From Pseudomonadota bacterium (GTDB taxonomy: Bacteria; Desulfobacterota; SM23-61), in contig JAHJQK010000022.1 of assembly GCA_018819135.1 (NCBI GenBank), positions 1-64,000 of the forward strand: a stretch of DNA of 64,000 bases. The letters run 5' to 3'. The translations under genes were made by a program, and so were the position numbers. The notes under the pieces are model-generated. The model did not search any database. It was not told the origin of the DNA and was given only the letters and a program-made list of their open reading frames with translations. Below, piece after piece: positions 1-64,000 of this stretch (the stretch's first letter is position 1; each line of letters begins with the position of its first letter).

Positions 1-197
1 TCGCATAAATAATGGAACGGGCATTGGCACTGCTTTAAACCCCCTCACCTTTATCCTCTCCCCCTGATTAGGGGGAGAGGGGAGGGTGAGGGGGCGTAAT
101 AAATTAATCAATGTTCCATTACTTTTGCGAAGCTCAATAAGCCTTAATTGTCAGGGCCGTAACTATTCTTTAGAAACAAGCCGGTTGGTCTTTAAAG

Positions 198-1373
198 ATG
201 ACTTGGGAAAAAAAACTTGCCAAATTGTGGAATTCTTTATCCAATTGGTTTAAGGAAAGAACCGTTGACCTGTTGATCACCCTTGCGGGCATAGGGGTGG
301 TATTTTCAGCGACGGGTTATGTTCATTTCTTGGTCCCACCGAGCTGGGAGCGGCACTCCAAAGTTGTTACCATTCAAGCCGGAATGGGTTTCCGTGATAT
401 TGCCAGGATTCTGGAAGAAAATGGAATTGTTCGCGATCGCCGAAGTTTTTACCTTTTGGCCCGGATGGAAGAGGTCATTCCGAAAGTGAAAGCCGGAGAA
501 TATGAAATGAACACAGGAATGACGCCGGGAATGGTTCTGTCCAAGCTGATGCGAGGGGATGTTATCAAATATCCCATTACCATCCCGGAAGGTTTTAACC
601 TCTTTCAAATCGGAGAAGTTTTACACCATGCTGGAGTCTGCAGCAAGAAAGATTTTATGGAGAAAGTCAAAGATTCTTCCCTGGTCGCATCCCTGGGTTT
701 GGAGGGAGACAATTTAGAAGGGTATCTGTTCCCGGATACCTATAATTTCCCCAAAGGATTAGGGGAAGAATTGGCCATTCGCCAGATGGTGGCCCGTTTT
801 AAAAACGTTTATACCTCCCTGGCCAAACGGGCCGAACAGTTAGGGTTGAGTCGAAAAGATGTGGTCATCCTCGCCTCTATGATTGAAAAGGAGGCTGCAG
901 ACGATCAGGAAAGAAGGCTGATTGCGGCCGTTTTCCACAACCGACTTCAACGAGGAATGGCATTGCAGAGCGATCCCACCGCAGTCTATGGCCTGAAAAC
1001 ACGGAAGGCCAAGAACGAAAAAATTACCAAAAGGGATCTCCTTCAAAAAACACCCTATAATACCTATCAAATCAGTGGCCTGCCCAAAGGACCCATTGCC
1101 AACCCAGGTTTTAAATCTCTGTATGCGGTCTTGTATCCTGCTGATGTAAGCTACCTTTATTTTGTATCTAAGAACGACCGCACCCATTATTTTTCCCATA
1201 CCTTAGACGAACATAACCGCGCAGTGGCTAAGTATCAGCGAAGGTCAAAGAGGGATCTGAAAAAGAAAACTACCGTAAATCCCAGTAGCCAGCCGCCCGC
1301 AGCAAACCCCTCTCAAACCGAGGGAGGAGTGGAACCCAAACCCACATTTCCCCTCTCAAAACCTGCCCCATAA
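198..1373 (+). CDS. mltG: Endolytic murein transglycosylase MltG (YceG-like)
   Basis: N-terminal TM segment; LEGYLFPDTYNF and ASMIEKEAADDQERRLIAAVFHNRL motifs typical of MltG/YceG. Confidence 0.93.
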   Translation: MTWEKKLAKLWNSLSNWFKERTVDLLITLAGIGVVFSATGYVHFLVPPSWERHSKVVTIQAGMGFRDIARILEENGIVRDRRSFYLLARMEEVIPKVKAGEYEMNTGMTPGMVLSKLMRGDVIKYPITIPEGFNLFQIGEVLHHAGVCSKKDFMEKVKDSSLVASLGLEGDNLEGYLFPDTYNFPKGLGEELAIRQMVARFKNVYTSLAKRAEQLGLSRKDVVILASMIEKEAADDQERRLIAAVFHNRLQRGMALQSDPTAVYGLKTRKAKNEKITKRDLLQKTPYNTYQISGLPKGPIANPGFKSLYAVLYPADVSYLYFVSKNDRTHYFSHTLDEHNRAVAKYQRRSKRDLKKKTTVNPSSQPPAANPSQTEGGVEPKPTFPLSKPAP

Positions 1374-1401
1374 AAAAATTGTAAAAAACATTAAATTTTT
1401 C

Positions 1402-1430
1402 TTGACATTCTTTTCATAAAACCGTATATT
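1402..1430 (+). promoter_or_regulatory. Sigma70-type promoter of the mra/dcw operon
   Basis: TTGACA (1402-1407), 17-bp spacer, TATATT (1425-1430), upstream of mraZ. Confidence 0.75.
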
Positions 1431-1437
1431 GGCCAAA

Positions 1438-1467
1438 AAGTGGTATAAAGTGGTTAAAAGTGGATAA
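1438..1467 (+). promoter_or_regulatory. MraZ operator: three 10-bp direct repeats AAGTGGnnnn
   Basis: AAGTGGTATA-AAGTGGTTAA-AAGTGGATAA just downstream of the -10 and before mraZ; known MraZ boxes are tandem TGG-core repeats with about 10-bp period. Confidence 0.8.
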
Positions 1468-1483
1468 TAGGAGAAAATAAGGG

Positions 1484-1924
1484 ATGTTCAGGGGTAGGTT
1501 TGAACACACCATAGATCCTAAAGGGCGCGTATCCGTCCCGGTAAAATTTCGTGAATTACTTACGGAAAAATATGATGACCGATTAATCCTGACCAATTTC
1601 GATCGTTGTTTGGTCGCTTACCCTTACGAAGAATGGAGAGTTTTGGAAGAGAAGGCAAGCTCCCTTTCCATGGTTAAAAAGGAAGTGAAATCTTTTCAGC
1701 GATTTTTTGTTTCGGGGGCCGTCGAATGCCCAATTGATAAACTGGGCCGAATCCTGATACCCCCCACACTACGGGATTATGCCCAGCTGGAAAGAAATGT
1801 TGTTTTTGCCGGGATGCTGAAAAAATTTGAAATTTGGGGTATGGGGCGTTGGTTGGAGGAAATCAAGCGCGCGGAAGAGGATTTTGAAGGGATGGGGACA
1901 GCTTTAGGCGATTTGGGGCTTTAA
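1484..1924 (+). CDS. mraZ: Transcriptional regulator MraZ
   Basis: MFRGRFEHTIDPKGRVSVPVKFRE start, second SpoVT/AbrB-like repeat, position before rsmH. Confidence 0.96.
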   Translation: MFRGRFEHTIDPKGRVSVPVKFRELLTEKYDDRLILTNFDRCLVAYPYEEWRVLEEKASSLSMVKKEVKSFQRFFVSGAVECPIDKLGRILIPPTLRDYAQLERNVVFAGMLKKFEIWGMGRWLEEIKRAEEDFEGMGTALGDLGL

Positions 1925-1930
1925 AAAGCT

Positions 1931-2875
1931 ATGGAGGAAGCCCGACATTCACCGATCCTTTTACGAGAAGTCCTTGAATACTTGGATTGCCAGCCAGACC
2001 GAATTTATGTGGACGGAACCGTAGGCAGCGGTGGTCATGCCAGGGCCATTTTAACCAGGAGCTCTCCCACGGGGAAATTAATAGGATTAGATTGGGATGA
2101 GGAAGCCATCCAGCGCGCCCAAAAAAATCTGGCTCCTTTTGGAAAAAGGGCAGAGTTGATAAAAAGGAATTATAAGGACCTGAGTTCAGTCCTGGAAAAC
2201 CTTGCTATCGGTGCAGTGGATGGCATTCTATTAGACTTAGGGGTTTCCACAGAACAGCTTGAGGACGGAACGAGGGGATTTAGCTTCCTCCGGGATGGGC
2301 CTTTGGATATGCGGATGAGCCGGGAACTCAGGATTACGGCCCGGGACCTTTTACAGCGCCTTTCCGCCGTAGAGATCAGCCGGATCTTTCGGCTGTATGG
2401 GGAAGAGCGCTGGGCCAACCGGATCGCTAAGGCGGTTGTTCGCCGGCGGCAAATTACCCCCATGCGGACGACCGGGGAACTCGTCGATGTGATCAAAAAA
2501 TCTTTCCCCTCGCGCAGCGGTCGCATCCATCCAGCCACCCGCGCTTTTCAGGCCTTGCGTATCGCGGTTAACGAAGAGCTCCAGAACCTCCAAAATTTCC
2601 TCGACCGGTGTAAGGATCTTCTGAATCCTGGAGGCAGGCTGGTAATCATTTCTTTTCACTCTCTGGAAGATCGAGCCGTAAAAAATCATTTCCGACAATG
2701 GGCCAAAGGGGAAGAAGGAACCCCTCCTTTTTTTTATCTTCTGACGCCCAAACCTGTAGTCCCCTCTTCGGAAGAAGTTCTTAACAATCCCAAAGCTCGC
2801 AGCGCCAAGCTGAGAGCCGTTGAAAAAATTTTCGAGAAGACCAAAGGGAGGAAAGATGGCGGAAGCGATCTCTAA
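1931..2875 (+). CDS. rsmH: 16S rRNA (cytosine1402-N4)-methyltransferase RsmH
   Basis: HSPILLREVLEYL, DGTVGSGGHARAIL, LLDLGVSTEQLED, IISFHSLEDRAVK motifs. Confidence 0.97.
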   Translation: MEEARHSPILLREVLEYLDCQPDRIYVDGTVGSGGHARAILTRSSPTGKLIGLDWDEEAIQRAQKNLAPFGKRAELIKRNYKDLSSVLENLAIGAVDGILLDLGVSTEQLEDGTRGFSFLRDGPLDMRMSRELRITARDLLQRLSAVEISRIFRLYGEERWANRIAKAVVRRRQITPMRTTGELVDVIKKSFPSRSGRIHPATRAFQALRIAVNEELQNLQNFLDRCKDLLNPGGRLVIISFHSLEDRAVKNHFRQWAKGEEGTPPFFYLLTPKPVVPSSEEVLNNPKARSAKLRAVEKIFEKTKGRKDGGSDL

Positions 2876-3203
2876 ACGAATCGCCGTCAGCAGCGTAGGG
2901 AAGGCGCAAGAAGCCTCGTCCCACCCGCAAGGGGTCAACCGCAACTTAGCCTTCGTGGCCGTGGTGGTAGCCCTTTTTTTTATCGCCTGTTCCCTTTCTT
3001 ATGTTTGGGCGCACCACCAGATGATCTCTCTGGGATACGAAATATCGCAGAGAAACCAGGAAGAACAGGTTCTCCTCAAGGAGAATAAAAAACTGCGTCT
3101 GGAACTGGCTGCCTTGAAATCTCCCAGTCGCATCGAGAATATAGCCTTGAAAGAGTTGGGCTTTGTAAACCCCCAGAAGGAACACCTGATAATCGTACGA
3201 TGA
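2856..3203 (+). CDS. ftsL: Cell division protein FtsL
   Basis: Short bitopic protein with TM and coiled coil between rsmH and ftsI; ATG at 2856 is the likely start within ORF 2820-3203. Confidence 0.8.
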   Translation: MAEAISKRIAVSSVGKAQEASSHPQGVNRNLAFVAVVVALFFIACSLSYVWAHHQMISLGYEISQRNQEEQVLLKENKKLRLELAALKSPSRIENIALKELGFVNPQKEHLIIVR

Positions 3204-5188
3204 AGCCCCTTCTGAATACATGGCTTCGATTGCGCATAACCCTCCTTCTTTGCCTTTTTTCCTTTCTTTTTTTAGTCGTCTTGGTGCGGGCCTATCAGCT
3301 TCAAGTTCTCCAGAGCCATAAACTTGCCGCCCTGGCCGAACAACAGTATCAAAGAATTGTACCCTTAGTGCCCAAAAGGGGAGTCCTCTACGATCGCAAA
3401 AAAGAAGAGATGGCCATCAGTGCGGAGGTGGATTCAGTCTTTGCCCAACCGGCGAAGGTGGAAAAGAAACAAAGAGCTGCGCAAAAAATTGGCGTCATCT
3501 TAGGAAAGAGGCGTGAGGTCTTGCTGAAAAAGTTGCGAGAAGAAAAACCTTTTGTCTGGCTGGAAAGAGGGATCAGCCCGCATCAACGGGCAGCGATTGA
3601 GGCCCTGAAAATTGAAGGAATCGATTTTTTGAAAGAAGCGAAACGATTCTATCCGCAAGGAGAAATTGGATCCCAGGTCATCGGGTTTGCCGGGGTGGAC
3701 TCCCAAGGACTCGAAGGAGTAGAGTTGGGGTATGATGAATTCATTCGGGGAGAACCTGGATTTATCCTCATTCCCAAAGATGCCCTCGGCAGAACCATTA
3801 CTCCTCAAATTCCGGGGGTTCGCCATTCGGAAGAGGGCTGTGAAGTTATTCTGACCATTGATAAAAACATTCAATACATTGCGGAGAGGGAACTAAAAAA
3901 AGCCATCCAGGCTTGTTCGGCCAAGGGGGGCATGGTCATGGTTATGAATCCCAAAACAGGGGAAATTTTAGCTATGTCTGCGCAGCCCTCCTTCGATCCC
4001 AACCACTTTTCTTCCTACCCGGCCTACCTGCGAAAAAACCGTACTCTTACGGATACTTTCGAGCCCGGCTCCACTTTCAAGGTCTTTCCTCTGGCTGCAG
4101 CCTTAGAAGAGCGGGTGGCTTCCCCCCGTGATATCTTTTTTTGTGAAAAGGGTAGCTACACCGTGGGGGATAAGATCATCCACGATGTGGGCAAACATGG
4201 GTGGCTTTCCTTGGAAGAAATCATCAAAGTTTCGAGTAATATCGGAGTGAGTAAAGTAGGGAAAAAATTAGGCAGGGGAAAGCTTTATCATTACCTTAAA
4301 GAGTTTGGTTTCGGGAGTAAAACCGGGATTGACCTGCCCGGGGAAGTTGCGGGTTTCCTTCCCCCTCCGCGGTCTTGGTCCGAAGTAGGATTGGCCAACA
4401 TCAGTTTTGGGCAAGGCGTTTCCCTTACGGCTTTACAATTGACCACGGCGCTGGCTGCCATCGCCAACGGCGGAGTCATGATGCGACCTTATGTGGTAAA
4501 AGCCGTAATGGAAAGGCAGGGCAACATCTTGAAGGAAAATCGGCCCAAGGTGATGCGGCGAGTGATTTCTCAGGAGACGGCAAAAACCGTGGCCTCAATC
4601 TTGAGAACGGTCACCCAGGAAGGGGGAACAGGGAAAGCGGCCTGCCTCTCGGAATATGAGACTGCGGGGAAAACAGGCACGGCGCAGAAAGCGTCTTCGA
4701 CCGGCCGGGGGTATTCAGACAAACGGATTGGCTCCTTCATGGGTTTCGCCCCGGCGGATAACCCCCAATTGGTCATTACCGTGATCATCGACGAACCCCA
4801 GGGGACCAGTTACGGAGGAGTGGTGGCCGCGCCGACTTTTAAAGCCATCGGCGAACAAGTTTTGCCTTATATAGGGGTATACCCGAAAGGGGTTACCTAC
4901 CTGGTTCAGGCTACCCCAAAGCATTCCCCCTCTTCCCTTCTCTCTGGCGTGGATCAGAAAACCATAAAGCCCCCCGATCAAGTCTCGGCGAAAGAAGTTT
5001 CCGGAGAACCGGGAGTTATGCCTGATTTTTCCGGAAAAACTTTGCGCCAGGTTATCCTTTCCGCGCAGAAATTGGGGCTGGATTTGAAGTTCGTAGGAAG
5101 CGGAAAGGCGGTTGCTCAAACCCCAGCCCCTGGCCAGATTCTCCAGGGGGAAGGGCAGGGGATCGTCAGGTTCCAGCCGGCGATGTAA
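3200..5188 (+). CDS. ftsI: Peptidoglycan transpeptidase FtsI/PBP3 with C-terminal PASTA domain
   Basis: RGVLYDRKKEEMAIS, FEPGSTFKVFPLAAALEE (SxxK), TAGKTGTAQK (KTG), PASTA-like tail VMPDFSGKTLRQVILSAQKLGLDLK. Confidence 0.95.
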   Translation: MKPLLNTWLRLRITLLLCLFSFLFLVVLVRAYQLQVLQSHKLAALAEQQYQRIVPLVPKRGVLYDRKKEEMAISAEVDSVFAQPAKVEKKQRAAQKIGVILGKRREVLLKKLREEKPFVWLERGISPHQRAAIEALKIEGIDFLKEAKRFYPQGEIGSQVIGFAGVDSQGLEGVELGYDEFIRGEPGFILIPKDALGRTITPQIPGVRHSEEGCEVILTIDKNIQYIAERELKKAIQACSAKGGMVMVMNPKTGEILAMSAQPSFDPNHFSSYPAYLRKNRTLTDTFEPGSTFKVFPLAAALEERVASPRDIFFCEKGSYTVGDKIIHDVGKHGWLSLEEIIKVSSNIGVSKVGKKLGRGKLYHYLKEFGFGSKTGIDLPGEVAGFLPPPRSWSEVGLANISFGQGVSLTALQLTTALAAIANGGVMMRPYVVKAVMERQGNILKENRPKVMRRVISQETAKTVASILRTVTQEGGTGKAACLSEYETAGKTGTAQKASSTGRGYSDKRIGSFMGFAPADNPQLVITVIIDEPQGTSYGGVVAAPTFKAIGEQVLPYIGVYPKGVTYLVQATPKHSPSSLLSGVDQKTIKPPDQVSAKEVSGEPGVMPDFSGKTLRQVILSAQKLGLDLKFVGSGKAVAQTPAPGQILQGEGQGIVRFQPAM

Positions 5189-5269
5189 TTCAAAACGATA
5201 AACTGGAAATCAGCTTCCAGGGCTGAGCTTGGGTTTTTGATCTTCCGGGGAAATAGAAGTATAATAAAA

Positions 5270-5370
5270 TTGTATAGGAAATTCTTTTTTGGACACGGAT
5301 ATACACAGATTATCAGGATAAACTAAAAAGAAAATAATTATCTGCGTATATCTGCGTCCTATTAAATTTA
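5270..5370. repeat. Dispersed intergenic repeat, family R1 (GGACACrGAT...ATCTGYGTCC)
   Basis: TTGTATAGGAAATTCTTTTTTGGACACGGATATACACAGATTATCAGGATAAACTAAAAAG...CTGCGTCCTATTAAATTTA; near-identical tracts at 15834, 39741, 60517 and 62805. Confidence 0.85.
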
Positions 5371-5490
5371 ATTCAAATCTCGAAGGTAGTACCACAAGGG
5401 AAAAAGGTGGCTGGGATCGCGAAAAAAATATCCTGAGCAGCGCCAAGCCGCCTTTTTCGGCAAACAGCTAGGCAGAAGGAGAGGACGCCC

Positions 5491-7023
5491 GTGAGGTTAG
5501 AAGACCTCATTTTTCGCTTACCCGCGAAAGAAATTATCGGCAACGCCGCAGTGGAGGTGCAAGGACTGGCTTACCATTCTCAAAGCGTTAAACCAGGATT
5601 CCTTTTTGCAGCTATCCGCGGCTGGCGGGAAGATGGGAGATATTTCATTCCTGATGCTCTATCCCGGGGAGCCCGCTCTCTGCTATTAGAGGAACCCATC
5701 GCCAACCCAGAGGTGACCCAGGTGGTTGTTCCCAATGTGCGTGAAGCCCTGGCTTGGCTTGCTTCCGCCTTTTATGGAGACCCCTCTTCTTCTTTAACTT
5801 TGGTCGGAATAACCGGGACCAACGGAAAAACTACGACTTCTTATCTCATCGAATCGATCCTTACCGCGGCCGGGAAAAATGTTGGGGTGATGGGGACGGT
5901 CAATTACCGTTATCAAAATAAAATTTATCCTGCCCCCACGACCACGCCGGAATCCCTGGATCTGCAGAGAAATCTCCAGGCCATGCGAGAAGCCGGCGTA
6001 ACCCACGCCATCTTAGAAGTTTCCTCGCATGCTTTGGACATGCAGCGCGTGCGCGCCTGTGATCTCGACGTAGCCCTTTTCACCAACCTAACCCGCGATC
6101 ATCTGGATTACCATGGGTCGATGGAGAATTATTTTCAGGCCAAACAATTGCTCTTCACCCAGTGTTTATCAGAGAGCAGAAAGAAAACGCCTTGTTCTAT
6201 AATCAACGTTGACGACCCCAGGGGGGGTGAACTTTTGCAGGTGGCCTGCGGTACACTTCTGCGTTATGGCGTAGAAAAGCGAGGCGAAATCTGGGCGCAA
6301 CAGATGGAGGAAAGTGAAGAAGGCTTGTGCGCCCGCGTGAGTACGCCCAGAGGCGTTTTGGACATCCACTCTCCATTGATCGGGAGGCATAACCTTTATA
6401 ATATCCTGGCCGCCGTGAGTGTGGGTGAGGCTCTGGGACTTCCAGCCCCAGCAATAGCCACGGGGATCGAGAAACTCAGCCGGGTTCCCGGAAGGCTGGA
6501 ACGCATACCCGGGGGGGGCTGCATCCGGGTGTTCGTTGACTATGCCCATACCGGTGATGCGCTGGCCAGGGCGCTGGACACCTTACGTAAAGTCACGATG
6601 AGGCAGCTGATCGTCGTATTTGGATGCGGTGGAGATCGCGACCGGGGGAAACGGGCCGTCATGGGGAAAGTAGCGGCCACAGCAAGCGACTTGGCGATCC
6701 TCACCTCCGACAATCCCCGCACGGAAGATCCCTTAAGGATCATCGAGGAAGTTGAAGGAGGGATGCGGGAAACAACCCGGAAAAAATATCAGCCAGCTGA
6801 TTTGATGAAAGAAAGAGTTGCGGCTCGGAATGGGGGCACAGGATACGTGGTCATTCCCGATAGGAAAGAGGCCATTTTTTGGGCCATCAGAGCAGCCCGA
6901 CCTGGGGATGTGGTCCTGATCGCTGGTAAGGGCCATGAGGATTATCAAATTCTGGGGGAGACAAAGGTCCATTTTGATGACCGCGAGGAAGCCACTCGGG
7001 CGTTAGCTTCTATAGGGGGATGA
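5491..7023 (+). CDS. murE: UDP-N-acetylmuramoyl-L-alanyl-D-glutamate--2,6-diaminopimelate ligase
   Basis: GITGTNGKTTTSYLIESIL; TSDNPRTEDP (DNPR motif for meso-DAP); GTG start. Confidence 0.95.
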   Translation: MRLEDLIFRLPAKEIIGNAAVEVQGLAYHSQSVKPGFLFAAIRGWREDGRYFIPDALSRGARSLLLEEPIANPEVTQVVVPNVREALAWLASAFYGDPSSSLTLVGITGTNGKTTTSYLIESILTAAGKNVGVMGTVNYRYQNKIYPAPTTTPESLDLQRNLQAMREAGVTHAILEVSSHALDMQRVRACDLDVALFTNLTRDHLDYHGSMENYFQAKQLLFTQCLSESRKKTPCSIINVDDPRGGELLQVACGTLLRYGVEKRGEIWAQQMEESEEGLCARVSTPRGVLDIHSPLIGRHNLYNILAAVSVGEALGLPAPAIATGIEKLSRVPGRLERIPGGGCIRVFVDYAHTGDALARALDTLRKVTMRQLIVVFGCGGDRDRGKRAVMGKVAATASDLAILTSDNPRTEDPLRIIEEVEGGMRETTRKKYQPADLMKERVAARNGGTGYVVIPDRKEAIFWAIRAARPGDVVLIAGKGHEDYQILGETKVHFDDREEATRALASIGG

Positions 7024-7104
7024 AGGATCGTTAATTTTTCTGCCGGCGAGATTACCAGGATTACAGGAGGAGAACTTCTTGGCGGTGACCCCCTTCTCCG
7101 GGCG

Positions 7105-8436
7105 GTGGGGGTTTGCAGCGACTCCCGCCAGGTCCACGGAGGAGAACTTTTCATTCCCCTGCAGGGGCCAAAGTTCGACGGGCATGACTTTATCAAAGAG
7201 GCCATGGCCAAAGGAGCCACTGGCTTCTTGGTGCAGCGCGGCCGGCTGGAGAGCCCAGGAGCAAATCATTGGCCGGGGAAATTTTCCGTCCTGGTCGGGG
7301 ATGTTTTGCAGGCTCTCGGCGACCTCGCTCATTCCTGGCGCTGCCGCCACTCCGTGCAAGTGGTGGCCATAACGGGAAGTAACGGGAAAACTACCACGAA
7401 AGAGATGACCGCCCGCATCCTTGCCAGAAAGTTCAATGTCCTGAAGACCGAGGACAATTGGAATAACCTCATTGGTCTTCCCCTGATGCTTTTGAAGCTG
7501 GCGCCGGAGCACGAGGTTGCCGTTCTGGAGATGGGAATGAATGTGCCCGGCGAGATCCGCAGGTTGAAGGAAATCGCTGAGCCGCAGGTTTCCACGATCA
7601 GCAACATCGGCCATGCCCACCTGGAATTCCTGAAAGACTTGGAAGGGGTGGCCCGGGCCAAAGGGGAACTCTGGGAAACAGTAGGGGAAAAAGATTGGAT
7701 TGCGGTTAACAGTGATGATCCAAGAGTGGTGAAGCTGGCGGCATCGGCCCAGTGCCAGAAGAAAACTTTCGGCATCTTGCGGAAAGCAGATATCGGGGCC
7801 GGGGAACTTTACCTGGAAAAAGGAAAGGGGATTGGTTTTTTCTTGAGCATGGAGGGGGCGAGACGCCCCGTGCAATTGTCCGCCTTCGGAAAACATAATG
7901 TATACAATGCACTGGCCGCGTCGGCTTTGGCGAAAATTTTAGGGATCAGCCTGGAAGAGATGGGAGCCGGGCTGGAGGAATTTCGGCCCTTGGCGGGGAG
8001 AGGCGAAGTTTTGCGCTTGGGCCAAAATGTACGAGTTCTGGATGATTCTTATAATTGCAATCCTGATTCCTTCCAAGCCACGTTGGCGGCGTTTGGGGAG
8101 ATGAAAGGGAAAAACCGTGGTTTACTGGTGATGGGGGATATGCTGGAGCTCGGGCCCACTTCACCCGCTGAACACGAAAAAATAGGGAAATGGGTCGCCA
8201 AGATGGAGTTGGCGCACCTGATTTTTTTGGGGGAGAAAGCCCGCCATTTGGCCGAAGGGGCTGGCGCTGCTGGAGCTGAAAAGAAAAAGGTGTTTGTCGC
8301 TCAAACCCATGAAGAAGTGTTAAAAAATTTGGAAAAAAACATAGAAAACGGAGACTGGATTTTGGTCAAGGGTTCCCGAGCGATGCAGATGGAACGGATC
8401 ATTAAAGGACTGGAAGATTTATTGGGGAGGGCGTGA
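7105..8436 (+). CDS. murF: UDP-N-acetylmuramoyl-tripeptide--D-alanyl-D-alanine ligase (N-terminus probably extends upstream)
   Basis: ITGSNGKTTTKEMTARIL; DDSYNCNPDSF; follows murE. In-frame homologous sequence extends upstream to about 7024. Confidence 0.93.
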   Translation: MGVCSDSRQVHGGELFIPLQGPKFDGHDFIKEAMAKGATGFLVQRGRLESPGANHWPGKFSVLVGDVLQALGDLAHSWRCRHSVQVVAITGSNGKTTTKEMTARILARKFNVLKTEDNWNNLIGLPLMLLKLAPEHEVAVLEMGMNVPGEIRRLKEIAEPQVSTISNIGHAHLEFLKDLEGVARAKGELWETVGEKDWIAVNSDDPRVVKLAASAQCQKKTFGILRKADIGAGELYLEKGKGIGFFLSMEGARRPVQLSAFGKHNVYNALAASALAKILGISLEEMGAGLEEFRPLAGRGEVLRLGQNVRVLDDSYNCNPDSFQATLAAFGEMKGKNRGLLVMGDMLELGPTSPAEHEKIGKWVAKMELAHLIFLGEKARHLAEGAGAAGAEKKKVFVAQTHEEVLKNLEKNIENGDWILVKGSRAMQMERIIKGLEDLLGRA

Positions 8437-8453
8437 GAACGTAAACCTCGACG

Positions 8454-9530
8454 ATGCTCTATTTTATCCTCTACTCCTTACATGAGAAATTTTCGGTCTT
8501 TAATGTCTTCCGGTATATTACCTTCCGGGCGATTTTGGCTATTCTGACAGCTCTGGTCATTTCCTTTTTTTGCGGCCCATGGGTGATCCGCAAGCTGCAG
8601 CAGCTGCAGGTGCAACAATTCATCCGGCAGGACGGGCCGAGCACCCACCTCGGAAAAGAAGGAACGCCTACCATGGGGGGGACATTGATTCTGTTCTCCA
8701 TTATTCTGGCCGTCTTTTTGTGGGCGGATCTGACCAATTTTTACATATGGGTTGCCTTGTTGGTCACGACGGGATTCGGGGTAATTGGCTTTGCGGACGA
8801 TTACCGGAAGTTGACTCGCAAAAACTCTAAAGGCCTGTTCGTAAAAGAAAAATTTTTATATCAAGGTGCTGTGGCGTTGGCAGCTTCGCTCATGCTTTAT
8901 TTTTACCCCACCTTCAAGAGTACGTTCAGTGTGCCTTTTTTCAAGGAATTTTTGCCCAATCTGGGAGTGTTTTATATTTTTCTGGCGGTTTTTGTGATGG
9001 TGGGAACGGCAAACGCCGTGAACCTGACCGATGGCTTGGATGGGCTGGCCATCGGGCCGGTACTTATCGCGGCTGGAACGTTTATGGTTTTGGCTTATTT
9101 AGGCGGGCACGTAAAAATAGCCAGCTATCTTCAAATTCCTTACGTTTCCGGCAGCGGCGAGCTGACCATTTTTTGTGGGGCCATGGTGGGAGCGTCCATG
9201 GGCTTCCTCTGGTACAATACTTATCCTGCCCAAATATTCATGGGAGACACGGGTTCGGTATCTTTAGGAGCGGCTTTAGGTGCGATCGCGGTCATTACCA
9301 AACAAGAAATCCTCCTGGCCATTGTTGGTGGGCTCTTTGTCCTGGAAACACTCTCGGTGATTTTCCAGGTGGCCTCATACAAAATCAGGCGGAAAAGGAT
9401 TTTTCGCATGGCACCCCTGCATCATCATTTTGAGTTAAAAGGGTGGGCCGAACCCAAGGTTATTGTGCGTTTTTGGATCATTACCATTTTTTTAGCTCTG
9501 ATCGCTCTGAGCACGCTGAAATTGAGGTGA
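8454..9530 (+). CDS. mraY: Phospho-N-acetylmuramoyl-pentapeptide transferase
   Basis: [43 protein letters not shown]. Confidence 0.97.
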
Positions 9531-9577
9531 AAAAGGTTCAGTGTTGGGAGTAAGGCGATTTACCACAGAGGGCACAG

Positions 9578-9693
9578 TGCGGCATAGCCGCAACCAAAAG
9601 AAATCACCCCCTCCCAACCCTCCCCCCTCGAGGGGGAGGGATAGGGTGGGGGGGATTGCTTAATAAAATTTTCAGAAATTGAACGTAAGTAGT
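9578..9693. mobile_element. 116-bp MITE/REP-like element, copy A, flanked by ACAG direct repeats
   Basis: TGCGGCATAGCCGCAACCAAAAGAAATCACCCCC...GAACGTAAGTAGT; ACAG at 9574-9577 and 9694-9697; same-length copy at 62841-62956. Confidence 0.75.
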
Positions 9694-9817
9694 ACAGAGG
9701 AAGGTTAAGATAAATCAAGGCAGTAAAATCCTTTTCGCTACTTTACTATAAAATTAATCTCCGTGTTCTTTGTGGCTTAAAAGAGTCGCTCAATTTAGGT
9801 CCGAACCATTGAGGCCT

Positions 9818-11206
9818 ATGGAACTGCAAGGGAAAAAAGTTCTGGTTGTAGGCTTAGCCCGCACCGGTATTGCCGCTGCCCGTTTTTTGGCCCGTCAAGG
9901 CGTTAGGCTGAAAATTTCGGAGGCCAAACCGGCCCAAGAAATCGAGGCGGCCCGGAAAGCCCTACAAGATCTTCCGGTTGAATGGGAGTTGGGCGGGCAC
10001 ACCATCCAATTCTTCGGGGAAGAGGATCTCATCGTGGTCAGTCCGGGTGTGCCCATGGATATTGAGCCGCTGGTGCAAGCCCGGGCCAATGGAATTCCGG
10101 TAATCAGCGAAATGGAGTTGGCTTTCAAGTTCTTACGCCGGCCGTTGATCGGCATCACGGGTACCAACGGAAAAACGACGACTACCACTTTGATTGGCGA
10201 AATGCTCCGGGCCAGCGGAAGGAAGGCCTTCGTGGGTGGCAATATCGGCAATCCCCTCATTGAGTATGTGGGCGGTCCTCAAGAGGAAGAATGGGTAGTG
10301 GCGGAAATCAGTAGCTTCCAACTGGAAGGAATCGTGGATTTTCGGCCGCAGATCAGCATCCTCTTGAATATTACCGAGGACCATCTGGATCGATACCCCA
10401 ATTTCCAGGAGTACATCCGGGCCAAAGGAAAAATTCTCCAAAACCAGGGGAAAGACGACTACACTTTGCTCAACGCTGATGATCCGCTTACTTTCCAGTT
10501 CGCCCACCGGGTAGAGTCGCAAGTGATTCTTTTCAGTTCCCAGAGGGCAGTACCCGTAGGTTGTTTTTTGGAGAAAGGAGCCATTTTTTTCCAGGGCGGA
10601 GATGGGAAAAAAGAAAGATTTGGGTTGGAGCGTTTGAAAATCCGGGGGGCCCACAATTTGGAAAACATAATGGCAGCGGTTGCGGCGGGCAAAATTTGTG
10701 GCTGCCCGTCGGAAGTTTTGCAGAAGGTGATGGAGGAATTTCCCGGACTGGAGCACCGGTTGGAATGGGTGCAGGATATTGACGGAGTAAGTTTTTTTAA
10801 CGATTCTAAGGGCACAAACGTAGGTTCCGTGGTGAAATCCTTGATGAGTTTCCGGGAGCCCGTCTTGCTGATCGCCGGAGGAAAGGACAAAGGCGGAGAT
10901 TATAGCCCGCTGAAAAACATGATTGTAACCCAAGTAAAAGGAATGGCCCTGATCGGGGAAGCCCAAGAAAGGATGGAGGAAGCGTTGGGGGGGCTCACGG
11001 AAACAGTCCAATTGGGTACCCTGGAGGAAGCTGTACACTGGGCATCTTCCAAGGCTTCTCCAGGCGATGTCGTTCTTCTTTCCCCCGCCTGTTCGAGCTT
11101 TGACATGTTCGAGAACTATCAAGAGCGCGGGAAGCGTTTTAAAACCATCGTTCAGGAATTGAGTAAAAATTCACCGGGGAAGAAAGCTCTTGCCCATGGG
11201 CTCTGA
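9818..11206 (+). CDS. murD: UDP-N-acetylmuramoylalanine--D-glutamate ligase
   Basis: VVGLARTGIAAARFLARQG, ITGTNGKTTTTTLIGEML, FNDSKGTN, LLSPACSSFDMFENYQERGKRF; ATG at 9818 likely start. Confidence 0.96.
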   Translation: MELQGKKVLVVGLARTGIAAARFLARQGVRLKISEAKPAQEIEAARKALQDLPVEWELGGHTIQFFGEEDLIVVSPGVPMDIEPLVQARANGIPVISEMELAFKFLRRPLIGITGTNGKTTTTTLIGEMLRASGRKAFVGGNIGNPLIEYVGGPQEEEWVVAEISSFQLEGIVDFRPQISILLNITEDHLDRYPNFQEYIRAKGKILQNQGKDDYTLLNADDPLTFQFAHRVESQVILFSSQRAVPVGCFLEKGAIFFQGGDGKKERFGLERLKIRGAHNLENIMAAVAAGKICGCPSEVLQKVMEEFPGLEHRLEWVQDIDGVSFFNDSKGTNVGSVVKSLMSFREPVLLIAGGKDKGGDYSPLKNMIVTQVKGMALIGEAQERMEEALGGLTETVQLGTLEEAVHWASSKASPGDVVLLSPACSSFDMFENYQERGKRFKTIVQELSKNSPGKKALAHGL

Positions 11207-12362
11207 ACAAAGATCCGATATCCTTCTTCTTGTTACCGTGATGGCCTTGGTGGGGTTGGGGATCGTCATGGTCTATAGCGCCAGCTTCGCAGTCGCCGGC
11301 CAGCGGTTAGGAGATTCCTATCATTTCTTGAAGAAGCAAGCCGTGGCCGCGGCCTTGGGAATTCCTTTGATGTTTTTATTGGCGAAGATGAATTACCGGC
11401 GCTGGCAAATTTTAGCCCTTCCCCTTTTACTGCTGAGCCTGGTGCTCTTGGGGATTCTGATACTGCCAGGTTGGCGCCATGAAGTGGGGGGATCGGCCCG
11501 CTGGTTAAAATTCTCTTTCCTGTCTTTTCAGCCGTCGGAACTGGCTAAACTTGCCCTGGTTATTTATCTGGCGCACTCCTTGGCCAGGAAAGAAGGGAGG
11601 ATGAAGAGCTTTAGCGCGGGTTTCCTCCCCTACGTGATTGTACTGGGAATTTTTTTCGTCTTGGTTCTTAAACAACCCGACTTTGGAACCGGAATTGTCT
11701 TTGCAGCCTTGGTTTTTATCATGCTCTTTGTGGCGGGAACCCGGCTTCTTTTTATGGGGTCCACCCTCCTGGCAGCTCTGCCGGCTTTACTTTTTTTAGC
11801 CTTGCGGGCGGATTACCGCAAAGAGAGGCTCCTTACCTTTTTGAATCCCTGGAGTGATCCGGGAAATGCCGGCTTCCAGATTATTCAGTCCTTTCTGGCT
11901 TTCGGTGCCGGAAAAATTTTCGGGGTTGGGCTCGGTGACGGCAAGCAAAAACTCTTCTACCTTCCGGAAGTTCATACCGATTTCATCCTGGCCGTAATCG
12001 GGGAAGAGCTGGGTCTGCTGGGTATGACCGTGGTCATCATCCTTTTTGCTTTATTAATCATTCGTGGTTTTCAGATTTGTTGGCGGGCTTCCGACCTTTT
12101 CGGGGCCTATTTGGCCTTGGGAATCGCCACCCTGATAGCGGTTCAAACCCTCCTCAACATGGGAGTTGTCATGGGGTTGCTGCCGACGAAGGGGTCGACG
12201 CTTCCCTTCATTAGTTATGGGGGAACATCATTGATCATCAATTTAGTGGCCGTAGGAATTCTTCTGAATATTTCTTCGCGCGCTGTGAGAGTTGCCAATG
12301 AAAATCATGATCGCCGGAGGGGGAACGGGAGGGCACCTCTTCCCGGCCCTGGCCGTGGCTGA
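11190..12362 (+). CDS. ftsW: Peptidoglycan glycosyltransferase FtsW
   Basis: SEDS-family protein with multiple TM; FQPSELAKLALVIYLA; GLLPTKGSTLPFISYGGTSLI. Confidence 0.95.
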   Translation: MPMGSEQRSDILLLVTVMALVGLGIVMVYSASFAVAGQRLGDSYHFLKKQAVAAALGIPLMFLLAKMNYRRWQILALPLLLLSLVLLGILILPGWRHEVGGSARWLKFSFLSFQPSELAKLALVIYLAHSLARKEGRMKSFSAGFLPYVIVLGIFFVLVLKQPDFGTGIVFAALVFIMLFVAGTRLLFMGSTLLAALPALLFLALRADYRKERLLTFLNPWSDPGNAGFQIIQSFLAFGAGKIFGVGLGDGKQKLFYLPEVHTDFILAVIGEELGLLGMTVVIILFALLIIRGFQICWRASDLFGAYLALGIATLIAVQTLLNMGVVMGLLPTKGSTLPFISYGGTSLIINLVAVGILLNISSRAVRVANENHDRRRGNGRAPLPGPGRG

Positions 12363-13383
12363 AGCTTTTAAAGATCGAGAACGGCATAATGAAATTCTCT
12401 TGGTAGGAAGTCGCCGAGGGTTGGAGGCCAGTATTGTGGCGCGGGAAGGTTATCTGCTGGAAACCATCGCCGTGGCCGGGGTAAAGGGAAAATCGGTCTG
12501 GGAGAAATTTCGGAGCCTGATGGCTGCTCCCAAGAGCCTGCTCCAATCCTGGAGTTTGCTTCGTTCCTGCAAACCTGATATTGTTTTGGGCGTGGGGGGG
12601 TATGCCTCGGGGCCAGTGGTTTTGACCGCTTGGGCCTTGGGATATCATACCGCCATCCACGAGCAGAATAGTTTTCCCGGACTCAGCAACCGGATTCTGG
12701 GCCGGTTTGTGGATCGAATCTTTGTTTCTTTCGCGGATTCTGCCCGGCACTTTTCCCGGGGCAAGACCTTTCTGACCGGCAATCCGGTGAGGGGCATGAT
12801 TCGCTCGCCGGGGATTCGGCAGGAACGTAAACCGGCGGCCAAATTCACCATTTTTATTTTTGGGGGAAGTCAGGGTGCACACCATCTGAACCAGGCCATG
12901 AAGGAAGCGTTGATTTATTTGCGGGAGTGGAAGGAAAGATTACACATCATTCATCAGACCGGCCAGAAAGATTATCAGGAAGTACAGGAAGCTTACCAAC
13001 GGGAAGCGTTCGCTGCGGAAGTTTATCCTTTCATCCACGCCATGGATCGAGCCTATGCTCTGGCCGATTTGGTTTTGTGCCGGGCCGGAGCCACCACCCT
13101 TTTTGAATTGATGACCACAGGGCTGCCGGCCATTTTGGTGCCCTACCCGCACGCGGCTAATGATCACCAGACGCTCAATGCCAAGACCATGGTGGATGCC
13201 GGTGCCGCCGTGCTCGTAACCAATGGAGACCTGACCGGCGTCCATTTGAGCAGAATCCTGAAGGAGCTCATCGCCGATCCTCCCCGCATGAAAAAGATGG
13301 GAGAGCGGGCCGCCGCCTTAGCCCAACCCGATGCGGCGCAAAAGATTGTTACCCTTTGTTATGAAATGGTGGGTAATGGATAA
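12298..13383 (+). CDS. murG: UDP-N-acetylglucosamine--N-acetylmuramyl-(pentapeptide) pyrophosphoryl-undecaprenol N-acetylglucosamine transferase
   Basis: [45 protein letters not shown]; overlaps the end of ftsW. Confidence 0.96.
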
Positions 13384-14797
13384 AAATACCTTGGGCATGA
13401 AACGCAGGATCCGTCGGGTGCATTTTGTGGGCATCGGCGGAATCGGCATGAGCGGGATTGCCGAGGTTCTGCTCAATCTCGGCTACCGGGTTTCGGGTTC
13501 AGACCTGGTGGAGTCAGATACCATTTTGCGTCTGCAACGGCTGGGGGCAGAAGTTGTTATTGGCCATCGATCGGAAAACCTGAAAGATGCAGATGTCGTG
13601 GTAATTTCTTCGGCAGTACGGAAGGATAATCCCGAAGTGATCACAGCTCATGAACGCATCATCCCCGTGATTCCTCGAGCTGAAATGCTGGCGGAGCTGA
13701 TGCGCATGAAATACGGTGTGGCCATCGCTGGGACCCATGGCAAAACGACCACCACCTCCATGATTGCTACCGTCTTGGCCCATGGAGGCCTCGATCCCAC
13801 GGCGGTGATCGGGGGCCAGCTGAACATCTTTGGTTCTAACGCCAAATTAGGACAGGGAGAGCTCTTAGTGGCTGAAGCCGATGAAAGCGACGGTTCATTT
13901 TTAAAGCTTTCGCCGACGATCGCCGTGGTGACCAACATCGACCCGGAACACCTGGACCATTACCGCAACCTTGAAGAAATCCAAAAGGCTTTCTTGGAAT
14001 TCATCAACAAAGTCCCTTTCTACGGGCTGGCCATACTCTGCATAGATCAGGAAAACGTCCAGGCCTTGATCCCTCAGGTACAGAAGCGGTATGTGACTTA
14101 TGGTATGAGTAGCCAGGCGAACTTCCGCGCAGCCGATATATCCTATCATGGGTTGGCTACCTCCTTTCGGGTTTTCGCCAACGAGAGGGAATTGGGGCAG
14201 ATCTCCATTCAGATGCCCGGATTGCACAGCGTTTACAATGCTTTGGCCACCATCGCCACCGCCTCGGAGCTGGATTTAAACTTTGAGGTCATACAACAGG
14301 CCTTGGGTTCATTCAGCGGGGTGCAAAGAAGGTTTCAGATTAAAGGAGAATGGGATGGGGTGATGGTGGTGGATGATTATGGGCATCATCCCACGGAGAT
14401 CAAGGCGACGCTGAGTGCGGCCAAAAGCGGGTGGGAGCGGCGAACCGTGGTTGTTTTCCAGCCCCATCGTTACTCCCGCACCCGGGACCTGTTCAAGGAA
14501 TTTTTAACCGCCTTTAATCAGGCCGATGTCCTTTTCCTGACCGGGATCTATCCCGCCGGGGAAGATCCTATCCCGGGAGTGAATGTCCAGGGGCTTTACG
14601 AGGGGATCAAAGGACATGGACACAAGGATGTGACCTTAGTTTTAGATAAAAGCACAATTCTCGATCGGCTGCTGCCCAGATTAAGAACTGGAGATATAGT
14701 CTTTACGCTGGGGGCAGGGGATGTTTGGAAAACTGGCGAAGCGTTGATCAAACAACTAAAAAGAGGCGTAAGGCGCAAGGCGCAGAAAGAAAAATAG
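13376..14797 (+). CDS. murC: UDP-N-acetylmuramate--L-alanine ligase
   Basis: [53 protein letters not shown] overlap with murG stop. Confidence 0.96.
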
Positions 14798-14881
14798 GGT
14801 ATAGGGGGTTGGGTGTAGGGATGGAAAGCAAGAAAAACAAATACAAAACGCTATGCGCTATGCGTATTTCTTAGAGGCTTA

Positions 14882-15802
14882 GTGTTGATGTCTGATCTTT
14901 TGCCATTGTCAGGAATGATTAAAGGAGAAATCCTGGCCTCGGTTCCCATGTCCGATTACACCTCTTTTCGGGTTGGGGGGCGAGTTGATTATTTGGCCTT
15001 CCCTTCCGATATCCAAGACCTGCAGAAAATTTTGGGCTGGTGTAAGCAACGAGGAGTCCGTTACTTCGTCCTTGGAAACGGGACCAATCTTTTGGTACGG
15101 GATGGGGGAGTTCGGGGCATGGCGATCTCTTTATCGCGGGGATTCCTGTGCCTGGAGGAAGTAGGAGGAGGTCCGGAGGAAAACCTGATCTTGGCCGAAG
15201 CCGGTGGGCCCTTAGGCAAGCTCGTCGAATTTTCTTCAGAGAAGGGGCTGGCCGGGATGGAATTTGCCGCCGGAATTCCTGGAACGGTGGGCGGAGCTAT
15301 CTTCATGAATGCGGGGGCATTCAAGGAGGAAATGAAAGGGGTTCTTCATTCGGTGCGCTTGATGGATCCGGAAGGGAATATAGCGGAGAAAGGAAAAAAT
15401 CAATTAAGATTTTCCTACCGTTCATTGGAGGTGGAAAAGGGAGCAGTTATTCTCGGGGCTCAATTTCGCTTACGTCCCGAAAATGGTCAGAAGGTTAAGG
15501 CCAAGGTGGAGGAAAATATCCGGTGGCGGAGGGCAAAACAGCCCTGGGACCTCCCCAGTGCCGGGTCGGTATTCAAGAACCCTGTCCAGGGACCCGCGGG
15601 TCGATTCGTCGAAGAAGCGGGTCTGAAGGGGAGCCGCATTGGCGATGCGCAAGTCTCTGAGCAACACGCCAATTTCATCGTCAACCGCGGGAAAGCTCGC
15701 GCCCGGGATATCTTAGCCCTGGTTGAAATCATCCGGGAAAAAGTTTTTAAAGAAAAGGGGGTGTGGTTAGAGACGGAGATTCAGGTGGTCGGGGAAGATT
15801 GA
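14882..15802 (+). CDS. murB: UDP-N-acetylenolpyruvoylglucosamine reductase
   Basis: DYTSFRVGG, LGNGTNLLVRDGG, GIPGTVGGAIFMNAGAF, PSAGSVFKNP, HANFIVN motifs. Confidence 0.95.
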   Translation: MLMSDLLPLSGMIKGEILASVPMSDYTSFRVGGRVDYLAFPSDIQDLQKILGWCKQRGVRYFVLGNGTNLLVRDGGVRGMAISLSRGFLCLEEVGGGPEENLILAEAGGPLGKLVEFSSEKGLAGMEFAAGIPGTVGGAIFMNAGAFKEEMKGVLHSVRLMDPEGNIAEKGKNQLRFSYRSLEVEKGAVILGAQFRLRPENGQKVKAKVEENIRWRRAKQPWDLPSAGSVFKNPVQGPAGRFVEEAGLKGSRIGDAQVSEQHANFIVNRGKARARDILALVEIIREKVFKEKGVWLETEIQVVGED

Positions 15803-15833
15803 AGAAAAAAATCAAGTTTCGAGTTTTAAGTTC

Positions 15834-15946
15834 ATTGTATAGGAAATTGCTTTTGGACACAGATGAACACAGATTTTAAAGATATTCAATGCCAAAAATA
15901 CAGAAAATAGTTATCTGCGTTTATCCGTGGAAATCTGTGTCCAAAT
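15834..15946. repeat. Dispersed intergenic repeat, family R1
   Basis: ATTGTATAGGAAATTGCTTTTGGACACAGATGAACACAGATTTT...CAGAAAATAGTTATCTGCGTTTATCCGTGGAAATCTGTGTCC; terminal inverted GGACACAGAT/ATCTGTGTCC. Confidence 0.85.
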
Positions 15947-16050
15947 TAATACAAACGTCTTAAATGAAGTTACATTACCCCCACCCTAACCCTCCCCCCT
16001 TGAGGGGGAGGGAGGGGTGGGGGGGAAAATGATTTATTTCGTTTGTATTA
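15947..16050. repeat. MITE-like palindromic element with TAATACAAACG / CGTTTGTATTA ends
   Basis: 11-bp perfect terminal inverted repeats around a C/G-rich hairpin (CCCCCACCCTAACCCTCCCCCCTTGAGGGGGAGGGAGGGGTGGGGGG). Confidence 0.65.
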
Positions 16051-16088
16051 GTTTATTTTAACTTTAGTTCACTTTAGGCACTCATCCG

Positions 16089-17054
16089 ATGGGGAAGCGG
16101 GAAGAATTCAAGGGAAAACGTATCGGGGTGCTCATGGGAGGGATGTCGGCAGAGAGGGAAGTTTCCTTGATGTCTGGAAACGCCATTTGCCAGACCTTGC
16201 AGGAGTTGGGATATAATGCCTGGCCCATTGAGGCTGATCAGCAGTTGGCCCAGCATTTAGTGGAGAAAAAAATCGACGTAGCTTTCATCGGACTGCACGG
16301 GCGACTGGGGGAAGATGGTTCAGTCCAGGGGCTTTTAGAGATGATGCGCATTCCTTATACGGGTTCAGGGGTTTTGGCCAGCGCGCTTTCCATGAACAAG
16401 GTGGTTTCCCGGCAGATTTTCATGCTTCATAGTCTGCCTGTACCCCGGCATAGGGTCGTGGCCATAGGGGGATGGAAAAAATTCGATCTTACCAGCCTTC
16501 CCTTTTCTCTGCCCATCGTAGTCAAACCGTCCCAGGAAGGTTCCAGTGTGGGGGTGGCGATCGTCTCCGAGGAAGAAGAGATCCCCAGGGCGATGGAAAA
16601 GGCCTTTGGTTTCGGCTCCGAGATATTGATAGAAGAATATATCAAAGGGCGAGAGATTGAGGTTGGGATCTTGGATGATGCCCCCCTGGGGGCGATAGAA
16701 ATCGTCCCCAAGGTGGAATTCTATAGCTATGAAGCCAAGTATACGGAAGGGTTGGCCGAGCATTTGCTTCCAGCACCGCTGCCGAAGGCCGATTACGTTC
16801 AGGCTTTGCATTTAGGGCTGGAGGCTCACCGTTTGTTAGGCTGTGAGGGGGCCACACGGGTAGACATGTTGTACCGGGAGGAGACCGGCGATTCCGGCCG
16901 ATTTTTTATCTTGGAAGTGAACACCTTACCCGGAATGACCGGCTTGAGCATCCTGCCGGAGATCGCCAGGGGGGCGGGGGTCGACTTCCCGAATTTGGTG
17001 GAGCGAATCCTCCTGGGGGCACGATTGAAAATTCCGGTAAAAAGGCTGAAATGA
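16089..17054 (+). CDS. ddl: D-alanine--D-alanine ligase
   Basis: ATP-grasp; GVLMGGMSAEREVSLMSG, VKPSQEGSSVGV, EVNTLPGMT. Confidence 0.95.
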   Translation: MGKREEFKGKRIGVLMGGMSAEREVSLMSGNAICQTLQELGYNAWPIEADQQLAQHLVEKKIDVAFIGLHGRLGEDGSVQGLLEMMRIPYTGSGVLASALSMNKVVSRQIFMLHSLPVPRHRVVAIGGWKKFDLTSLPFSLPIVVKPSQEGSSVGVAIVSEEEEIPRAMEKAFGFGSEILIEEYIKGREIEVGILDDAPLGAIEIVPKVEFYSYEAKYTEGLAEHLLPAPLPKADYVQALHLGLEAHRLLGCEGATRVDMLYREETGDSGRFFILEVNTLPGMTGLSILPEIARGAGVDFPNLVERILLGARLKIPVKRLK

Positions 17055-17088
17055 AAGATAGGCTGGAAGGCCTTGGAAAAGTGAAGGG

Positions 17089-17970
17089 ATGGCTGGCCAC
17101 AATCGAATCAGAGCAAAGCAGAAAATACGCCGATTCCAGGGGGAAAATACCGGCCAGCTCTGGGTCTGGGCCGGAAGAATCGGTAAGGCGGCTCTTAGCC
17201 TCATTATGTTGGCCAGCCTTACGATGCTGGGCTTCACGGCCTACCAGTATTTTCAGCGTACTGCGGGCCTGAAGGTAGGAGAAATCAAGATCATGGGTTG
17301 CGTGAACGTCACCGAAACCGAGTTGTTGAATCTATCCCGGATAGACTTCAGGGCCAGCCTGATGAACTTGGACTTAAAAGAAGTCAGCAATCGGTTGGCT
17401 CGGCACCCCTGGGTGGAAAAGGCCACCGTGCGACGAGATTGGTCCAGAATGGCTTTGATTATCGAAGTTCAAGAAAGAGTCCCCCTGGCCCTTATCCTCT
17501 TGAATGACCTATACCTGCTCGACCGCCACGGGGAAGTTTTTAAAAAAGCAGGGCCCAAAGACCGGATAGATTTACCGGTTTTCACGGGGCTGCAATACCG
17601 AGAGGTTAGAGCCCGGGATAAAGAAGCTATGAGCTTGATCCTCCAGGGATTGGAACTTCTGGAATTGCTCGGGAAACGGAAAGTCTTGACCCTCCGGCAA
17701 GTTTCCGAAATCCACCTCAGCAAAAAAGACGGGCTCACGCTTTTTACCTTAGATAAAGGAATGCTTATCCGCCTGGGTTCGGGAAAGCTTTCTGAAAAAA
17801 TAAGTCTCCTGGAAAAGGTTTTACCGGACTTACAGCAGAGATCCAAGGATGTGGAGTACGTGGATCTTAATTATCCCCGGAAAGTCGTGGTTAAAATGAA
17901 AGAGCGGGAAAAAGAGAAGGAAAAGGAAGCGGTGAACAGATCCTGGCGAAGGGGGACCCCCCATGGGTAA
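17089..17970 (+). CDS. ftsQ: Cell division protein FtsQ (POTRA)
   Basis: Single TM plus POTRA-like GLKVGEIKIMGCVNVTETELLNL; position between ddl and ftsA. Confidence 0.88.
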   Translation: MAGHNRIRAKQKIRRFQGENTGQLWVWAGRIGKAALSLIMLASLTMLGFTAYQYFQRTAGLKVGEIKIMGCVNVTETELLNLSRIDFRASLMNLDLKEVSNRLARHPWVEKATVRRDWSRMALIIEVQERVPLALILLNDLYLLDRHGEVFKKAGPKDRIDLPVFTGLQYREVRARDKEAMSLILQGLELLELLGKRKVLTLRQVSEIHLSKKDGLTLFTLDKGMLIRLGSGKLSEKISLLEKVLPDLQQRSKDVEYVDLNYPRKVVVKMKEREKEKEKEAVNRSWRRGTPHG

Positions 17971-19198
17971 GAAAGGCAAGAGGGAAAATATTGTTGTCGG
18001 CTTAGACATAGGCACCACGAAGATCTGCGCCATCGTGGCGGAAGTGAGCGATGGGGGTGTGGACATCGCGGGCATCGGCACCCACCCTTCCAAAGGGCTG
18101 CGCAAAGGGGTGGTGATCAACATTGATGCCACAGTGGAGTCGATCCGCAAAGCCGTGGAAGAAGCGGAGTTGATGGCTGGGGTGGAGATCAATTCGGTTT
18201 ATTGCGGGATCGCGGGTAGCCATATCCGGGGATTGAACAGCCATGGGATCGTGGCCGTCAAAAATCGGGAAGTTTCGGAAAGCGATATGAAACGGGTCAT
18301 CGACGCGGCCCGGGCCGTGGCCATCCCCATGGATCGAGAAATCATCCATGTCCTGCCCCAGGAGTTCATCGTGGACGAACAGGATGGAATTATGGAACCC
18401 TTGGGGATGTCCGGCGTGCGTTTGGAAGCCAAGGTGCATATCGTCACCGGCGCCGTGACCTCGGCTCAAAATATCATTCGCTGCTGCAACCGGACAGGCC
18501 TGGAGGTGAATGACATCGTTTTGGGACAGTTGGCCGCCAGCGAAGCGGTACTCATTCCGGATGAAAAAGAGCTGGGGGTCGCTCTGGCGGATATCGGCGG
18601 GGGGACCACGGATTTAGTTGTTTTCTCCCAGGGAGCGGTCCGGCAGACCGCCGTTTTCGGCCTGGGAGGCAACCACTTGACCAATGACATCGCAGTGGGC
18701 CTGCGGACGCCGCTGGTGGAGTCAGAAAAGATCAAAACAAAATATGGTTGCGCTCTGACTTCCATGGTGAAAAAGGAGGAAATGATCGAAGTCCCCAGCG
18801 TGGGGGGTAGGCGGGCACGAGTGCTATCCAGGCAGATTTTAGCCGAAATCATCGAGCCGAGGATGGAGGAAATTTTTACGCTGGTCCATCGGGAAATCCT
18901 CAAGTCCGGCTATGAAAACCTCATTCCCTCAGGGGTGGTGCTCACGGGAGGAACGGCCTCCTTGGAAGGATTGCCGGAACTCGTTGAACAGATTTTTAAC
19001 CTTCCGGTTCGCCGGGGATATCCCTCGGGAATCGGAGGGCTGATGGATGTAGTGAACAATCCCATGTATGCAACGGGCGTGGGTCTGGTTTTATACGGCC
19101 GACGCCATCGTTCCGAGGGGCGTTTCAAAAGCAGCGACCGCAATCTTTTTGGAAAAGTAGCCCAGCGCATGAAACGCTGGTTCAGCGATTTTTTTTAA
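17963..19198 (+). CDS. ftsA: Cell division protein FtsA
   Basis: VVGLDIGTTKICAIVAE, ADIGGGTTDLVVF, VVLTGGTASLEGL. Confidence 0.96.
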   Translation: MGKKGKRENIVVGLDIGTTKICAIVAEVSDGGVDIAGIGTHPSKGLRKGVVINIDATVESIRKAVEEAELMAGVEINSVYCGIAGSHIRGLNSHGIVAVKNREVSESDMKRVIDAARAVAIPMDREIIHVLPQEFIVDEQDGIMEPLGMSGVRLEAKVHIVTGAVTSAQNIIRCCNRTGLEVNDIVLGQLAASEAVLIPDEKELGVALADIGGGTTDLVVFSQGAVRQTAVFGLGGNHLTNDIAVGLRTPLVESEKIKTKYGCALTSMVKKEEMIEVPSVGGRRARVLSRQILAEIIEPRMEEIFTLVHREILKSGYENLIPSGVVLTGGTASLEGLPELVEQIFNLPVRRGYPSGIGGLMDVVNNPMYATGVGLVLYGRRHRSEGRFKSSDRNLFGKVAQRMKRWFSDFF

Positions 19199-19290
19199 AA
19201 GAATGATTCTGGCACTGCATTCTATACGTTCCCTGCGGTCTCAGTGGACTCTGCGGTGAGTGTATACAAGAAATTAAAGGAGGTGGGGGG

Positions 19291-20487
19291 ATGTTTGAAC
19301 TAGAAGAAAGCAAGAATACCGGGGCCAACTTGAAGGTAGTGGGAATCGGTGGCGGAGGGTGCAACGCCGTCAACACCATGATCCGATCCAACCTGAACGG
19401 GGTGGAATTCATCGGAGCCAACACCGATGCTCAGGCTTTGGCTGCGTGCCACGCGCCCATGAAAATTCAGTTGGGAGCGAAGTTGACCAAGGGTTTAGGG
19501 GCAGGGGCCAACCCGGAGATCGGTAAAAATGCTACTTTAGAAGATAGAGACCGAATCCGGGAGATCCTGACGAGTGCCGACATGGTCTTCATCACTGCCG
19601 GGTTAGGAGGGGGCACGGGAACAGGCGGGGGACCGATTCTCGCCTCCATCGCCAAAGAGGCAGGGGCGCTCACGGTCGCTGTGGTCACCAAACCGTTCCT
19701 GTTCGAAGGCAGAAAAAGGCAACGGCAAGCAGCAGAAGGTTTGAAGGAGTTGCGCAAATATGTGGATACGTTAATTACCATTCCCAACCAGCGATTGCTG
19801 AATATTGCCGGACGGGATATGTGCTTGCTGGAAACATTCCGCAAAGCGGATGAAGTTCTCCTGCAAGCGGTCAAGGGAATATCGGACCTCATTACAGTCC
19901 ACGGGTTGATAAACTTGGATTTTGCCGATGTGCGCACGGTCATGTCTGAAATGGGTCTGGCCTTGATGGGGACGGGGGCAGCGAGCGGAGAGAATCGTGC
20001 CATCGAAGCCGCCCAGCGGGCCATCTCCAGCCCCCTCTTGGAAGACATCACCATCGCTGGTGCACGGGGCATCTTGATCAATATTACCGGGGGGCCGGAC
20101 CTGACCCTCTATGAGGTGAACGAGGCATCTACCCTCGTGCAGGAAGAGGCCCACGAAGATGCCAACATCATATTCGGAGCCGTGATTGATGAGAACCTGA
20201 GGGAGGAGATGCGGGTTACGGTGATTGCCACCGGATTCGGGAAGGCCGACGAAGTTGAAGAGCGCATTCCCGAGTCTCGGACGGCCTCTCCTGAACCAGA
20301 GAAGATGGTAGTTAGCTTCAACCGCAAGGATAAGGAGAGCAACCGGGATATCCCGGCCTTCATTCGCCAGGAGAAGAGCGTCGAGAGCAAAGAAAAACCG
20401 ATTCGATCCTTTCGGGGCCGCATCCTATCCAATTTAATAGAGGATGAATACGATATCCCCACTTTTTTGAGAAAGCAAGCGGATTGA
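19291..20487 (+). CDS. ftsZ: Cell division protein FtsZ
   Basis: [29 protein letters not shown] tubulin signature; C-terminal [14 protein letters not shown] peptide. Confidence 0.97.
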
Positions 20488-20579
20488 ATAAGCTGTCAGC
20501 AATCAGCGATCAGCGGTCGGGGAAAAAAACCGAGGCTGAAAGCGGACTGCTGATGGCTGAAGGCTCTCTTTGGTGAAGC

Positions 20580-22286
20580 GTGTCCAGCAAATTGATTGCC
20601 AAAGCAAAAAAACTTCTTGCCCAAGAGACGAGAACTTGGCCATCCGGGCAGCCGTCGTTTCCCAATGGCTTTGGGGAAAAGTTATCCATTGCTCTGGCCT
20701 ATCCCCACCGGTATTACACGGCCATGTCCAACTTAGGTTTTCAGACCGTTCATCGGCTCTTCAACGAACAGCCCAACACGGTATGCCAGCGGGTTTTTTT
20801 GCCCGATCCAGAAGATGTTGCCGAATATCGCCGGACGGAAACCCCACTCTTTTCTCTGGAGTCTCAACAGCCGGTCCGTAGCTTTGATATCCTGGCCTTT
20901 TCCATCTCTTACGAGAATGATTATCCCCACCTCCTCCAGATGATGGAATTGGCCAGGATTCCTTTGCGCAACCAAGAGCGAACGGGAGCGGATCCGCTGG
21001 TTATGGCGGGAGGAGCGACCGTATTGATGAACCCCGAACCCCTGGCGGACTTTGTGGATTTTTTTGTCATCGGGGAAGCCGAAGTAATTGCGGGTCCGCT
21101 CATACAGGTTTTGCGAGAAGGGAAAGTACAGGGCAAGTCTAAAGAAGAACTGTTGAATGAATTGATGACTATAGAAGGGATCTACGTTCCGCAATTTTAT
21201 TCCGTAACCTACCGGCCGGAGGGAACGATTGAGTCTTGGATCCCCCGGGAAACCGCTCCGCCCCGGGTGAAGAGGGTCTGGCTTAAAAATCTGAATAGCT
21301 CCTTGACGGTTTCCTCGCTGTTAACCCCCAACACGGAGCTTTCCGGCATGTTTCTACTGGAGCTGAGTCGGGGTTGCCATCGGCGTTGTCGTTTTTGCGC
21401 CGGCTGTTACACCTATTTCCCCCACCGCGTGCGGGATGGTCCCCGGCTCCAAGAGATGGCCTTGAGAGCTTCAGGCCCGGGGACCAAAGTCGGCCTGGTT
21501 GGTGCGGCCATCTCGGATTACCCCGACCTCCTTTCTCTCGGACGAGAGGTTCTACATTCCCAGCGACCCCTTTCCTTTTCCTCCCTGCGAGTCGATTCCC
21601 TTACCCCCGAACTGGCCGACCTGATTCGTGATAGCGGGCAGAAGACCATTACCCTGGCCCCAGAAGCCGGCTCGGAAAGGATGCGCAGGATTATCCGCAA
21701 GGGGTTTACAGAACAGGAAATCATTCACGCTGCCGAGGTCTTAACGGATCGGGGAATTCGCAGCTTTCGCCTTTACTTTATGATCGGTCTGCCAGAGGAA
21801 AAAACGGAAGATATCAAAGGGATTGTGGACTTAACCAAGAAGATCCGCCATCATATCCGGGAAAGAAGTCGAGGGAAAAAGGGGGCAGAAAGAATTCTCC
21901 TCAGCCTTAACCCCTTCGTTCCCAAGCCTGGCACTCCTTTCCAATGGCATCCTTTTGAGGATGTTCGCAATTTAAACGAAAAAATCAAGATGGTGCGAAG
22001 AGGACTTCGCCAGGAGAAAGGTGTTTCGGTTGCGGCGGATGTACCCAAATGGTCTTACTTGCAGACCCTTTTATCCCGCGGCGATCGACGAGTGGGGAGA
22101 TTCCTGCTGGCTGCCCACGCTCTGGGGGGAAACTGGCCGCAGGCCTACCGCTCCGTGGATGTGAATCCTGATTTTTATGTTTACCGGGAACGAGCTTGGG
22201 AAGAGAATTTTCCCTGGGACTTTATCGACCATGGGATCAACAAAGAATTGCTCTGGGCGGAATACCAACAAGCTTTCAAAGAGTGA
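20580..22286 (+). CDS. B12-binding-like radical SAM protein (TIGR03960-type)
   Basis: ELSRGCHRRCRFCAGCYTYFPHRVR (CxxxCxxC) radical SAM motif; ALAYPHRYYTAMSNLGFQ N-terminus typical of the family. Confidence 0.85.
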   Translation: MSSKLIAKAKKLLAQETRTWPSGQPSFPNGFGEKLSIALAYPHRYYTAMSNLGFQTVHRLFNEQPNTVCQRVFLPDPEDVAEYRRTETPLFSLESQQPVRSFDILAFSISYENDYPHLLQMMELARIPLRNQERTGADPLVMAGGATVLMNPEPLADFVDFFVIGEAEVIAGPLIQVLREGKVQGKSKEELLNELMTIEGIYVPQFYSVTYRPEGTIESWIPRETAPPRVKRVWLKNLNSSLTVSSLLTPNTELSGMFLLELSRGCHRRCRFCAGCYTYFPHRVRDGPRLQEMALRASGPGTKVGLVGAAISDYPDLLSLGREVLHSQRPLSFSSLRVDSLTPELADLIRDSGQKTITLAPEAGSERMRRIIRKGFTEQEIIHAAEVLTDRGIRSFRLYFMIGLPEEKTEDIKGIVDLTKKIRHHIRERSRGKKGAERILLSLNPFVPKPGTPFQWHPFEDVRNLNEKIKMVRRGLRQEKGVSVAADVPKWSYLQTLLSRGDRRVGRFLLAAHALGGNWPQAYRSVDVNPDFYVYRERAWEENFPWDFIDHGINKELLWAEYQQAFKE

Positions 22287-22365
22287 CTGATGGGGAGACT
22301 ATAAGCTCCTCATAAACTCCTCTAAAATCTCGTTCAACAATATAATTTTAAACGGTAATTGACAA

Positions 22366-22456
22366 GTGTCAGGACATCGGCCTTAAGAGTAACCGATTTC
22401 CTGACACATCCAGGTAATCGATGTCATGACATTTGAGAGGTAATCGATAAAGACAG
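22366..22456. repeat. Possible IS end remnant with inverted and direct repeats
   Basis: GTGTCAGGA (22366-22374) / TCCTGACAC (22399-22407) inverted pair and two copies of AGGTAATCGAT. Confidence 0.45.
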
Positions 22457-22537
22457 ACGGAAAAACCTTTTCCCATTTTTTTATGGAGATAATTTAGTAC
22501 TTTAAGAAGACTCATTAGTTTTGACCCCGTCAGCACG

Positions 22538-22735
22538 ATGCGTTTAAGCTTACATTTCAGGAAAATTGAATTTTTAAGACAGGAGAACCAGAAAATAGAA
22601 GATTCTATTAGGAAGGCAACTTCAGCGGGTAGACCTTTTGGAAGCGAGGAGTTTTTAATAATCCTTGAGAAAATTCTTGAACGAAATATCTTTTCGAGGA
22701 AGTCGGGACGGCCAAGAAAGGAGAGTTTATAAAAT
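22538..22735 (+). pseudogene. C-terminal fragment of a REP-associated tyrosine (Y1/IS200-like) transposase
   Basis: SAGRPFGSEEFLIILEKILERNIFSRKSGRPRKE matches the RAYT C-terminal consensus; no N-terminal HUH domain present. Confidence 0.65.
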
Positions 22736-22791
22736 TTGGGAGGTGTCCCCAATGAAACAGAGGGTGTGCGACAAATTTATGGGTATGGTAT

Positions 22792-24105
22792 TTAAGCACA
22801 GGCTCGATCCTCCCAAAAATCTTCCCAACGATTGCTGATGAGGCAACACCGTAGGGCAATAATATTATTTGCTCCTCTCACGGTCCAGTGCATTCCGGAT
22901 TGCTTAAGGCGTTGCCCAATCACGGTGCGACATCCCGCTTCCAGCACCCCAGAGCCTACGAACAAACCTTGCCTTCTGAAGGAATCATAACGCATCCGGT
23001 CTTTATTCTTTGCAAAATAACCAGCTTCTCTTTCAAACACCTCTTCTTGCTCATCTGTGGATGGCGACAAAGACTGGATGGCTTCAATGACTTTTTCTAC
23101 CTCCCCCTGATCTAATTCCTTGCAGCGTTTGTCTGTCCAATGCTTTAATTTTTCTTGATCACAGCTAAAAGCGGCCCGGGCAATATTCCAATAGTGTTGC
23201 CGAGCATGGTAAAGATCAATTACCTGAACCGCTCCATAAAATTGTTCCTCCGCAAGATTCCATATCCAAGAAGCTCCATCTCCGATCACACAAACCTTCT
23301 GCGCCCTCTCTAAACCCCGCCCCACGGCTTCCCCATAAATCCGCCCCCCAAACGCCTCCGTCGTTTCGATGGCCCCGACATAACTGGTCGAACCTTCATC
23401 TCTTACCGGAAAGCCTTTTTCATCCACGATGGTCTGAGTAAAAATGCAGCCTAACTTCGCTTCTCGGGTCTTCGCCTGCCCATCTTCCCCCTTCCCCTTT
23501 CTCCCTACCGTTTCGGCCTTCACCACCGGAACCCCTGTCCCATCAAGACAAATATACATCTTCGGGACGGACTGGATGGGGATCACCTTATCGGATAATG
23601 AACCAGCGACCTCTCGCTTATAAAACCCTTCTACCTCCTGCCCTAATCGATAAGAAATCCTCTCGATCTCTTTGGGACCCACCTCGATGCCCGCCATCTC
23701 TCGAATGTCCTCATGCCCAAGAGCAAAAGGCCGATAGGCTCCCACCCGGCCCATGATCCGCCTCACCCCCGGACTAAAGGAGGTCCCCACAATATCCAAA
23801 GCCGTATCTTTGGGACACCATCCCTTTTTACACTCCGGATCATAATAATAAGCCCGCTTGACCGTCACGGCGCCTAAAACGGTAAGCAACTCTTTGTCTC
23901 GATACTCTTGGAACTCAAAAACATGCCCCTTCTCGCAGGGTTGAGTCCGGCCTCGGTAATCCCCCCCATCTGCGTTTAACAATTTCTCCAGGATCACGCT
24001 GCCAACAGAATGCATGGAAGAGCGAATATACATCTCCAGAGATTCAAGGTCCAGACGGCCAAGCTTCTCCCTCTCTCTCCAAGATAAATTTACAATCCGA
24101 TCCAC
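22792..24105 (-). CDS. ISKra4-like family transposase
   Basis: 437 aa; PYRFALGHEDIREMAGIEVGPKEIERISYRLGQEVEG, CLDGTGVPVVKAETVGRKGKGEDGQAKTREAKLGCIF, VIGDGASWIWNLAEEQF, VIDLYHARQHYW. Confidence 0.85.
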   Translation of the reverse strand: MDRIVNLSWREREKLGRLDLESLEMYIRSSMHSVGSVILEKLLNADGGDYRGRTQPCEKGHVFEFQEYRDKELLTVLGAVTVKRAYYYDPECKKGWCPKDTALDIVGTSFSPGVRRIMGRVGAYRPFALGHEDIREMAGIEVGPKEIERISYRLGQEVEGFYKREVAGSLSDKVIPIQSVPKMYICLDGTGVPVVKAETVGRKGKGEDGQAKTREAKLGCIFTQTIVDEKGFPVRDEGSTSYVGAIETTEAFGGRIYGEAVGRGLERAQKVCVIGDGASWIWNLAEEQFYGAVQVIDLYHARQHYWNIARAAFSCDQEKLKHWTDKRCKELDQGEVEKVIEAIQSLSPSTDEQEEVFEREAGYFAKNKDRMRYDSFRRQGLFVGSGVLEAGCRTVIGQRLKQSGMHWTVRGANNIIALRCCLISNRWEDFWEDRACA

Positions 24106-24521
24106 TTCCCTCTGTATTTCTTCCTGAAGCGCCTCTGTAATTTTTTTTTAAGCTCCTCCCGCTCCTGCTCCCCCTTTACCTCAGGAACGGACCATAAATC
24201 ACAAATCTCCTCATTCACTTGAACCAGTTCATCGCAAAACCTTAAGAAATTACGATAGTTGGCAATCTCGTCCAGGTATTTCTGCAGTTCAGGCCCCAAC
24301 TTTAAATTCTTAGCATAACTCTTCCCTTTAATGGTGGTGTTCCATAGATATTGGGGGCCATGACCAGGATGTCCTTCCCTGGCACAGATACAGTTTTCCT
24401 TGCCGCATTTTCGATAATTGACGGAGATCGTCCCCCGTCTGAAGTCGCCCGTTTTCTCTAACTGCTGATACAAAGATTTTCTCTTCCCTTCCAGGACCTT
24501 CAGAGAGTCCTCCATAAGCAC
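24090..24521 (-). CDS. IS accessory ORF (DUF6788-like), probable frameshift partner of the transposase
   Basis: RRGTISVNYRKCGKENCICAREGHPGHGPQYLW; overlaps the transposase ORF in the -1 frame. Confidence 0.7.
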   Translation of the reverse strand: MLMEDSLKVLEGKRKSLYQQLEKTGDFRRGTISVNYRKCGKENCICAREGHPGHGPQYLWNTTIKGKSYAKNLKLGPELQKYLDEIANYRNFLRFCDELVQVNEEICDLWSVPEVKGEQEREELKKKLQRRFRKKYRGKWIGL

Positions 24522-24610
24522 CTCCTATAATCTGATTGCTTAATAAGCATTCAGATTATAGGACAAACAAAACCATTTGTCAAGTCTACCCACATTTTTG
24601 TCGCAGACCC

Positions 24611-25095
24611 CTTGGAACCGTAAGGTGAGATTGATCGATAAAATGTGGGAGGCCATTGAAAGAACCGTCGATGGCTTTAAGCTTCCTAATGGAAAAATTC
24701 TTTTATACCAGGATGGATTACCCGTTTGTGGCCGGGAGGCTTAAATCGTTGCTGACTTAGCCAGGGCAGGGAGCCGGAACCATCGCCTTCTTCTCCGTTT
24801 AATGGAAAGGGGGGCCACAATCATGGGAACGGAATCTTCCAGCCTTCTTATTGAAGAATATGAGCTCAACAAGCAGGCCTTTGCCCAAAGCAGGAATCCA
24901 AAATCGCCGAGAATGGAAGCACGCCAAAAGGCCTTGGGGGAATCCTTGCTTAAGAAGCGGGATCAATTTATCGCCGACCGTATCCACCGAACCCTCCGCG
25001 CTGGGGAAACGGGGATCCTTTTCCTGGGGATGCTCCATTCCGTAAAGGAATGGCTCCCTAAAAATATCCGTGTGATCTATCCCATCTATCATTAA
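24611..25095 (+). pseudogene. 5'-truncated conserved gene adjoining the IS end, with an internal TAA at 24742
   Basis: Open frame from the IS end: PWNRKVRLIDKMWEAIERTVDGFKLPNGKILLYQDGLPVCGREA*IVADLARAGSRNHRLLLRLMERGATIMGTES...YPIYH. Confidence 0.7.
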
Positions 25096-25127
25096 TCTGT
25101 CATCCAATCATTTGAGGGATTATAAAG

Positions 25128-26555
25128 ATGAGTAAAGAGGAAGCACAAGTCCTGATTGTTGATGATAATGAAGAGCTTTGTCAGATGCTCTCACATTCCT
25201 TAGAGAGAGAAGGGATTTCAGCCCAGATTGCCTATGAAGGGGAAATGGCCTTAAAAATGATCCGCTCACGAATGTATGAAATCATGCTCCTGGACCTCAG
25301 GATGCCAGGCATGGATGGAATGGAGGTTTTGAGGCGGACCAGGGAAATAGATCAGGACCTCACCGTGATCATGATCACGGCATACGTCGATACGGGCAAT
25401 GCCGTCAAGGCGATCAAAGAAGGAGCTTACGATTTCCTGGCCAAACCGTTTGACAATGACGAGATGGTCCGGATAGTCGGCCGGGCGCTGGCAGACCGGG
25501 AGCTCAAACGGAAACTCCGGTATATGGCCACACAGGTTTCCGATGTCGGACCCCTCAAGGAAATGATGGGGCCCAGTGATGCTGTGGTGCGGGTCACTAT
25601 GGAAGTCAAACGTGTGGCCCAGTCGGATTTTAGCGTGATCATCATGGGGGAGACCGGGTCGGGGAAGGAGCTGGTTGCCCGGGCCATCCATAACGCCAGC
25701 AATCGGTCGAATGGCCCCTTTATTCCTGTGGATTGCGGGGCGATTCCAGAGACCCTTTTGGAAAGCGAATTATTCGGACATGAAAAGGGAGCCTTCACGA
25801 GTGCAGCCACCCAAAAACTCGGAAAATTTGAATTGGCCAACGGCGGGACAATTTTTCTGGACGAAATCACCAACATGCCCATGGGCTCCCAGGCCAAACT
25901 CCTCAGGTTTCTTCAGGATAAGAAGATCTATCGGGTGGGGAGCACCAAAACCATCAATGTGAATGTCCGCCTACTGGCAGCCACGAACCAAGTTCTCCAT
26001 GAACTCAGCCTCTCCGATTCATTCCGCCGGGACTTATTTTACCGATTGAATGAGTACAGTATAACGATTCCGCCGTTACGGGAACGGAAGGAGGACATTC
26101 CTTACTTAGCCAAGCGGTTTTTAGACATGGCCAGCGTAGAGTTAAATAAAGGGTGTAAAGGCTTTTCTGAATCAGCCCTTGAAGTTTTATTAAACTATAC
26201 CTGGCCCGGCAATGTTCGCCAGTTTCGATCCGCCATTCGACGGGCTCTTCTCATGGCCGATGATCTCATTACCGAAAAACATCTCGATTTAAGAATGGTG
26301 CCCTTACCGGGTCTGGCTTTTATTCCCAAAGTTCAGAGGGTACCCTGGGAAAACCTTTCTCTTCGAGAAATCCTGCAAGAGAGCAGTAAAGCCATCGAAC
26401 GAGAAGTGCTCTTGCAGGCCCTCAAAAATACAGGAGGAAATAAAGCCAAAGCAGCGCGATTACTGAAGATCGACTATAAAACCATGCATACGAAGGTGAA
26501 GAAGTTAGGTATTTCAATAAATGGAGGCGATCATGGACAAAAAAAAGACGGATAA
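25128..26555 (+). CDS. Sigma54-dependent response regulator, NtrC family
   Basis: Receiver (LIVDDNEELCQML, LLDLRMPGMDG), AAA+ GETGSGKELVARAIH, GAFTSA (GAFTGA-like), C-terminal HTH. Confidence 0.93.
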   Translation: MSKEEAQVLIVDDNEELCQMLSHSLEREGISAQIAYEGEMALKMIRSRMYEIMLLDLRMPGMDGMEVLRRTREIDQDLTVIMITAYVDTGNAVKAIKEGAYDFLAKPFDNDEMVRIVGRALADRELKRKLRYMATQVSDVGPLKEMMGPSDAVVRVTMEVKRVAQSDFSVIIMGETGSGKELVARAIHNASNRSNGPFIPVDCGAIPETLLESELFGHEKGAFTSAATQKLGKFELANGGTIFLDEITNMPMGSQAKLLRFLQDKKIYRVGSTKTINVNVRLLAATNQVLHELSLSDSFRRDLFYRLNEYSITIPPLRERKEDIPYLAKRFLDMASVELNKGCKGFSESALEVLLNYTWPGNVRQFRSAIRRALLMADDLITEKHLDLRMVPLPGLAFIPKVQRVPWENLSLREILQESSKAIEREVLLQALKNTGGNKAKAARLLKIDYKTMHTKVKKLGISINGGDHGQKKDG

Positions 26556-27057
26556 GAATGCCAACCGCCAGGCTGGGGGAAGATCTGGAGGAATCCTTTC
26601 GGGTTTAAGCGATCTCATCGAGAAGCTTGGTGATCTTGCGGAAAAGGGAGAGAATCTTTCCAGGAGCGGAGAGATCCATTTTGGGGGTAAAGAAAAAGAT
26701 TTAAAGGGGGTTTACGGATTTTCCGTCAAAGTCGGGTTGGGGGGCGAAGGGATTAAGGTCGAACCTTTTGGGAACATCCGCAAGGACAAAACCACCGGCG
26801 AGTCTGTAGTGCAAGAGGTTCGCGAGCCGATGGTGGATGTCTTTGAAGAAGAAAACCATACCCTGGTGGTGGCGGAGATGCCCGGGATCGGTGCCGAAAA
26901 TGTCCGCCTTGAGGTCAAGGATGACGTATTGACCATCACGGCCGAAAAAGGCGACAAGAAATACCGGAAGGAAGTCCTCCTTCCCAGAAGCTACCCGAGA
27001 GAAAAGATGGTCATCTCCTGTAACAATGGGATCGTGGAGATCAAATGCCAATCGTAA
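26521..27057 (+). CDS. Hsp20/alpha-crystallin protein of the gas-vesicle cluster (GvpH-like)
   Basis: C-terminal ACD-like EPMVDVFEEENHTLVVAEMPGIGAENVRLEVKDDVLTITAEKGDKKYRKEVLLP; located in the gvp island. Confidence 0.8.
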   Translation: MEAIMDKKKTDKNANRQAGGRSGGILSGLSDLIEKLGDLAEKGENLSRSGEIHFGGKEKDLKGVYGFSVKVGLGGEGIKVEPFGNIRKDKTTGESVVQEVREPMVDVFEEENHTLVVAEMPGIGAENVRLEVKDDVLTITAEKGDKKYRKEVLLPRSYPREKMVISCNNGIVEIKCQS

Positions 27058-27074
27058 AATAATACGGAGGAGTA

Positions 27075-29753
27075 ATGAGCCAGAATAGGGAAGTGAACCT
27101 TAAGCTCAAGGCCACGGAAGCACTCGGGAAAGATGTGGGAAGAGCCATCGCCCGCATGGGGCCGGAAGACATGGAGAAATTGAACGTGGCCATCGGGGAC
27201 ATTGTGGAGGTGGCCGGAAAGCGAAAAACCCTGGGTAAAGCCATGCCCGCTTATAAAGAACTCCGCGGCCAGTCCCGGGTTCAGCTCGATGGCCTCAGCA
27301 GAGAGAATGCTGGCGTCGGGCTTGACGAGTTCGTTTTGGTTCGCAAGGTCGTCTGCCGGCCTGCAGAACGGGTCGTTCTCGCCCCGATGGACATCATCCC
27401 AGCCGAACGCGACCTTAAATATATCGGCAGCCTTCTGGATGGCTTGCCCATCATCGAAGATGACCGGATCCGGGCCAACCTGTTTGGCAGCCGGTCGGCT
27501 AATTTTAAGGTTGAAAGCACAAACCCCAAAGGGCCTGTGCTGATCAATCCCACCACCCAACTTGTAATCGGAAAGGCTCAGGAGGGAGAGGGCGCCCGTG
27601 TCATTTCCTACGAGGACATCGGGGGACTCAAGCCCCAGTTGCAACGCATTCGGGAGATGATTGAGCTTCCTTTGCGCTACCCAGAAGTGTTTGAGCGTCT
27701 GGGGATCGACGCCCCCAAAGGGGTTCTTCTCTATGGGCCTCCTGGTTGCGGCAAAACATTGATCGCCCGGGCCATTGCCCATGAGACCGAGGCCAATTTT
27801 TTTTCCGTGAGCGGGCCGGAGATTATTCACAAATTTTATGGAGAGAGTGAAGCCCATCTGCGAAAGATCTTCGAGGACGCCACCCGCAAGGGTCCGAGCA
27901 TCCTCTTCCTGGACGAGGTCGATGCCATCGCTCCCCCGCGGGAAAAGGTCGTGGGGGATGTGGAGAAACGGGTGGTCGCCCAGCTTCTTGCCCTAATGGA
28001 TGGACTCACCAAACGCCACAATGTCATCGTCATTGCCGCAACAAACATCCCCAATGCCCTGGATCCGGCCTTGCGGCGGCCCGGGCGTTTTGACCGGGAG
28101 ATCTCCATTCCCATTCCCGACCGGAAGGGAAGACTGGAGATTCTGGAGATCCATAGCCGGGGGATGCCTCTGGCGAAAGACGTTGATGTGGCCCATCTGG
28201 CAGAAATTACCCATGGTTTTGTCGGAGCTGATACGGAGGCCCTTTGCCGGGAAGCGGCCATGATCTGCCTTCGCCAGGTTATGGCTGAAATTGATTTCTC
28301 CCTGACTCAGATCCCTTATGAGCGCATCGCCGGGCTCGAGGTACACATGGAGGACTTTCTGTCTGCCTTACGCGAGGTTGAACCTTCGGCCATCCGGGAG
28401 GTGTTTGTGGAAGTCCCCAATGTCCACTGGCAAGATGTTGGTGGATTGGCCCGGGTCAAAAAACATTTAGTGGAAGCGGTCGAATGGCCTTTGCAATACA
28501 CCCATCTATTTAAAAAGGCAGGGATCAATCCTCCCAAGGGTATCCTCCTTTCAGGACCGCCTGGGTGCGGGAAAACCTTGTTAGCCAAAGCGATTGCCAC
28601 CGAAAGTCAGGTAAATTTCATCTCGGTCAAAGGCCCTGCACTTCTTTCCAAGTATGTAGGGGAGTCTGAAAGAGGGATGCGGGAAATTTTTCGCAAGGCC
28701 CGGCAGGCGGCGCCTTGCATCATTTTCTTCGATGAGATTGATGCCCTGATCCCGGCGCGTGGCGCCGGATCAGGAGATGCGCATGTAGCCGAGCGGGTCC
28801 TCAGCCAGTTTTTGGTTGAGCTTGACGGAATCGAGGAACTGAAAGGAGTTCTCGTGCTCGGAGCGACGAATCGCCTGGATATGCTCGATCCGGCTGTTCT
28901 CAGACCGGGCCGGTTTGATGCGGTTGTGCAAATCGAAGCACCGGACGAAAAAGATCGTCAAGAGATTTTTGAAATTCACCTGCGCAATAAACCTCTCGAC
29001 AAAAGGATCCGCGCGGCTGATCTGGCCGCCAAGACCGAAGGGTGGAGCGGCGCTGAAATCGCCGCCGTGGTCTGCCCGGTTAATGCCGAAGATTTTTGCG
29101 GGCCGGAGGCGGAATCCAGGATGCAGGACCTTACCTGGGTGGGACCCCGGGCCTGCCGTCATGAAGAAGTGGTCGAGGAAGTGATGCGCCATTCTCCTGT
29201 GCTTCCCGTTGGTTTGGGAACGATTTTTGTTTCTCCGGAAAGCCTGGAGAAACGCGTGCATGCCCATCATCGCGCCATAAGGGAATTTTTAAATCAGGCA
29301 ATGGATAAGGAAGAATGGGCGGTAAAGGGCTTCCTGGATCGGGCCAGGGCTAAGGAGGAATTTCTTGCCGGCCTCCGTGTTCGGGAAGAAGCACGTCTCT
29401 CCACTTTATCACCGGGGAAGCGCTACTTTCAGGAACAGCGCCTCCTGGCGGCTGTTGAAAAAGATCTTTCCGGTTGGTTGAAAGAAGCTTGCCAAGGCAT
29501 AGTCGATGAGCTCCATCCTATTGTCTCTGCTTTTTGTGAGCGGAAAATTCTCTCCCGGCGGTCCACGGGAAGAGAAGAAGAGGTGGTTGTAAACTGGGCT
29601 TTTTGGGTAGACAGAAATGCTGTGGGAGATTTTCGGGGAAAGATCGACCGGGCCAATATAGAACATGCCCGGCGCGGCCTGGTTTTTGAGTTCTCCGGGC
29701 CCTGGCCCCCTTACAGCTTTTCCCCTTCTCTCGAACCAGAGACAGAGGCATGA
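27075..29753 (+). CDS. CDC48/VAT-type double AAA+ ATPase fused to a C-terminal GvpF/L domain
   Basis: Two Walker A motifs (GPPGCGKTLIARAIA; GPPGCGKTLLAKAIA), SRH motifs; from about aa 660 GvpF/L features: EIAAVVCPVNAEDFCGPEAESRMQDLTWVGPRACRHEEVVEEVMRHSPVLPVGLGTIF ... FEFSGPWPPYSF. Confidence 0.9.
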   Translation: MSQNREVNLKLKATEALGKDVGRAIARMGPEDMEKLNVAIGDIVEVAGKRKTLGKAMPAYKELRGQSRVQLDGLSRENAGVGLDEFVLVRKVVCRPAERVVLAPMDIIPAERDLKYIGSLLDGLPIIEDDRIRANLFGSRSANFKVESTNPKGPVLINPTTQLVIGKAQEGEGARVISYEDIGGLKPQLQRIREMIELPLRYPEVFERLGIDAPKGVLLYGPPGCGKTLIARAIAHETEANFFSVSGPEIIHKFYGESEAHLRKIFEDATRKGPSILFLDEVDAIAPPREKVVGDVEKRVVAQLLALMDGLTKRHNVIVIAATNIPNALDPALRRPGRFDREISIPIPDRKGRLEILEIHSRGMPLAKDVDVAHLAEITHGFVGADTEALCREAAMICLRQVMAEIDFSLTQIPYERIAGLEVHMEDFLSALREVEPSAIREVFVEVPNVHWQDVGGLARVKKHLVEAVEWPLQYTHLFKKAGINPPKGILLSGPPGCGKTLLAKAIATESQVNFISVKGPALLSKYVGESERGMREIFRKARQAAPCIIFFDEIDALIPARGAGSGDAHVAERVLSQFLVELDGIEELKGVLVLGATNRLDMLDPAVLRPGRFDAVVQIEAPDEKDRQEIFEIHLRNKPLDKRIRAADLAAKTEGWSGAEIAAVVCPVNAEDFCGPEAESRMQDLTWVGPRACRHEEVVEEVMRHSPVLPVGLGTIFVSPESLEKRVHAHHRAIREFLNQAMDKEEWAVKGFLDRARAKEEFLAGLRVREEARLSTLSPGKRYFQEQRLLAAVEKDLSGWLKEACQGIVDELHPIVSAFCERKILSRRSTGREEEVVVNWAFWVDRNAVGDFRGKIDRANIEHARRGLVFEFSGPWPPYSFSPSLEPETEA

Positions 29754-30583
29754 AATACCTGATTTATTGCATCCTTCAAACCCCGGCCGGGTTTACCGGC
29801 CGAGCAGCAGAGTTGCTTCCTTCAAAACCAGAGGCGCTTCTTGGCGTCGGCTGCCAGCCGGTTTATTGGGTTAGCCAAAATGGTCTTGGTGCGGCTGTTT
29901 CCAAAGTTTCCTCTTCTGACCACGAGGAAACTTTCTCCATAACCACACCGGACATCCCGGTCCTTCTCGCCTATGCCAAGGTCATTGAATCCCTCCATAA
30001 TGACCCGGTAATCGGGGGGGTCATTCCTTTGCGCTACGGCGCTTTCTTGGAAGAAGAATCCCAGATCTTGAGAATCCTCGAAAAACATTCCTCCCATTAT
30101 GAATCCCTTCTCCAGGAAATGAGGGGCTGTGTGGAAATGGGGATTCGCATTCTTATTTCAGATTGCGGGTTACGGATTGCGGGTTGCCCATCCGCTCACT
30201 CGGATTCTTCCATAAAAACCCCACCGTCATCCAATCCGGGATTGGCCTATCTGAATAGCCGAAGGGCACTTTTTGCCAAGGAGGAATGTTTTGCCGAAGA
30301 AAATAACTCGTTGATCGAACGATGTCGAGAAGCGTTTGCCGGGCTGTTTGTCAAGTGCCAGTCGGAATATCCCTCATTTCGCCTTTCGCAATTCTCATCG
30401 CGCAATCAACTTATCTCCCTGTATTTTCTTGTGCCGCGAAGATCCGTAGCTACCTTTGGCGAAGTTTTTCGCCAGATTTGCTCCCGGGAATCAGCAAGGC
30501 TTCTCCTGAGCGGACCCTGGCCCCCTTTCAATTTTGTTGGGCCCGCCCGGGACCCGATAATGGGCGGCCGGAACCGGGTATAG
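29750..30583 (+). CDS. Gas vesicle protein GvpL/GvpF family, with repeat-derived insertion
   Basis: MKYLIYCIL start, VIPLRYGAFLEEESQI, terminal LLSGPWPPFNF hallmark; overlaps the preceding stop (ATGA). Confidence 0.85.
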   Translation: MKYLIYCILQTPAGFTGRAAELLPSKPEALLGVGCQPVYWVSQNGLGAAVSKVSSSDHEETFSITTPDIPVLLAYAKVIESLHNDPVIGGVIPLRYGAFLEEESQILRILEKHSSHYESLLQEMRGCVEMGIRILISDCGLRIAGCPSAHSDSSIKTPPSSNPGLAYLNSRRALFAKEECFAEENNSLIERCREAFAGLFVKCQSEYPSFRLSQFSSRNQLISLYFLVPRRSVATFGEVFRQICSRESARLLLSGPWPPFNFVGPARDPIMGGRNRV

Positions 30584-30614
30584 AAAAAATTCATCAACCG
30601 CAACGAATTTATCA

Positions 30615-32111
30615 ATGGGAATGGAAGCGAATAGAGACGAGACTCTCTCCCAGAAATCATCTGAACGTTACGAGAGGCTTTACACCATGCTTCTCAACGC
30701 CATCCCCTCCTCCGTTCTCCTCATTGACAAGAATATGTGCATCCTTTCAGCCAACCGGAACTTTCTGGAAAAGAGCCGGCGTTCTCTGGCCAACACAGTC
30801 GGGCAACAGCTGGAGAAAGTTTTTCCTCCCATTATTTTTGATCATTTGGGTCTAACCAGCCGAATCCGCCAGGTATTCGAAAAAAATCGCCCTATCGTGG
30901 GAGAACGAATGAGTTACCGTGCGCCCGGCCTCCCGCTACGCATCTATTATTACAGCATCTTCCCTTTTAACTGGGAAGAGAAGGTCCAGAATGCCATCTT
31001 TCTGATGGAGGATATCACCGAACAGGTCCATTTAAGCAGTGAGCTCCAGCGAATCGAAAGCCATTTAGCCAGTATCGTCGAGAGCGCCAGTGACATTGTT
31101 CTCTCCACTGACCTGCAAGGGAGAATCTTGACCTGGAACACAGCGGCGGAGAAGCTTTCCCATTATTCCTTCTGTGCAGTAAAAGGACGAAAATTATTCG
31201 AGTTCTTTTCGGAAGAACACCAGCCAGATGCGAAAAATTATTTTTCCTTCTTAAAAGACATAAGAACTCCTCCAGATCGCGCGATGCCGGAGTGGGACCT
31301 TGTGATGCAGAATGGGGATCGGATCCTGGTTAGCTGGGTCTTTTCTCCGATGAAAGAAGAGAACGACCAAATCACGGGAATCGTTGGAGTGGGCCGCGAT
31401 CTGTCTGAGCGCCATAAAATGCAGATGAGTCTTCTCCAATCCCAAAAACTTGCCGCTCTGGGCGTGATGGCTGGAGGGATTGCGCATGAGATCCGCAATC
31501 CACTGGCGGTCTGTTCATCGGCGTCCCAGTTCCTCATGGAAGACAACATTACTCCGGAATTTCGCAAGGAATGTGCGGAGAAGATTCAAACCGGGATTCA
31601 GAAGGCTTCGGTGATCATCGAGAATATCCTGAGGTTCGCCCGCCCCTCGGTGGTCTCCACCATGGCCCATCTCAATATAATTTTGGTTCTGAATGAAGCA
31701 CTGAGTATGGTCCAAAACCAGGCCAAAATCCAAAAAATTGGGATCGTCAACCATTTTCCCCAGGAACCGGTCATGATTACCGGCAATGCCAGTCTTCTCC
31801 AACAGGTTTTTATGAATCTATTTCTGAACGCGATCCGCGCCATGCCCAACGGGGGATCCCTAACACTCTTCATAGAAAGAAACTTGAAGGAAGTGCTGAT
31901 TCAAATCGCCGATACGGGCGGGGGGATTTCTAAAATAAACTTGGAAAATATTTTTGATCCCTTCTATACCACCTCACCGGTGGGCCAAGGAACGGGTTTG
32001 GGACTTTCCATCTGTTACTCGATCGTAAAACAGCATTTCGGTTCCATAGAAGTGGAAAGCCTTGAGGGGAAAGGCAGTACCTTTACCGTGCGGTTCCCTG
32101 CTCTATTATGA
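30615..32111 (+). CDS. PAS-domain sensor histidine kinase
   Basis: Two PAS domains; GGIAHEIRNPLAVCSSASQFL H-box; HATPase GTGLGLSICYSIVKQHFG. Confidence 0.92.
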   Translation: MGMEANRDETLSQKSSERYERLYTMLLNAIPSSVLLIDKNMCILSANRNFLEKSRRSLANTVGQQLEKVFPPIIFDHLGLTSRIRQVFEKNRPIVGERMSYRAPGLPLRIYYYSIFPFNWEEKVQNAIFLMEDITEQVHLSSELQRIESHLASIVESASDIVLSTDLQGRILTWNTAAEKLSHYSFCAVKGRKLFEFFSEEHQPDAKNYFSFLKDIRTPPDRAMPEWDLVMQNGDRILVSWVFSPMKEENDQITGIVGVGRDLSERHKMQMSLLQSQKLAALGVMAGGIAHEIRNPLAVCSSASQFLMEDNITPEFRKECAEKIQTGIQKASVIIENILRFARPSVVSTMAHLNIILVLNEALSMVQNQAKIQKIGIVNHFPQEPVMITGNASLLQQVFMNLFLNAIRAMPNGGSLTLFIERNLKEVLIQIADTGGGISKINLENIFDPFYTTSPVGQGTGLGLSICYSIVKQHFGSIEVESLEGKGSTFTVRFPALL

Positions 32112-32506
32112 ATAAGGAAAAAGCAATGACCCTTCAGAATATAGAAATTCTCATCATAGATGACGAACCGGATATGTGCTGGGCCCTAAAGCATTTATTG
32201 GAGAAAAACGGGTTTCTTATAACAAAGGCCGCGGACGGTAGGGAAGCGCTTGACCTGCTTACCTCTGGATCCTTCCAGGGGGTCTTTCTGGATGCCAAAC
32301 TGCCGGATATTGAAGGCCTGGAGCTGGCCAGGCAGTTTCGCGAGAAAGCTCCCCAGATGCGCATTATTCTGATTTCAGGATACTTTTACAATGACGATGT
32401 GGCCGTTGAGAAAGCCTTGGGGGAAGGATTGATTTGTGGTTTTATCGGCAAGCCTTTCCTTCATGAGGATATTTTAAAGGCGGTTAAAATCTTGTCCCCT
32501 CTGTAA
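32108..32506 (+). CDS. Response regulator receiver protein
   Basis: IEILIIDDEPDMCWALK, GVFLDAKLPDIEGLEL, GKPF lysine motif; ATGA overlap with kinase. Confidence 0.88.
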   Translation: MNKEKAMTLQNIEILIIDDEPDMCWALKHLLEKNGFLITKAADGREALDLLTSGSFQGVFLDAKLPDIEGLELARQFREKAPQMRIILISGYFYNDDVAVEKALGEGLICGFIGKPFLHEDILKAVKILSPL

Positions 32507-32664
32507 ACTTCCCTTTTTTTCGGGGGCCATTTCCCTAAACCAGGGAATCCCCTCCATGGCTCCCACTCCCCATTTTCCCTCCCCACAAGCCATGGGGAAA
32601 AAAGAGTTCTTTAATTCTTATTTCAAATTCACTTGTTATAAAAAGTGAAAGATCTTTTTCAGCT

Positions 32665-32680
32665 TGGCATGAATCTGGCT
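32665..32680 (+). promoter_or_regulatory. Sigma54 (-24/-12) promoter of gvpA
   Basis: TGGCATGAATCTGGCT against consensus TGGCACGNNNNTTGCW, 14 of 16 positions including GG and GC; about 75 bp upstream of gvpA. Confidence 0.7.
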
Positions 32681-32755
32681 CTATACCGTGTAGGCATGCC
32701 TGAAGGAAAAATTGTCGTAGCGGCAAAAACAAAAATTTGAGAAAGGAGAAAAGGA

Positions 32756-32974
32756 ATGGCGAAAGTTCAGAAGTCAACGGATTCTTCGAGTCTGGCTGAA
32801 GTTGTTGACCGGATTCTGGATAAGGGTATCGTGATCGATGCCTGGGTGAAGGTCTCATTAGTGGGGATCGAGCTTCTGTCAATTGAGGCCCGTGTGGTGA
32901 TCGCTTCGGTTGAAACTTACTTGAAGTACGCCGAGGCCATCGGGCTCACGGCCAGTGCCGCCACCCCGGCGTAA
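32756..32974 (+). CDS. gvpA: Major gas vesicle structural protein GvpA
   Basis: [54 protein letters not shown], the GvpA core. Confidence 0.97.
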
Positions 32975-32996
32975 GGCTGGATTGGACAAAGGTTCT

Positions 32997-33038
32997 CCTG
33001 TTAAGCGGGCTCCAGGTGATCGTCTCCCGCTTAACAGG
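32997..33038 (+). terminator. Strong hairpin downstream of gvpA (attenuator/mRNA stabiliser; no U-run)
   Basis: CCTGTTAAGCGGG (32997-33009) pairs perfectly with CCCGCTTAACAGG (33026-33038). Confidence 0.6.
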
Positions 33039-33088
33039 GGTTCCGACTGGCTACAGTGATCATATTATTTGCTTTAAATTGAAAGGAG

Positions 33089-33439
33089 ATGATTATGGGT
33101 AACTTAACTACCGATATGACGCACTTGTACGATGAAATTAATGCTTTGAGAAATGGGCGTAAGGCACTCAGGAAAAATCTGGAGAATACGGTATTGCGTA
33201 TGAGAAAGGATTTCTCCGCCGACTTGGCCGGTGCCCATCAGGCCTGGTTCGGCCCAACCCTTGCCGGGAAAATGGACATAAAGCGCGAACAACAGAGGAA
33301 GGGAGAACCCGGGGCAAGTCAGGAAAAGGCCGAAGCCGGAGCCGGAAGAAAGGAAGAGATCCAACATGCCGCAGTTAGGGAGGAAAAAGGGTCTTTTCCC
33401 ACTCTGAAGGCTGGTAGCAAAGGCAAAAGGAAAAAGTAA
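33089..33439 (+). CDS. Gas-vesicle-cluster associated small charged protein (possible GvpC-like)
   Basis: Helical LRNGRKALRKNLENTVLRMRKDFSADLAGAHQAWFGP, Lys/Glu-rich tail; directly after gvpA. Confidence 0.5.
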   Translation: MIMGNLTTDMTHLYDEINALRNGRKALRKNLENTVLRMRKDFSADLAGAHQAWFGPTLAGKMDIKREQQRKGEPGASQEKAEAGAGRKEEIQHAAVREEKGSFPTLKAGSKGKRKK

Positions 33440-33524
33440 TCAATCATCTGGTGCCGGGGAATAGGTTCCGCAAAGTAAGTAACGAGACCACGGCAAAAAC
33501 CCAAGGAGTCATATCCCAATGAAT

Positions 33525-33652
33525 AATGCGGAGTTGAGCCGTGGCCCGCAGGGCCATCGGTCTCGAACTCCTGGTTCTCCCCGAGCGGAGCGAGGGGAAG
33601 GAGTTCGAGACCGGCTCAACTCCGCATTCCCCCCGAGCGGAGCGAGGGGGGA
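33525..33652. repeat. Large complex inverted repeat plus duplicated CCCCGAGCGGAGCGAGGGG hairpin
   Basis: AATGCGGAGTTGAGCC (33525-33540) with GGCTCAACTCCGCATT (33613-33628); GGTCTCGAACTCCT (33559-33572) with AGGAGTTCGAGACC (33599-33612). Confidence 0.9.
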
Positions 33653-33690
33653 ACAATGCATTGAACACCCTGAAAACCGCACCGGCAACC

Positions 33691-34668
33691 ATGTTAAGGA
33701 TTCAGACTAAAGGTGACAACATCCTGCCTGAACCCAGTGATGGCTTCATCTCTTCCCCTTATGTTGAAGATATGGCCAAACGCGCTCTGGCTTATTTAAA
33801 AATAGGATACCCGGTCCATTTCGCTGGCCCGGCCGGAACAGGAAAAACAACCTTGGCTTTTCATGTCGCCGCAAAACTCGGTCGTCCGGTTACCCTGATC
33901 CACGGGGATGATGAATTTGCCGGCTCCGATCTGGTGGGACGCGACGCCGGGTACCGCAAGTCCAAGCTCATCGACAACTTCATCCACTCCGTCCTGAAAA
34001 CGGAAGAGGAGATGAAAAGCTTCTGGGTGGACAACCGGCTCACGACCGCTTGCCAAAATGGCGACACCCTTATTTACGATGAGTTTAACCGTTCGCGACC
34101 CGAGGCGAATAATGCCCTTTTGTCCATTCTGGCGGAAAGGATCCTCAACCTTCCCAGACTCCGCAGGACGGGAGAAGGATATCTCGAGGTGCACCGGGAA
34201 TTTCATGCCATCTTCACCTCAAACCCGGAGGAATATGCCGGGGTTCACAAGGCCCAGGATGCCTTGATGGATCGTTTGATTACCATCCAACTCGCGCATT
34301 ACGATTGGGACACAGAGGTTCAGATTACGGAGGCCAAATCCGGCCTGGCCCGGGAGGATGCCGAGGTGATTGTCAACATCGCCCGCGAATTACGCAGCTT
34401 CGGGGTCAACAATCACCGGCCCACGATCCGGGCCTGTATCGCGATCGCCCGCATCCTTGCCATCCATGGAGCTCACGCCCGCGGAGACGACCCCGTCTTC
34501 CAGTGGGTCTGCCGCGATGTCCTCAATACAGATACGGCCAAAGTTACCCGGGGCGGGCAGTCGGTGATGAAGCAGAAGATTGATGAAATCATTCAAAAGG
34601 TATGCGAACCCCAGAAGAAACGTCCCCGTAATCCCGACCGTTCGGCCACCCCAAAAGAGGAGAACTAA
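33691..34668 (+). CDS. gvpN: Gas vesicle protein GvpN (AAA+ ATPase)
   Basis: YPVHFAGPAGTGKTTLAFHVAAKLGRPVTLIHGDDEFAGSDLVG; ATG at 33691 is the plausible start (ORF opens at 33541 through the repeat). Confidence 0.93.
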   Translation: MLRIQTKGDNILPEPSDGFISSPYVEDMAKRALAYLKIGYPVHFAGPAGTGKTTLAFHVAAKLGRPVTLIHGDDEFAGSDLVGRDAGYRKSKLIDNFIHSVLKTEEEMKSFWVDNRLTTACQNGDTLIYDEFNRSRPEANNALLSILAERILNLPRLRRTGEGYLEVHREFHAIFTSNPEEYAGVHKAQDALMDRLITIQLAHYDWDTEVQITEAKSGLAREDAEVIVNIARELRSFGVNNHRPTIRACIAIARILAIHGAHARGDDPVFQWVCRDVLNTDTAKVTRGGQSVMKQKIDEIIQKVCEPQKKRPRNPDRSATPKEEN

Positions 34669-34669
34669 A

Positions 34670-34993
34670 ATGCCCCCTCAAAAAAGAATTCTCCGCAGTT
34701 TGCAGGATATCCGGACCCTTTCCGGAAAGGTAGATCTCACCGCTTCCCCTTATATGGCCTACATGAAAGTAAGCTGTCTGGAGATGGAAAAGTTCCGCCG
34801 TGGGAAAGAAAAGACGAGTGCCCTTAGGCGGGTTGAAAATATCAATATCCGCTTCAAAGAAATCGAGGCGGAAAAAGCTGGGATCCTGAAGACTTTGGAT
34901 GAAAAGAAACACGTCCCTTCGGTCTCTTCTTCTTCATCCGAACCCTCGCCATCTTTTCCCCCGAGTGAGGGAGGTTTTAAGCTCCGGTATTAA
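34670..34993 (+). CDS. Small gas-vesicle-cluster protein of unknown function
   Basis: MPPQKRILRSLQDIRTLSGKVDLTASPYMAYMKVSCLEMEKFRRGKEKTSALRRVENINIRFKEIEAEK; co-directional; ATG at 34670. Confidence 0.6.
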   Translation: MPPQKRILRSLQDIRTLSGKVDLTASPYMAYMKVSCLEMEKFRRGKEKTSALRRVENINIRFKEIEAEKAGILKTLDEKKHVPSVSSSSSEPSPSFPPSEGGFKLRY

Positions 34994-35008
34994 CCGGGAG
35001 GAAACCTA

Positions 35009-35263
35009 ATGCTTACACTAAAAAGTTCCCCCCATATTCCCTCGAGCCGGAACATAAAGAGCTTCCATTGCGGCCGGACATCTACAGGCCTCCCTATGGG
35101 GCACGTGGATACCCAGAGGCTTTATCGAGAAAAAATTGTTTTCGCCGGCAGAATGATCCGCCTTTCCTGGCTTGCCAGGCAATGGCGGAAACACCTGCTC
35201 AAGGTGGAGACCCAGCGGTTTTTCCATGGTGAGGAATCACCGAAAAGGAGAATAACAAAATGA
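35009..35263 (+). CDS. Hypothetical small ORF (weak support)
   Basis: Overlaps next ORF by ATGA; no recognisable domain. Confidence 0.25.
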   Translation: MLTLKSSPHIPSSRNIKSFHCGRTSTGLPMGHVDTQRLYREKIVFAGRMIRLSWLARQWRKHLLKVETQRFFHGEESPKRRITK

Positions 35264-35466
35264 AAGTAAACTGCCTCTCCTGTGGCTTTAAAGAAGATTT
35301 GGGCGATGCCTATGACGATTATGAGGGACAGGTCAAATGCTTTACCTGCGGGTCCCTCCTGGAGATCAAAACCGACCAGGGCACAATTAAAGCGGTCCAA
35401 CTGGTAAAGTCCAAGCACCGCTCTTTGAAGCAGGAGACTGAGGAAAGCTTGGTTTCAGGAGGATGA
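35260..35466 (+). CDS. Small zinc-ribbon protein of the gvp cluster
   Basis: CxxC...CxxC: VNCLSCGFKEDLGDAYDDYEGQVKCFTCGSLLEIK. Confidence 0.65.
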   Translation: MKVNCLSCGFKEDLGDAYDDYEGQVKCFTCGSLLEIKTDQGTIKAVQLVKSKHRSLKQETEESLVSGG

Positions 35467-35507
35467 AAAGGAAATAACCCTCTTTCATAGAAAGGAACTC
35501 TCTTACC

Positions 35508-36266
35508 ATGTCAGGGAGAGCTGAAAACGGGAATGGAAAGTACCTGTACGCCATCATTGCGGATATAGAAGACCGCAGGTTTGGCGACTTCGGCATGGAG
35601 GGTGGCGTGGTTTATACCATCTCCAACGGGAGGGTGGCTGCGGTGGTCAGCGATATTCCCGACCGGAAGATCCGGCCAGAACGCCGCCACCTTGCTGTCC
35701 ATCAGAAAGTCCTCAAGGTCCTCATGGAAAGGAATACTCCTTTACCCATGACCTTCGGGATCATCGCCGACGGCCCCAAGGAAATTCGCAAAATTCTTCT
35801 TCTCAATCAGAAGGCCTTTTTAGAACAACTGGAACGGGTGGAGAATAAAGTGGAAATGGGGTTACGGGTCACCTGGGATGTGCCCAACATCTTCGAATTT
35901 TTTGTCCATACTCATCCCGAATTGCGGGCTGCGCGGGATCAATTGCTCGGATCCTACAGGGTGCCCACTCAGGAAGATAAGATTGAGGTGGGGCGGACGT
36001 TTGAACGCTTCCTCACGGAAGATCGGGAAACCTATATCGAAAAGGTAGAAGAAATTTTGGCGCCCCACTGCTTTGAAATCAAAAACACACGCCAAAAGAG
36101 CGAAAAGGAAGTGATGAACCTGGCTTGCCTGGTAGGGCGTAACGCCCAAGGAGAATTCGAGGCCGCCATCTTCGAAGCGGCGCGGTTGTTCGATAATAAC
36201 TTTTCCTTCGACTACAGCGGGCCCTGGGCCCCCCACAACTTCGCAGAGATTAAGCTGAAGTACTGA
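35508..36266 (+). CDS. Gas vesicle protein GvpF/GvpL family
   Basis: KYLYAIIADIEDR, TPLPMTFGIIADGPKEI, FSFDYSGPWAPHNF. Confidence 0.92.
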   Translation: MSGRAENGNGKYLYAIIADIEDRRFGDFGMEGGVVYTISNGRVAAVVSDIPDRKIRPERRHLAVHQKVLKVLMERNTPLPMTFGIIADGPKEIRKILLLNQKAFLEQLERVENKVEMGLRVTWDVPNIFEFFVHTHPELRAARDQLLGSYRVPTQEDKIEVGRTFERFLTEDRETYIEKVEEILAPHCFEIKNTRQKSEKEVMNLACLVGRNAQGEFEAAIFEAARLFDNNFSFDYSGPWAPHNFAEIKLKY

Positions 36267-36279
36267 GGTTTGAAATTGT

Positions 36280-36432
36280 TTAGCCACAGAGATCACAGAG
36301 ATATAAGAGCAGAAAATGGAAAAGAATTTAGCCCTACAACCTCAAAACAGATTCTTCAGACGTTGGCCTTTTCCTTTTGCTTTTTGAACTTAAATCCCTC
36401 TGTGGCCTCGGTGACCTCTGTGGCAAATAAGT
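36280..36432. repeat. Dispersed intergenic repeat, family R2 (GCCACAGAGrTCACAGAG inverted ends)
   Basis: TTAGCCACAGAGATCACAGAG ... CCTCGGTGACCTCTGTGGCAAA; related tracts at 9560-9777 and near 19230-19260. Confidence 0.6.
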
Positions 36433-36518
36433 TTCTAATATTTTTGTCTTTTATTCTATTTCCGTTTTTTGGATAAATTGTTCGCCGTAGCTTTTAAAGT
36501 GAAGCCGGTACAGAGAAG

Positions 36519-36779
36519 ATGCTGATCATTGACGATTTATTGTTTTTCCCGGTCCGGAGTATCCTCTGGACTTTCCGGGAAATTTACAACGCAGCCCAGG
36601 AGGATGTGGCCAATGAGGCCGAGGCGATTACGGCCGAATTGGGCGATCTCTATATGATGCTGGAGACGGGCAAGATCACCGAAGCGGAGTTCGATCAACG
36701 GGAAAAAGATCTCCTCGACCGGCTCGAAGAGATCCAAGCGCGCGGCTCCCTCAGCGAAGACGAAGAGGAGGAAGGTTAA
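36519..36779 (+). CDS. gvpG: Gas vesicle protein GvpG
   Basis: MLIIDDLLFFPVRSILWTFREIYNAAQEDVANEAEAITAELGDLYMMLETGKITEAEFDQREKDLLDRLEEI. Confidence 0.92.
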   Translation: MLIIDDLLFFPVRSILWTFREIYNAAQEDVANEAEAITAELGDLYMMLETGKITEAEFDQREKDLLDRLEEIQARGSLSEDEEEEG

Positions 36780-36824
36780 AATTAGGAGGAATCACCTTGC
36801 CCAGATACTCGGGGGAAAAAACCC

Positions 36825-38831
36825 ATGGCGCAACCTTATTTTTTGAGCAATACCGATCTTCAACTGATTCTCTTCGGGGGGAAAGGCGGGGTAGGCAAGA
36901 CCACCTGTGCCACCGCTACTGCCCTCCACTTGGCCCGGATTTTCCCGGAGCATTCTTTCCTCCTCGTCTCAACGGATCCTGCCCACTCCCTGGCTGACAG
37001 CCTGGCCGGCTTTCCTCCTCCGGACAATTTAAAAATCCTCGAATTTGATGCGCAGGAGAGTCTCGAGGCTTTTAAGGCGGAACATAACCAAAAATTGCGG
37101 GAGATCGCCTCCCGCGGAACATTTCTGGATGACGAAGATATCAACCAGTTTTTAGACCTTTCCCTGCCCGGCATGGATGAGCTCCTGGCTTTTTTGGAAA
37201 TCTCCAGTTGGGTGGAGGATCGGAGTTACGACTGCATTATCGTAGATACGGCTCCAACCGGACATACCCTAAGGCTCCTTTCGATGCCGGAGCTCCTCCG
37301 GAAATGGCTGGAGGCGCTGGATGCTTTATTGGCTAAGCACCGCTATATGAAAAAGCTTTTCGCCGGTGCCTACCGTCGGGACGATCTTGATTTCTTCCTC
37401 GAGAAGCTCTCTCTCTCTGTAAAAAAGATAGAAATCTTGCTGCGGGATCCCGTTCGTTGCCGTTTTGTGCCCGTAATGCTTGCCGAGGCCTTGAGCATTA
37501 GTGAGACGGATAGGTTGGTGGATGAACTCGAACGCTTAAAGGTGCCGCTCACCGATATCGTGATTAACAGGCTCTATCCGGAAAGCACCTGTCCGGTATG
37601 TGCGGATGGGCGTACCCATCAGATGAGGGAGCTGAAGAATCTCTTTGGCCATCGCAATCTGTCTGGGTATTTGTTCTGGGGGATTCCGGTTTATCCGGTG
37701 GAAGTTCGCGGAATAGAGAGTCTTGATATGTTCTGGGGAAGTGTCGAAAAGCTCACCGAAGAAACGCCAATCGACCCCAAAACCTCGGTAGATCTGGCTC
37801 CTTGGGTTACGGCCGCCGCACCATACCCTTCGCCCGAGACAACCCTTCTGCTTTTTGCCGGCAAAGGGGGGGTAGGAAAGACTACTCTGGCCTGTGCCAC
37901 GGCCGTGCGCTTGGCTCATGACCTAAAAGGGAAGCAAGTCCTCCTCTTTTCCACAGACCCTGCCCACTCCCTGTCGGCATGTCTGGATGTGCCAATAGGC
38001 CCCAAGCCTACCCGCCTGTCGCCGGGACTAACAGCCATGGAGATTGACGCCCAAGCGGAGTTTGACTCTTTGAAGATGCAGTATCAGAAAGAATTGGGGC
38101 GATTTCTGGAGTCCGTTTTGCCTAACCTTGACTTTACTTTCGACCGCGAGGTAATGGAGAAAATTCTGGATCTTTCGCCTCCCGGCCTCGATGAAGTTAT
38201 GGCCCTGACGCGAATCATGGAATTTCTTGCGCAAGGTAACTACAGTGTCTTCATCCTCGACTCGGCGCCAACCGGGCATTTAATCCGATTCCTGGAGCTT
38301 CCAGAGCTTATCGACCAGTGGCTTAGGGTTTTCTTCGGCCTCTTCCTGAAATATAAGAGAGTCTTTCGACTCCCCAAAATTTCCCAGCGTTTGGTGCAGA
38401 TGTCCAAAGATCTCAAACACCTGCGAACACTTCTTAAAGACCCGAGCCGCTCAGCCTTATATGCCGTAAGCATTCTTACCGAGATGGCCTTGCAAGAAAC
38501 TCAGGATCTGGTTGAAGCCTGCGATCGGATGGGAATTTCTACGCCCGTATTGTTTCTCAACCTGGCTACGTCGGCGAGTGAATGCCCCCTGTGTTCTGCC
38601 CTTGGGCTTCAGGAAGCACAGGTAAAAGAAAAGTTTAGGCAACAATTTCCCGGAAAGCATCAAACCATCATTTATCGTCAGGCGGAGCCCCGCGGCCGCG
38701 AACAACTCGAAAAATTAGGTCAATCATTATATGCCCCCGTGGGGGAAAGGTGGATGCCCGTCGGACGCCACAAGGGAAAAACGCAAAGTATACGCCCCCC
38801 GCAATGGAAAAACGGAAAAATATATGCGTGA
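36825..38831 (+). CDS. Tandem ArsA/GET3-like ATPase in gas-vesicle cluster
   Basis: Two P-loops LILFGGKGGVGKTTCATATALHLA and LLLFAGKGGVGKTTLACATAVRLA, each with STDPAHSL and DTAPTGHTLRLL / DSAPTGHLIRFL. Confidence 0.9.
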   Translation: MAQPYFLSNTDLQLILFGGKGGVGKTTCATATALHLARIFPEHSFLLVSTDPAHSLADSLAGFPPPDNLKILEFDAQESLEAFKAEHNQKLREIASRGTFLDDEDINQFLDLSLPGMDELLAFLEISSWVEDRSYDCIIVDTAPTGHTLRLLSMPELLRKWLEALDALLAKHRYMKKLFAGAYRRDDLDFFLEKLSLSVKKIEILLRDPVRCRFVPVMLAEALSISETDRLVDELERLKVPLTDIVINRLYPESTCPVCADGRTHQMRELKNLFGHRNLSGYLFWGIPVYPVEVRGIESLDMFWGSVEKLTEETPIDPKTSVDLAPWVTAAAPYPSPETTLLLFAGKGGVGKTTLACATAVRLAHDLKGKQVLLFSTDPAHSLSACLDVPIGPKPTRLSPGLTAMEIDAQAEFDSLKMQYQKELGRFLESVLPNLDFTFDREVMEKILDLSPPGLDEVMALTRIMEFLAQGNYSVFILDSAPTGHLIRFLELPELIDQWLRVFFGLFLKYKRVFRLPKISQRLVQMSKDLKHLRTLLKDPSRSALYAVSILTEMALQETQDLVEACDRMGISTPVLFLNLATSASECPLCSALGLQEAQVKEKFRQQFPGKHQTIIYRQAEPRGREQLEKLGQSLYAPVGERWMPVGRHKGKTQSIRPPQWKNGKIYA

Positions 38832-39048
38832 CTATTCCTTAGAAGAAAGAGAACATATCTCCCTATGTGAGGCCCTGGATCGGATTCTGAACAAGGGGGC
38901 TGTGGTAGTCGGGGAATTAACCATTTCCGTGGCCAACATAGACCTCATCTATTTGGGGTTGCAGCTCATCATCACTTCCATCGAGACGGCCCAGGAGATC
39001 ATAAATCCGCTGAGAGGCGAGAGATGTATCCACGGGGTAGATTCATGA
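38824..39048 (+). CDS. GvpA/J/S-family minor gas vesicle protein
   Basis: SLCEALDRILNKGAVVVGELTISVANIDLIYLGLQLIITSIETAQEI; start overlaps the ArsA-like stop (ATGCGTGA). Confidence 0.85.
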   Translation: MRDYSLEEREHISLCEALDRILNKGAVVVGELTISVANIDLIYLGLQLIITSIETAQEIINPLRGERCIHGVDS

Positions 39049-39422
39049 ATCCAATTGAACCGACAAGAATTGAGTCTGAAGCCGTGAGCGATTTTATGAA
39101 AATAATGCCGACTTCTATAACTCCACATTGTCGGCTTGGCAAGGAACAATCTCTCTCGGCCCGCCGGATGAACTTCGAAGCGGATGATGTCAAGAATGGT
39201 CTTGGTCAACTGGTTTTGACCCTGGTGAAACTTCTTCACGAGCTTCTGGAACGCCAGGCCATTAGGCGCATAGATGCCGGATCCTTGAGTGATGAAGAAA
39301 TCGAACGGCTGGGGTTTACCTTATTGAGACAGGCCCAAGAAATTGAAAAGCTAAGGAAAGAATTCAGGCTGGAAGAGGAAGACCTAAATCTTGATCTTGG
39401 TCCCCTCGGAAAGCTCCTGTAA
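39024..39422 (+). CDS. gvpK: Gas vesicle protein GvpK
   Basis: MNFEADDVKNGLGQLVLTLVKLLHELLERQAIRRIDAGSLSDEEIERLGFTLLRQAQEIEKL. Confidence 0.92.
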   Translation: MYPRGRFMNPIEPTRIESEAVSDFMKIMPTSITPHCRLGKEQSLSARRMNFEADDVKNGLGQLVLTLVKLLHELLERQAIRRIDAGSLSDEEIERLGFTLLRQAQEIEKLRKEFRLEEEDLNLDLGPLGKLL

Positions 39423-39434
39423 GGAGGATCCAGG

Positions 39435-39740
39435 ATGGCAATTCAACGCGCCACCCAGCATTCCATCGAGAGCACAAACCTGGCGGACCTGCTGGAGCGA
39501 ATATTAGACAAAGGGATCGTCATCGCCGGCGATATCAAGATCAAGCTGGTTGATGTGGAGCTGCTCACCATCCAGATTCGCCTGGTGATCTGCTCGGTAG
39601 ATAAGGCCAAGGAGATGGGGATGGATTGGTGGGTCAACAACCCGGCCTTTACCTCCCGGGCTCCCCAGGAACAGGTAGGGGATTCCATGTCCAGGATGGA
39701 GGAGAGATTAGCCAGGTTGGAAGCCTCTATACCGAAATGA
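39435..39740 (+). CDS. Gas vesicle protein GvpJ (GvpA/J family)
   Basis: [53 protein letters not shown]. Confidence 0.9.
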   Translation: MAIQRATQHSIESTNLADLLERILDKGIVIAGDIKIKLVDVELLTIQIRLVICSVDKAKEMGMDWWVNNPAFTSRAPQEQVGDSMSRMEERLARLEASIPK

Positions 39741-39790
39741 AAATAATTATCTGCGGTTATCTGCGTAAATCTGCGTCCTATTAAATTTAA
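39741..39790. repeat. Partial R1 dispersed repeat (right half)
   Basis: AAAATAATTATCTGCGGTTATCTGCGTAAATCTGCGTCCTATTAAATTTAA. Confidence 0.7.
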
Positions 39791-39910
39791 GCCCTAAAAT
39801 AGATATGTGGACGGGTAACCAAGAGAAGACAGTTGATGGCCAAGAAAAATATTCAAATCAATCTCAGTCGCCGCGGGTGATTTGGTTCCGGGTAAAGGAC
39901 GAGATGAACC

Positions 39911-42292
39911 ATGAAAAAGCAAACTAAACCAGAACGCCGGCAGCAAAAACCGGCCAATGCCGTACCGAAAGAAACACCGTCCCCGCAAGCGGACGACTCG
40001 CGTAGCGCGGGCCGCCCTTTCCCCATCGTCGGCATCGGCGCCTCCGCCGGAGGGCTGGAGGCCTTGGAACTGTTCCTGCGGAACGTGCCGGAAGGCAGCG
40101 GGATGGCGTTCGTCATCGTCCGGCACCTGGACCCGACGCATAAGGGCATGATGGTGGAGCTGCTCCAGCGCGCCACCGCCATGAAGGTCATCCAGGTCAA
40201 GGATCGCATCAGGATCCAGCCGGACTGCGTCTACGTGATCCCGCCGAACAAGGACATATCCATCCTCCACGGGGTCCTGCACCTGCTCGATCCGGTGGCG
40301 CCCCGGGGGCTGCGCCTGCCGATTGATTTCTTTTTCCGCTCCCTGGCGGATGACCGGCAGGAGCGGAGCATCGGCGTTATTCTCTCGGGTATGGGGACCG
40401 ACGGCACGATGGGCCTCAAAGCCATCAAGGAGAAAGCGGGGGTGGTCTTCGTGCAGGAGCCGGCCTCGGCCAAATTCGACAGCATGCCCAGAAGCGCCAT
40501 TGACGCCGGGCTGGCCGACGTCGTCGCCCCGGTGGAAGAGCTGCCCGAAAAGATCATCGCCTATCTCCAGCATGCCCCCCTCATTGCCAAGCCCGGACTT
40601 GCCCAGGAAGACAAGGCTCAGAGCGCTCTGGAAAAGGTCGCGATCCTATTGCGGGCGCATACGGGCCATGACTTTTCCTTGTACAAGAAGAGCACGGTGT
40701 ACCGCCGGATTGAGCGGCGCATGGGCATCCACCAAATTGACAAGATCGTCACGTATGTCCGGTTCCTGCGGGGGAATCCCCAAGAGCTGGAGCTGCTGTT
40801 CAAGGAGCTTTTGATCGGTGTAACGAACTTTTTCCGCGACCCGGCGGAGTGGGAACAGTTGAAGCGAGAGGTCATCCCGGCGCTCCTGGCCGGCCGCTCG
40901 CCCAGTCAAGCGCTTCGGGCCTGGGTGCCCGGTTGCGCGACAGGGGAGGAGGCTTATTCCTTAGCCATCGTCTTCAAAGAGGCGCTGGAGGAACTCAAGC
41001 CTCCCAAGAACGTCATGCTCCAGATCTTCGCCACCGACCTGGACCGGGACGCCATTGAGAAAGCCCGCGAGGGTGTTTTCCGAGCCAACATCGCCGCAGA
41101 TGTGTCGCCGGAGCGCCTGAGCCGGTTCTTCGTCCAGGGAAAGCGCGGCTATCAGATCAGCAAGACCATCCGGGAGATGGTGGTCTTTGCCCCGCAGAAC
41201 GTCATCATGGATCCGCCCTTCACCAAGCTCGACATCTTGAGCTGCCGGAACCTGCTCATCTACCTGACCCCGGAGCTGCAGAAAAAACTCCTGCCGCTCT
41301 TTCACCACAGCCTGAATCCCGGCGGCATCCTGTTTCTCGGGAGCGCGGAGTCCATCGGTACCTTTGCCGACCTCTTCGCCCTGCTGGACGGCAAAGCGCG
41401 GCTCTACCGGCGGCTCGAGTCTGCGTTGTGGGCGGAGCCGGTCGAGTTTCCCGCCTCGTTTGTCCCCGCCCTGACGCGCGCGCCATCGCAGCCGAAGGCG
41501 TTGAAACCGGCGGCCAACCTCCAGTCGCTGGCGGATCAACTGCTCTTGCAGAAGTATTCCCCGGCGGCTGTGCTGGTCAACGACAAGGGCGATGCCCTGC
41601 TGGCCCAGATGGAGCAGGAACTCCAGCAGTGCCGCGAGGAGCTGGAGACCACCTGCGAAGAGATGCAGACCTCCCGGGAAGAACTCCAGTCCACCAACGA
41701 GGAACTCCAGTCCAGCAACGAGGAACTGACCACCTTCAATGAAGAGATGCAGTCCCTGAACGAAGAGCTTCAGACGGTCAACCACGAGCTGCAGGCCAAG
41801 GTGGACGAGCTGTCCCGGATGAACAACGACATGAAGAACCTGCTCGACAGCACGGAGATCGCCACCGTGTTTCTGGACAACGCGCTCCACGTGCGGCTTT
41901 TCACCACCGGGGCGAACAAAGTTTTCAAGCTGATCCCGGGTGACGTGGGCCGGCCTATCACCGACATCGCCTCCGACCTGCTCTACCCGGAACTGGCCGA
42001 GGACGCGCGAGAGGTGCTGCGGACGCTGGTCTGTCATGAGAAACTGGTCGCCGCCCGCGGCGGGTGCTGGTTTGTGGTGCGCATCATGCCCTACCACATG
42101 CTGGAGAACATGATTGACGGCGTGGTGATCACCTTTACGGACATCACCGTTTCCCAGACGCTGGAGGCGAAGCTGCGGCAGACGCAAGCCGATTTGGAAA
42201 AACGCATAGCGGAACAAGCCGGGGAGCTGGACAAAGCCGGGGAGAGGTTGCAAGCTGAAAGGCAACACGGACAAAGCGAGAAGGGTGCCTGA
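39911..42292 (+). CDS. CheB-CheR fusion protein with coiled coil and PAS domain
   Basis: CheB: VGIGASAGGLEALELFLRNVP, LSGMGTDGTMGLKAIKE; CheR: GTNFFRDPAEWEQLK, PGCATGEEAYSLAI, SCRNLLIYL; coiled coil EELQSTNEELQSSNEELTTFNEEMQSLNEELQTVN. Confidence 0.94.
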   Translation: MKKQTKPERRQQKPANAVPKETPSPQADDSRSAGRPFPIVGIGASAGGLEALELFLRNVPEGSGMAFVIVRHLDPTHKGMMVELLQRATAMKVIQVKDRIRIQPDCVYVIPPNKDISILHGVLHLLDPVAPRGLRLPIDFFFRSLADDRQERSIGVILSGMGTDGTMGLKAIKEKAGVVFVQEPASAKFDSMPRSAIDAGLADVVAPVEELPEKIIAYLQHAPLIAKPGLAQEDKAQSALEKVAILLRAHTGHDFSLYKKSTVYRRIERRMGIHQIDKIVTYVRFLRGNPQELELLFKELLIGVTNFFRDPAEWEQLKREVIPALLAGRSPSQALRAWVPGCATGEEAYSLAIVFKEALEELKPPKNVMLQIFATDLDRDAIEKAREGVFRANIAADVSPERLSRFFVQGKRGYQISKTIREMVVFAPQNVIMDPPFTKLDILSCRNLLIYLTPELQKKLLPLFHHSLNPGGILFLGSAESIGTFADLFALLDGKARLYRRLESALWAEPVEFPASFVPALTRAPSQPKALKPAANLQSLADQLLLQKYSPAAVLVNDKGDALLAQMEQELQQCREELETTCEEMQTSREELQSTNEELQSSNEELTTFNEEMQSLNEELQTVNHELQAKVDELSRMNNDMKNLLDSTEIATVFLDNALHVRLFTTGANKVFKLIPGDVGRPITDIASDLLYPELAEDAREVLRTLVCHEKLVAARGGCWFVVRIMPYHMLENMIDGVVITFTDITVSQTLEAKLRQTQADLEKRIAEQAGELDKAGERLQAERQHGQSEKGA

Positions 42293-44399
42293 ACAATTCC
42301 GGGGTCTGACAAAACAACGGAGATCAGCCATGAAAAAGACACACGATAAGTCACTGGACGCTGCCGAGCTGCGCCGCCGGGCGGAAGAGCGGCTGGGAGA
42401 GAGCAAGACGGAAGCGGCCCGTTCCCGGACGGAGGAAGAAACGCAGCGGCTTCTCCACGAGCTGCAGGTGCACCAGGTTGAGCTGGAGATGCAGAACGAG
42501 GAGCTGCGGCAGGCCCGGGCGGAGGTAGAGGCGGGGCTGGAACGGTACACCGACCTCTACGACTTTGCCCCCGTGGGCTACTTGACCCTCGCCCGCGACG
42601 GGGCGATCCGCCAAGTGAACCTGACCGGGGCGCGCCTGCTCGGGATGGAGCGCTCCCAGCTGGTGAACCGGCGCCTGGGGCTTTTCGTTTCCGATGAGGC
42701 CCGTCCCGCCTTCAACGCCTTCCTGGGGAAGGTATTTGAGAACAATGCTAAAAAGGTCTGCGAGGTGGCGCTCCTGAAAGAGGGGAATCACCCGCTCTTT
42801 GCGCGGATCGAGGCCGAGGCATCCGAGGCAGGGCAAGATTGCTACGCGGTGGTCATCGACATTACCGAGCCCAAGCGGGCTGAAGAAACATTGCGAACCG
42901 AACGAGAAAAGCTTGAAACAGTCACCCAAAACATGGGAGCTGGTCTGGCCTTAATATTGAAAGACTACAGAACTATCTGGGCAAACAAAGTCCTTAAACA
43001 AATTTTTGGGGACGTTGAGGGTAAAGTTTGCTATTCAACCTATAACCAACGGACAGAGATTTGTCCCGATTGTGGTGTCCGAACTATTTTTGAAAAGGGA
43101 AGCGAAAAAGTTGTGCACGAGCAAGAGGGGAAAGACCTCGACGGGAACACGATCTGGTCCGAAATTGTTGCCACTTCCGTTAAAGATAAAGACGGGAATA
43201 TCACGGCAGCGCTGGAGCTCGTTATCCCTATCACCGAAAGAAAGAAATTGGAAGCCCAGCTTCGCCAAGCCCAGAAGATGGAAGCCATCGGTCAGTTAGC
43301 CGGGGGGATTGCCCATGACTTCAATAACGCTCTCACTCTTATTAAAGCCTATAGCCAACTGACCCTCTTCGACCTTAAAGAGTCCGATCCTTTGCGGGAA
43401 AAAATCGAGATGATCCTCGAGGCAACCAACCGCTCGGCGGATCTGGCCCATCGCCTTTTGGCCTTCAGCCGCCGCCAGGTGATGGAGATGAAGGTTCTCG
43501 ATCTCAACAATCTCTTAAAAGACTTGGACAAGATGCTCCGCCGGGTCATCGGAGAAGACATCGAACTGGTGAATGTGCTGGCTGAAGATTTGGGGAGGGT
43601 GAAAGTAGACCCCGGGCAGGTTGAACAGGTAGTCCTCAATTTGGCTCTCAATGCCAAAGATGCCATGCCCAGGGGAGGAAAACTAACCATTGAAACGGCC
43701 AATGTGGAATTGGATGAGACGTATTCCCGTACCCATGTCGATGTAATTCCGGGGCGTTATGTAATGCTGGCGGTGATGGATACGGGGATAGGGATGACGC
43801 CGGAGATTAAGAATAGGCTCTTTGAGCCTTTTTTTACGACCAAGGAAAAGGGCAAGGGGACGGGTTTGGGTTTGGCGATGGTTTATGGAATCGTGAAACA
43901 GAGTGGCGGGAATATTTGGGTTTATAGCGAGGCGGGGATGGGTACTACCTTTAAGGTTTATCTTCCCCGGGTGGATGAGCCTTTGGAGGAGAAAAAGAAA
44001 AGGAAGCTGTCGGAGGGGGAGCTTCCTCGTGGAGGAGAGACCGTTCTGGCAGTGGAAGATAATAAGGATGTACGGCGACTGGCGGCGCAGATATTGAGGA
44101 GGCAGGGATATAGGGTATTGGAGGCGGCCAATGGGGGTGAGGCGTTGCTCGTCTGTGAGAAGCTCAAAGAAGAGATTCATTTGTTGTTGACGGATGTGGT
44201 GATGCCTGGGATGAGTGGCCGGGAGTTAGCCCACCGATTGTCTTTTCTGCGTCCGGAGATGAAAATACTGTACATATCGGGTTACTCAGATGATTCCATT
44301 GTCTCTTATGACATTTTGAATGAGAAAGTAGGTTTTATTCCGAAACCCTTTTCGTTAGAGGCTTTGGTAAACCAAGTCCGGGAAGTGCTGGATAAATGA
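42285..44399 (+). CDS. PAS hybrid histidine kinase with C-terminal receiver
   Basis: PAS domains; [21 protein letters not shown]-box; [18 protein letters not shown]; receiver [14 protein letters not shown]. Confidence 0.92.
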
Positions 44400-44460
44400 A
44401 TGGAAAAAATTTCAGAATGTAGAAACCTTCCCCGGCCGCTAAAATAGAAAGGAGGAATCG

Positions 44461-44673
44461 ATGATTACCTTTGCAATCGGTCTTTTTGTCGGTGCTTTCA
44501 TCGGCTTTATTTTGGCTGCCATCTTGGCAATGAGCAAGGATTTCGACGAATATGCCAGAAAAAAACATTATCGGAGGGGCTTAGGATCAGGGGCGGATCT
44601 TTGTGAAGGGCGTTTGGAGCTTTTGGGGAGTCGAGGAAGTTCTATGGTATTCCAGCGTTTTGGAGGCAGCTAA
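44461..44673 (+). CDS. Small membrane protein (C-terminus probably read-through into decayed sequence)
   Basis: MITFAIGLFVGAFIGFILAAILAMSKDFDEYA TM segment; RBS AAAGGAGG upstream. Confidence 0.45.
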   Translation: MITFAIGLFVGAFIGFILAAILAMSKDFDEYARKKHYRRGLGSGADLCEGRLELLGSRGSSMVFQRFGGS

Positions 44674-44959
44674 TGAAGGGGATACTTTACTCATCTGCCA
44701 GCAGTAAAAGGATACGATTCATTTGCTGGTGACCGACGTAGTGATGCCCATGATTAGCGGTCCTGAGTTAGCCAAACGTCTGGTTGTCTTTCATCCGGAG
44801 ATGAAGGTACTCTATATGTCAGGTTACCCAGACGAAACCATTGTCCAGCATGGCGTTTTGAAGAGGGGAATGAATTACATTCAAAAACCATTTACATTGG
44901 AAGGTTTAGCAAGAAAGGTCCGAGTAGTTTTGGATAAAGACCCAAAACCTGCAACGTAG
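44642..44959 (+). pseudogene. Decayed receiver-domain duplicate of the hybrid kinase C-terminus
   Basis: [59 protein letters not shown] versus intact [60 protein letters not shown]. Confidence 0.75.
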
Positions 44960-45213
44960 AAAGAATTTGTTGCTTTGTTGCTATGATCGGCCACGTCATG
45001 CTTGCTTTCATTTCGTAAGCATTAGATGCATAGACTTGTGGAAAGTGAACATTAGTAAATGAAATGCGAAATTTAAATTTTATCCACATAGGAGATATCT
45101 GCAAGCAGATTGAAGTATGGATGCCAATCTTGCGATTCCTGAAAAAGAAGAAGAAATTATGTCTCTGATTAAGAAATACATGAGCGCCAGGTCAAAGGAG
45201 CTATGGGCACAAA

Positions 45214-45891
45214 ATGGACAGAGCCGAAGAAAAATGGCCCTTTTTTGATGTCTATATATTAAGGAGGAAAAGGATGAGTTACTTGCCTACGAACGACCAC
45301 AAACGAATAGTTCGCCGGGTCCATATTTTACATCTTAAATTTCACCTGATTTGGGCGGTTCTCCTGGTAGTTTTTCTTTATGCGCCTTACTGTTACAAGT
45401 TTGAGCGCGATCTTCTCCGGGAGGCCATTCATACTTTCCGGTTGGAGTATTCCTCGATCCGGATGAGGCACCAGATGCTGGATATGCTGAGAACAAGGCC
45501 GTTGACGATTGGTCAGGCCATGGATATTGCCGATACAGTGATTAAGCAGAATAACGCCCCGGTCGAGGTCGTTTTCGCTATTATGAAGCAAGAGAGTAAT
45601 TTCACACCGGAGGCTGTCAGCAAGAAGGGTGCCAAGGGCTTAATGCAGGTTATGCCGATCGTCTGGAAAAATTATTCGCTTCCGCATTTCAAGGATATAA
45701 CGGACCCTGTTCAGAATGTTCATGTCGGGACTCTTTATCTGGCCGATCTTTTCTACAAGTTTGGAGATTGGCAGGCTGTTTTCCGGGCATACCATGCCGG
45801 CCCGGATAATTACAATAACAAGAAATATGACTGGTATGCCAACGCTATCGTGAAGAAAATTGGGGATTTCAGTCGGGAAATGGGAGAGTAA
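45214..45891 (+). CDS. Lytic transglycosylase, Slt family
   Basis: VVFAIMKQESNFTPEAVSKKGAKGLMQVMP ... AYHAGPDNYNN. Confidence 0.9.
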   Translation: MDRAEEKWPFFDVYILRRKRMSYLPTNDHKRIVRRVHILHLKFHLIWAVLLVVFLYAPYCYKFERDLLREAIHTFRLEYSSIRMRHQMLDMLRTRPLTIGQAMDIADTVIKQNNAPVEVVFAIMKQESNFTPEAVSKKGAKGLMQVMPIVWKNYSLPHFKDITDPVQNVHVGTLYLADLFYKFGDWQAVFRAYHAGPDNYNNKKYDWYANAIVKKIGDFSREMGE

Positions 45892-45981
45892 CCATTAATA
45901 ATTAATATGAATAATGAAGACCCCAAAAGGGCCTAGTTCATGGCGCCGCTTATGAGAATGCGCTCCGCAACTCTCTAAGGT

Positions 45982-46613
45982 TCAGTCCTTGAAAGAGAGG
46001 GCATCGACGACAATTGAAGCAGCGGCCTGAAAGCTGAGATGCTCCGTATTGATAACAAGGTCATAGCATTCCGGATCTTCCCACTCAGCCTTAAAATACC
46101 TCTTGATAAACTTGCGACTGCTGTTGTCAAAGTGTGCTATCTCCCGCTTAGCAGTTTCTTGGTCGAGCTTGAGGTTCTGCATGACGCGCTTCTCTCTCAC
46201 CTCTAAGGGTGCTACCACTAAAACGTGAAGGGCCCGGGGATGATCTTTTAGGATGAACTGGCTACCTCGTCCTTGGATCACAAGCGACTGGCTTCGAGCC
46301 AGGTCCCTAACAACAGACTCCAGTGCTTGCAAATAACGAGTATCGTTTAGAGGCATTTGCCAGGTAGGTAGATAGCGCCCTCAAAGCCCACGTCAAGGCT
46401 AGAGCTATGTTCCAAAGCTTCGGCGATGCGACCCAGAAGACTACTAGGCGGCATCTCTTTCGCTATCACCTCTTGCTCTTGCCGGTGAAGTCGGGCAGCT
46501 ACTTCAGCGATAATCTCTCGGTCAACGTAGTCAGCGTGAAGTCTATCGGCGATTTGTCTCCCTATTTCCGGTGCCCCGCTTCCCAACTGACCCCGAATGG
46601 TTACTAAAGACAT
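45982..46613 (-). pseudogene. Cytidylate kinase-like protein, copy 1, frameshifted
   Basis: Two ORFs (46347-46613 and 45982-46356) that together equal intact copy 52233-52865; single G missing (GATAGCGCC versus GATAGGCGCC) near 46375. Confidence 0.88.
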
Positions 46614-46852
46614 TCATTACCTCCTTATCGAGCGTTTGTATTCACCTATTTGGGTAGCGAAACGAGCCTTCTGCACACTTTCCTGCGCCTATCAGATATC
46701 ATAGCAGTGCATTTAGACGATGGCAATGGATTAAAATCTTAGACAAAAGTGGGTTAAAAAAGGTGTTAATCGGTTTTACAAATTACCTCGTGATAAGGTA
46801 TGCTAAAAAGAAAATTTTTTTGCGAGATTACTAAGTAATTGGGGGTTAAGGA

Positions 46853-48277
46853 ATGGTAAGCGCTTTATCAAAAAGCAATAGCCGGGGTCTTAGAATTTTT
46901 TTCGAACCCAAAAGTGTGGCTATCGTGGGGGCCTCTCGGACGCCAGGCAAGATTGGTAATTACATCTTGCGGAATAATCTCAAGCTGGGCTATAGCGGCC
47001 AGATTTTTCCGGTAAATCCCGGTGCCACTGAGATCGAGGGGCTGAGAAGTTATCCTTCGGTAGCCGCTATACCGGAGGCCGTGGAACTGGCGGTGATAGC
47101 TGTTCCTGCCCACTTGGTCTTGGATATCATGCGGGACTGTCAGCGGAAGGCGGTGCGGGGGGTGGTGGTCATCTCATCGGGATTCTCAGAGGCTGGGAAG
47201 GAAGGAATGGAACGACAGACTGAATTGGTGCGGATGGCGGCTGAAGCCGGCATCAGGGTTCTCGGCCCCAATACTACCGGCATCCTCAATCCCGAAGGCC
47301 GATTCACTACAACCTTCGTTGATTTAAAAGGGGTGAAGCCGGGGGGCATAGGTTTTGTGGCTCAGACGGGCATGTTCGCCGGGATGATGTTTCAATGGAT
47401 CTTTTCTTCGCAGTACTTCGGCCTGAGCAAAGTGATTGGCTTGGGCAACAAGGCTGATGTAACCGATCACGATGCCCTTGACTATCTGGCTCAAGACGAG
47501 GCTACCCGGGTGGTCATCATGTACCTTGAGGGAGTAAAGGATGGAAGATGTCTTTTAGGCTCGGCCGTGAGGTTGGTGCGAAGAAAGCCCTTGGTGTTGA
47601 TCAAAGGGGGTAAGACCGAAGAAGGGGCTAAGGCGGCCCAATCCCACACCGGCTCGCTATCGGGCCGAGATGAAATTTTCGAAGCATTGGTCAGGCAGGC
47701 GGGGGCCATCCGAGTAAGCGATTTTGAGGAGCTTCTTGACTTTGGTAAGACCTTTGCCTATCAGCGCTTACCCCGGAGCAACCGCATAGCCATTATAACC
47801 CTCTCGGGAGGCGCTGGGGTTATGGCCGCCGATGCTTGCCTTGAGAGCGGGTTAGTGCTCGCCCGTCTTGAGCCACATACCCTGGCAAGGGTTAAGGAAA
47901 AGATGCCATCTTGGGCCAGCCCAGGGAACCCGCTTGACATAGAGCCTCTCTCCGAGATCGTCACTCAAGAGGGGGCCTATAGACTGGGCTTAGATGTCGT
48001 TCTATCAGACCCCGGAGTAGACCTGGCTCTCGTGGTTATGAGTACCTTGCGCATGGCCCGAGTCCATGCCGATTATTTGCTTGATGTGGCCAAGGCCCAT
48101 CCTGAAAAGCCGGTGGCTGTGTGCATCATAGGTGAGGCCGTCATCTACAGCCAACTCTTCCAGATTATGGAGCAAGCAAGCATCCCGGTTTTCGTAAGCG
48201 TTCGCAGGGCTGTGGCCAGCTTGGCCGCTCTCTATCGGTATCGTCGCTTCCTGGATAGCCTTGTCAAGAGGGCATGA
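46853..48277 (+). CDS. Acyl-CoA synthetase (NDP-forming)/CoA-binding protein, acetate-CoA ligase alpha-like
   Basis: [26 protein letters not shown] CoA-binding domain; [17 protein letters not shown] (catalytic His region). Confidence 0.88.
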   Translation: MVSALSKSNSRGLRIFFEPKSVAIVGASRTPGKIGNYILRNNLKLGYSGQIFPVNPGATEIEGLRSYPSVAAIPEAVELAVIAVPAHLVLDIMRDCQRKAVRGVVVISSGFSEAGKEGMERQTELVRMAAEAGIRVLGPNTTGILNPEGRFTTTFVDLKGVKPGGIGFVAQTGMFAGMMFQWIFSSQYFGLSKVIGLGNKADVTDHDALDYLAQDEATRVVIMYLEGVKDGRCLLGSAVRLVRRKPLVLIKGGKTEEGAKAAQSHTGSLSGRDEIFEALVRQAGAIRVSDFEELLDFGKTFAYQRLPRSNRIAIITLSGGAGVMAADACLESGLVLARLEPHTLARVKEKMPSWASPGNPLDIEPLSEIVTQEGAYRLGLDVVLSDPGVDLALVVMSTLRMARVHADYLLDVAKAHPEKPVAVCIIGEAVIYSQLFQIMEQASIPVFVSVRRAVASLAALYRYRRFLDSLVKRA

Positions 48278-48313
48278 GAGCATCTCTACGGGAGGGAGGA
48301 ATATAATTTTTCC

Positions 48314-48539
48314 GTCCGGGCAGCCGTCGTTTCCCAATGGCTTTGGGGAAAAGTTATCCATTGCTCTGGCCTATCCCCACCGGTATTACACGGCCATGTC
48401 CAACTTAGGTTTTCAGATCGTTTACCGGGAACGAGCTTGGGAAGAGAATTTTCCCTGGGACTTTGTCGACCATGGGATCAACAAAGAATTGCTCTGGGCG
48501 GAATACCAACGAGCCTTAAAAGAAGGAAGTTCCTTTTAA
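48314..48539 (+). pseudogene. Internally deleted mini-copy of the radical SAM gene at 20580-22286
   Basis: First about 100 bp match 20645-20750, then joined in frame to sequence matching 22179-22284 (GFQIVYRERAWEENFPWDFVDHGINKELLWAEYQ). Confidence 0.88.
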
Positions 48540-48722
48540 GACCATTTGCCCCCACCTTGGCCTTGGCCCAGCCCAGCGACCTCCTTCCTAAACGAGAAAA
48601 CTATTGAGAATCCAGCCGCAATTTGTTAAAACTCGGAGGCGCCAAGCTAAAATTGAGTTTTTGAGGCAAGTTTGTTAATATAATAAAAAGCAGGAACCTG
48701 CCAGATTCACGGGAGAGAGCGA

Positions 48723-50681
48723 TTGCGCCTGAACGTCCAGAAAGAACTGGCCAAACTTAAGAAGGAAAACGAGGTTTTGCAGAACCTGTTGGCCCAGGTG
48801 GAGGGAGAAAAGACCGCTCTCTATGAACAAGTCCTGCAAACCCGGGCCGAATGGGAAGCCGCCTTCAATGCCATCACCGATCGAGTCTTCGTTGAAGATG
48901 CGAATTATTCCGTGCTGAGAGCCAATACGGCCGTTTTACGGGATTACGGGCTCACCCCGGGGGAACTTTTCGGAAATAAATGCCATCAGGTTTTTCGCGG
49001 ACAGGGGGATCCTTGCCCCGGTTGTCCGGTTACCCAAACCCTGGAGACGGGCAAGCCGGCCTTCGGGGAAATGGAGAATCCCCGTCTCCAGGGAAGTTAT
49101 CATGTGCGCACCTACCCGATCTTCGACCGCCAAGGGCGGATCTTAGAAGTGGTGGTGGAAGACGTTACGGAAACGAAAAAATTAGAGGAGGAACTGCGAA
49201 AATCCGAAGGCCGTTTCCGGCGTATCGTGGAACAGGCCAACGATGGCATTTTGGCCATCGGAGAAGATGACCATATTGAACTGGCCAACAAAAGCGCCGT
49301 GGAGATAACGGGCTACCCCATAGAGCTTTTAATGGGGCTAAATTTTAACGCCCTGTTTGATGAAAAAAATCGAGCGTATATTAAGGCGCTTTTTGAACGC
49401 CGCGACCCCAACGTGGATCTGCGGGTGTGCTCCGAGCTGGAGATTCTCAATGCCGCGGGAGAACCTAAAGAAACCGAAATCTGCATTACCACGGTCAAAG
49501 ATCGCCAGGGGGCGATGAAAACCTACGCCTACCTGCGGGATGTTTCCGTAACCAAGCGCATTGAGAACGAGCTGCGCAAAGCCAACGACTTTTTACGCAA
49601 CCTGATCGAAAATTCTGTTGATGGGATCATCGCGGCGGACATGAAGGGGAAGATCATCATCTTCAACAAAAGCGCCGAAAGACTTTTGGGTTACCGCTCT
49701 GAAGAAACCATCGCCAGAGTGCACATCACCCAGCTCTACCCCTCCGGTGTGGCCAAAGAAATCATGCGCCGGTTACGTTCCCCGGAATATGGAGGCGCAG
49801 GGAGGTTGGAAACTTCCCGTTTCACCCTAATGAGTAAAACCGCAGAAGAGATTCCCATCAACATCTCAGCGGCCGTCATTTATGAAGATGGAAGAGAGAT
49901 TGCCAGCTTCGGAATCTTCACCGACCTGCGGGAAAAGATTAAAATGGAGCGGGAGCTTCAGGAAACCCAACTGCAGCTTTTACAATCGGAGAAGATGGCC
50001 TCTTTGGGGAAACTGGCTGCGGGCGTGGCCCACGAGATCAATAATCCTTTGGGGGGGATATTGATATTCTCCAAGATGCTTCTGGAAGATCTGCCTTCCC
50101 ACGATCCACGGGTGGAAGACTTGGAGCGCATTTGTGAGGAAGCCACCCGCTGCAAAGAGATCGTGAAAGGCCTTTTGGAGTTTGCCCGCCAAACGTCTTA
50201 TAAGATGGAACCCACGGACCTCAACCGGGCCCTGGTTCAAGGGATTTCCCTTTTAGAGAACCAGGCCCTCTTCCATAATATCCGCATCGTCAAGGATCTG
50301 GACCCGAATCTTCCCCCGATCCTGGCCAACACCGGCCAGTTAAACCAGGTATTCATGAACATCATCCTGAACGCCGCCGAGGCCATGGAAGGCCAGGGGA
50401 CACTTACCGTTCGTACGCAACTGGGACCGGAGAAAAATACCGTGATCGTTGAATTTATCGACACCGGCTGCGGCATCAAAGAGGAACATCTAACCCGCAT
50501 CTTTGACCCCTTTTTCACCACCAAAGAAGTTGGCAAAGGTACGGGCTTGGGCTTGTCCATGTCTTATGGCATCGTGGAGAAACACCGTGGCCGGATCTGG
50601 GTCAAGAGCAGAGAAGGGGCAGGGACCACGTTTGCCATCGAGCTTCCGGTGCGGGCAGAAACTGAGGATATTCCGGCTTAA
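48723..50681 (+). CDS. PAS-domain sensor histidine kinase
   Basis: Three PAS regions; LAAGVAHEINNPLGGILIFSKML; GTGLGLSMSYGIVEKHRG; TTG start. Confidence 0.92.
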   Translation: MRLNVQKELAKLKKENEVLQNLLAQVEGEKTALYEQVLQTRAEWEAAFNAITDRVFVEDANYSVLRANTAVLRDYGLTPGELFGNKCHQVFRGQGDPCPGCPVTQTLETGKPAFGEMENPRLQGSYHVRTYPIFDRQGRILEVVVEDVTETKKLEEELRKSEGRFRRIVEQANDGILAIGEDDHIELANKSAVEITGYPIELLMGLNFNALFDEKNRAYIKALFERRDPNVDLRVCSELEILNAAGEPKETEICITTVKDRQGAMKTYAYLRDVSVTKRIENELRKANDFLRNLIENSVDGIIAADMKGKIIIFNKSAERLLGYRSEETIARVHITQLYPSGVAKEIMRRLRSPEYGGAGRLETSRFTLMSKTAEEIPINISAAVIYEDGREIASFGIFTDLREKIKMERELQETQLQLLQSEKMASLGKLAAGVAHEINNPLGGILIFSKMLLEDLPSHDPRVEDLERICEEATRCKEIVKGLLEFARQTSYKMEPTDLNRALVQGISLLENQALFHNIRIVKDLDPNLPPILANTGQLNQVFMNIILNAAEAMEGQGTLTVRTQLGPEKNTVIVEFIDTGCGIKEEHLTRIFDPFFTTKEVGKGTGLGLSMSYGIVEKHRGRIWVKSREGAGTTFAIELPVRAETEDIPA

Positions 50682-50757
50682 AGGCAAAGTATATGATTTA
50701 TTTCCTCCATTGCCGGCTTCCGGCGTTCCCAGCCAAAGGGAGGGCTGAGAAAGAACT

Positions 50758-52128
50758 TTGGTCATGAGCGAGGAACGAAGGCCGGCGAAGATATTGGTCG
50801 TGGACGACGAGAAGGTAATCCGGGACAGCTTCTGCCGCGTCCTTCTCAAGGACGGGTATGCCGTAGAGGCAGTGGAGAGCGGGCGGCTGGCCTTGGAAAG
50901 GGTAGCCGAAGAATCTTTTGACATCGCGCTGATCGATTTAAAAATGCCGGGATTGGATGGCATGGAAACGCTGAGGGAATTAAAGGAAAAAGACCCGGAT
51001 GTGATCGGGGTCATGATTACCGGTTACCCTACCATTGAGAGTGCGGTAAAGGCGGTGAAGCTCGGAGCTTACGATTACCTCACCAAACCCTGCAGCCCCG
51101 AGGAGCTCCGTATCGTGGTGGCCCGCGCGGCTGAGCGCCGGAAACTTTATTTCGAAAAGGAACAACTGCGGCGGCGACTGGATGCCCGAGAGTTATCTGA
51201 ACCCATTGTTGGAGAGAGCAAAGCGATGCGGCGCGTCATGGAAATCATCCGCAAAGTCGCGCCAGCGGAAAGCACGGTGTTGCTCACCGGAGAGAGCGGC
51301 ACCGGAAAGGAACTGGCGGCGCAGGCCATTCACCAGCTCAGTCCGCGGAAAGAAAAAGAGTTTGTGGCCGTAGACTGCAATACCCTGGTGGAGACCCTTC
51401 TGGAGAGCGAGCTCTTCGGACACGTGAAAGGATCCTTTACCGGCGCGGTTAACACCAAGCATGGTTTACTGGAGCTGGCCAACGGAGGGACATTCTTTTT
51501 TGACGAGGTGGGTAACCTAACTTTAAACACTCAATCCAAACTTTTACGGGCCATCCAGGAACGAGAAATTAAACCTGTCGGTGGAACCCAGCGGATCCGG
51601 GTGGATGTGCGCATCATCGCCGCCACCAACCAGAACTTAAGGGAAGCCATAGGCCGGAAGACCTTTCGGGAGGATCTTTTCTACCGGCTAAGCGTTGTGC
51701 CGATCCATTTACCCCCTTTGAGGGAAAGGAAGGAAGACATTCCTCCTTTGATTCAATACTTCATCCAGCGGTATAACCGGAAAAGGAAAAAGCCAATCAC
51801 AGGCGTTACTCCCGCGGCTTTAGAAATGCTCATGAAGCACAATTGGCCGGGGAACGTGCGGGAACTGGAAAACTCCATAGAGCGCGCTATGATCCTGGAA
51901 GAAGGAGAAATGATCACTCCCAGGAGTCTCTCCCGGCCTTCATGGGCCGAGACCCCGGAAAAATCTACGGCTCATTCTCCGCAATTAGCCAGCCTGGAGG
52001 AGTTGGAAAAGGAGCATATCGCCTTTATTCTCCAACAAACGGATGGCCATAAATCCCGCGCGGCGAAAATTCTGGGCATCGACCGTAAAACCCTCTACCA
52101 AAAAGTGCAGAAATACCGCCTCTCCTAA
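50758..52128 (+). CDS. Sigma54-dependent response regulator, NtrC family
   Basis: ILVVDDEKVIRDSF; GESGTGKELAAQAIH; GSFTGA; Fis-type HTH. Confidence 0.95.
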   Translation: MVMSEERRPAKILVVDDEKVIRDSFCRVLLKDGYAVEAVESGRLALERVAEESFDIALIDLKMPGLDGMETLRELKEKDPDVIGVMITGYPTIESAVKAVKLGAYDYLTKPCSPEELRIVVARAAERRKLYFEKEQLRRRLDARELSEPIVGESKAMRRVMEIIRKVAPAESTVLLTGESGTGKELAAQAIHQLSPRKEKEFVAVDCNTLVETLLESELFGHVKGSFTGAVNTKHGLLELANGGTFFFDEVGNLTLNTQSKLLRAIQEREIKPVGGTQRIRVDVRIIAATNQNLREAIGRKTFREDLFYRLSVVPIHLPPLRERKEDIPPLIQYFIQRYNRKRKKPITGVTPAALEMLMKHNWPGNVRELENSIERAMILEEGEMITPRSLSRPSWAETPEKSTAHSPQLASLEELEKEHIAFILQQTDGHKSRAAKILGIDRKTLYQKVQKYRLS

Positions 52129-52232
52129 AACCGTGAAAAACAAATATCCGGCCGGGAATTAACTGGGCAAGTCAGGATTTAACCCTGCAGGGAGGGTCAG
52201 GTTTGGAGTTGATGACTTCGTCCGCCTAAGGT

Positions 52233-52865
52233 TCAGTCCTTGAAAGAGAGGGCATCGACGACGATGGAAGCAGCGGCCTGAAAGCTGAGATGCTCCGTAT
52301 TGATAACGAGGTCATAGCATCCCGGATCTTCCAGCTCAGCCTTAAAATACCTCTTGATAAACTTGCGACTGCTGCTGTCAAAGCGTGCTATCTCCCGCTT
52401 AGCAGTTTCTTGGTCGAGCTTGAGGTTCTGCATGACGCGCTTCTCGCGCACCTCGAGCGGTGCCACCACGAGAACGTGAAGGGTCCGGGGATAATCTTTT
52501 AGGATGAACTGGCTGCCTCGTCCTCGGATCACAAGCGACTGGCTTCGAGCCAGGTCCCTAACAACAGACTCCAGTGTTTGTAAATAGCGAGAATCGTTCA
52601 GCGGTATTTGCCAGGCAGGTAGATAGGCGCCCTCAAAGCCCACTTCCAGGCTAGAGCTATGTTCCAAAGCTTCAGCGATCCGACCCAGGAGACTACTCGG
52701 CGGCATCTCTTTCGCGAGTACCTCTTGCTCTTGCCGCTGAAGTCGGGCAGCCACTTCAGCGATAATCTCTCGATCAACGTAGTCAGTGTGAAGTCGATCG
52801 GCGATTTGTCTCCCTATTTCCGGTGCCCCGCTTCCCAACTGACCCCGAATTGTTACTATGGACAT
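52233..52865 (-). CDS. Cytidylate kinase-like family protein (copy 2, intact)
   Basis: MSIVTIRGQLGSGAPEIGRQIADRLHTDYVDREIIAEVAARL; P-loop-like N-terminus; 210 aa. Confidence 0.85.
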   Translation of the reverse strand: MSIVTIRGQLGSGAPEIGRQIADRLHTDYVDREIIAEVAARLQRQEQEVLAKEMPPSSLLGRIAEALEHSSSLEVGFEGAYLPAWQIPLNDSRYLQTLESVVRDLARSQSLVIRGRGSQFILKDYPRTLHVLVVAPLEVREKRVMQNLKLDQETAKREIARFDSSSRKFIKRYFKAELEDPGCYDLVINTEHLSFQAAASIVVDALSFKD

Positions 52866-53134
52866 TCCTTACCTCCTTATCGAGTGTTTGCATCCATCTG
52901 TTTGGGTAGCGAAACGAGCCTTCTGCCGACTTTCATGTGTTGGTAGGATATCATAGCAGACCATTTGGGCGATGGCAATTTAATATCTTGGCTTGCCTTC
53001 CTTCCCTTTTATACTTCTTTCGAGCCCGGGGAGGCAGGAAGATGCTTCCGCTAATCTTTTTGAATTTACAGCTGAATATGGAAAGTGATGGTAAGCAAAA
53101 ATGATGATCTCGAAAAAAGTCAGAAAAGCCGTCA

Positions 53135-53205
53135 CTCCTGCGCAAGCAGGAGTCCATAACTACTTGAATTAACTGGATTCCCGCTTTCGCGGGAATGGCG
53201 AAAAT
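53135..53205. repeat. Paired dispersed palindromes (TCCTGCGCAAGCAGGA; ATTCCCGCTTTCGCGGGAAT)
   Basis: ACTCCTGCGCAAGCAGGAGTCC ... TGGATTCCCGCTTTCGCGGGAATGGCG inside sequence absent from the copy-1 intergenic region. Confidence 0.8.
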
Positions 53206-53357
53206 GGAACAAAAAGGACTTTTTACGAATCCATCAAAAATGCCTTAGAAAAAAGTGGGTTAAAAAAGGTGTTAATCGGTTTTACAAATTACCTCTTGAT
53301 AAGGTATGCTAAAATAAAAATTTTTTGCGAGATTACTAAGTAATTGGGGGTTAAGGA

Positions 53358-53700
53358 ATGGTAAGCGCTTTATCAAAAAGCAATCACCAGGAGCTCAGAA
53401 TTTTTTTCGAACCCAAGAGTGTGGCTATCGTGGGGGCCTCGCGGACGCCGGGCAAGATTGGTAATTACATCTTGCGGAATAATCTTAAGCTGGGCTATAG
53501 CGGTCCGATCCCACACCGGCTCGCTATCGGGCCGAGATGAAATTTTCGAAGCATTGGTCAGGCAGGCGGGGGCTATCCGAGTAAGCGATTTTGAGGAGCT
53601 TCTCGACTTTGGTAAAACTTTTGCCTATCAGCGCTTACCCCGGAGCAACCGCATAGCCATCATAACCCTCTCGGGAGGCGCTGGGAATGACAAAACATAG
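53358..53700 (+). pseudogene. Internally deleted and 3'-truncated copy of acyl-CoA synthetase 46853-48277
   Basis: First about 150 bp match 46853-47000, then jump to sequence matching 47641-47815 in another frame; ends GGCGCTGGGAATGACAAAACATAG. Confidence 0.9.
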
Positions 53701-53769
53701 TCTTTTTTCAAAGAGCTAAAGTGTTACAAACCAACGTGTTGGTAAAAAGGAAATTTCCTGCATCGAACC

Positions 53770-53797
53770 GTAGGGGCACGATGCATCGTGCCCCTAC
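53770..53797. repeat. 28-bp perfect palindrome GTAGGGGCACGATGCATCGTGCCCCTAC
   Basis: Self-complementary over all 28 nt. Confidence 0.95.
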
Positions 53798-54119
53798 AAG
53801 GGCTTAGATTCTACACCTTGCAGTCTGAGAATTTTCTTCTCATAATGGCCAAACCCCCATCCCTCTCCCCGGAAGCGAGGGAGAGGGGAGGGTTAGAATG
53901 AGGCGGGAGCTGAATCTTGGGGATATAATCCCCAGCGAGTCCAAAAATTCCCCAACTAAAATATTCAATCAAGGCAAGCTCAAGGATGGTTTTGGGGGAA
54001 AATACCCCAAATTACTCCTTTGTCCCCTTTTTGGTTCTTAAAAAGATTTTCCCTTAAAAACTGCTGAAAAACCGCATTGGGACTTATCTTTCCAGAGATG
54101 GAAATGGGTGCTTAAATGC

Positions 54120-54135
54120 TGGCGCGGGCTTTGCT
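54120..54135 (+). promoter_or_regulatory. Sigma54 (-24/-12) promoter of the fdh/nuo operon
   Basis: TGGCGCGGGCTTTGCT matches TGGCACGNNNNTTGCW at 15 of 16 positions, about 40 bp before the 54177 start. Confidence 0.75.
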
Positions 54136-54176
54136 TAAGAGAAAGAGAAAATTTTTAACGGGGCGGAGGAGAAGGG

Positions 54177-56864
54177 TTGAGTACAATCACGGTTACAATC
54201 GATGGATTGACAGCCAGCGGCAGAGCTGGGATGACCATTTTAGAGCTGGCTAAAGAGATGGGCATACGGATTCCCACCCTTTGTTATAATGCCCACCTTT
54301 CTCCTGCCGGCGCCTGCCGGGTCTGTTTGGTGGAGGAAGAAAAATCTGGGACCCTTCTGGCCTCCTGCGTAGCGCCCATATCACCTGGGATGGTAATCCG
54401 GACTCATTCTCCTAAAGTGCTGGAGACGCGGAGAATGGTGGTCAAGTTAATGCTGGCCAGCCATCCTGAATCTTGCCTCCTTTGCGACAAAGGGAATCGC
54501 TGCCAACTCAGGCTGATTGCGGCTGAACTGGATATCGGCCTGATCGACCTCTACAAGTTGCCCAACTATTCAGGAACCATCGAGGTCAATCCCTTCATCC
54601 AGCGGGACCTTTCCAAATGCATCCTCTGCGGCCAATGCATTCGCGCCGACCATGAACTGGTCGTTGAAGGAGCCATTGACTATTCCCGGCGAGGGTTTGA
54701 CGCCCAACCGGCAACTTTATGGGATCAGCCATTAGACCAATCAGGATGTACATTCTGCGGGACTTGTGTGGTCCTTTGCCCCACGGGCGCTTTGAGTGAA
54801 AAAGATAAAATGTCCGTAGAGACGGCGGCCAGCAAAACACCCTCGGTTTGCCCTTATTGCGCTTGCGGCTGTTCCCTCCTTTTGGGGACGAACGGCGGAA
54901 AAGTGGTGGAAGCAAGTCCGAATGGGCAAAAGGATTCGGTGAATTACCCCACCCTTTGCGTCAAAGGGCGATATGGTTGGGAGTTCATTAACAGCCCAGA
55001 CCGATTGAAGACGCCCCTGATCCGCAGGGGAGAAAAATTTGTAGAATGCTCCTGGGAAGAAGCCCTGGATTTCGTAGCTGCCGGCTTACAAAGAGTCCGC
55101 AACCAACATGGCCCGGATACTTTGGGCTTTCTTGGGTCTTCCAAGTGCACCAATGAAGAGAATTACCTTTTGCAGAAACTGGCCCGGGGTGGAGTTGGGA
55201 CGAATAACATCGATCACGGCAGTCCTTTCCATGGGCTCCCTGCTCCCCATATATTTGGACCCGATCTGGCATGGGGGGCCATGACCAACCCCATTCAGGA
55301 CCTTGAAGAGTCAAAGTGCATTCTGGTCATCGGGGCCAACCCGGAAGAAACGGCTCCCATCGTGGCTTACAAGATCAAACGAGCGGTTCGTTTGCGGGGG
55401 GCACAATTGATCCTGATAGATCCGCGGTTGACAAAATTGGCATCGTTCGCTCGCCCCTGGTTGCAGCCCAAGGAGGGGAGCGAAACCTATTTAATCCTGG
55501 CTTTCATCCGCGCGATTCGGGATGAAGGAATTGGGGAAGGCCCGGAAAAGGGAGATCAGCGAGAAGGGTTAGAGAAATTTTGGGAAGAAAGCCAGTCGTG
55601 GAAATGGCAGGAAGTGGAAGAGATAACCGGGATTGAAGAAGATCGGTTACGCAGTTGCGCCAGGAATTTGGCTACTGGCAAGCCGTCGGCGATTGTTTTT
55701 GGCAATGGCCTTTGGCAAGGGATGGACGGAGCCCCCTGCCTCGAGGCGCTGATGAACCTGGCCTTGTTCGCGGGAAGTATCGGGGAGGGGGGCGGGGGTT
55801 TTTATCCTCTGGGGAAGGAAAGCAATGCCCAGGGTGCCCGCGACATGGGAACCCTGCCAGGCTTCCTTCCGGGTTATCAATCCCCGGAAGATCCCCTGGT
55901 AAGAAAAAAATTTGAAAAAGCCTGGGGTAAATCGCTGCTCTTGGGAAAAGGCTTAACGGCGTTGGCGATGATCAATGCTGCCCAGGAGGGAAAATTGAAG
56001 GGAATGTACATCATGGGAGAAAACCCCCTTCGTTCCTTTCCTGACAGCCGCTATGTGGAAGAGGCTTGCCGGAAATTGGATTTCTTGGTGGTGCAGGATC
56101 TCTATCTTACCGAGACAGCCAAGCTCGCTCATGTGGTTCTCCCCGCCTGCAGTTTTGCCGAAAAAGAAGGAACGATGACCAACACCGAACGTCGCGTCCA
56201 ACGCCTGATAGCTGCCACCGAGCCGGTTGGTCAGAGCCTTCCCGACTGGAAAATTCTGGTGGAGGTATCGCGGCGAATGGATCTGCCCAAAGATTATGGG
56301 TCGCCCCAAGAAGTTATGGATGAAATCAAAGAGCTTGTGCCCATCTACGGGGGGATTACCTATGATCGCTTGGCCCAAGGAAGTCTGCACTGGCCTTGTT
56401 GGGATGAGCATGATTCAGGCCGCCCTCATTTCTATGGAAAAGGTTTTTCATGGCCCCAAAAATATTTTTTAAACATGCCCCGCGTAAATAGCCAAGAAGG
56501 GAAAGAGAGAAAGAACAATTCTTTTCGCCTGATTTTGGGGTCAACGTTATGGCACTTTGGCAGCGGAACCCGCAGCTTCCGATCCCCCAAACTCAAGGAA
56601 TTCTACAGCTGGAGAATCTTGCAGATGAACCCGGAAGATGCTGGGACGTTAGGGTTGAACGAAGGCAGCCGGGTGAAGATTTCTTCAACCCAAAAAGATA
56701 TGTCCTTTTTCATCTCTTGCCAGGAAGGTCTACCGCCGGGAACCCTCTTTTTACCCGCTTCTCCAGGCGAGGAGAACGTCTATGACCTGTTACCCTTTCC
56801 CTCCGATTGGCCGATGGATTTTCCAGCTAAAAAGACAATTGAAGTTAAAGTGGAAAGGATTTGA
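54177..56864 (+). CDS. Formate dehydrogenase alpha-like molybdopterin oxidoreductase with NuoG-type N-terminal Fe-S domain
   Basis: 2Fe-2S plus 4Fe-4S cysteine clusters, CPYCACGCSLLLG, GSSKCTNEENYLLQKLAR (catalytic Cys), KGMYIMGENPL, molybdopterin-binding C-terminus. Confidence 0.88.
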   Translation: MSTITVTIDGLTASGRAGMTILELAKEMGIRIPTLCYNAHLSPAGACRVCLVEEEKSGTLLASCVAPISPGMVIRTHSPKVLETRRMVVKLMLASHPESCLLCDKGNRCQLRLIAAELDIGLIDLYKLPNYSGTIEVNPFIQRDLSKCILCGQCIRADHELVVEGAIDYSRRGFDAQPATLWDQPLDQSGCTFCGTCVVLCPTGALSEKDKMSVETAASKTPSVCPYCACGCSLLLGTNGGKVVEASPNGQKDSVNYPTLCVKGRYGWEFINSPDRLKTPLIRRGEKFVECSWEEALDFVAAGLQRVRNQHGPDTLGFLGSSKCTNEENYLLQKLARGGVGTNNIDHGSPFHGLPAPHIFGPDLAWGAMTNPIQDLEESKCILVIGANPEETAPIVAYKIKRAVRLRGAQLILIDPRLTKLASFARPWLQPKEGSETYLILAFIRAIRDEGIGEGPEKGDQREGLEKFWEESQSWKWQEVEEITGIEEDRLRSCARNLATGKPSAIVFGNGLWQGMDGAPCLEALMNLALFAGSIGEGGGGFYPLGKESNAQGARDMGTLPGFLPGYQSPEDPLVRKKFEKAWGKSLLLGKGLTALAMINAAQEGKLKGMYIMGENPLRSFPDSRYVEEACRKLDFLVVQDLYLTETAKLAHVVLPACSFAEKEGTMTNTERRVQRLIAATEPVGQSLPDWKILVEVSRRMDLPKDYGSPQEVMDEIKELVPIYGGITYDRLAQGSLHWPCWDEHDSGRPHFYGKGFSWPQKYFLNMPRVNSQEGKERKNNSFRLILGSTLWHFGSGTRSFRSPKLKEFYSWRILQMNPEDAGTLGLNEGSRVKISSTQKDMSFFISCQEGLPPGTLFLPASPGEENVYDLLPFPSDWPMDFPAKKTIEVKVERI

Positions 56865-56867
56865 ACC

Positions 56868-57350
56868 ATGGAAATGGAGAAGGTCCATTTTGCCCATGAA
56901 GAAATGATGCGGGTCCAAAAAATAATTCAAGAGTATCAAGCCCAGAAATGGGGGTTGATTCCATTGCTGCAGAAGATCCAGGGGGAATTGGGATATATCC
57001 CCAAGGAGACTCTGAAGCCCATTGCCGAGGCCCTCAATCTATTTCCCAGCCAGGTCCAGGGGGTGGTTACTTTTTATTCTCAGTTTTCCCTTGCTCCCCG
57101 GGGCAAATACGTCATCCGGGTGTGCCGCGGGACGGCCTGTCATGTGCGGGGAGGAAGATCCATTCTGCGGATGGTTAAGCGGGAATTGGGCATTGATGAA
57201 AAAGAAACCTCGAAGGATTTCAAGTTCACCCTGGAAACAGTGGCCTGTCTGGGAGCCTGTTTCTTAGCCCCGACCATGATGGTGAACCGGAATTATTTTG
57301 GCCGGCTTTCCCCTCCCAAGATTATTTCCATATTGGGACAACATCAATAA
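56868..57350 (+). CDS. NuoE-like thioredoxin-fold 2Fe-2S subunit
   Basis: VVTFYSQFSLAPRGKYVIRVCRGTACHVRGG ... TVACLGACFLAPTMMVN. Confidence 0.92.
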   Translation: MEMEKVHFAHEEMMRVQKIIQEYQAQKWGLIPLLQKIQGELGYIPKETLKPIAEALNLFPSQVQGVVTFYSQFSLAPRGKYVIRVCRGTACHVRGGRSILRMVKRELGIDEKETSKDFKFTLETVACLGACFLAPTMMVNRNYFGRLSPPKIISILGQHQ

Positions 57351-57371
57351 AAGGATGGAATTCGTCCTACC

Positions 57372-60300
57372 ATGACCAGACTTCTATCTTCCCAGACCTT
57401 GAACGACTTTCGTGAGCGGATCTGCCGGGAATCCGATCCCCAAAAAACCTGCATCCGGATTTGCATGACCGGTTGCCGAGCCTATGGCGCAGCCGAAGTA
57501 CGGAAGGCCCTTGAGGAAGAATTAAAAGCCCGGGGATTATCTACAAAAGTGGAGCTAAGAGATACCGGGTGTCAGGGGTTTTGCGCCCGGGCTCCGGTGA
57601 TTTCCATTGATCCTTACGGGTATTTTTATCAGGAAGTCACTACGGCCGACGTGGTCCATATTATCGCCCGCACCATTCAACAGGGGGAAATTCTGGGCCA
57701 TCTTTTATATGAAGACCCTCGCAGCGGGATGAAGATCCCTTACTGGGAACAGATCCCCTTTTTCAAAGGGCAAACCCGGCGGGTGCTGGAAAATTGCGGC
57801 CGGGTTGACCCAACCAAGATGATTCATTACATCGCCCGGAATGGATACGCCGGATTCCAGAAAGCTCTGATGATGACTCCCGAGGAAATCATCGGGACCA
57901 TGGAGAGGTCCGGGCTAAGAGGGCGGGGGGGAGCGGGTTTTCCCACGGGACGCAAGTGGCGCCTGGCGCACCTGTCCCCCCATTCCCCGAAGTATATCGT
58001 TTGTAATGCCGATGAAGGGGATCCAGGGGCCTTTATGGATAGAGCCGTTCTTGAGGGGGATCCCCACAGCGTCCTGGAAGGCATGCTCATCGGAGCCTAC
58101 GCCATTGGGGCCGAGCACGGGTACATCTATGTGCGCGAAGAATACCCGATAGCCGTGGATCATTTAACCATCGCGATTCTCCAGGCGAAGGAACTGGGCC
58201 TCCTGGGGGAAAATATCCTGGGGAGCGGATTCAACTTTTCTCTGGAACTAAAAATGGGAGCCGGAGCCTTCGTCTGCGGTGAGGAGACCGCCCTGATGGC
58301 TTCCATTGAAGGCCGGCGGGGCATGCCCCGACCGCGCCCTCCCTTCCCGGCCCAGGCAGGCCTGGACGGTAAGCCTACCAATATCAATAACGTAGAAACG
58401 TTTGCCAATGTCCGTTCCATTCTTTTAAACGGCAGCGATTGGTATGCCAACGTGGGAACCGAGGAAAGCAAGGGAACCAAGATCTTCTCGCTGGCGGGTA
58501 AGGTAAACAACACCGGGCTGGTAGAGGTTCCGGTCGGCATCTCCATGCGGGAAGTAATTTTCGGGATCGGGGGGGGAATTCCTAAAGGGCGCCGGTTTAA
58601 AGCCGTCCAGATGGGAGGACCCTCGGGGGGATGCGTGACCGAAAAATATCTGGATCTTCCCATCGACTATGGTTCTTTACAGGCCATCGGGTCGATCATG
58701 GGTTCGGGCGGCATGGTGGTCATGGATGAGAATAACTGCATGGTGGAAATTGCCCGCTTCTTCCTCAGTTTTACTCAGTCCGAATCCTGCGGGAAATGCA
58801 GCCCCTGCCGCCTGGGAACCACGGAAATGCTCAAAATCCTCACCCGCATTACCCAGGGGGAAGGTCAGGAAAAGGACATTGACCTGCTCATCAAAATCGG
58901 CCATGCGGTCCGCGATTCCGCCCTTTGCGGGTTGGGGCAGACCTGTGCCAAACCGGTCCTTTCCACCATTAAATATTTTCGGGATGAATATGAAGCCCAT
59001 ATTCGGGATAAACGTTGTCCCGGAGCAGTCTGCGAAGCCCTGGTGGTTTCCGCCTGCCATCATACCTGTCCGGTGGGAATTAGCGTCCCTAAATACATCG
59101 CCGCCATTGCCGAAGGAAAGTATGCTGAAGCCGCCGAGGTGATCCGGGAAAGAAATCCCTTCCCGGCCATATGCGGGCGGATCTGCCATCATCCTTGCGA
59201 AATCAAGTGCCGGCGGGGAGAACTGGACGAAGCTGTGGCTATTCGTTCCCTTAAGCGGTTCGCAGCAGACTGGTATTTCAACTTTATTTTCCAGACTCCA
59301 GAGCCTTTTCCCTTAACCAAAAAGCAGAAAGTGGCCATCATCGGCGCCGGCCCCACGGGATTGACCTGCGCTTACTACCTCAGGAGGATGGGTTATCCCG
59401 TTACGGTCTTCGAAGCCCTTTCGGTGGGGGGCGGAATGTTGATGGTGGGAGTTCCGGAATTTCGCCTTCCCAAGGCCGTCGTTCAGAAAGAAATCGAATA
59501 TCTTCAGCATCGCGGGGTGGAGATTCGCTACAATCACCCCATCAATGTCAATTTTACGATCGATTCGCTTAGGAAAGAAGGCTACCAGTCTGTATTCATC
59601 GCTGCCGGGAGTCAGAAGAGTCAGAAAATCGGAATCCCGGGAGAGGATGAAAGCCTGGTGGGCTTGTATTACGGGTTGGGGTTCCTCCGGGAAGTGAAAT
59701 TGGAGAAAGAGATCGAGATCGGTCAGAAAGTGATCGTCATCGGAGGGGGTAATGTGGCCGTCGATGTGGCCCGCTCAGCCCGCCGCTTGAGATGGGTTAA
59801 AGAGGGACAGCGAGAGGTTCATGTATTTTGTCTCGAATCCCGGGAAGAGATGCCCGCCACCAATGAAGAAGTGGAAGCAGCCCTGGAAGAAGGAATTTTC
59901 ATTCATTATTCTTTGGGAGTTAAGAGGGTCCTGAGTGATAATGGGAAATTTGCGGGAATTGAAACCATCGCCGTGCAATCGGTCTTCGACCAGGAGGGGC
60001 GATTCAACCCAACGTTTATCCCCGGATCGGAGGGCTTGTTTCTCGGTGACACAATCGTGATGGCGGTGGGCCAGGCCCCGGATCTCTCCTTCCTTCCTGC
60101 CGATAGTAAATTGGAGCGAACCAAGTGGGAAACCTTAGTGGTGAATGCCAACACCCTCGCCACCAATATCGAGGGCATCTTTGCCGGGGGGGATTTTGTT
60201 ACCGGGCCCACCCATATTATCGAAGCCATAGCCGCCGGCCGCCGGGCGGCGGTCTCGATTGACAAAAGTTTCCATAAAGACACCAGTCCCGTTATTTTTT

Positions 60301-60500
60301 TCGACCAAAAAGAATCAGGTGCTCCGGAAGACCTCAGTGAAAAATTAAGTACGGTTGAAGAAGGAAAACCCCGGGTGAAATCTGTTCTCTTACCTCCGGA
60401 AGACCGGGTCCATGATTTTCGGGAGATCGAACTGGGGTTTACGGAGGAGAAAGCGAAAGAAGAAGCCAAACGCTGTCTTCGCTGCGACTTGAGCAGATGA
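57372..60500 (+). CDS. NuoF-like NADH dehydrogenase fused to GltD/NfnB-like FAD oxidoreductase
   Basis: NuoF: GRGGAGFPTGRKW, NADEGDPGAFMDR, ESCGKCSPCRLGT; GltD-like: CHHTCPVGISVPKYI, VAIIGAGPTGLTCAYYLRRMGYPVTVFEA, VIGGGNVAVDVARSARR. Confidence 0.92.
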   Translation: MTRLLSSQTLNDFRERICRESDPQKTCIRICMTGCRAYGAAEVRKALEEELKARGLSTKVELRDTGCQGFCARAPVISIDPYGYFYQEVTTADVVHIIARTIQQGEILGHLLYEDPRSGMKIPYWEQIPFFKGQTRRVLENCGRVDPTKMIHYIARNGYAGFQKALMMTPEEIIGTMERSGLRGRGGAGFPTGRKWRLAHLSPHSPKYIVCNADEGDPGAFMDRAVLEGDPHSVLEGMLIGAYAIGAEHGYIYVREEYPIAVDHLTIAILQAKELGLLGENILGSGFNFSLELKMGAGAFVCGEETALMASIEGRRGMPRPRPPFPAQAGLDGKPTNINNVETFANVRSILLNGSDWYANVGTEESKGTKIFSLAGKVNNTGLVEVPVGISMREVIFGIGGGIPKGRRFKAVQMGGPSGGCVTEKYLDLPIDYGSLQAIGSIMGSGGMVVMDENNCMVEIARFFLSFTQSESCGKCSPCRLGTTEMLKILTRITQGEGQEKDIDLLIKIGHAVRDSALCGLGQTCAKPVLSTIKYFRDEYEAHIRDKRCPGAVCEALVVSACHHTCPVGISVPKYIAAIAEGKYAEAAEVIRERNPFPAICGRICHHPCEIKCRRGELDEAVAIRSLKRFAADWYFNFIFQTPEPFPLTKKQKVAIIGAGPTGLTCAYYLRRMGYPVTVFEALSVGGGMLMVGVPEFRLPKAVVQKEIEYLQHRGVEIRYNHPINVNFTIDSLRKEGYQSVFIAAGSQKSQKIGIPGEDESLVGLYYGLGFLREVKLEKEIEIGQKVIVIGGGNVAVDVARSARRLRWVKEGQREVHVFCLESREEMPATNEEVEAALEEGIFIHYSLGVKRVLSDNGKFAGIETIAVQSVFDQEGRFNPTFIPGSEGLFLGDTIVMAVGQAPDLSFLPADSKLERTKWETLVVNANTLATNIEGIFAGGDFVTGPTHIIEAIAAGRRAAVSIDKSFHKDTSPVIFFDQKESGAPEDLSEKLSTVEEGKPRVKSVLLPPEDRVHDFREIELGFTEEKAKEEAKRCLRCDLSR

Positions 60501-60516
60501 GAAAATACCTGAAATT

Positions 60517-60688
60517 TTTGGGACGCAGATGAACGCAGATTATTGAGATATTAAATGCAAAAGTACAGAAAATATAGTGCCAGGCCAAGAAAAGTAGTCG
60601 TTCGCAATGACAATCCTTTGGATAACAACTTATCTAAGTCGTTCACTATAGTTATCAGGGTTTATCTGCGAAAATCTGTGTCCTGAAA
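60517..60688. repeat. R1 dispersed repeat interrupted by a 74-bp element
   Basis: GGGACGCAGATGAACGCAGAT...CAGAAAATA | insert | TAGTTATCAGGGTTTATCTGCGAAAATCTGTGTCC. Confidence 0.75.
60575..60648. mobile_element. 74-bp MITE-like element with TA target-site duplication
   Basis: TAGTG...CACTA ends, flanked by TA; removal restores AAAATAGTTATC as in the R1 copy at 15904-15915. Confidence 0.65.
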
Positions 60689-60703
60689 TAAAGGAGAAAA
60701 GAG

Positions 60704-61363
60704 ATGATCCGGTCAATCACCAAACAAAAACCTTTGGACGAGGTTCTGAAGTCACTGGGAGAAATGGAACGGGTCTTTATCATCGGTTGCGGAACTTGCA
60801 CCACCATGGCGCATACGGGAGGTCAAGCTGAAGTATTGGCGATGCAACAAAAGCTGGTGGAAAGCCGGAAGGTGGTCACGGGATTCATGGTCATTCCTGT
60901 GGCCTGCGACAACCTGACCGAGGAAGCGCTGCAACAGAATCTTCCGGCAATGAGCGAATCCCAGGCGCTCGTGATCATGAGCTGTGCCTTCGGAGTTCAG
61001 ACCGTCAGTCGCTTCCTCGAAATCCCGGTGATCCCGGCTCTGGATACGCTTTTCATCGGGAAGGAAATGGGGCCCGGGCTTTTTCAGGAAGTTTGCCTGC
61101 AATGCGGGGAGTGTATCCTGGGCGAAACCGGAGGAATATGCCCGGTAACTTCCTGCCACAAAGGTTTAGTCAACGGACCCTGCGGGGGGACCCAGGAGGG
61201 AAAGTGCGAAGTGGACCGCAACAAGGATTGTGCCTGGACGTTAATCTATGAGCGATTGCAAAAGCAAGGGAGGCTTGCCGCCATGCGCAAATTCCACCCA
61301 GCCAAGAACTATCAGGTGGAACCGAAGCCCGGGAAAACGATATTCGAGCTGGAAAGGAGCTGA
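60704..61363 (+). CDS. Methylenetetrahydrofolate reductase C-terminal/MetV-like protein
   Basis: IGCGTCTTMAHTGGQAEVLAM; CLQCGECILGETGGICPVTSCHKGLVNGPCGGTQEGKCEVDRNKDCAW. Confidence 0.88.
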   Translation: MIRSITKQKPLDEVLKSLGEMERVFIIGCGTCTTMAHTGGQAEVLAMQQKLVESRKVVTGFMVIPVACDNLTEEALQQNLPAMSESQALVIMSCAFGVQTVSRFLEIPVIPALDTLFIGKEMGPGLFQEVCLQCGECILGETGGICPVTSCHKGLVNGPCGGTQEGKCEVDRNKDCAWTLIYERLQKQGRLAAMRKFHPAKNYQVEPKPGKTIFELERS

Positions 61364-61366
61364 TGA

Positions 61367-62266
61367 ATGGGACAAGGCTTCAGAGAAGTGCTTCAATCCG
61401 GGGAGTTTGTCATAACGAGTGAAATTGGGCCTCCCAAAGGAATTGACCTCAGTAAGATGGCCCACCATATTTCCTTGCTTAAGGAGAAAGTCCATGCCTT
61501 GAACGTGACGGACAATCAAAGCTCGGTTATGCGTTATCCATCCTTAGGCGGGGCCATCCTGATCAAAGAGCTGGGCGGCGAACCCATCTTGCAGATGACC
61601 TGCCGGGACCGAAATCGGTTGGCCTTGCAAGCCGATCTCCTCTTTGCCTCCAGCCGGGGGATCCGGAATGTGCTCTGCTTAACCGGGGATGCCGTACCTG
61701 TGGGAGACCACAAGACCGCGAAATCCGTCTTTGACCTGGATTCCAGCCAACTCCTGCGGGCGATCCGATCTCTGGAAGCGGGAAAGGATTTAGGGGGCAA
61801 TGCCCTGGAGGGCAGGGTGGAATTTTGTGCCGGAGCCATCGTCACGCCAGAAGCTCGCCCCCTAGAACCTCAGTTGATTAAATTTGAAAAAAAAGTGGAG
61901 TGTGGTGCAGAGTTCTTTCAAACCCAAGCCGTTTACGAGTTGGACCGGTTCCGCAGCTTTATGGAATATGCCCAAAAATTTCCGGTGAAGATTCTGGCTG
62001 GCATTGTTCTGCTCACCTCCGCCAAAATGGCCAAGTATATGACCGAAAATGTTCCGGGAATTTTTGTTCCATCAGCGCTGATCGATGAATTAGCCAATGC
62101 CCCTAAGGGGCAAGCCCTGAAGAAAGGAATTGAGATCGCCGGGAGGATGATCCGGGCGATATATGAGGAAAGGTTAAGCCATGGGGTGCACATCATGGCC
62201 ATCGGCAGGGAGGAAGTAGTACCGGAGATTTTGCAAACAGCAGGTATACAGCTTAAAAGCTCCTAA
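61367..62266 (+). CDS. metF: 5,10-methylenetetrahydrofolate reductase
   Basis: FVITSEIGPPKGIDLS, GGEPILQMTCRDRNRLALQADLL, CLTGDAVPVGDH, FFQTQAVYELDRF. Confidence 0.92.
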   Translation: MGQGFREVLQSGEFVITSEIGPPKGIDLSKMAHHISLLKEKVHALNVTDNQSSVMRYPSLGGAILIKELGGEPILQMTCRDRNRLALQADLLFASSRGIRNVLCLTGDAVPVGDHKTAKSVFDLDSSQLLRAIRSLEAGKDLGGNALEGRVEFCAGAIVTPEARPLEPQLIKFEKKVECGAEFFQTQAVYELDRFRSFMEYAQKFPVKILAGIVLLTSAKMAKYMTENVPGIFVPSALIDELANAPKGQALKKGIEIAGRMIRAIYEERLSHGVHIMAIGREEVVPEILQTAGIQLKSS

Positions 62267-62314
62267 CCAGAGGTTGCCGGGGCTTTATACCTGGGAGAGA
62301 GAAAGGAGAAAATT

Positions 62315-62704
62315 ATGGCTACGCAGGCGAAAATACTCTTGGTTGACGATGACCCTGATTTTGTGGAAGCAACCAAAGCCATCCTGGAAACGAAACCTTT
62401 TGAAGTGATCGTGGCTTATGACGGGAAGGAGGGACTGGAGAAAGCCCGCGGCGAAAAACCCGATGTAATCATCTTAGACGTAATGATGCCCCCGCCGGAT
62501 GGTTATGCGGTGTGCACGGAATTAAAAAAAGATCCGAAATGCAAAGCCATTCCCATTCTTCTCCTGACGGCCGTGATGCAGGCTCTACCGCACACGCTTT
62601 ATACCATCGACATGGGATTGCGCACCGAAGCCGACGATTACATCGATAAACCCGTTGAGCCGGCCGAATTAGTGCGCAGAGTGGAAAGCCTGATTGCCAG
62701 CTGA
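62315..62704 (+). CDS. Response regulator receiver protein
   Basis: AKILLVDDDPDFVEATKAIL, DVIILDVMMPPPDGYAV, DKPVEPAELV. Confidence 0.9.
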   Translation: MATQAKILLVDDDPDFVEATKAILETKPFEVIVAYDGKEGLEKARGEKPDVIILDVMMPPPDGYAVCTELKKDPKCKAIPILLLTAVMQALPHTLYTIDMGLRTEADDYIDKPVEPAELVRRVESLIAS

Positions 62705-62804
62705 GGCGTCATTATTTTATCTGCACCGAATTTTATCTGCACCGAAGAGAATGAGGGAAACGCTAAGCGCTTAGCGCTATGCGTATGGTGTTTTAAATTT
62801 ATTG

Positions 62805-63032
62805 CATAGGAATTTCCTTTTTGGACACGGATGTACACAGCGCGGCAGTGCCGCAACCAAAAGAAATCACCCCCTCCCACCCCTCCCCCCTCGAGGGGGA
62901 GGGATAGGGTGGGGGGGATTGCTTAACAAAATTTTCAGAATTTGAACGTTAGTAGTACAGATTATCAGGATAAACTAAAAAGAAAATAATTATCCGTTGT
63001 TATCTGCGCCAATCTGCGTCCTATTAAATTTA
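62805..63032. repeat. R1 dispersed repeat interrupted by the 116-bp element
   Basis: TTGCATAGGAATTTCCTTTTTGGACACGGATGTACACAG | insert | ATTATCAGGATAAACTAAAAAGAAAATAATTATC...CTGCGTCCTATTAAATTTA. Confidence 0.85.
62841..62956. mobile_element. 116-bp MITE/REP-like element, copy B, flanked by ACAG direct repeats
   Basis: CGCGGCAGTGCCGCAACCAAAAGAAATCACCCCC...GAACGTTAGTAGT; ACAG at 62837-62840 and 62957-62960. Confidence 0.8.
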
Positions 63033-63033
63033 T

Positions 63034-64000
63034 ATGACCAGCATCTTAGTAGTGGATGACGAAAAGATCATTCGGGATGGGTGCACCAGAATCCTCGGCA
63101 AAGAAGGCTGGGCCGTACAGACGGCTGGCTCCGGGGAGGACGGGTTACGCCTGTTGCAGCAAGAACCCTTCGATCTTCTCCTGCTGGATTTAAAGATGCC
63201 CGGGCTGAGCGGGATGGAAGTTCTGCAACGGGTAAAGGATTTACGCCCAGAACTTCTGGTAGTCATCATTACCGGGTATGCCACCGTGGAATCTGCTGTG
63301 GAAGCGATGAAAGCCGGCGCCTATGATTTTATCTCCAAACCCTTCCTCCCCGACCAGTTGCGCATCGTCGTCCGCCGCGCCCTGGAGAAAAAAGCCCTGC
63401 AACGGGAAGCAGACCATCTGCGCCAGGAGCGGGAGAAGGGGCTGCGAGAAATCGCTGGCGAAAAGAGCAAGATCAAAACCATCATCCATTGTATGGCCGA
63501 CGGGGTGTTGGTCACGGACCATGAAGGCCATGTGGTTCTGCACAATCCCGCCCTGGTAAAGATGCTCAAAATGGAGACGTCCCCCCCTTTGGGACATTTA
63601 CTTGATGCCGCCATCAGGAATGATTGCCTGGGGGAATTCGTCAAAAGGATCAGGGAGACCAAAGAAGGGAAGACAATCTCGCAAGAAGTGGTCGTGGGGG
63701 GGTTAACCCTCATGGCCCATATTGCTCCGGTACGCGGCGAGGAAGGTGAGATCCTGGGAGCGGTGACGGTTCTCAGAGATGTTAGTATGCTGAAAGCCAT
63801 GGACCAGATGAAGTCGGATTTTGTGGCCATGGTCTCCCATGAACTGCGTGCTCCGCTTGCTTCAGTGGAACAACAACTTTCCGTGGTCTTGGCCGGGATC
63901 CTGGGAGAGGTCAATTCCCGGCAGAATGAAATGCTGGGAAGAGCTAAGCAAAGGACGCACGCTTTGCTAGCCTTGATCAATGACCTTCTGGACATGTCGA
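63034..64000 (+). CDS. Receiver-PAS-histidine kinase (3' end outside window)
   Basis: ILVVDDEKIIRDGCTRIL receiver, PAS, MKSDFVAMVSHELRAPLASVEQQL H-box; open to the last base. Confidence 0.9.
   Translation, partial: MTSILVVDDEKIIRDGCTRILGKEGWAVQTAGSGEDGLRLLQQEPFDLLLLDLKMPGLSGMEVLQRVKDLRPELLVVIITGYATVESAVEAMKAGAYDFISKPFLPDQLRIVVRRALEKKALQREADHLRQEREKGLREIAGEKSKIKTIIHCMADGVLVTDHEGHVVLHNPALVKMLKMETSPPLGHLLDAAIRNDCLGEFVKRIRETKEGKTISQEVVVGGLTLMAHIAPVRGEEGEILGAVTVLRDVSMLKAMDQMKSDFVAMVSHELRAPLASVEQQLSVVLAGILGEVNSRQNEMLGRAKQRTHALLALINDLLDMS

Follow-up and report, generated by a model that had tools for sequence, protein, structure and literature searches.

IS91/ISCR elements and Helitrons, both moved by Y2 HUH enzymes, have asymmetric ends with a hairpin near one terminus, use a short fixed target, capture passengers, and make no target duplication. 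Three tetranucleotides mark the ends of IS200/IS605 elements: a guide located 5′ of a hairpin foot, a target that adjoins the left end, and one that terminates the right end (PMC6006769). The palindrome-associated transposable elements (PATEs) of Haloquadratum walsbyi are related to IS605 and lack inverted repeats and target duplications (PMC3119063). Here, we describe a 116-bp element, termed E, in a window of 64,000 nucleotides (the whole stretch of DNA analyzed) from a bacterial genome of 4.43 Mb (222 contigs; contamination estimate, 8.5%). E is mobile and non-autonomous, and it entered a dispersed repeat, R1, at a CACAG site (Table 1). A first-pass annotation of the window had proposed a nested mobile insertion that generates a 4-bp target duplication; the nested insertion stands, with its boundaries exact to the base, whereas the duplication is unsupported.

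Table 1. Features of the interrupted R1 repeat, of element E, and of the reference copies in the window
Feature	Position	Strand	Basis
Left part of interrupted R1	62801..62840	+	Direct repeat D12 with 5269-5308, 90% identity
ACAG at left end (C-ACAG, preferred insertion site)	62837..62840	+	Left-flank CAG in 22/29 filtered pairs, nearly all of these CACAG
Element E, 116 bp between both ACAGs; net insertion 120 bp	62841..62956	+	About 19 near-full copies; orthologous empty sites
Left-end hairpin GCGGC-AGT-GCCGC, then conserved AACC (minus strand: GGTT directly 5′ of hairpin)	62842..62854	+	Fold; left-end match counts
Passenger: G+C-rich 64-bp palindrome, also found outside E	62861..62924		Inverted repeat I3; stand-alone copies L042, L043, L044
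Conserved right end, last 35 bases, ending TTTGAACGTTAGTAGT	62922..62956	+	52 matches versus 1 in control
Second ACAG	62957..62960	+	Flank comparison in source genome and G148
Right part of interrupted R1	62961..63032	+	Direct repeat D3; stops just before kinase start codon at 63034
Uninterrupted R1 copy, reference	5269..5370	+	Repeat comparison and R1 core matches
Second E copy of the window	9578..9693	+	Sits at CACAG of R2 repeat (CCACAGAGGGCACAG)

Joining the flanks of E with a single ACAG kept yields GGACACGGATGTACACAGATTATCAGGATAAA, which matches the R1 core with 0/32 mismatches. Aligned over the 34-mer quoted in the first-pass annotation, the two R1 copies of the window differ at one base (GGATATAC in the uninterrupted copy, GGATGTAC in the E-bearing copy). 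This match is not due to chance. R1 is a tight dispersed family: at ≤3 mismatches its core was found 54 times in the genome, 35 times perfectly, and never with the reversed-pattern control. The copies examined lie in differing contexts. Interrupted copies number only about five, i.e., the one described here, those on contigs C25 (L012) and C165 (L126), and two on C36 (L009) and C8 (position 40584; L025) in which only half of R1 is retained. Nesting thus recurs in at least two further E-bearing copies at the same base of R1: joining the flanks on C25 leaves one mismatch, and the element on C165 has a different interior. Since R1 is uninterrupted at 54 other places, the suggestion that it might normally contain the segment is false, and R1 without E is the normal state in this genome.

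Orthologous sites in related genomes support mobility. On contig C63 (L019), the source genome reads CACCACAGAGATC-ACAG-[E]-GCAG-AGAACGCAGAG where relative G001 (L367) reads CACCACAGAGATC-CCAG-AGAACGCAGAG, and the orthologous sites in G002 (L364) and G003 (L363) are also free of E. A copy on contig C178 (L021) is likewise missing from G001 (L352) and G004 (L355), with the host repeat in place. The empty site carries a single tetramer; the filled site carries a pair and is 120 bp longer. With at least two relatives E-free at a site, gain in the source genome is the simpler history; these precise empty sites and the polarity given by the outgroups lend good support to the claim that the element is or was mobile. 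At the locus described here, G003 (L369) lacks E in an R1-like repeat whose middle segment differs, and the intergenic region is replaced in G002.

The source genome holds about 19 near-full copies of E; others share only the ends, with different interiors. The left end has 55 matches (4 for the reversed-pattern control), and the right end, searched as TTGNACGTTAGTAGTACAG, has 52 (control, 1); the ends thus occur more widely than the complete element. The right end is also present in three genomes of the same genus and in two of the four same-family genomes examined. The sequences of these ends are unrelated to each other, and E, unlike a classical MITE, has no terminal inverted repeats. Lengths of E-type elements range from about 85 to >200 bp, and the interior may be nearly absent or may consist of the G+C-rich palindrome, of a CCACAGAG...ACACAGAT repeat, or of a GTAGGGGC palindrome. 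Interiors are other dispersed palindromes, interchangeable between fixed ends. Because the palindrome of the present copy also occurs alone, nesting at this locus has three levels, with the palindrome inside E and E inside R1. The E copies examined in the source genome reside mainly in R2 (CCACAGAGNNCACAG); a GGACACAGATAA-like repeat holds one, and others are found in R1 or in other sequence.

Back-to-back E elements, or left ends about 45 to 50 bp apart, were seen at L028 (300-490), in G002 (C6:3158-3224), and in G006 (C783:6610-6682); at L028, an end-to-end pair of E has a single ACAG common to both. At L148 (G006), the C-rich passenger palindrome of E is itself split by a palindromic repeat (CCGTCACCCCGGTGAAAACCGGGG...), adding a level of nesting. 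A further dispersed palindromic repeat (CTTAGCGCTTAGCGCTATGCGCATGGCGTTT-like) lies near E and R1 copies, at 62765-62795 and at L028, L035, and L009. Many E copies lie at contig ends, and most of the genomes are draft assemblies or metagenome bins.

Whether insertion duplicates the target was assessed from the flanks. In the source genome, CAG stands on both sides of E in 22 of 29 filtered pairs, with CACAG at the left in nearly all of these; four pairs deviate at the left only, three at both sides, and none at the right only. As the target there is almost always ACAG, a copied ACAG and an element-borne one look identical. The ends of E recur in G148, a metagenome-assembled genome of 6.4 Mb labeled as another phylum (Verrucomicrobia, according to its record title), with 126 left-end matches at ≤1 mismatch against 18 for the reversed-pattern control. 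Many of these matches fall at contig ends; the family probably disrupts assembly and so has more copies than were counted. Flanks were sampled in G148 with patterns that exclude the flank itself. Exact left ends are preceded by C[A/C]CAG in mostly unique contexts: among 57 left flanks, the outer C is found in 52, followed by A (30), C (21), or G (6), and CAG in 46. Right tails beside the conserved end are more varied (n = 16; ACAG in 6, ATAG in 3, ATAA in 2, and others in 5). Seven copies combine CCAG at the left with a readable right end, which reads ACAG (twice), ACAT, ATAA, ATGG, GATG, or TACA. A faithful 4-bp duplication would give CCAG at the right, and none of the seven has it. A 3-bp duplication of CAG would accommodate some of the seven but fits poorly with the variable right tails of G148, though the source genome is compatible with it. 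On these sequence comparisons, the two CAGs are probably not copies of each other, one deriving from the target and the other from the end of E. We considered the assignment of the left CAG to the element and of the right flank to the target, which is favored by G148 but not by the source genome, since the direction of deviation is opposite (left more than right in the source genome, right more in G148). No matched non-CAG pair occurs among the sampled copies, which are few and partly old.

Taken as a whole, these features are best explained, with a probability of roughly 0.5, by a non-autonomous element that relies on a single-strand HUH transposase supplied in trans. E lacks terminal inverted repeats, targets CAG-type sites, and has an invariant AACC beside its hairpin; together these features point to HUH transposition, and it is from mobility without duplication that we infer this step. 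The minus strand of the E terminus reads GGTT-hairpin-G-CTG, which fits the end plan of IS200/IS605, and the left hairpin is predicted to fold strongly. E entered R1 at CACAG, adding 120 bp and leaving CAG on each side, with one CAG probably supplied by the target and the other, as the G148 flanks suggest, by the end of E. The putative enzyme, either a Y1 (IS200/IS605-type) or a Y2 rolling-circle (IS91-type) transposase, would recognize the G+C hairpin with its conserved minus-strand GGTT foot and cut after CTG. If E forms a circle, its junction would read GTAGTACAG-CGCGGC. RNAalifold returned no conserved hairpin at the other end (0.0 kcal/mol). A right-end stem of TAAC/GTTA plus AAATT/AATTT, in which 82 to 88% of cells are paired (above slid controls) with little two-sided change, is only suggestive. 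No E ends were found in the flanks of the Y1 loci examined in eight genomes (the source, five relatives, and two others), and none of the RAYT-like genes examined has a GGTT or (M)CAG foot nearby. A 3.5-kb interval on contig C203 bounded by left and right ends was rejected as an autonomous copy, as it holds ordinary regulator and radical-SAM-like genes.

The model of the first-pass annotation, recast as a DDE-type MITE that strictly chooses CAG or ACAG and truly duplicates 3 or 4 bp of its target on insertion, accounts for the CAGs on both sides in the source genome and for the single tetramer at the empty site. It is nonetheless unlikely given the unrelated ends of E, the CCAG-left copies of G148 that do not have CCAG at the right, the right tails that vary there beside an otherwise conserved end, and the absence of a matching non-CAG pair among the flanks examined. 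Site-specific integration of circles at CAG by a tyrosine or serine recombinase, integron- or IS607-like, would also place one core from the target and another from the circle around each insertion; the core-like CAGs flanking E, the shared ACAG of the end-to-end pair at L028, and a folded left end reminiscent of single-strand recombination sites all agree with it. The integron core consensus is GTTRRRY. By eye, the right end of E mismatches this core, array organization is limited to a few pairs, and no recombinase is linked to E, so that we hold this route to be distinctly improbable.

The nested copies need not each be an insertion if E spread together with R1 or R2 as a composite, the nested unit being duplicated whole or transferred by gene conversion. 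Three R1-nested copies with a C-rich interior do fall in one part of the E tree; against this, E is also found with differing interiors in R2, in R3, and in unique sequence, and orthologous sites are empty one by one, leaving composite spread at slightly longer odds than circle integration. The uninterrupted R1 copies might instead have arisen from an E-containing ancestor by precise deletion. No evidence in favor of this reading was found; it is refuted by the counts (54 intact versus about 5 interrupted R1 copies) and contradicted by E copies in unrelated target repeats, and we regard it as having next to no chance of being right. Trans-mobilization by an HUH enzyme remains our preferred reading.

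A response-regulator gene (62315-62704) precedes E and R1, and a response-regulator/PAS/histidine-kinase gene that starts at 63034 follows them, which puts the insertion in the leader of the latter. R1 ends a few bases before the histidine-kinase start codon, with no clear ribosome-binding site between them (62961-63034). A hairpin-rich 124-nt segment folds far below its shuffles on the two strands (z = −6.0 and −5.0), and, on these fold predictions, E might influence expression of the kinase gene. Elsewhere in the window, the segment at 48305-48523 joins two pieces (124 and 104 bp, 94 to 96% identical) of the gene at 20580-22286 without its middle; it was rejected as a nested insertion and is a partial copy of that gene that has lost an internal part. 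Another partial gene duplicate (45975-47818 versus 52226-53685; 91 to 95% identical) is missing some 600 bp that the first copy has and shows further local changes. Two decayed gene duplicates in one window are unusual.

This locus provides a clean present/absent record, with exact boundaries, of a repeat-in-repeat insertion in uncultured bacteria. It also illustrates that, when targets differ by a single base (CCAG versus ACAG), a true target duplication can be told apart from a copy borne by the element, which is easily overlooked in a reading of one genome alone. More tentatively, E may represent an undescribed family of non-autonomous elements without terminal inverted repeats, defined by two ends (CGCGGCNNNGCCGCAACC and TTGAACGTTAGTAGT), spread over distant bacterial groups, using other dispersed palindromes as landing sites and passengers, and moved by a putative single-strand transposase. 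Should this hold across phyla, the conserved ends would be a handle for finding the unknown transposase. A plasmid collection returned one short palindrome match and a phage collection none; three viral contigs match the left end, with a right-end-like tail only in L242, within a short stretch. Rfam gave sub-threshold matches only, mostly miRNA-like noise on the palindrome, and a literature search for the repeat sequences found no relevant paper.

Compared with known systems, E shares with classical MITEs a short, non-coding, multicopy, and mobile nature but differs from them in its unlike ends and, judging by G148, probably in making no target duplication. REP/BIME/REPIN sequences, which have RAYT transposases, are palindromic repeats present in many copies; they bear a tetranucleotide foot, and some are located inside other palindromes (PMC2817692, PMC3733652). 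The foot of E is nevertheless GGTT or (M)CAG rather than a GTAG or CGTC tag, E has two unlike ends and passengers, and the RAYT-like genes examined are not flanked by it. IS91/ISCR elements and Helitrons are matched in asymmetric ends, a hairpin near one terminus, a short fixed target, and passengers, yet E is far shorter. Like the Y1 HUH family IS200/IS605, which makes no target duplication (PMC6006769), E inserts next to a fixed short target, probably also without duplicating it; on the minus strand, it has GGTT at the foot of its hairpin and an unvarying CTG as its terminus. In contrast to that family, it has no internal transposase or linked gene, its hairpin is established at one end, and this left hairpin lies 1 nt from CAG, whereas typical IS200/IS605 left ends (plus strand) carry theirs subterminally.

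The PATEs of H. walsbyi come closest. They and E are short, non-coding elements without terminal inverted repeats and with an end palindrome, and their members are heterogeneous and frequently nested with other small repeats (PMC3119063). PATEs make no target duplication (PMC3119063); G148 argues likewise for E, and the ACAGs of the source genome fit either case. E differs in being bacterial, with ends that recur in a genome labeled as another phylum, in having its palindrome shown at one end, 1 nt from CAG, and in that no related IS605 transposon was found, the Y1 loci examined being free of its ends. Because no parent transposon was found and a second palindrome is not established, we do not file E as a PATE. 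By analogy, the best fit among these systems is that E would work as PATEs do.
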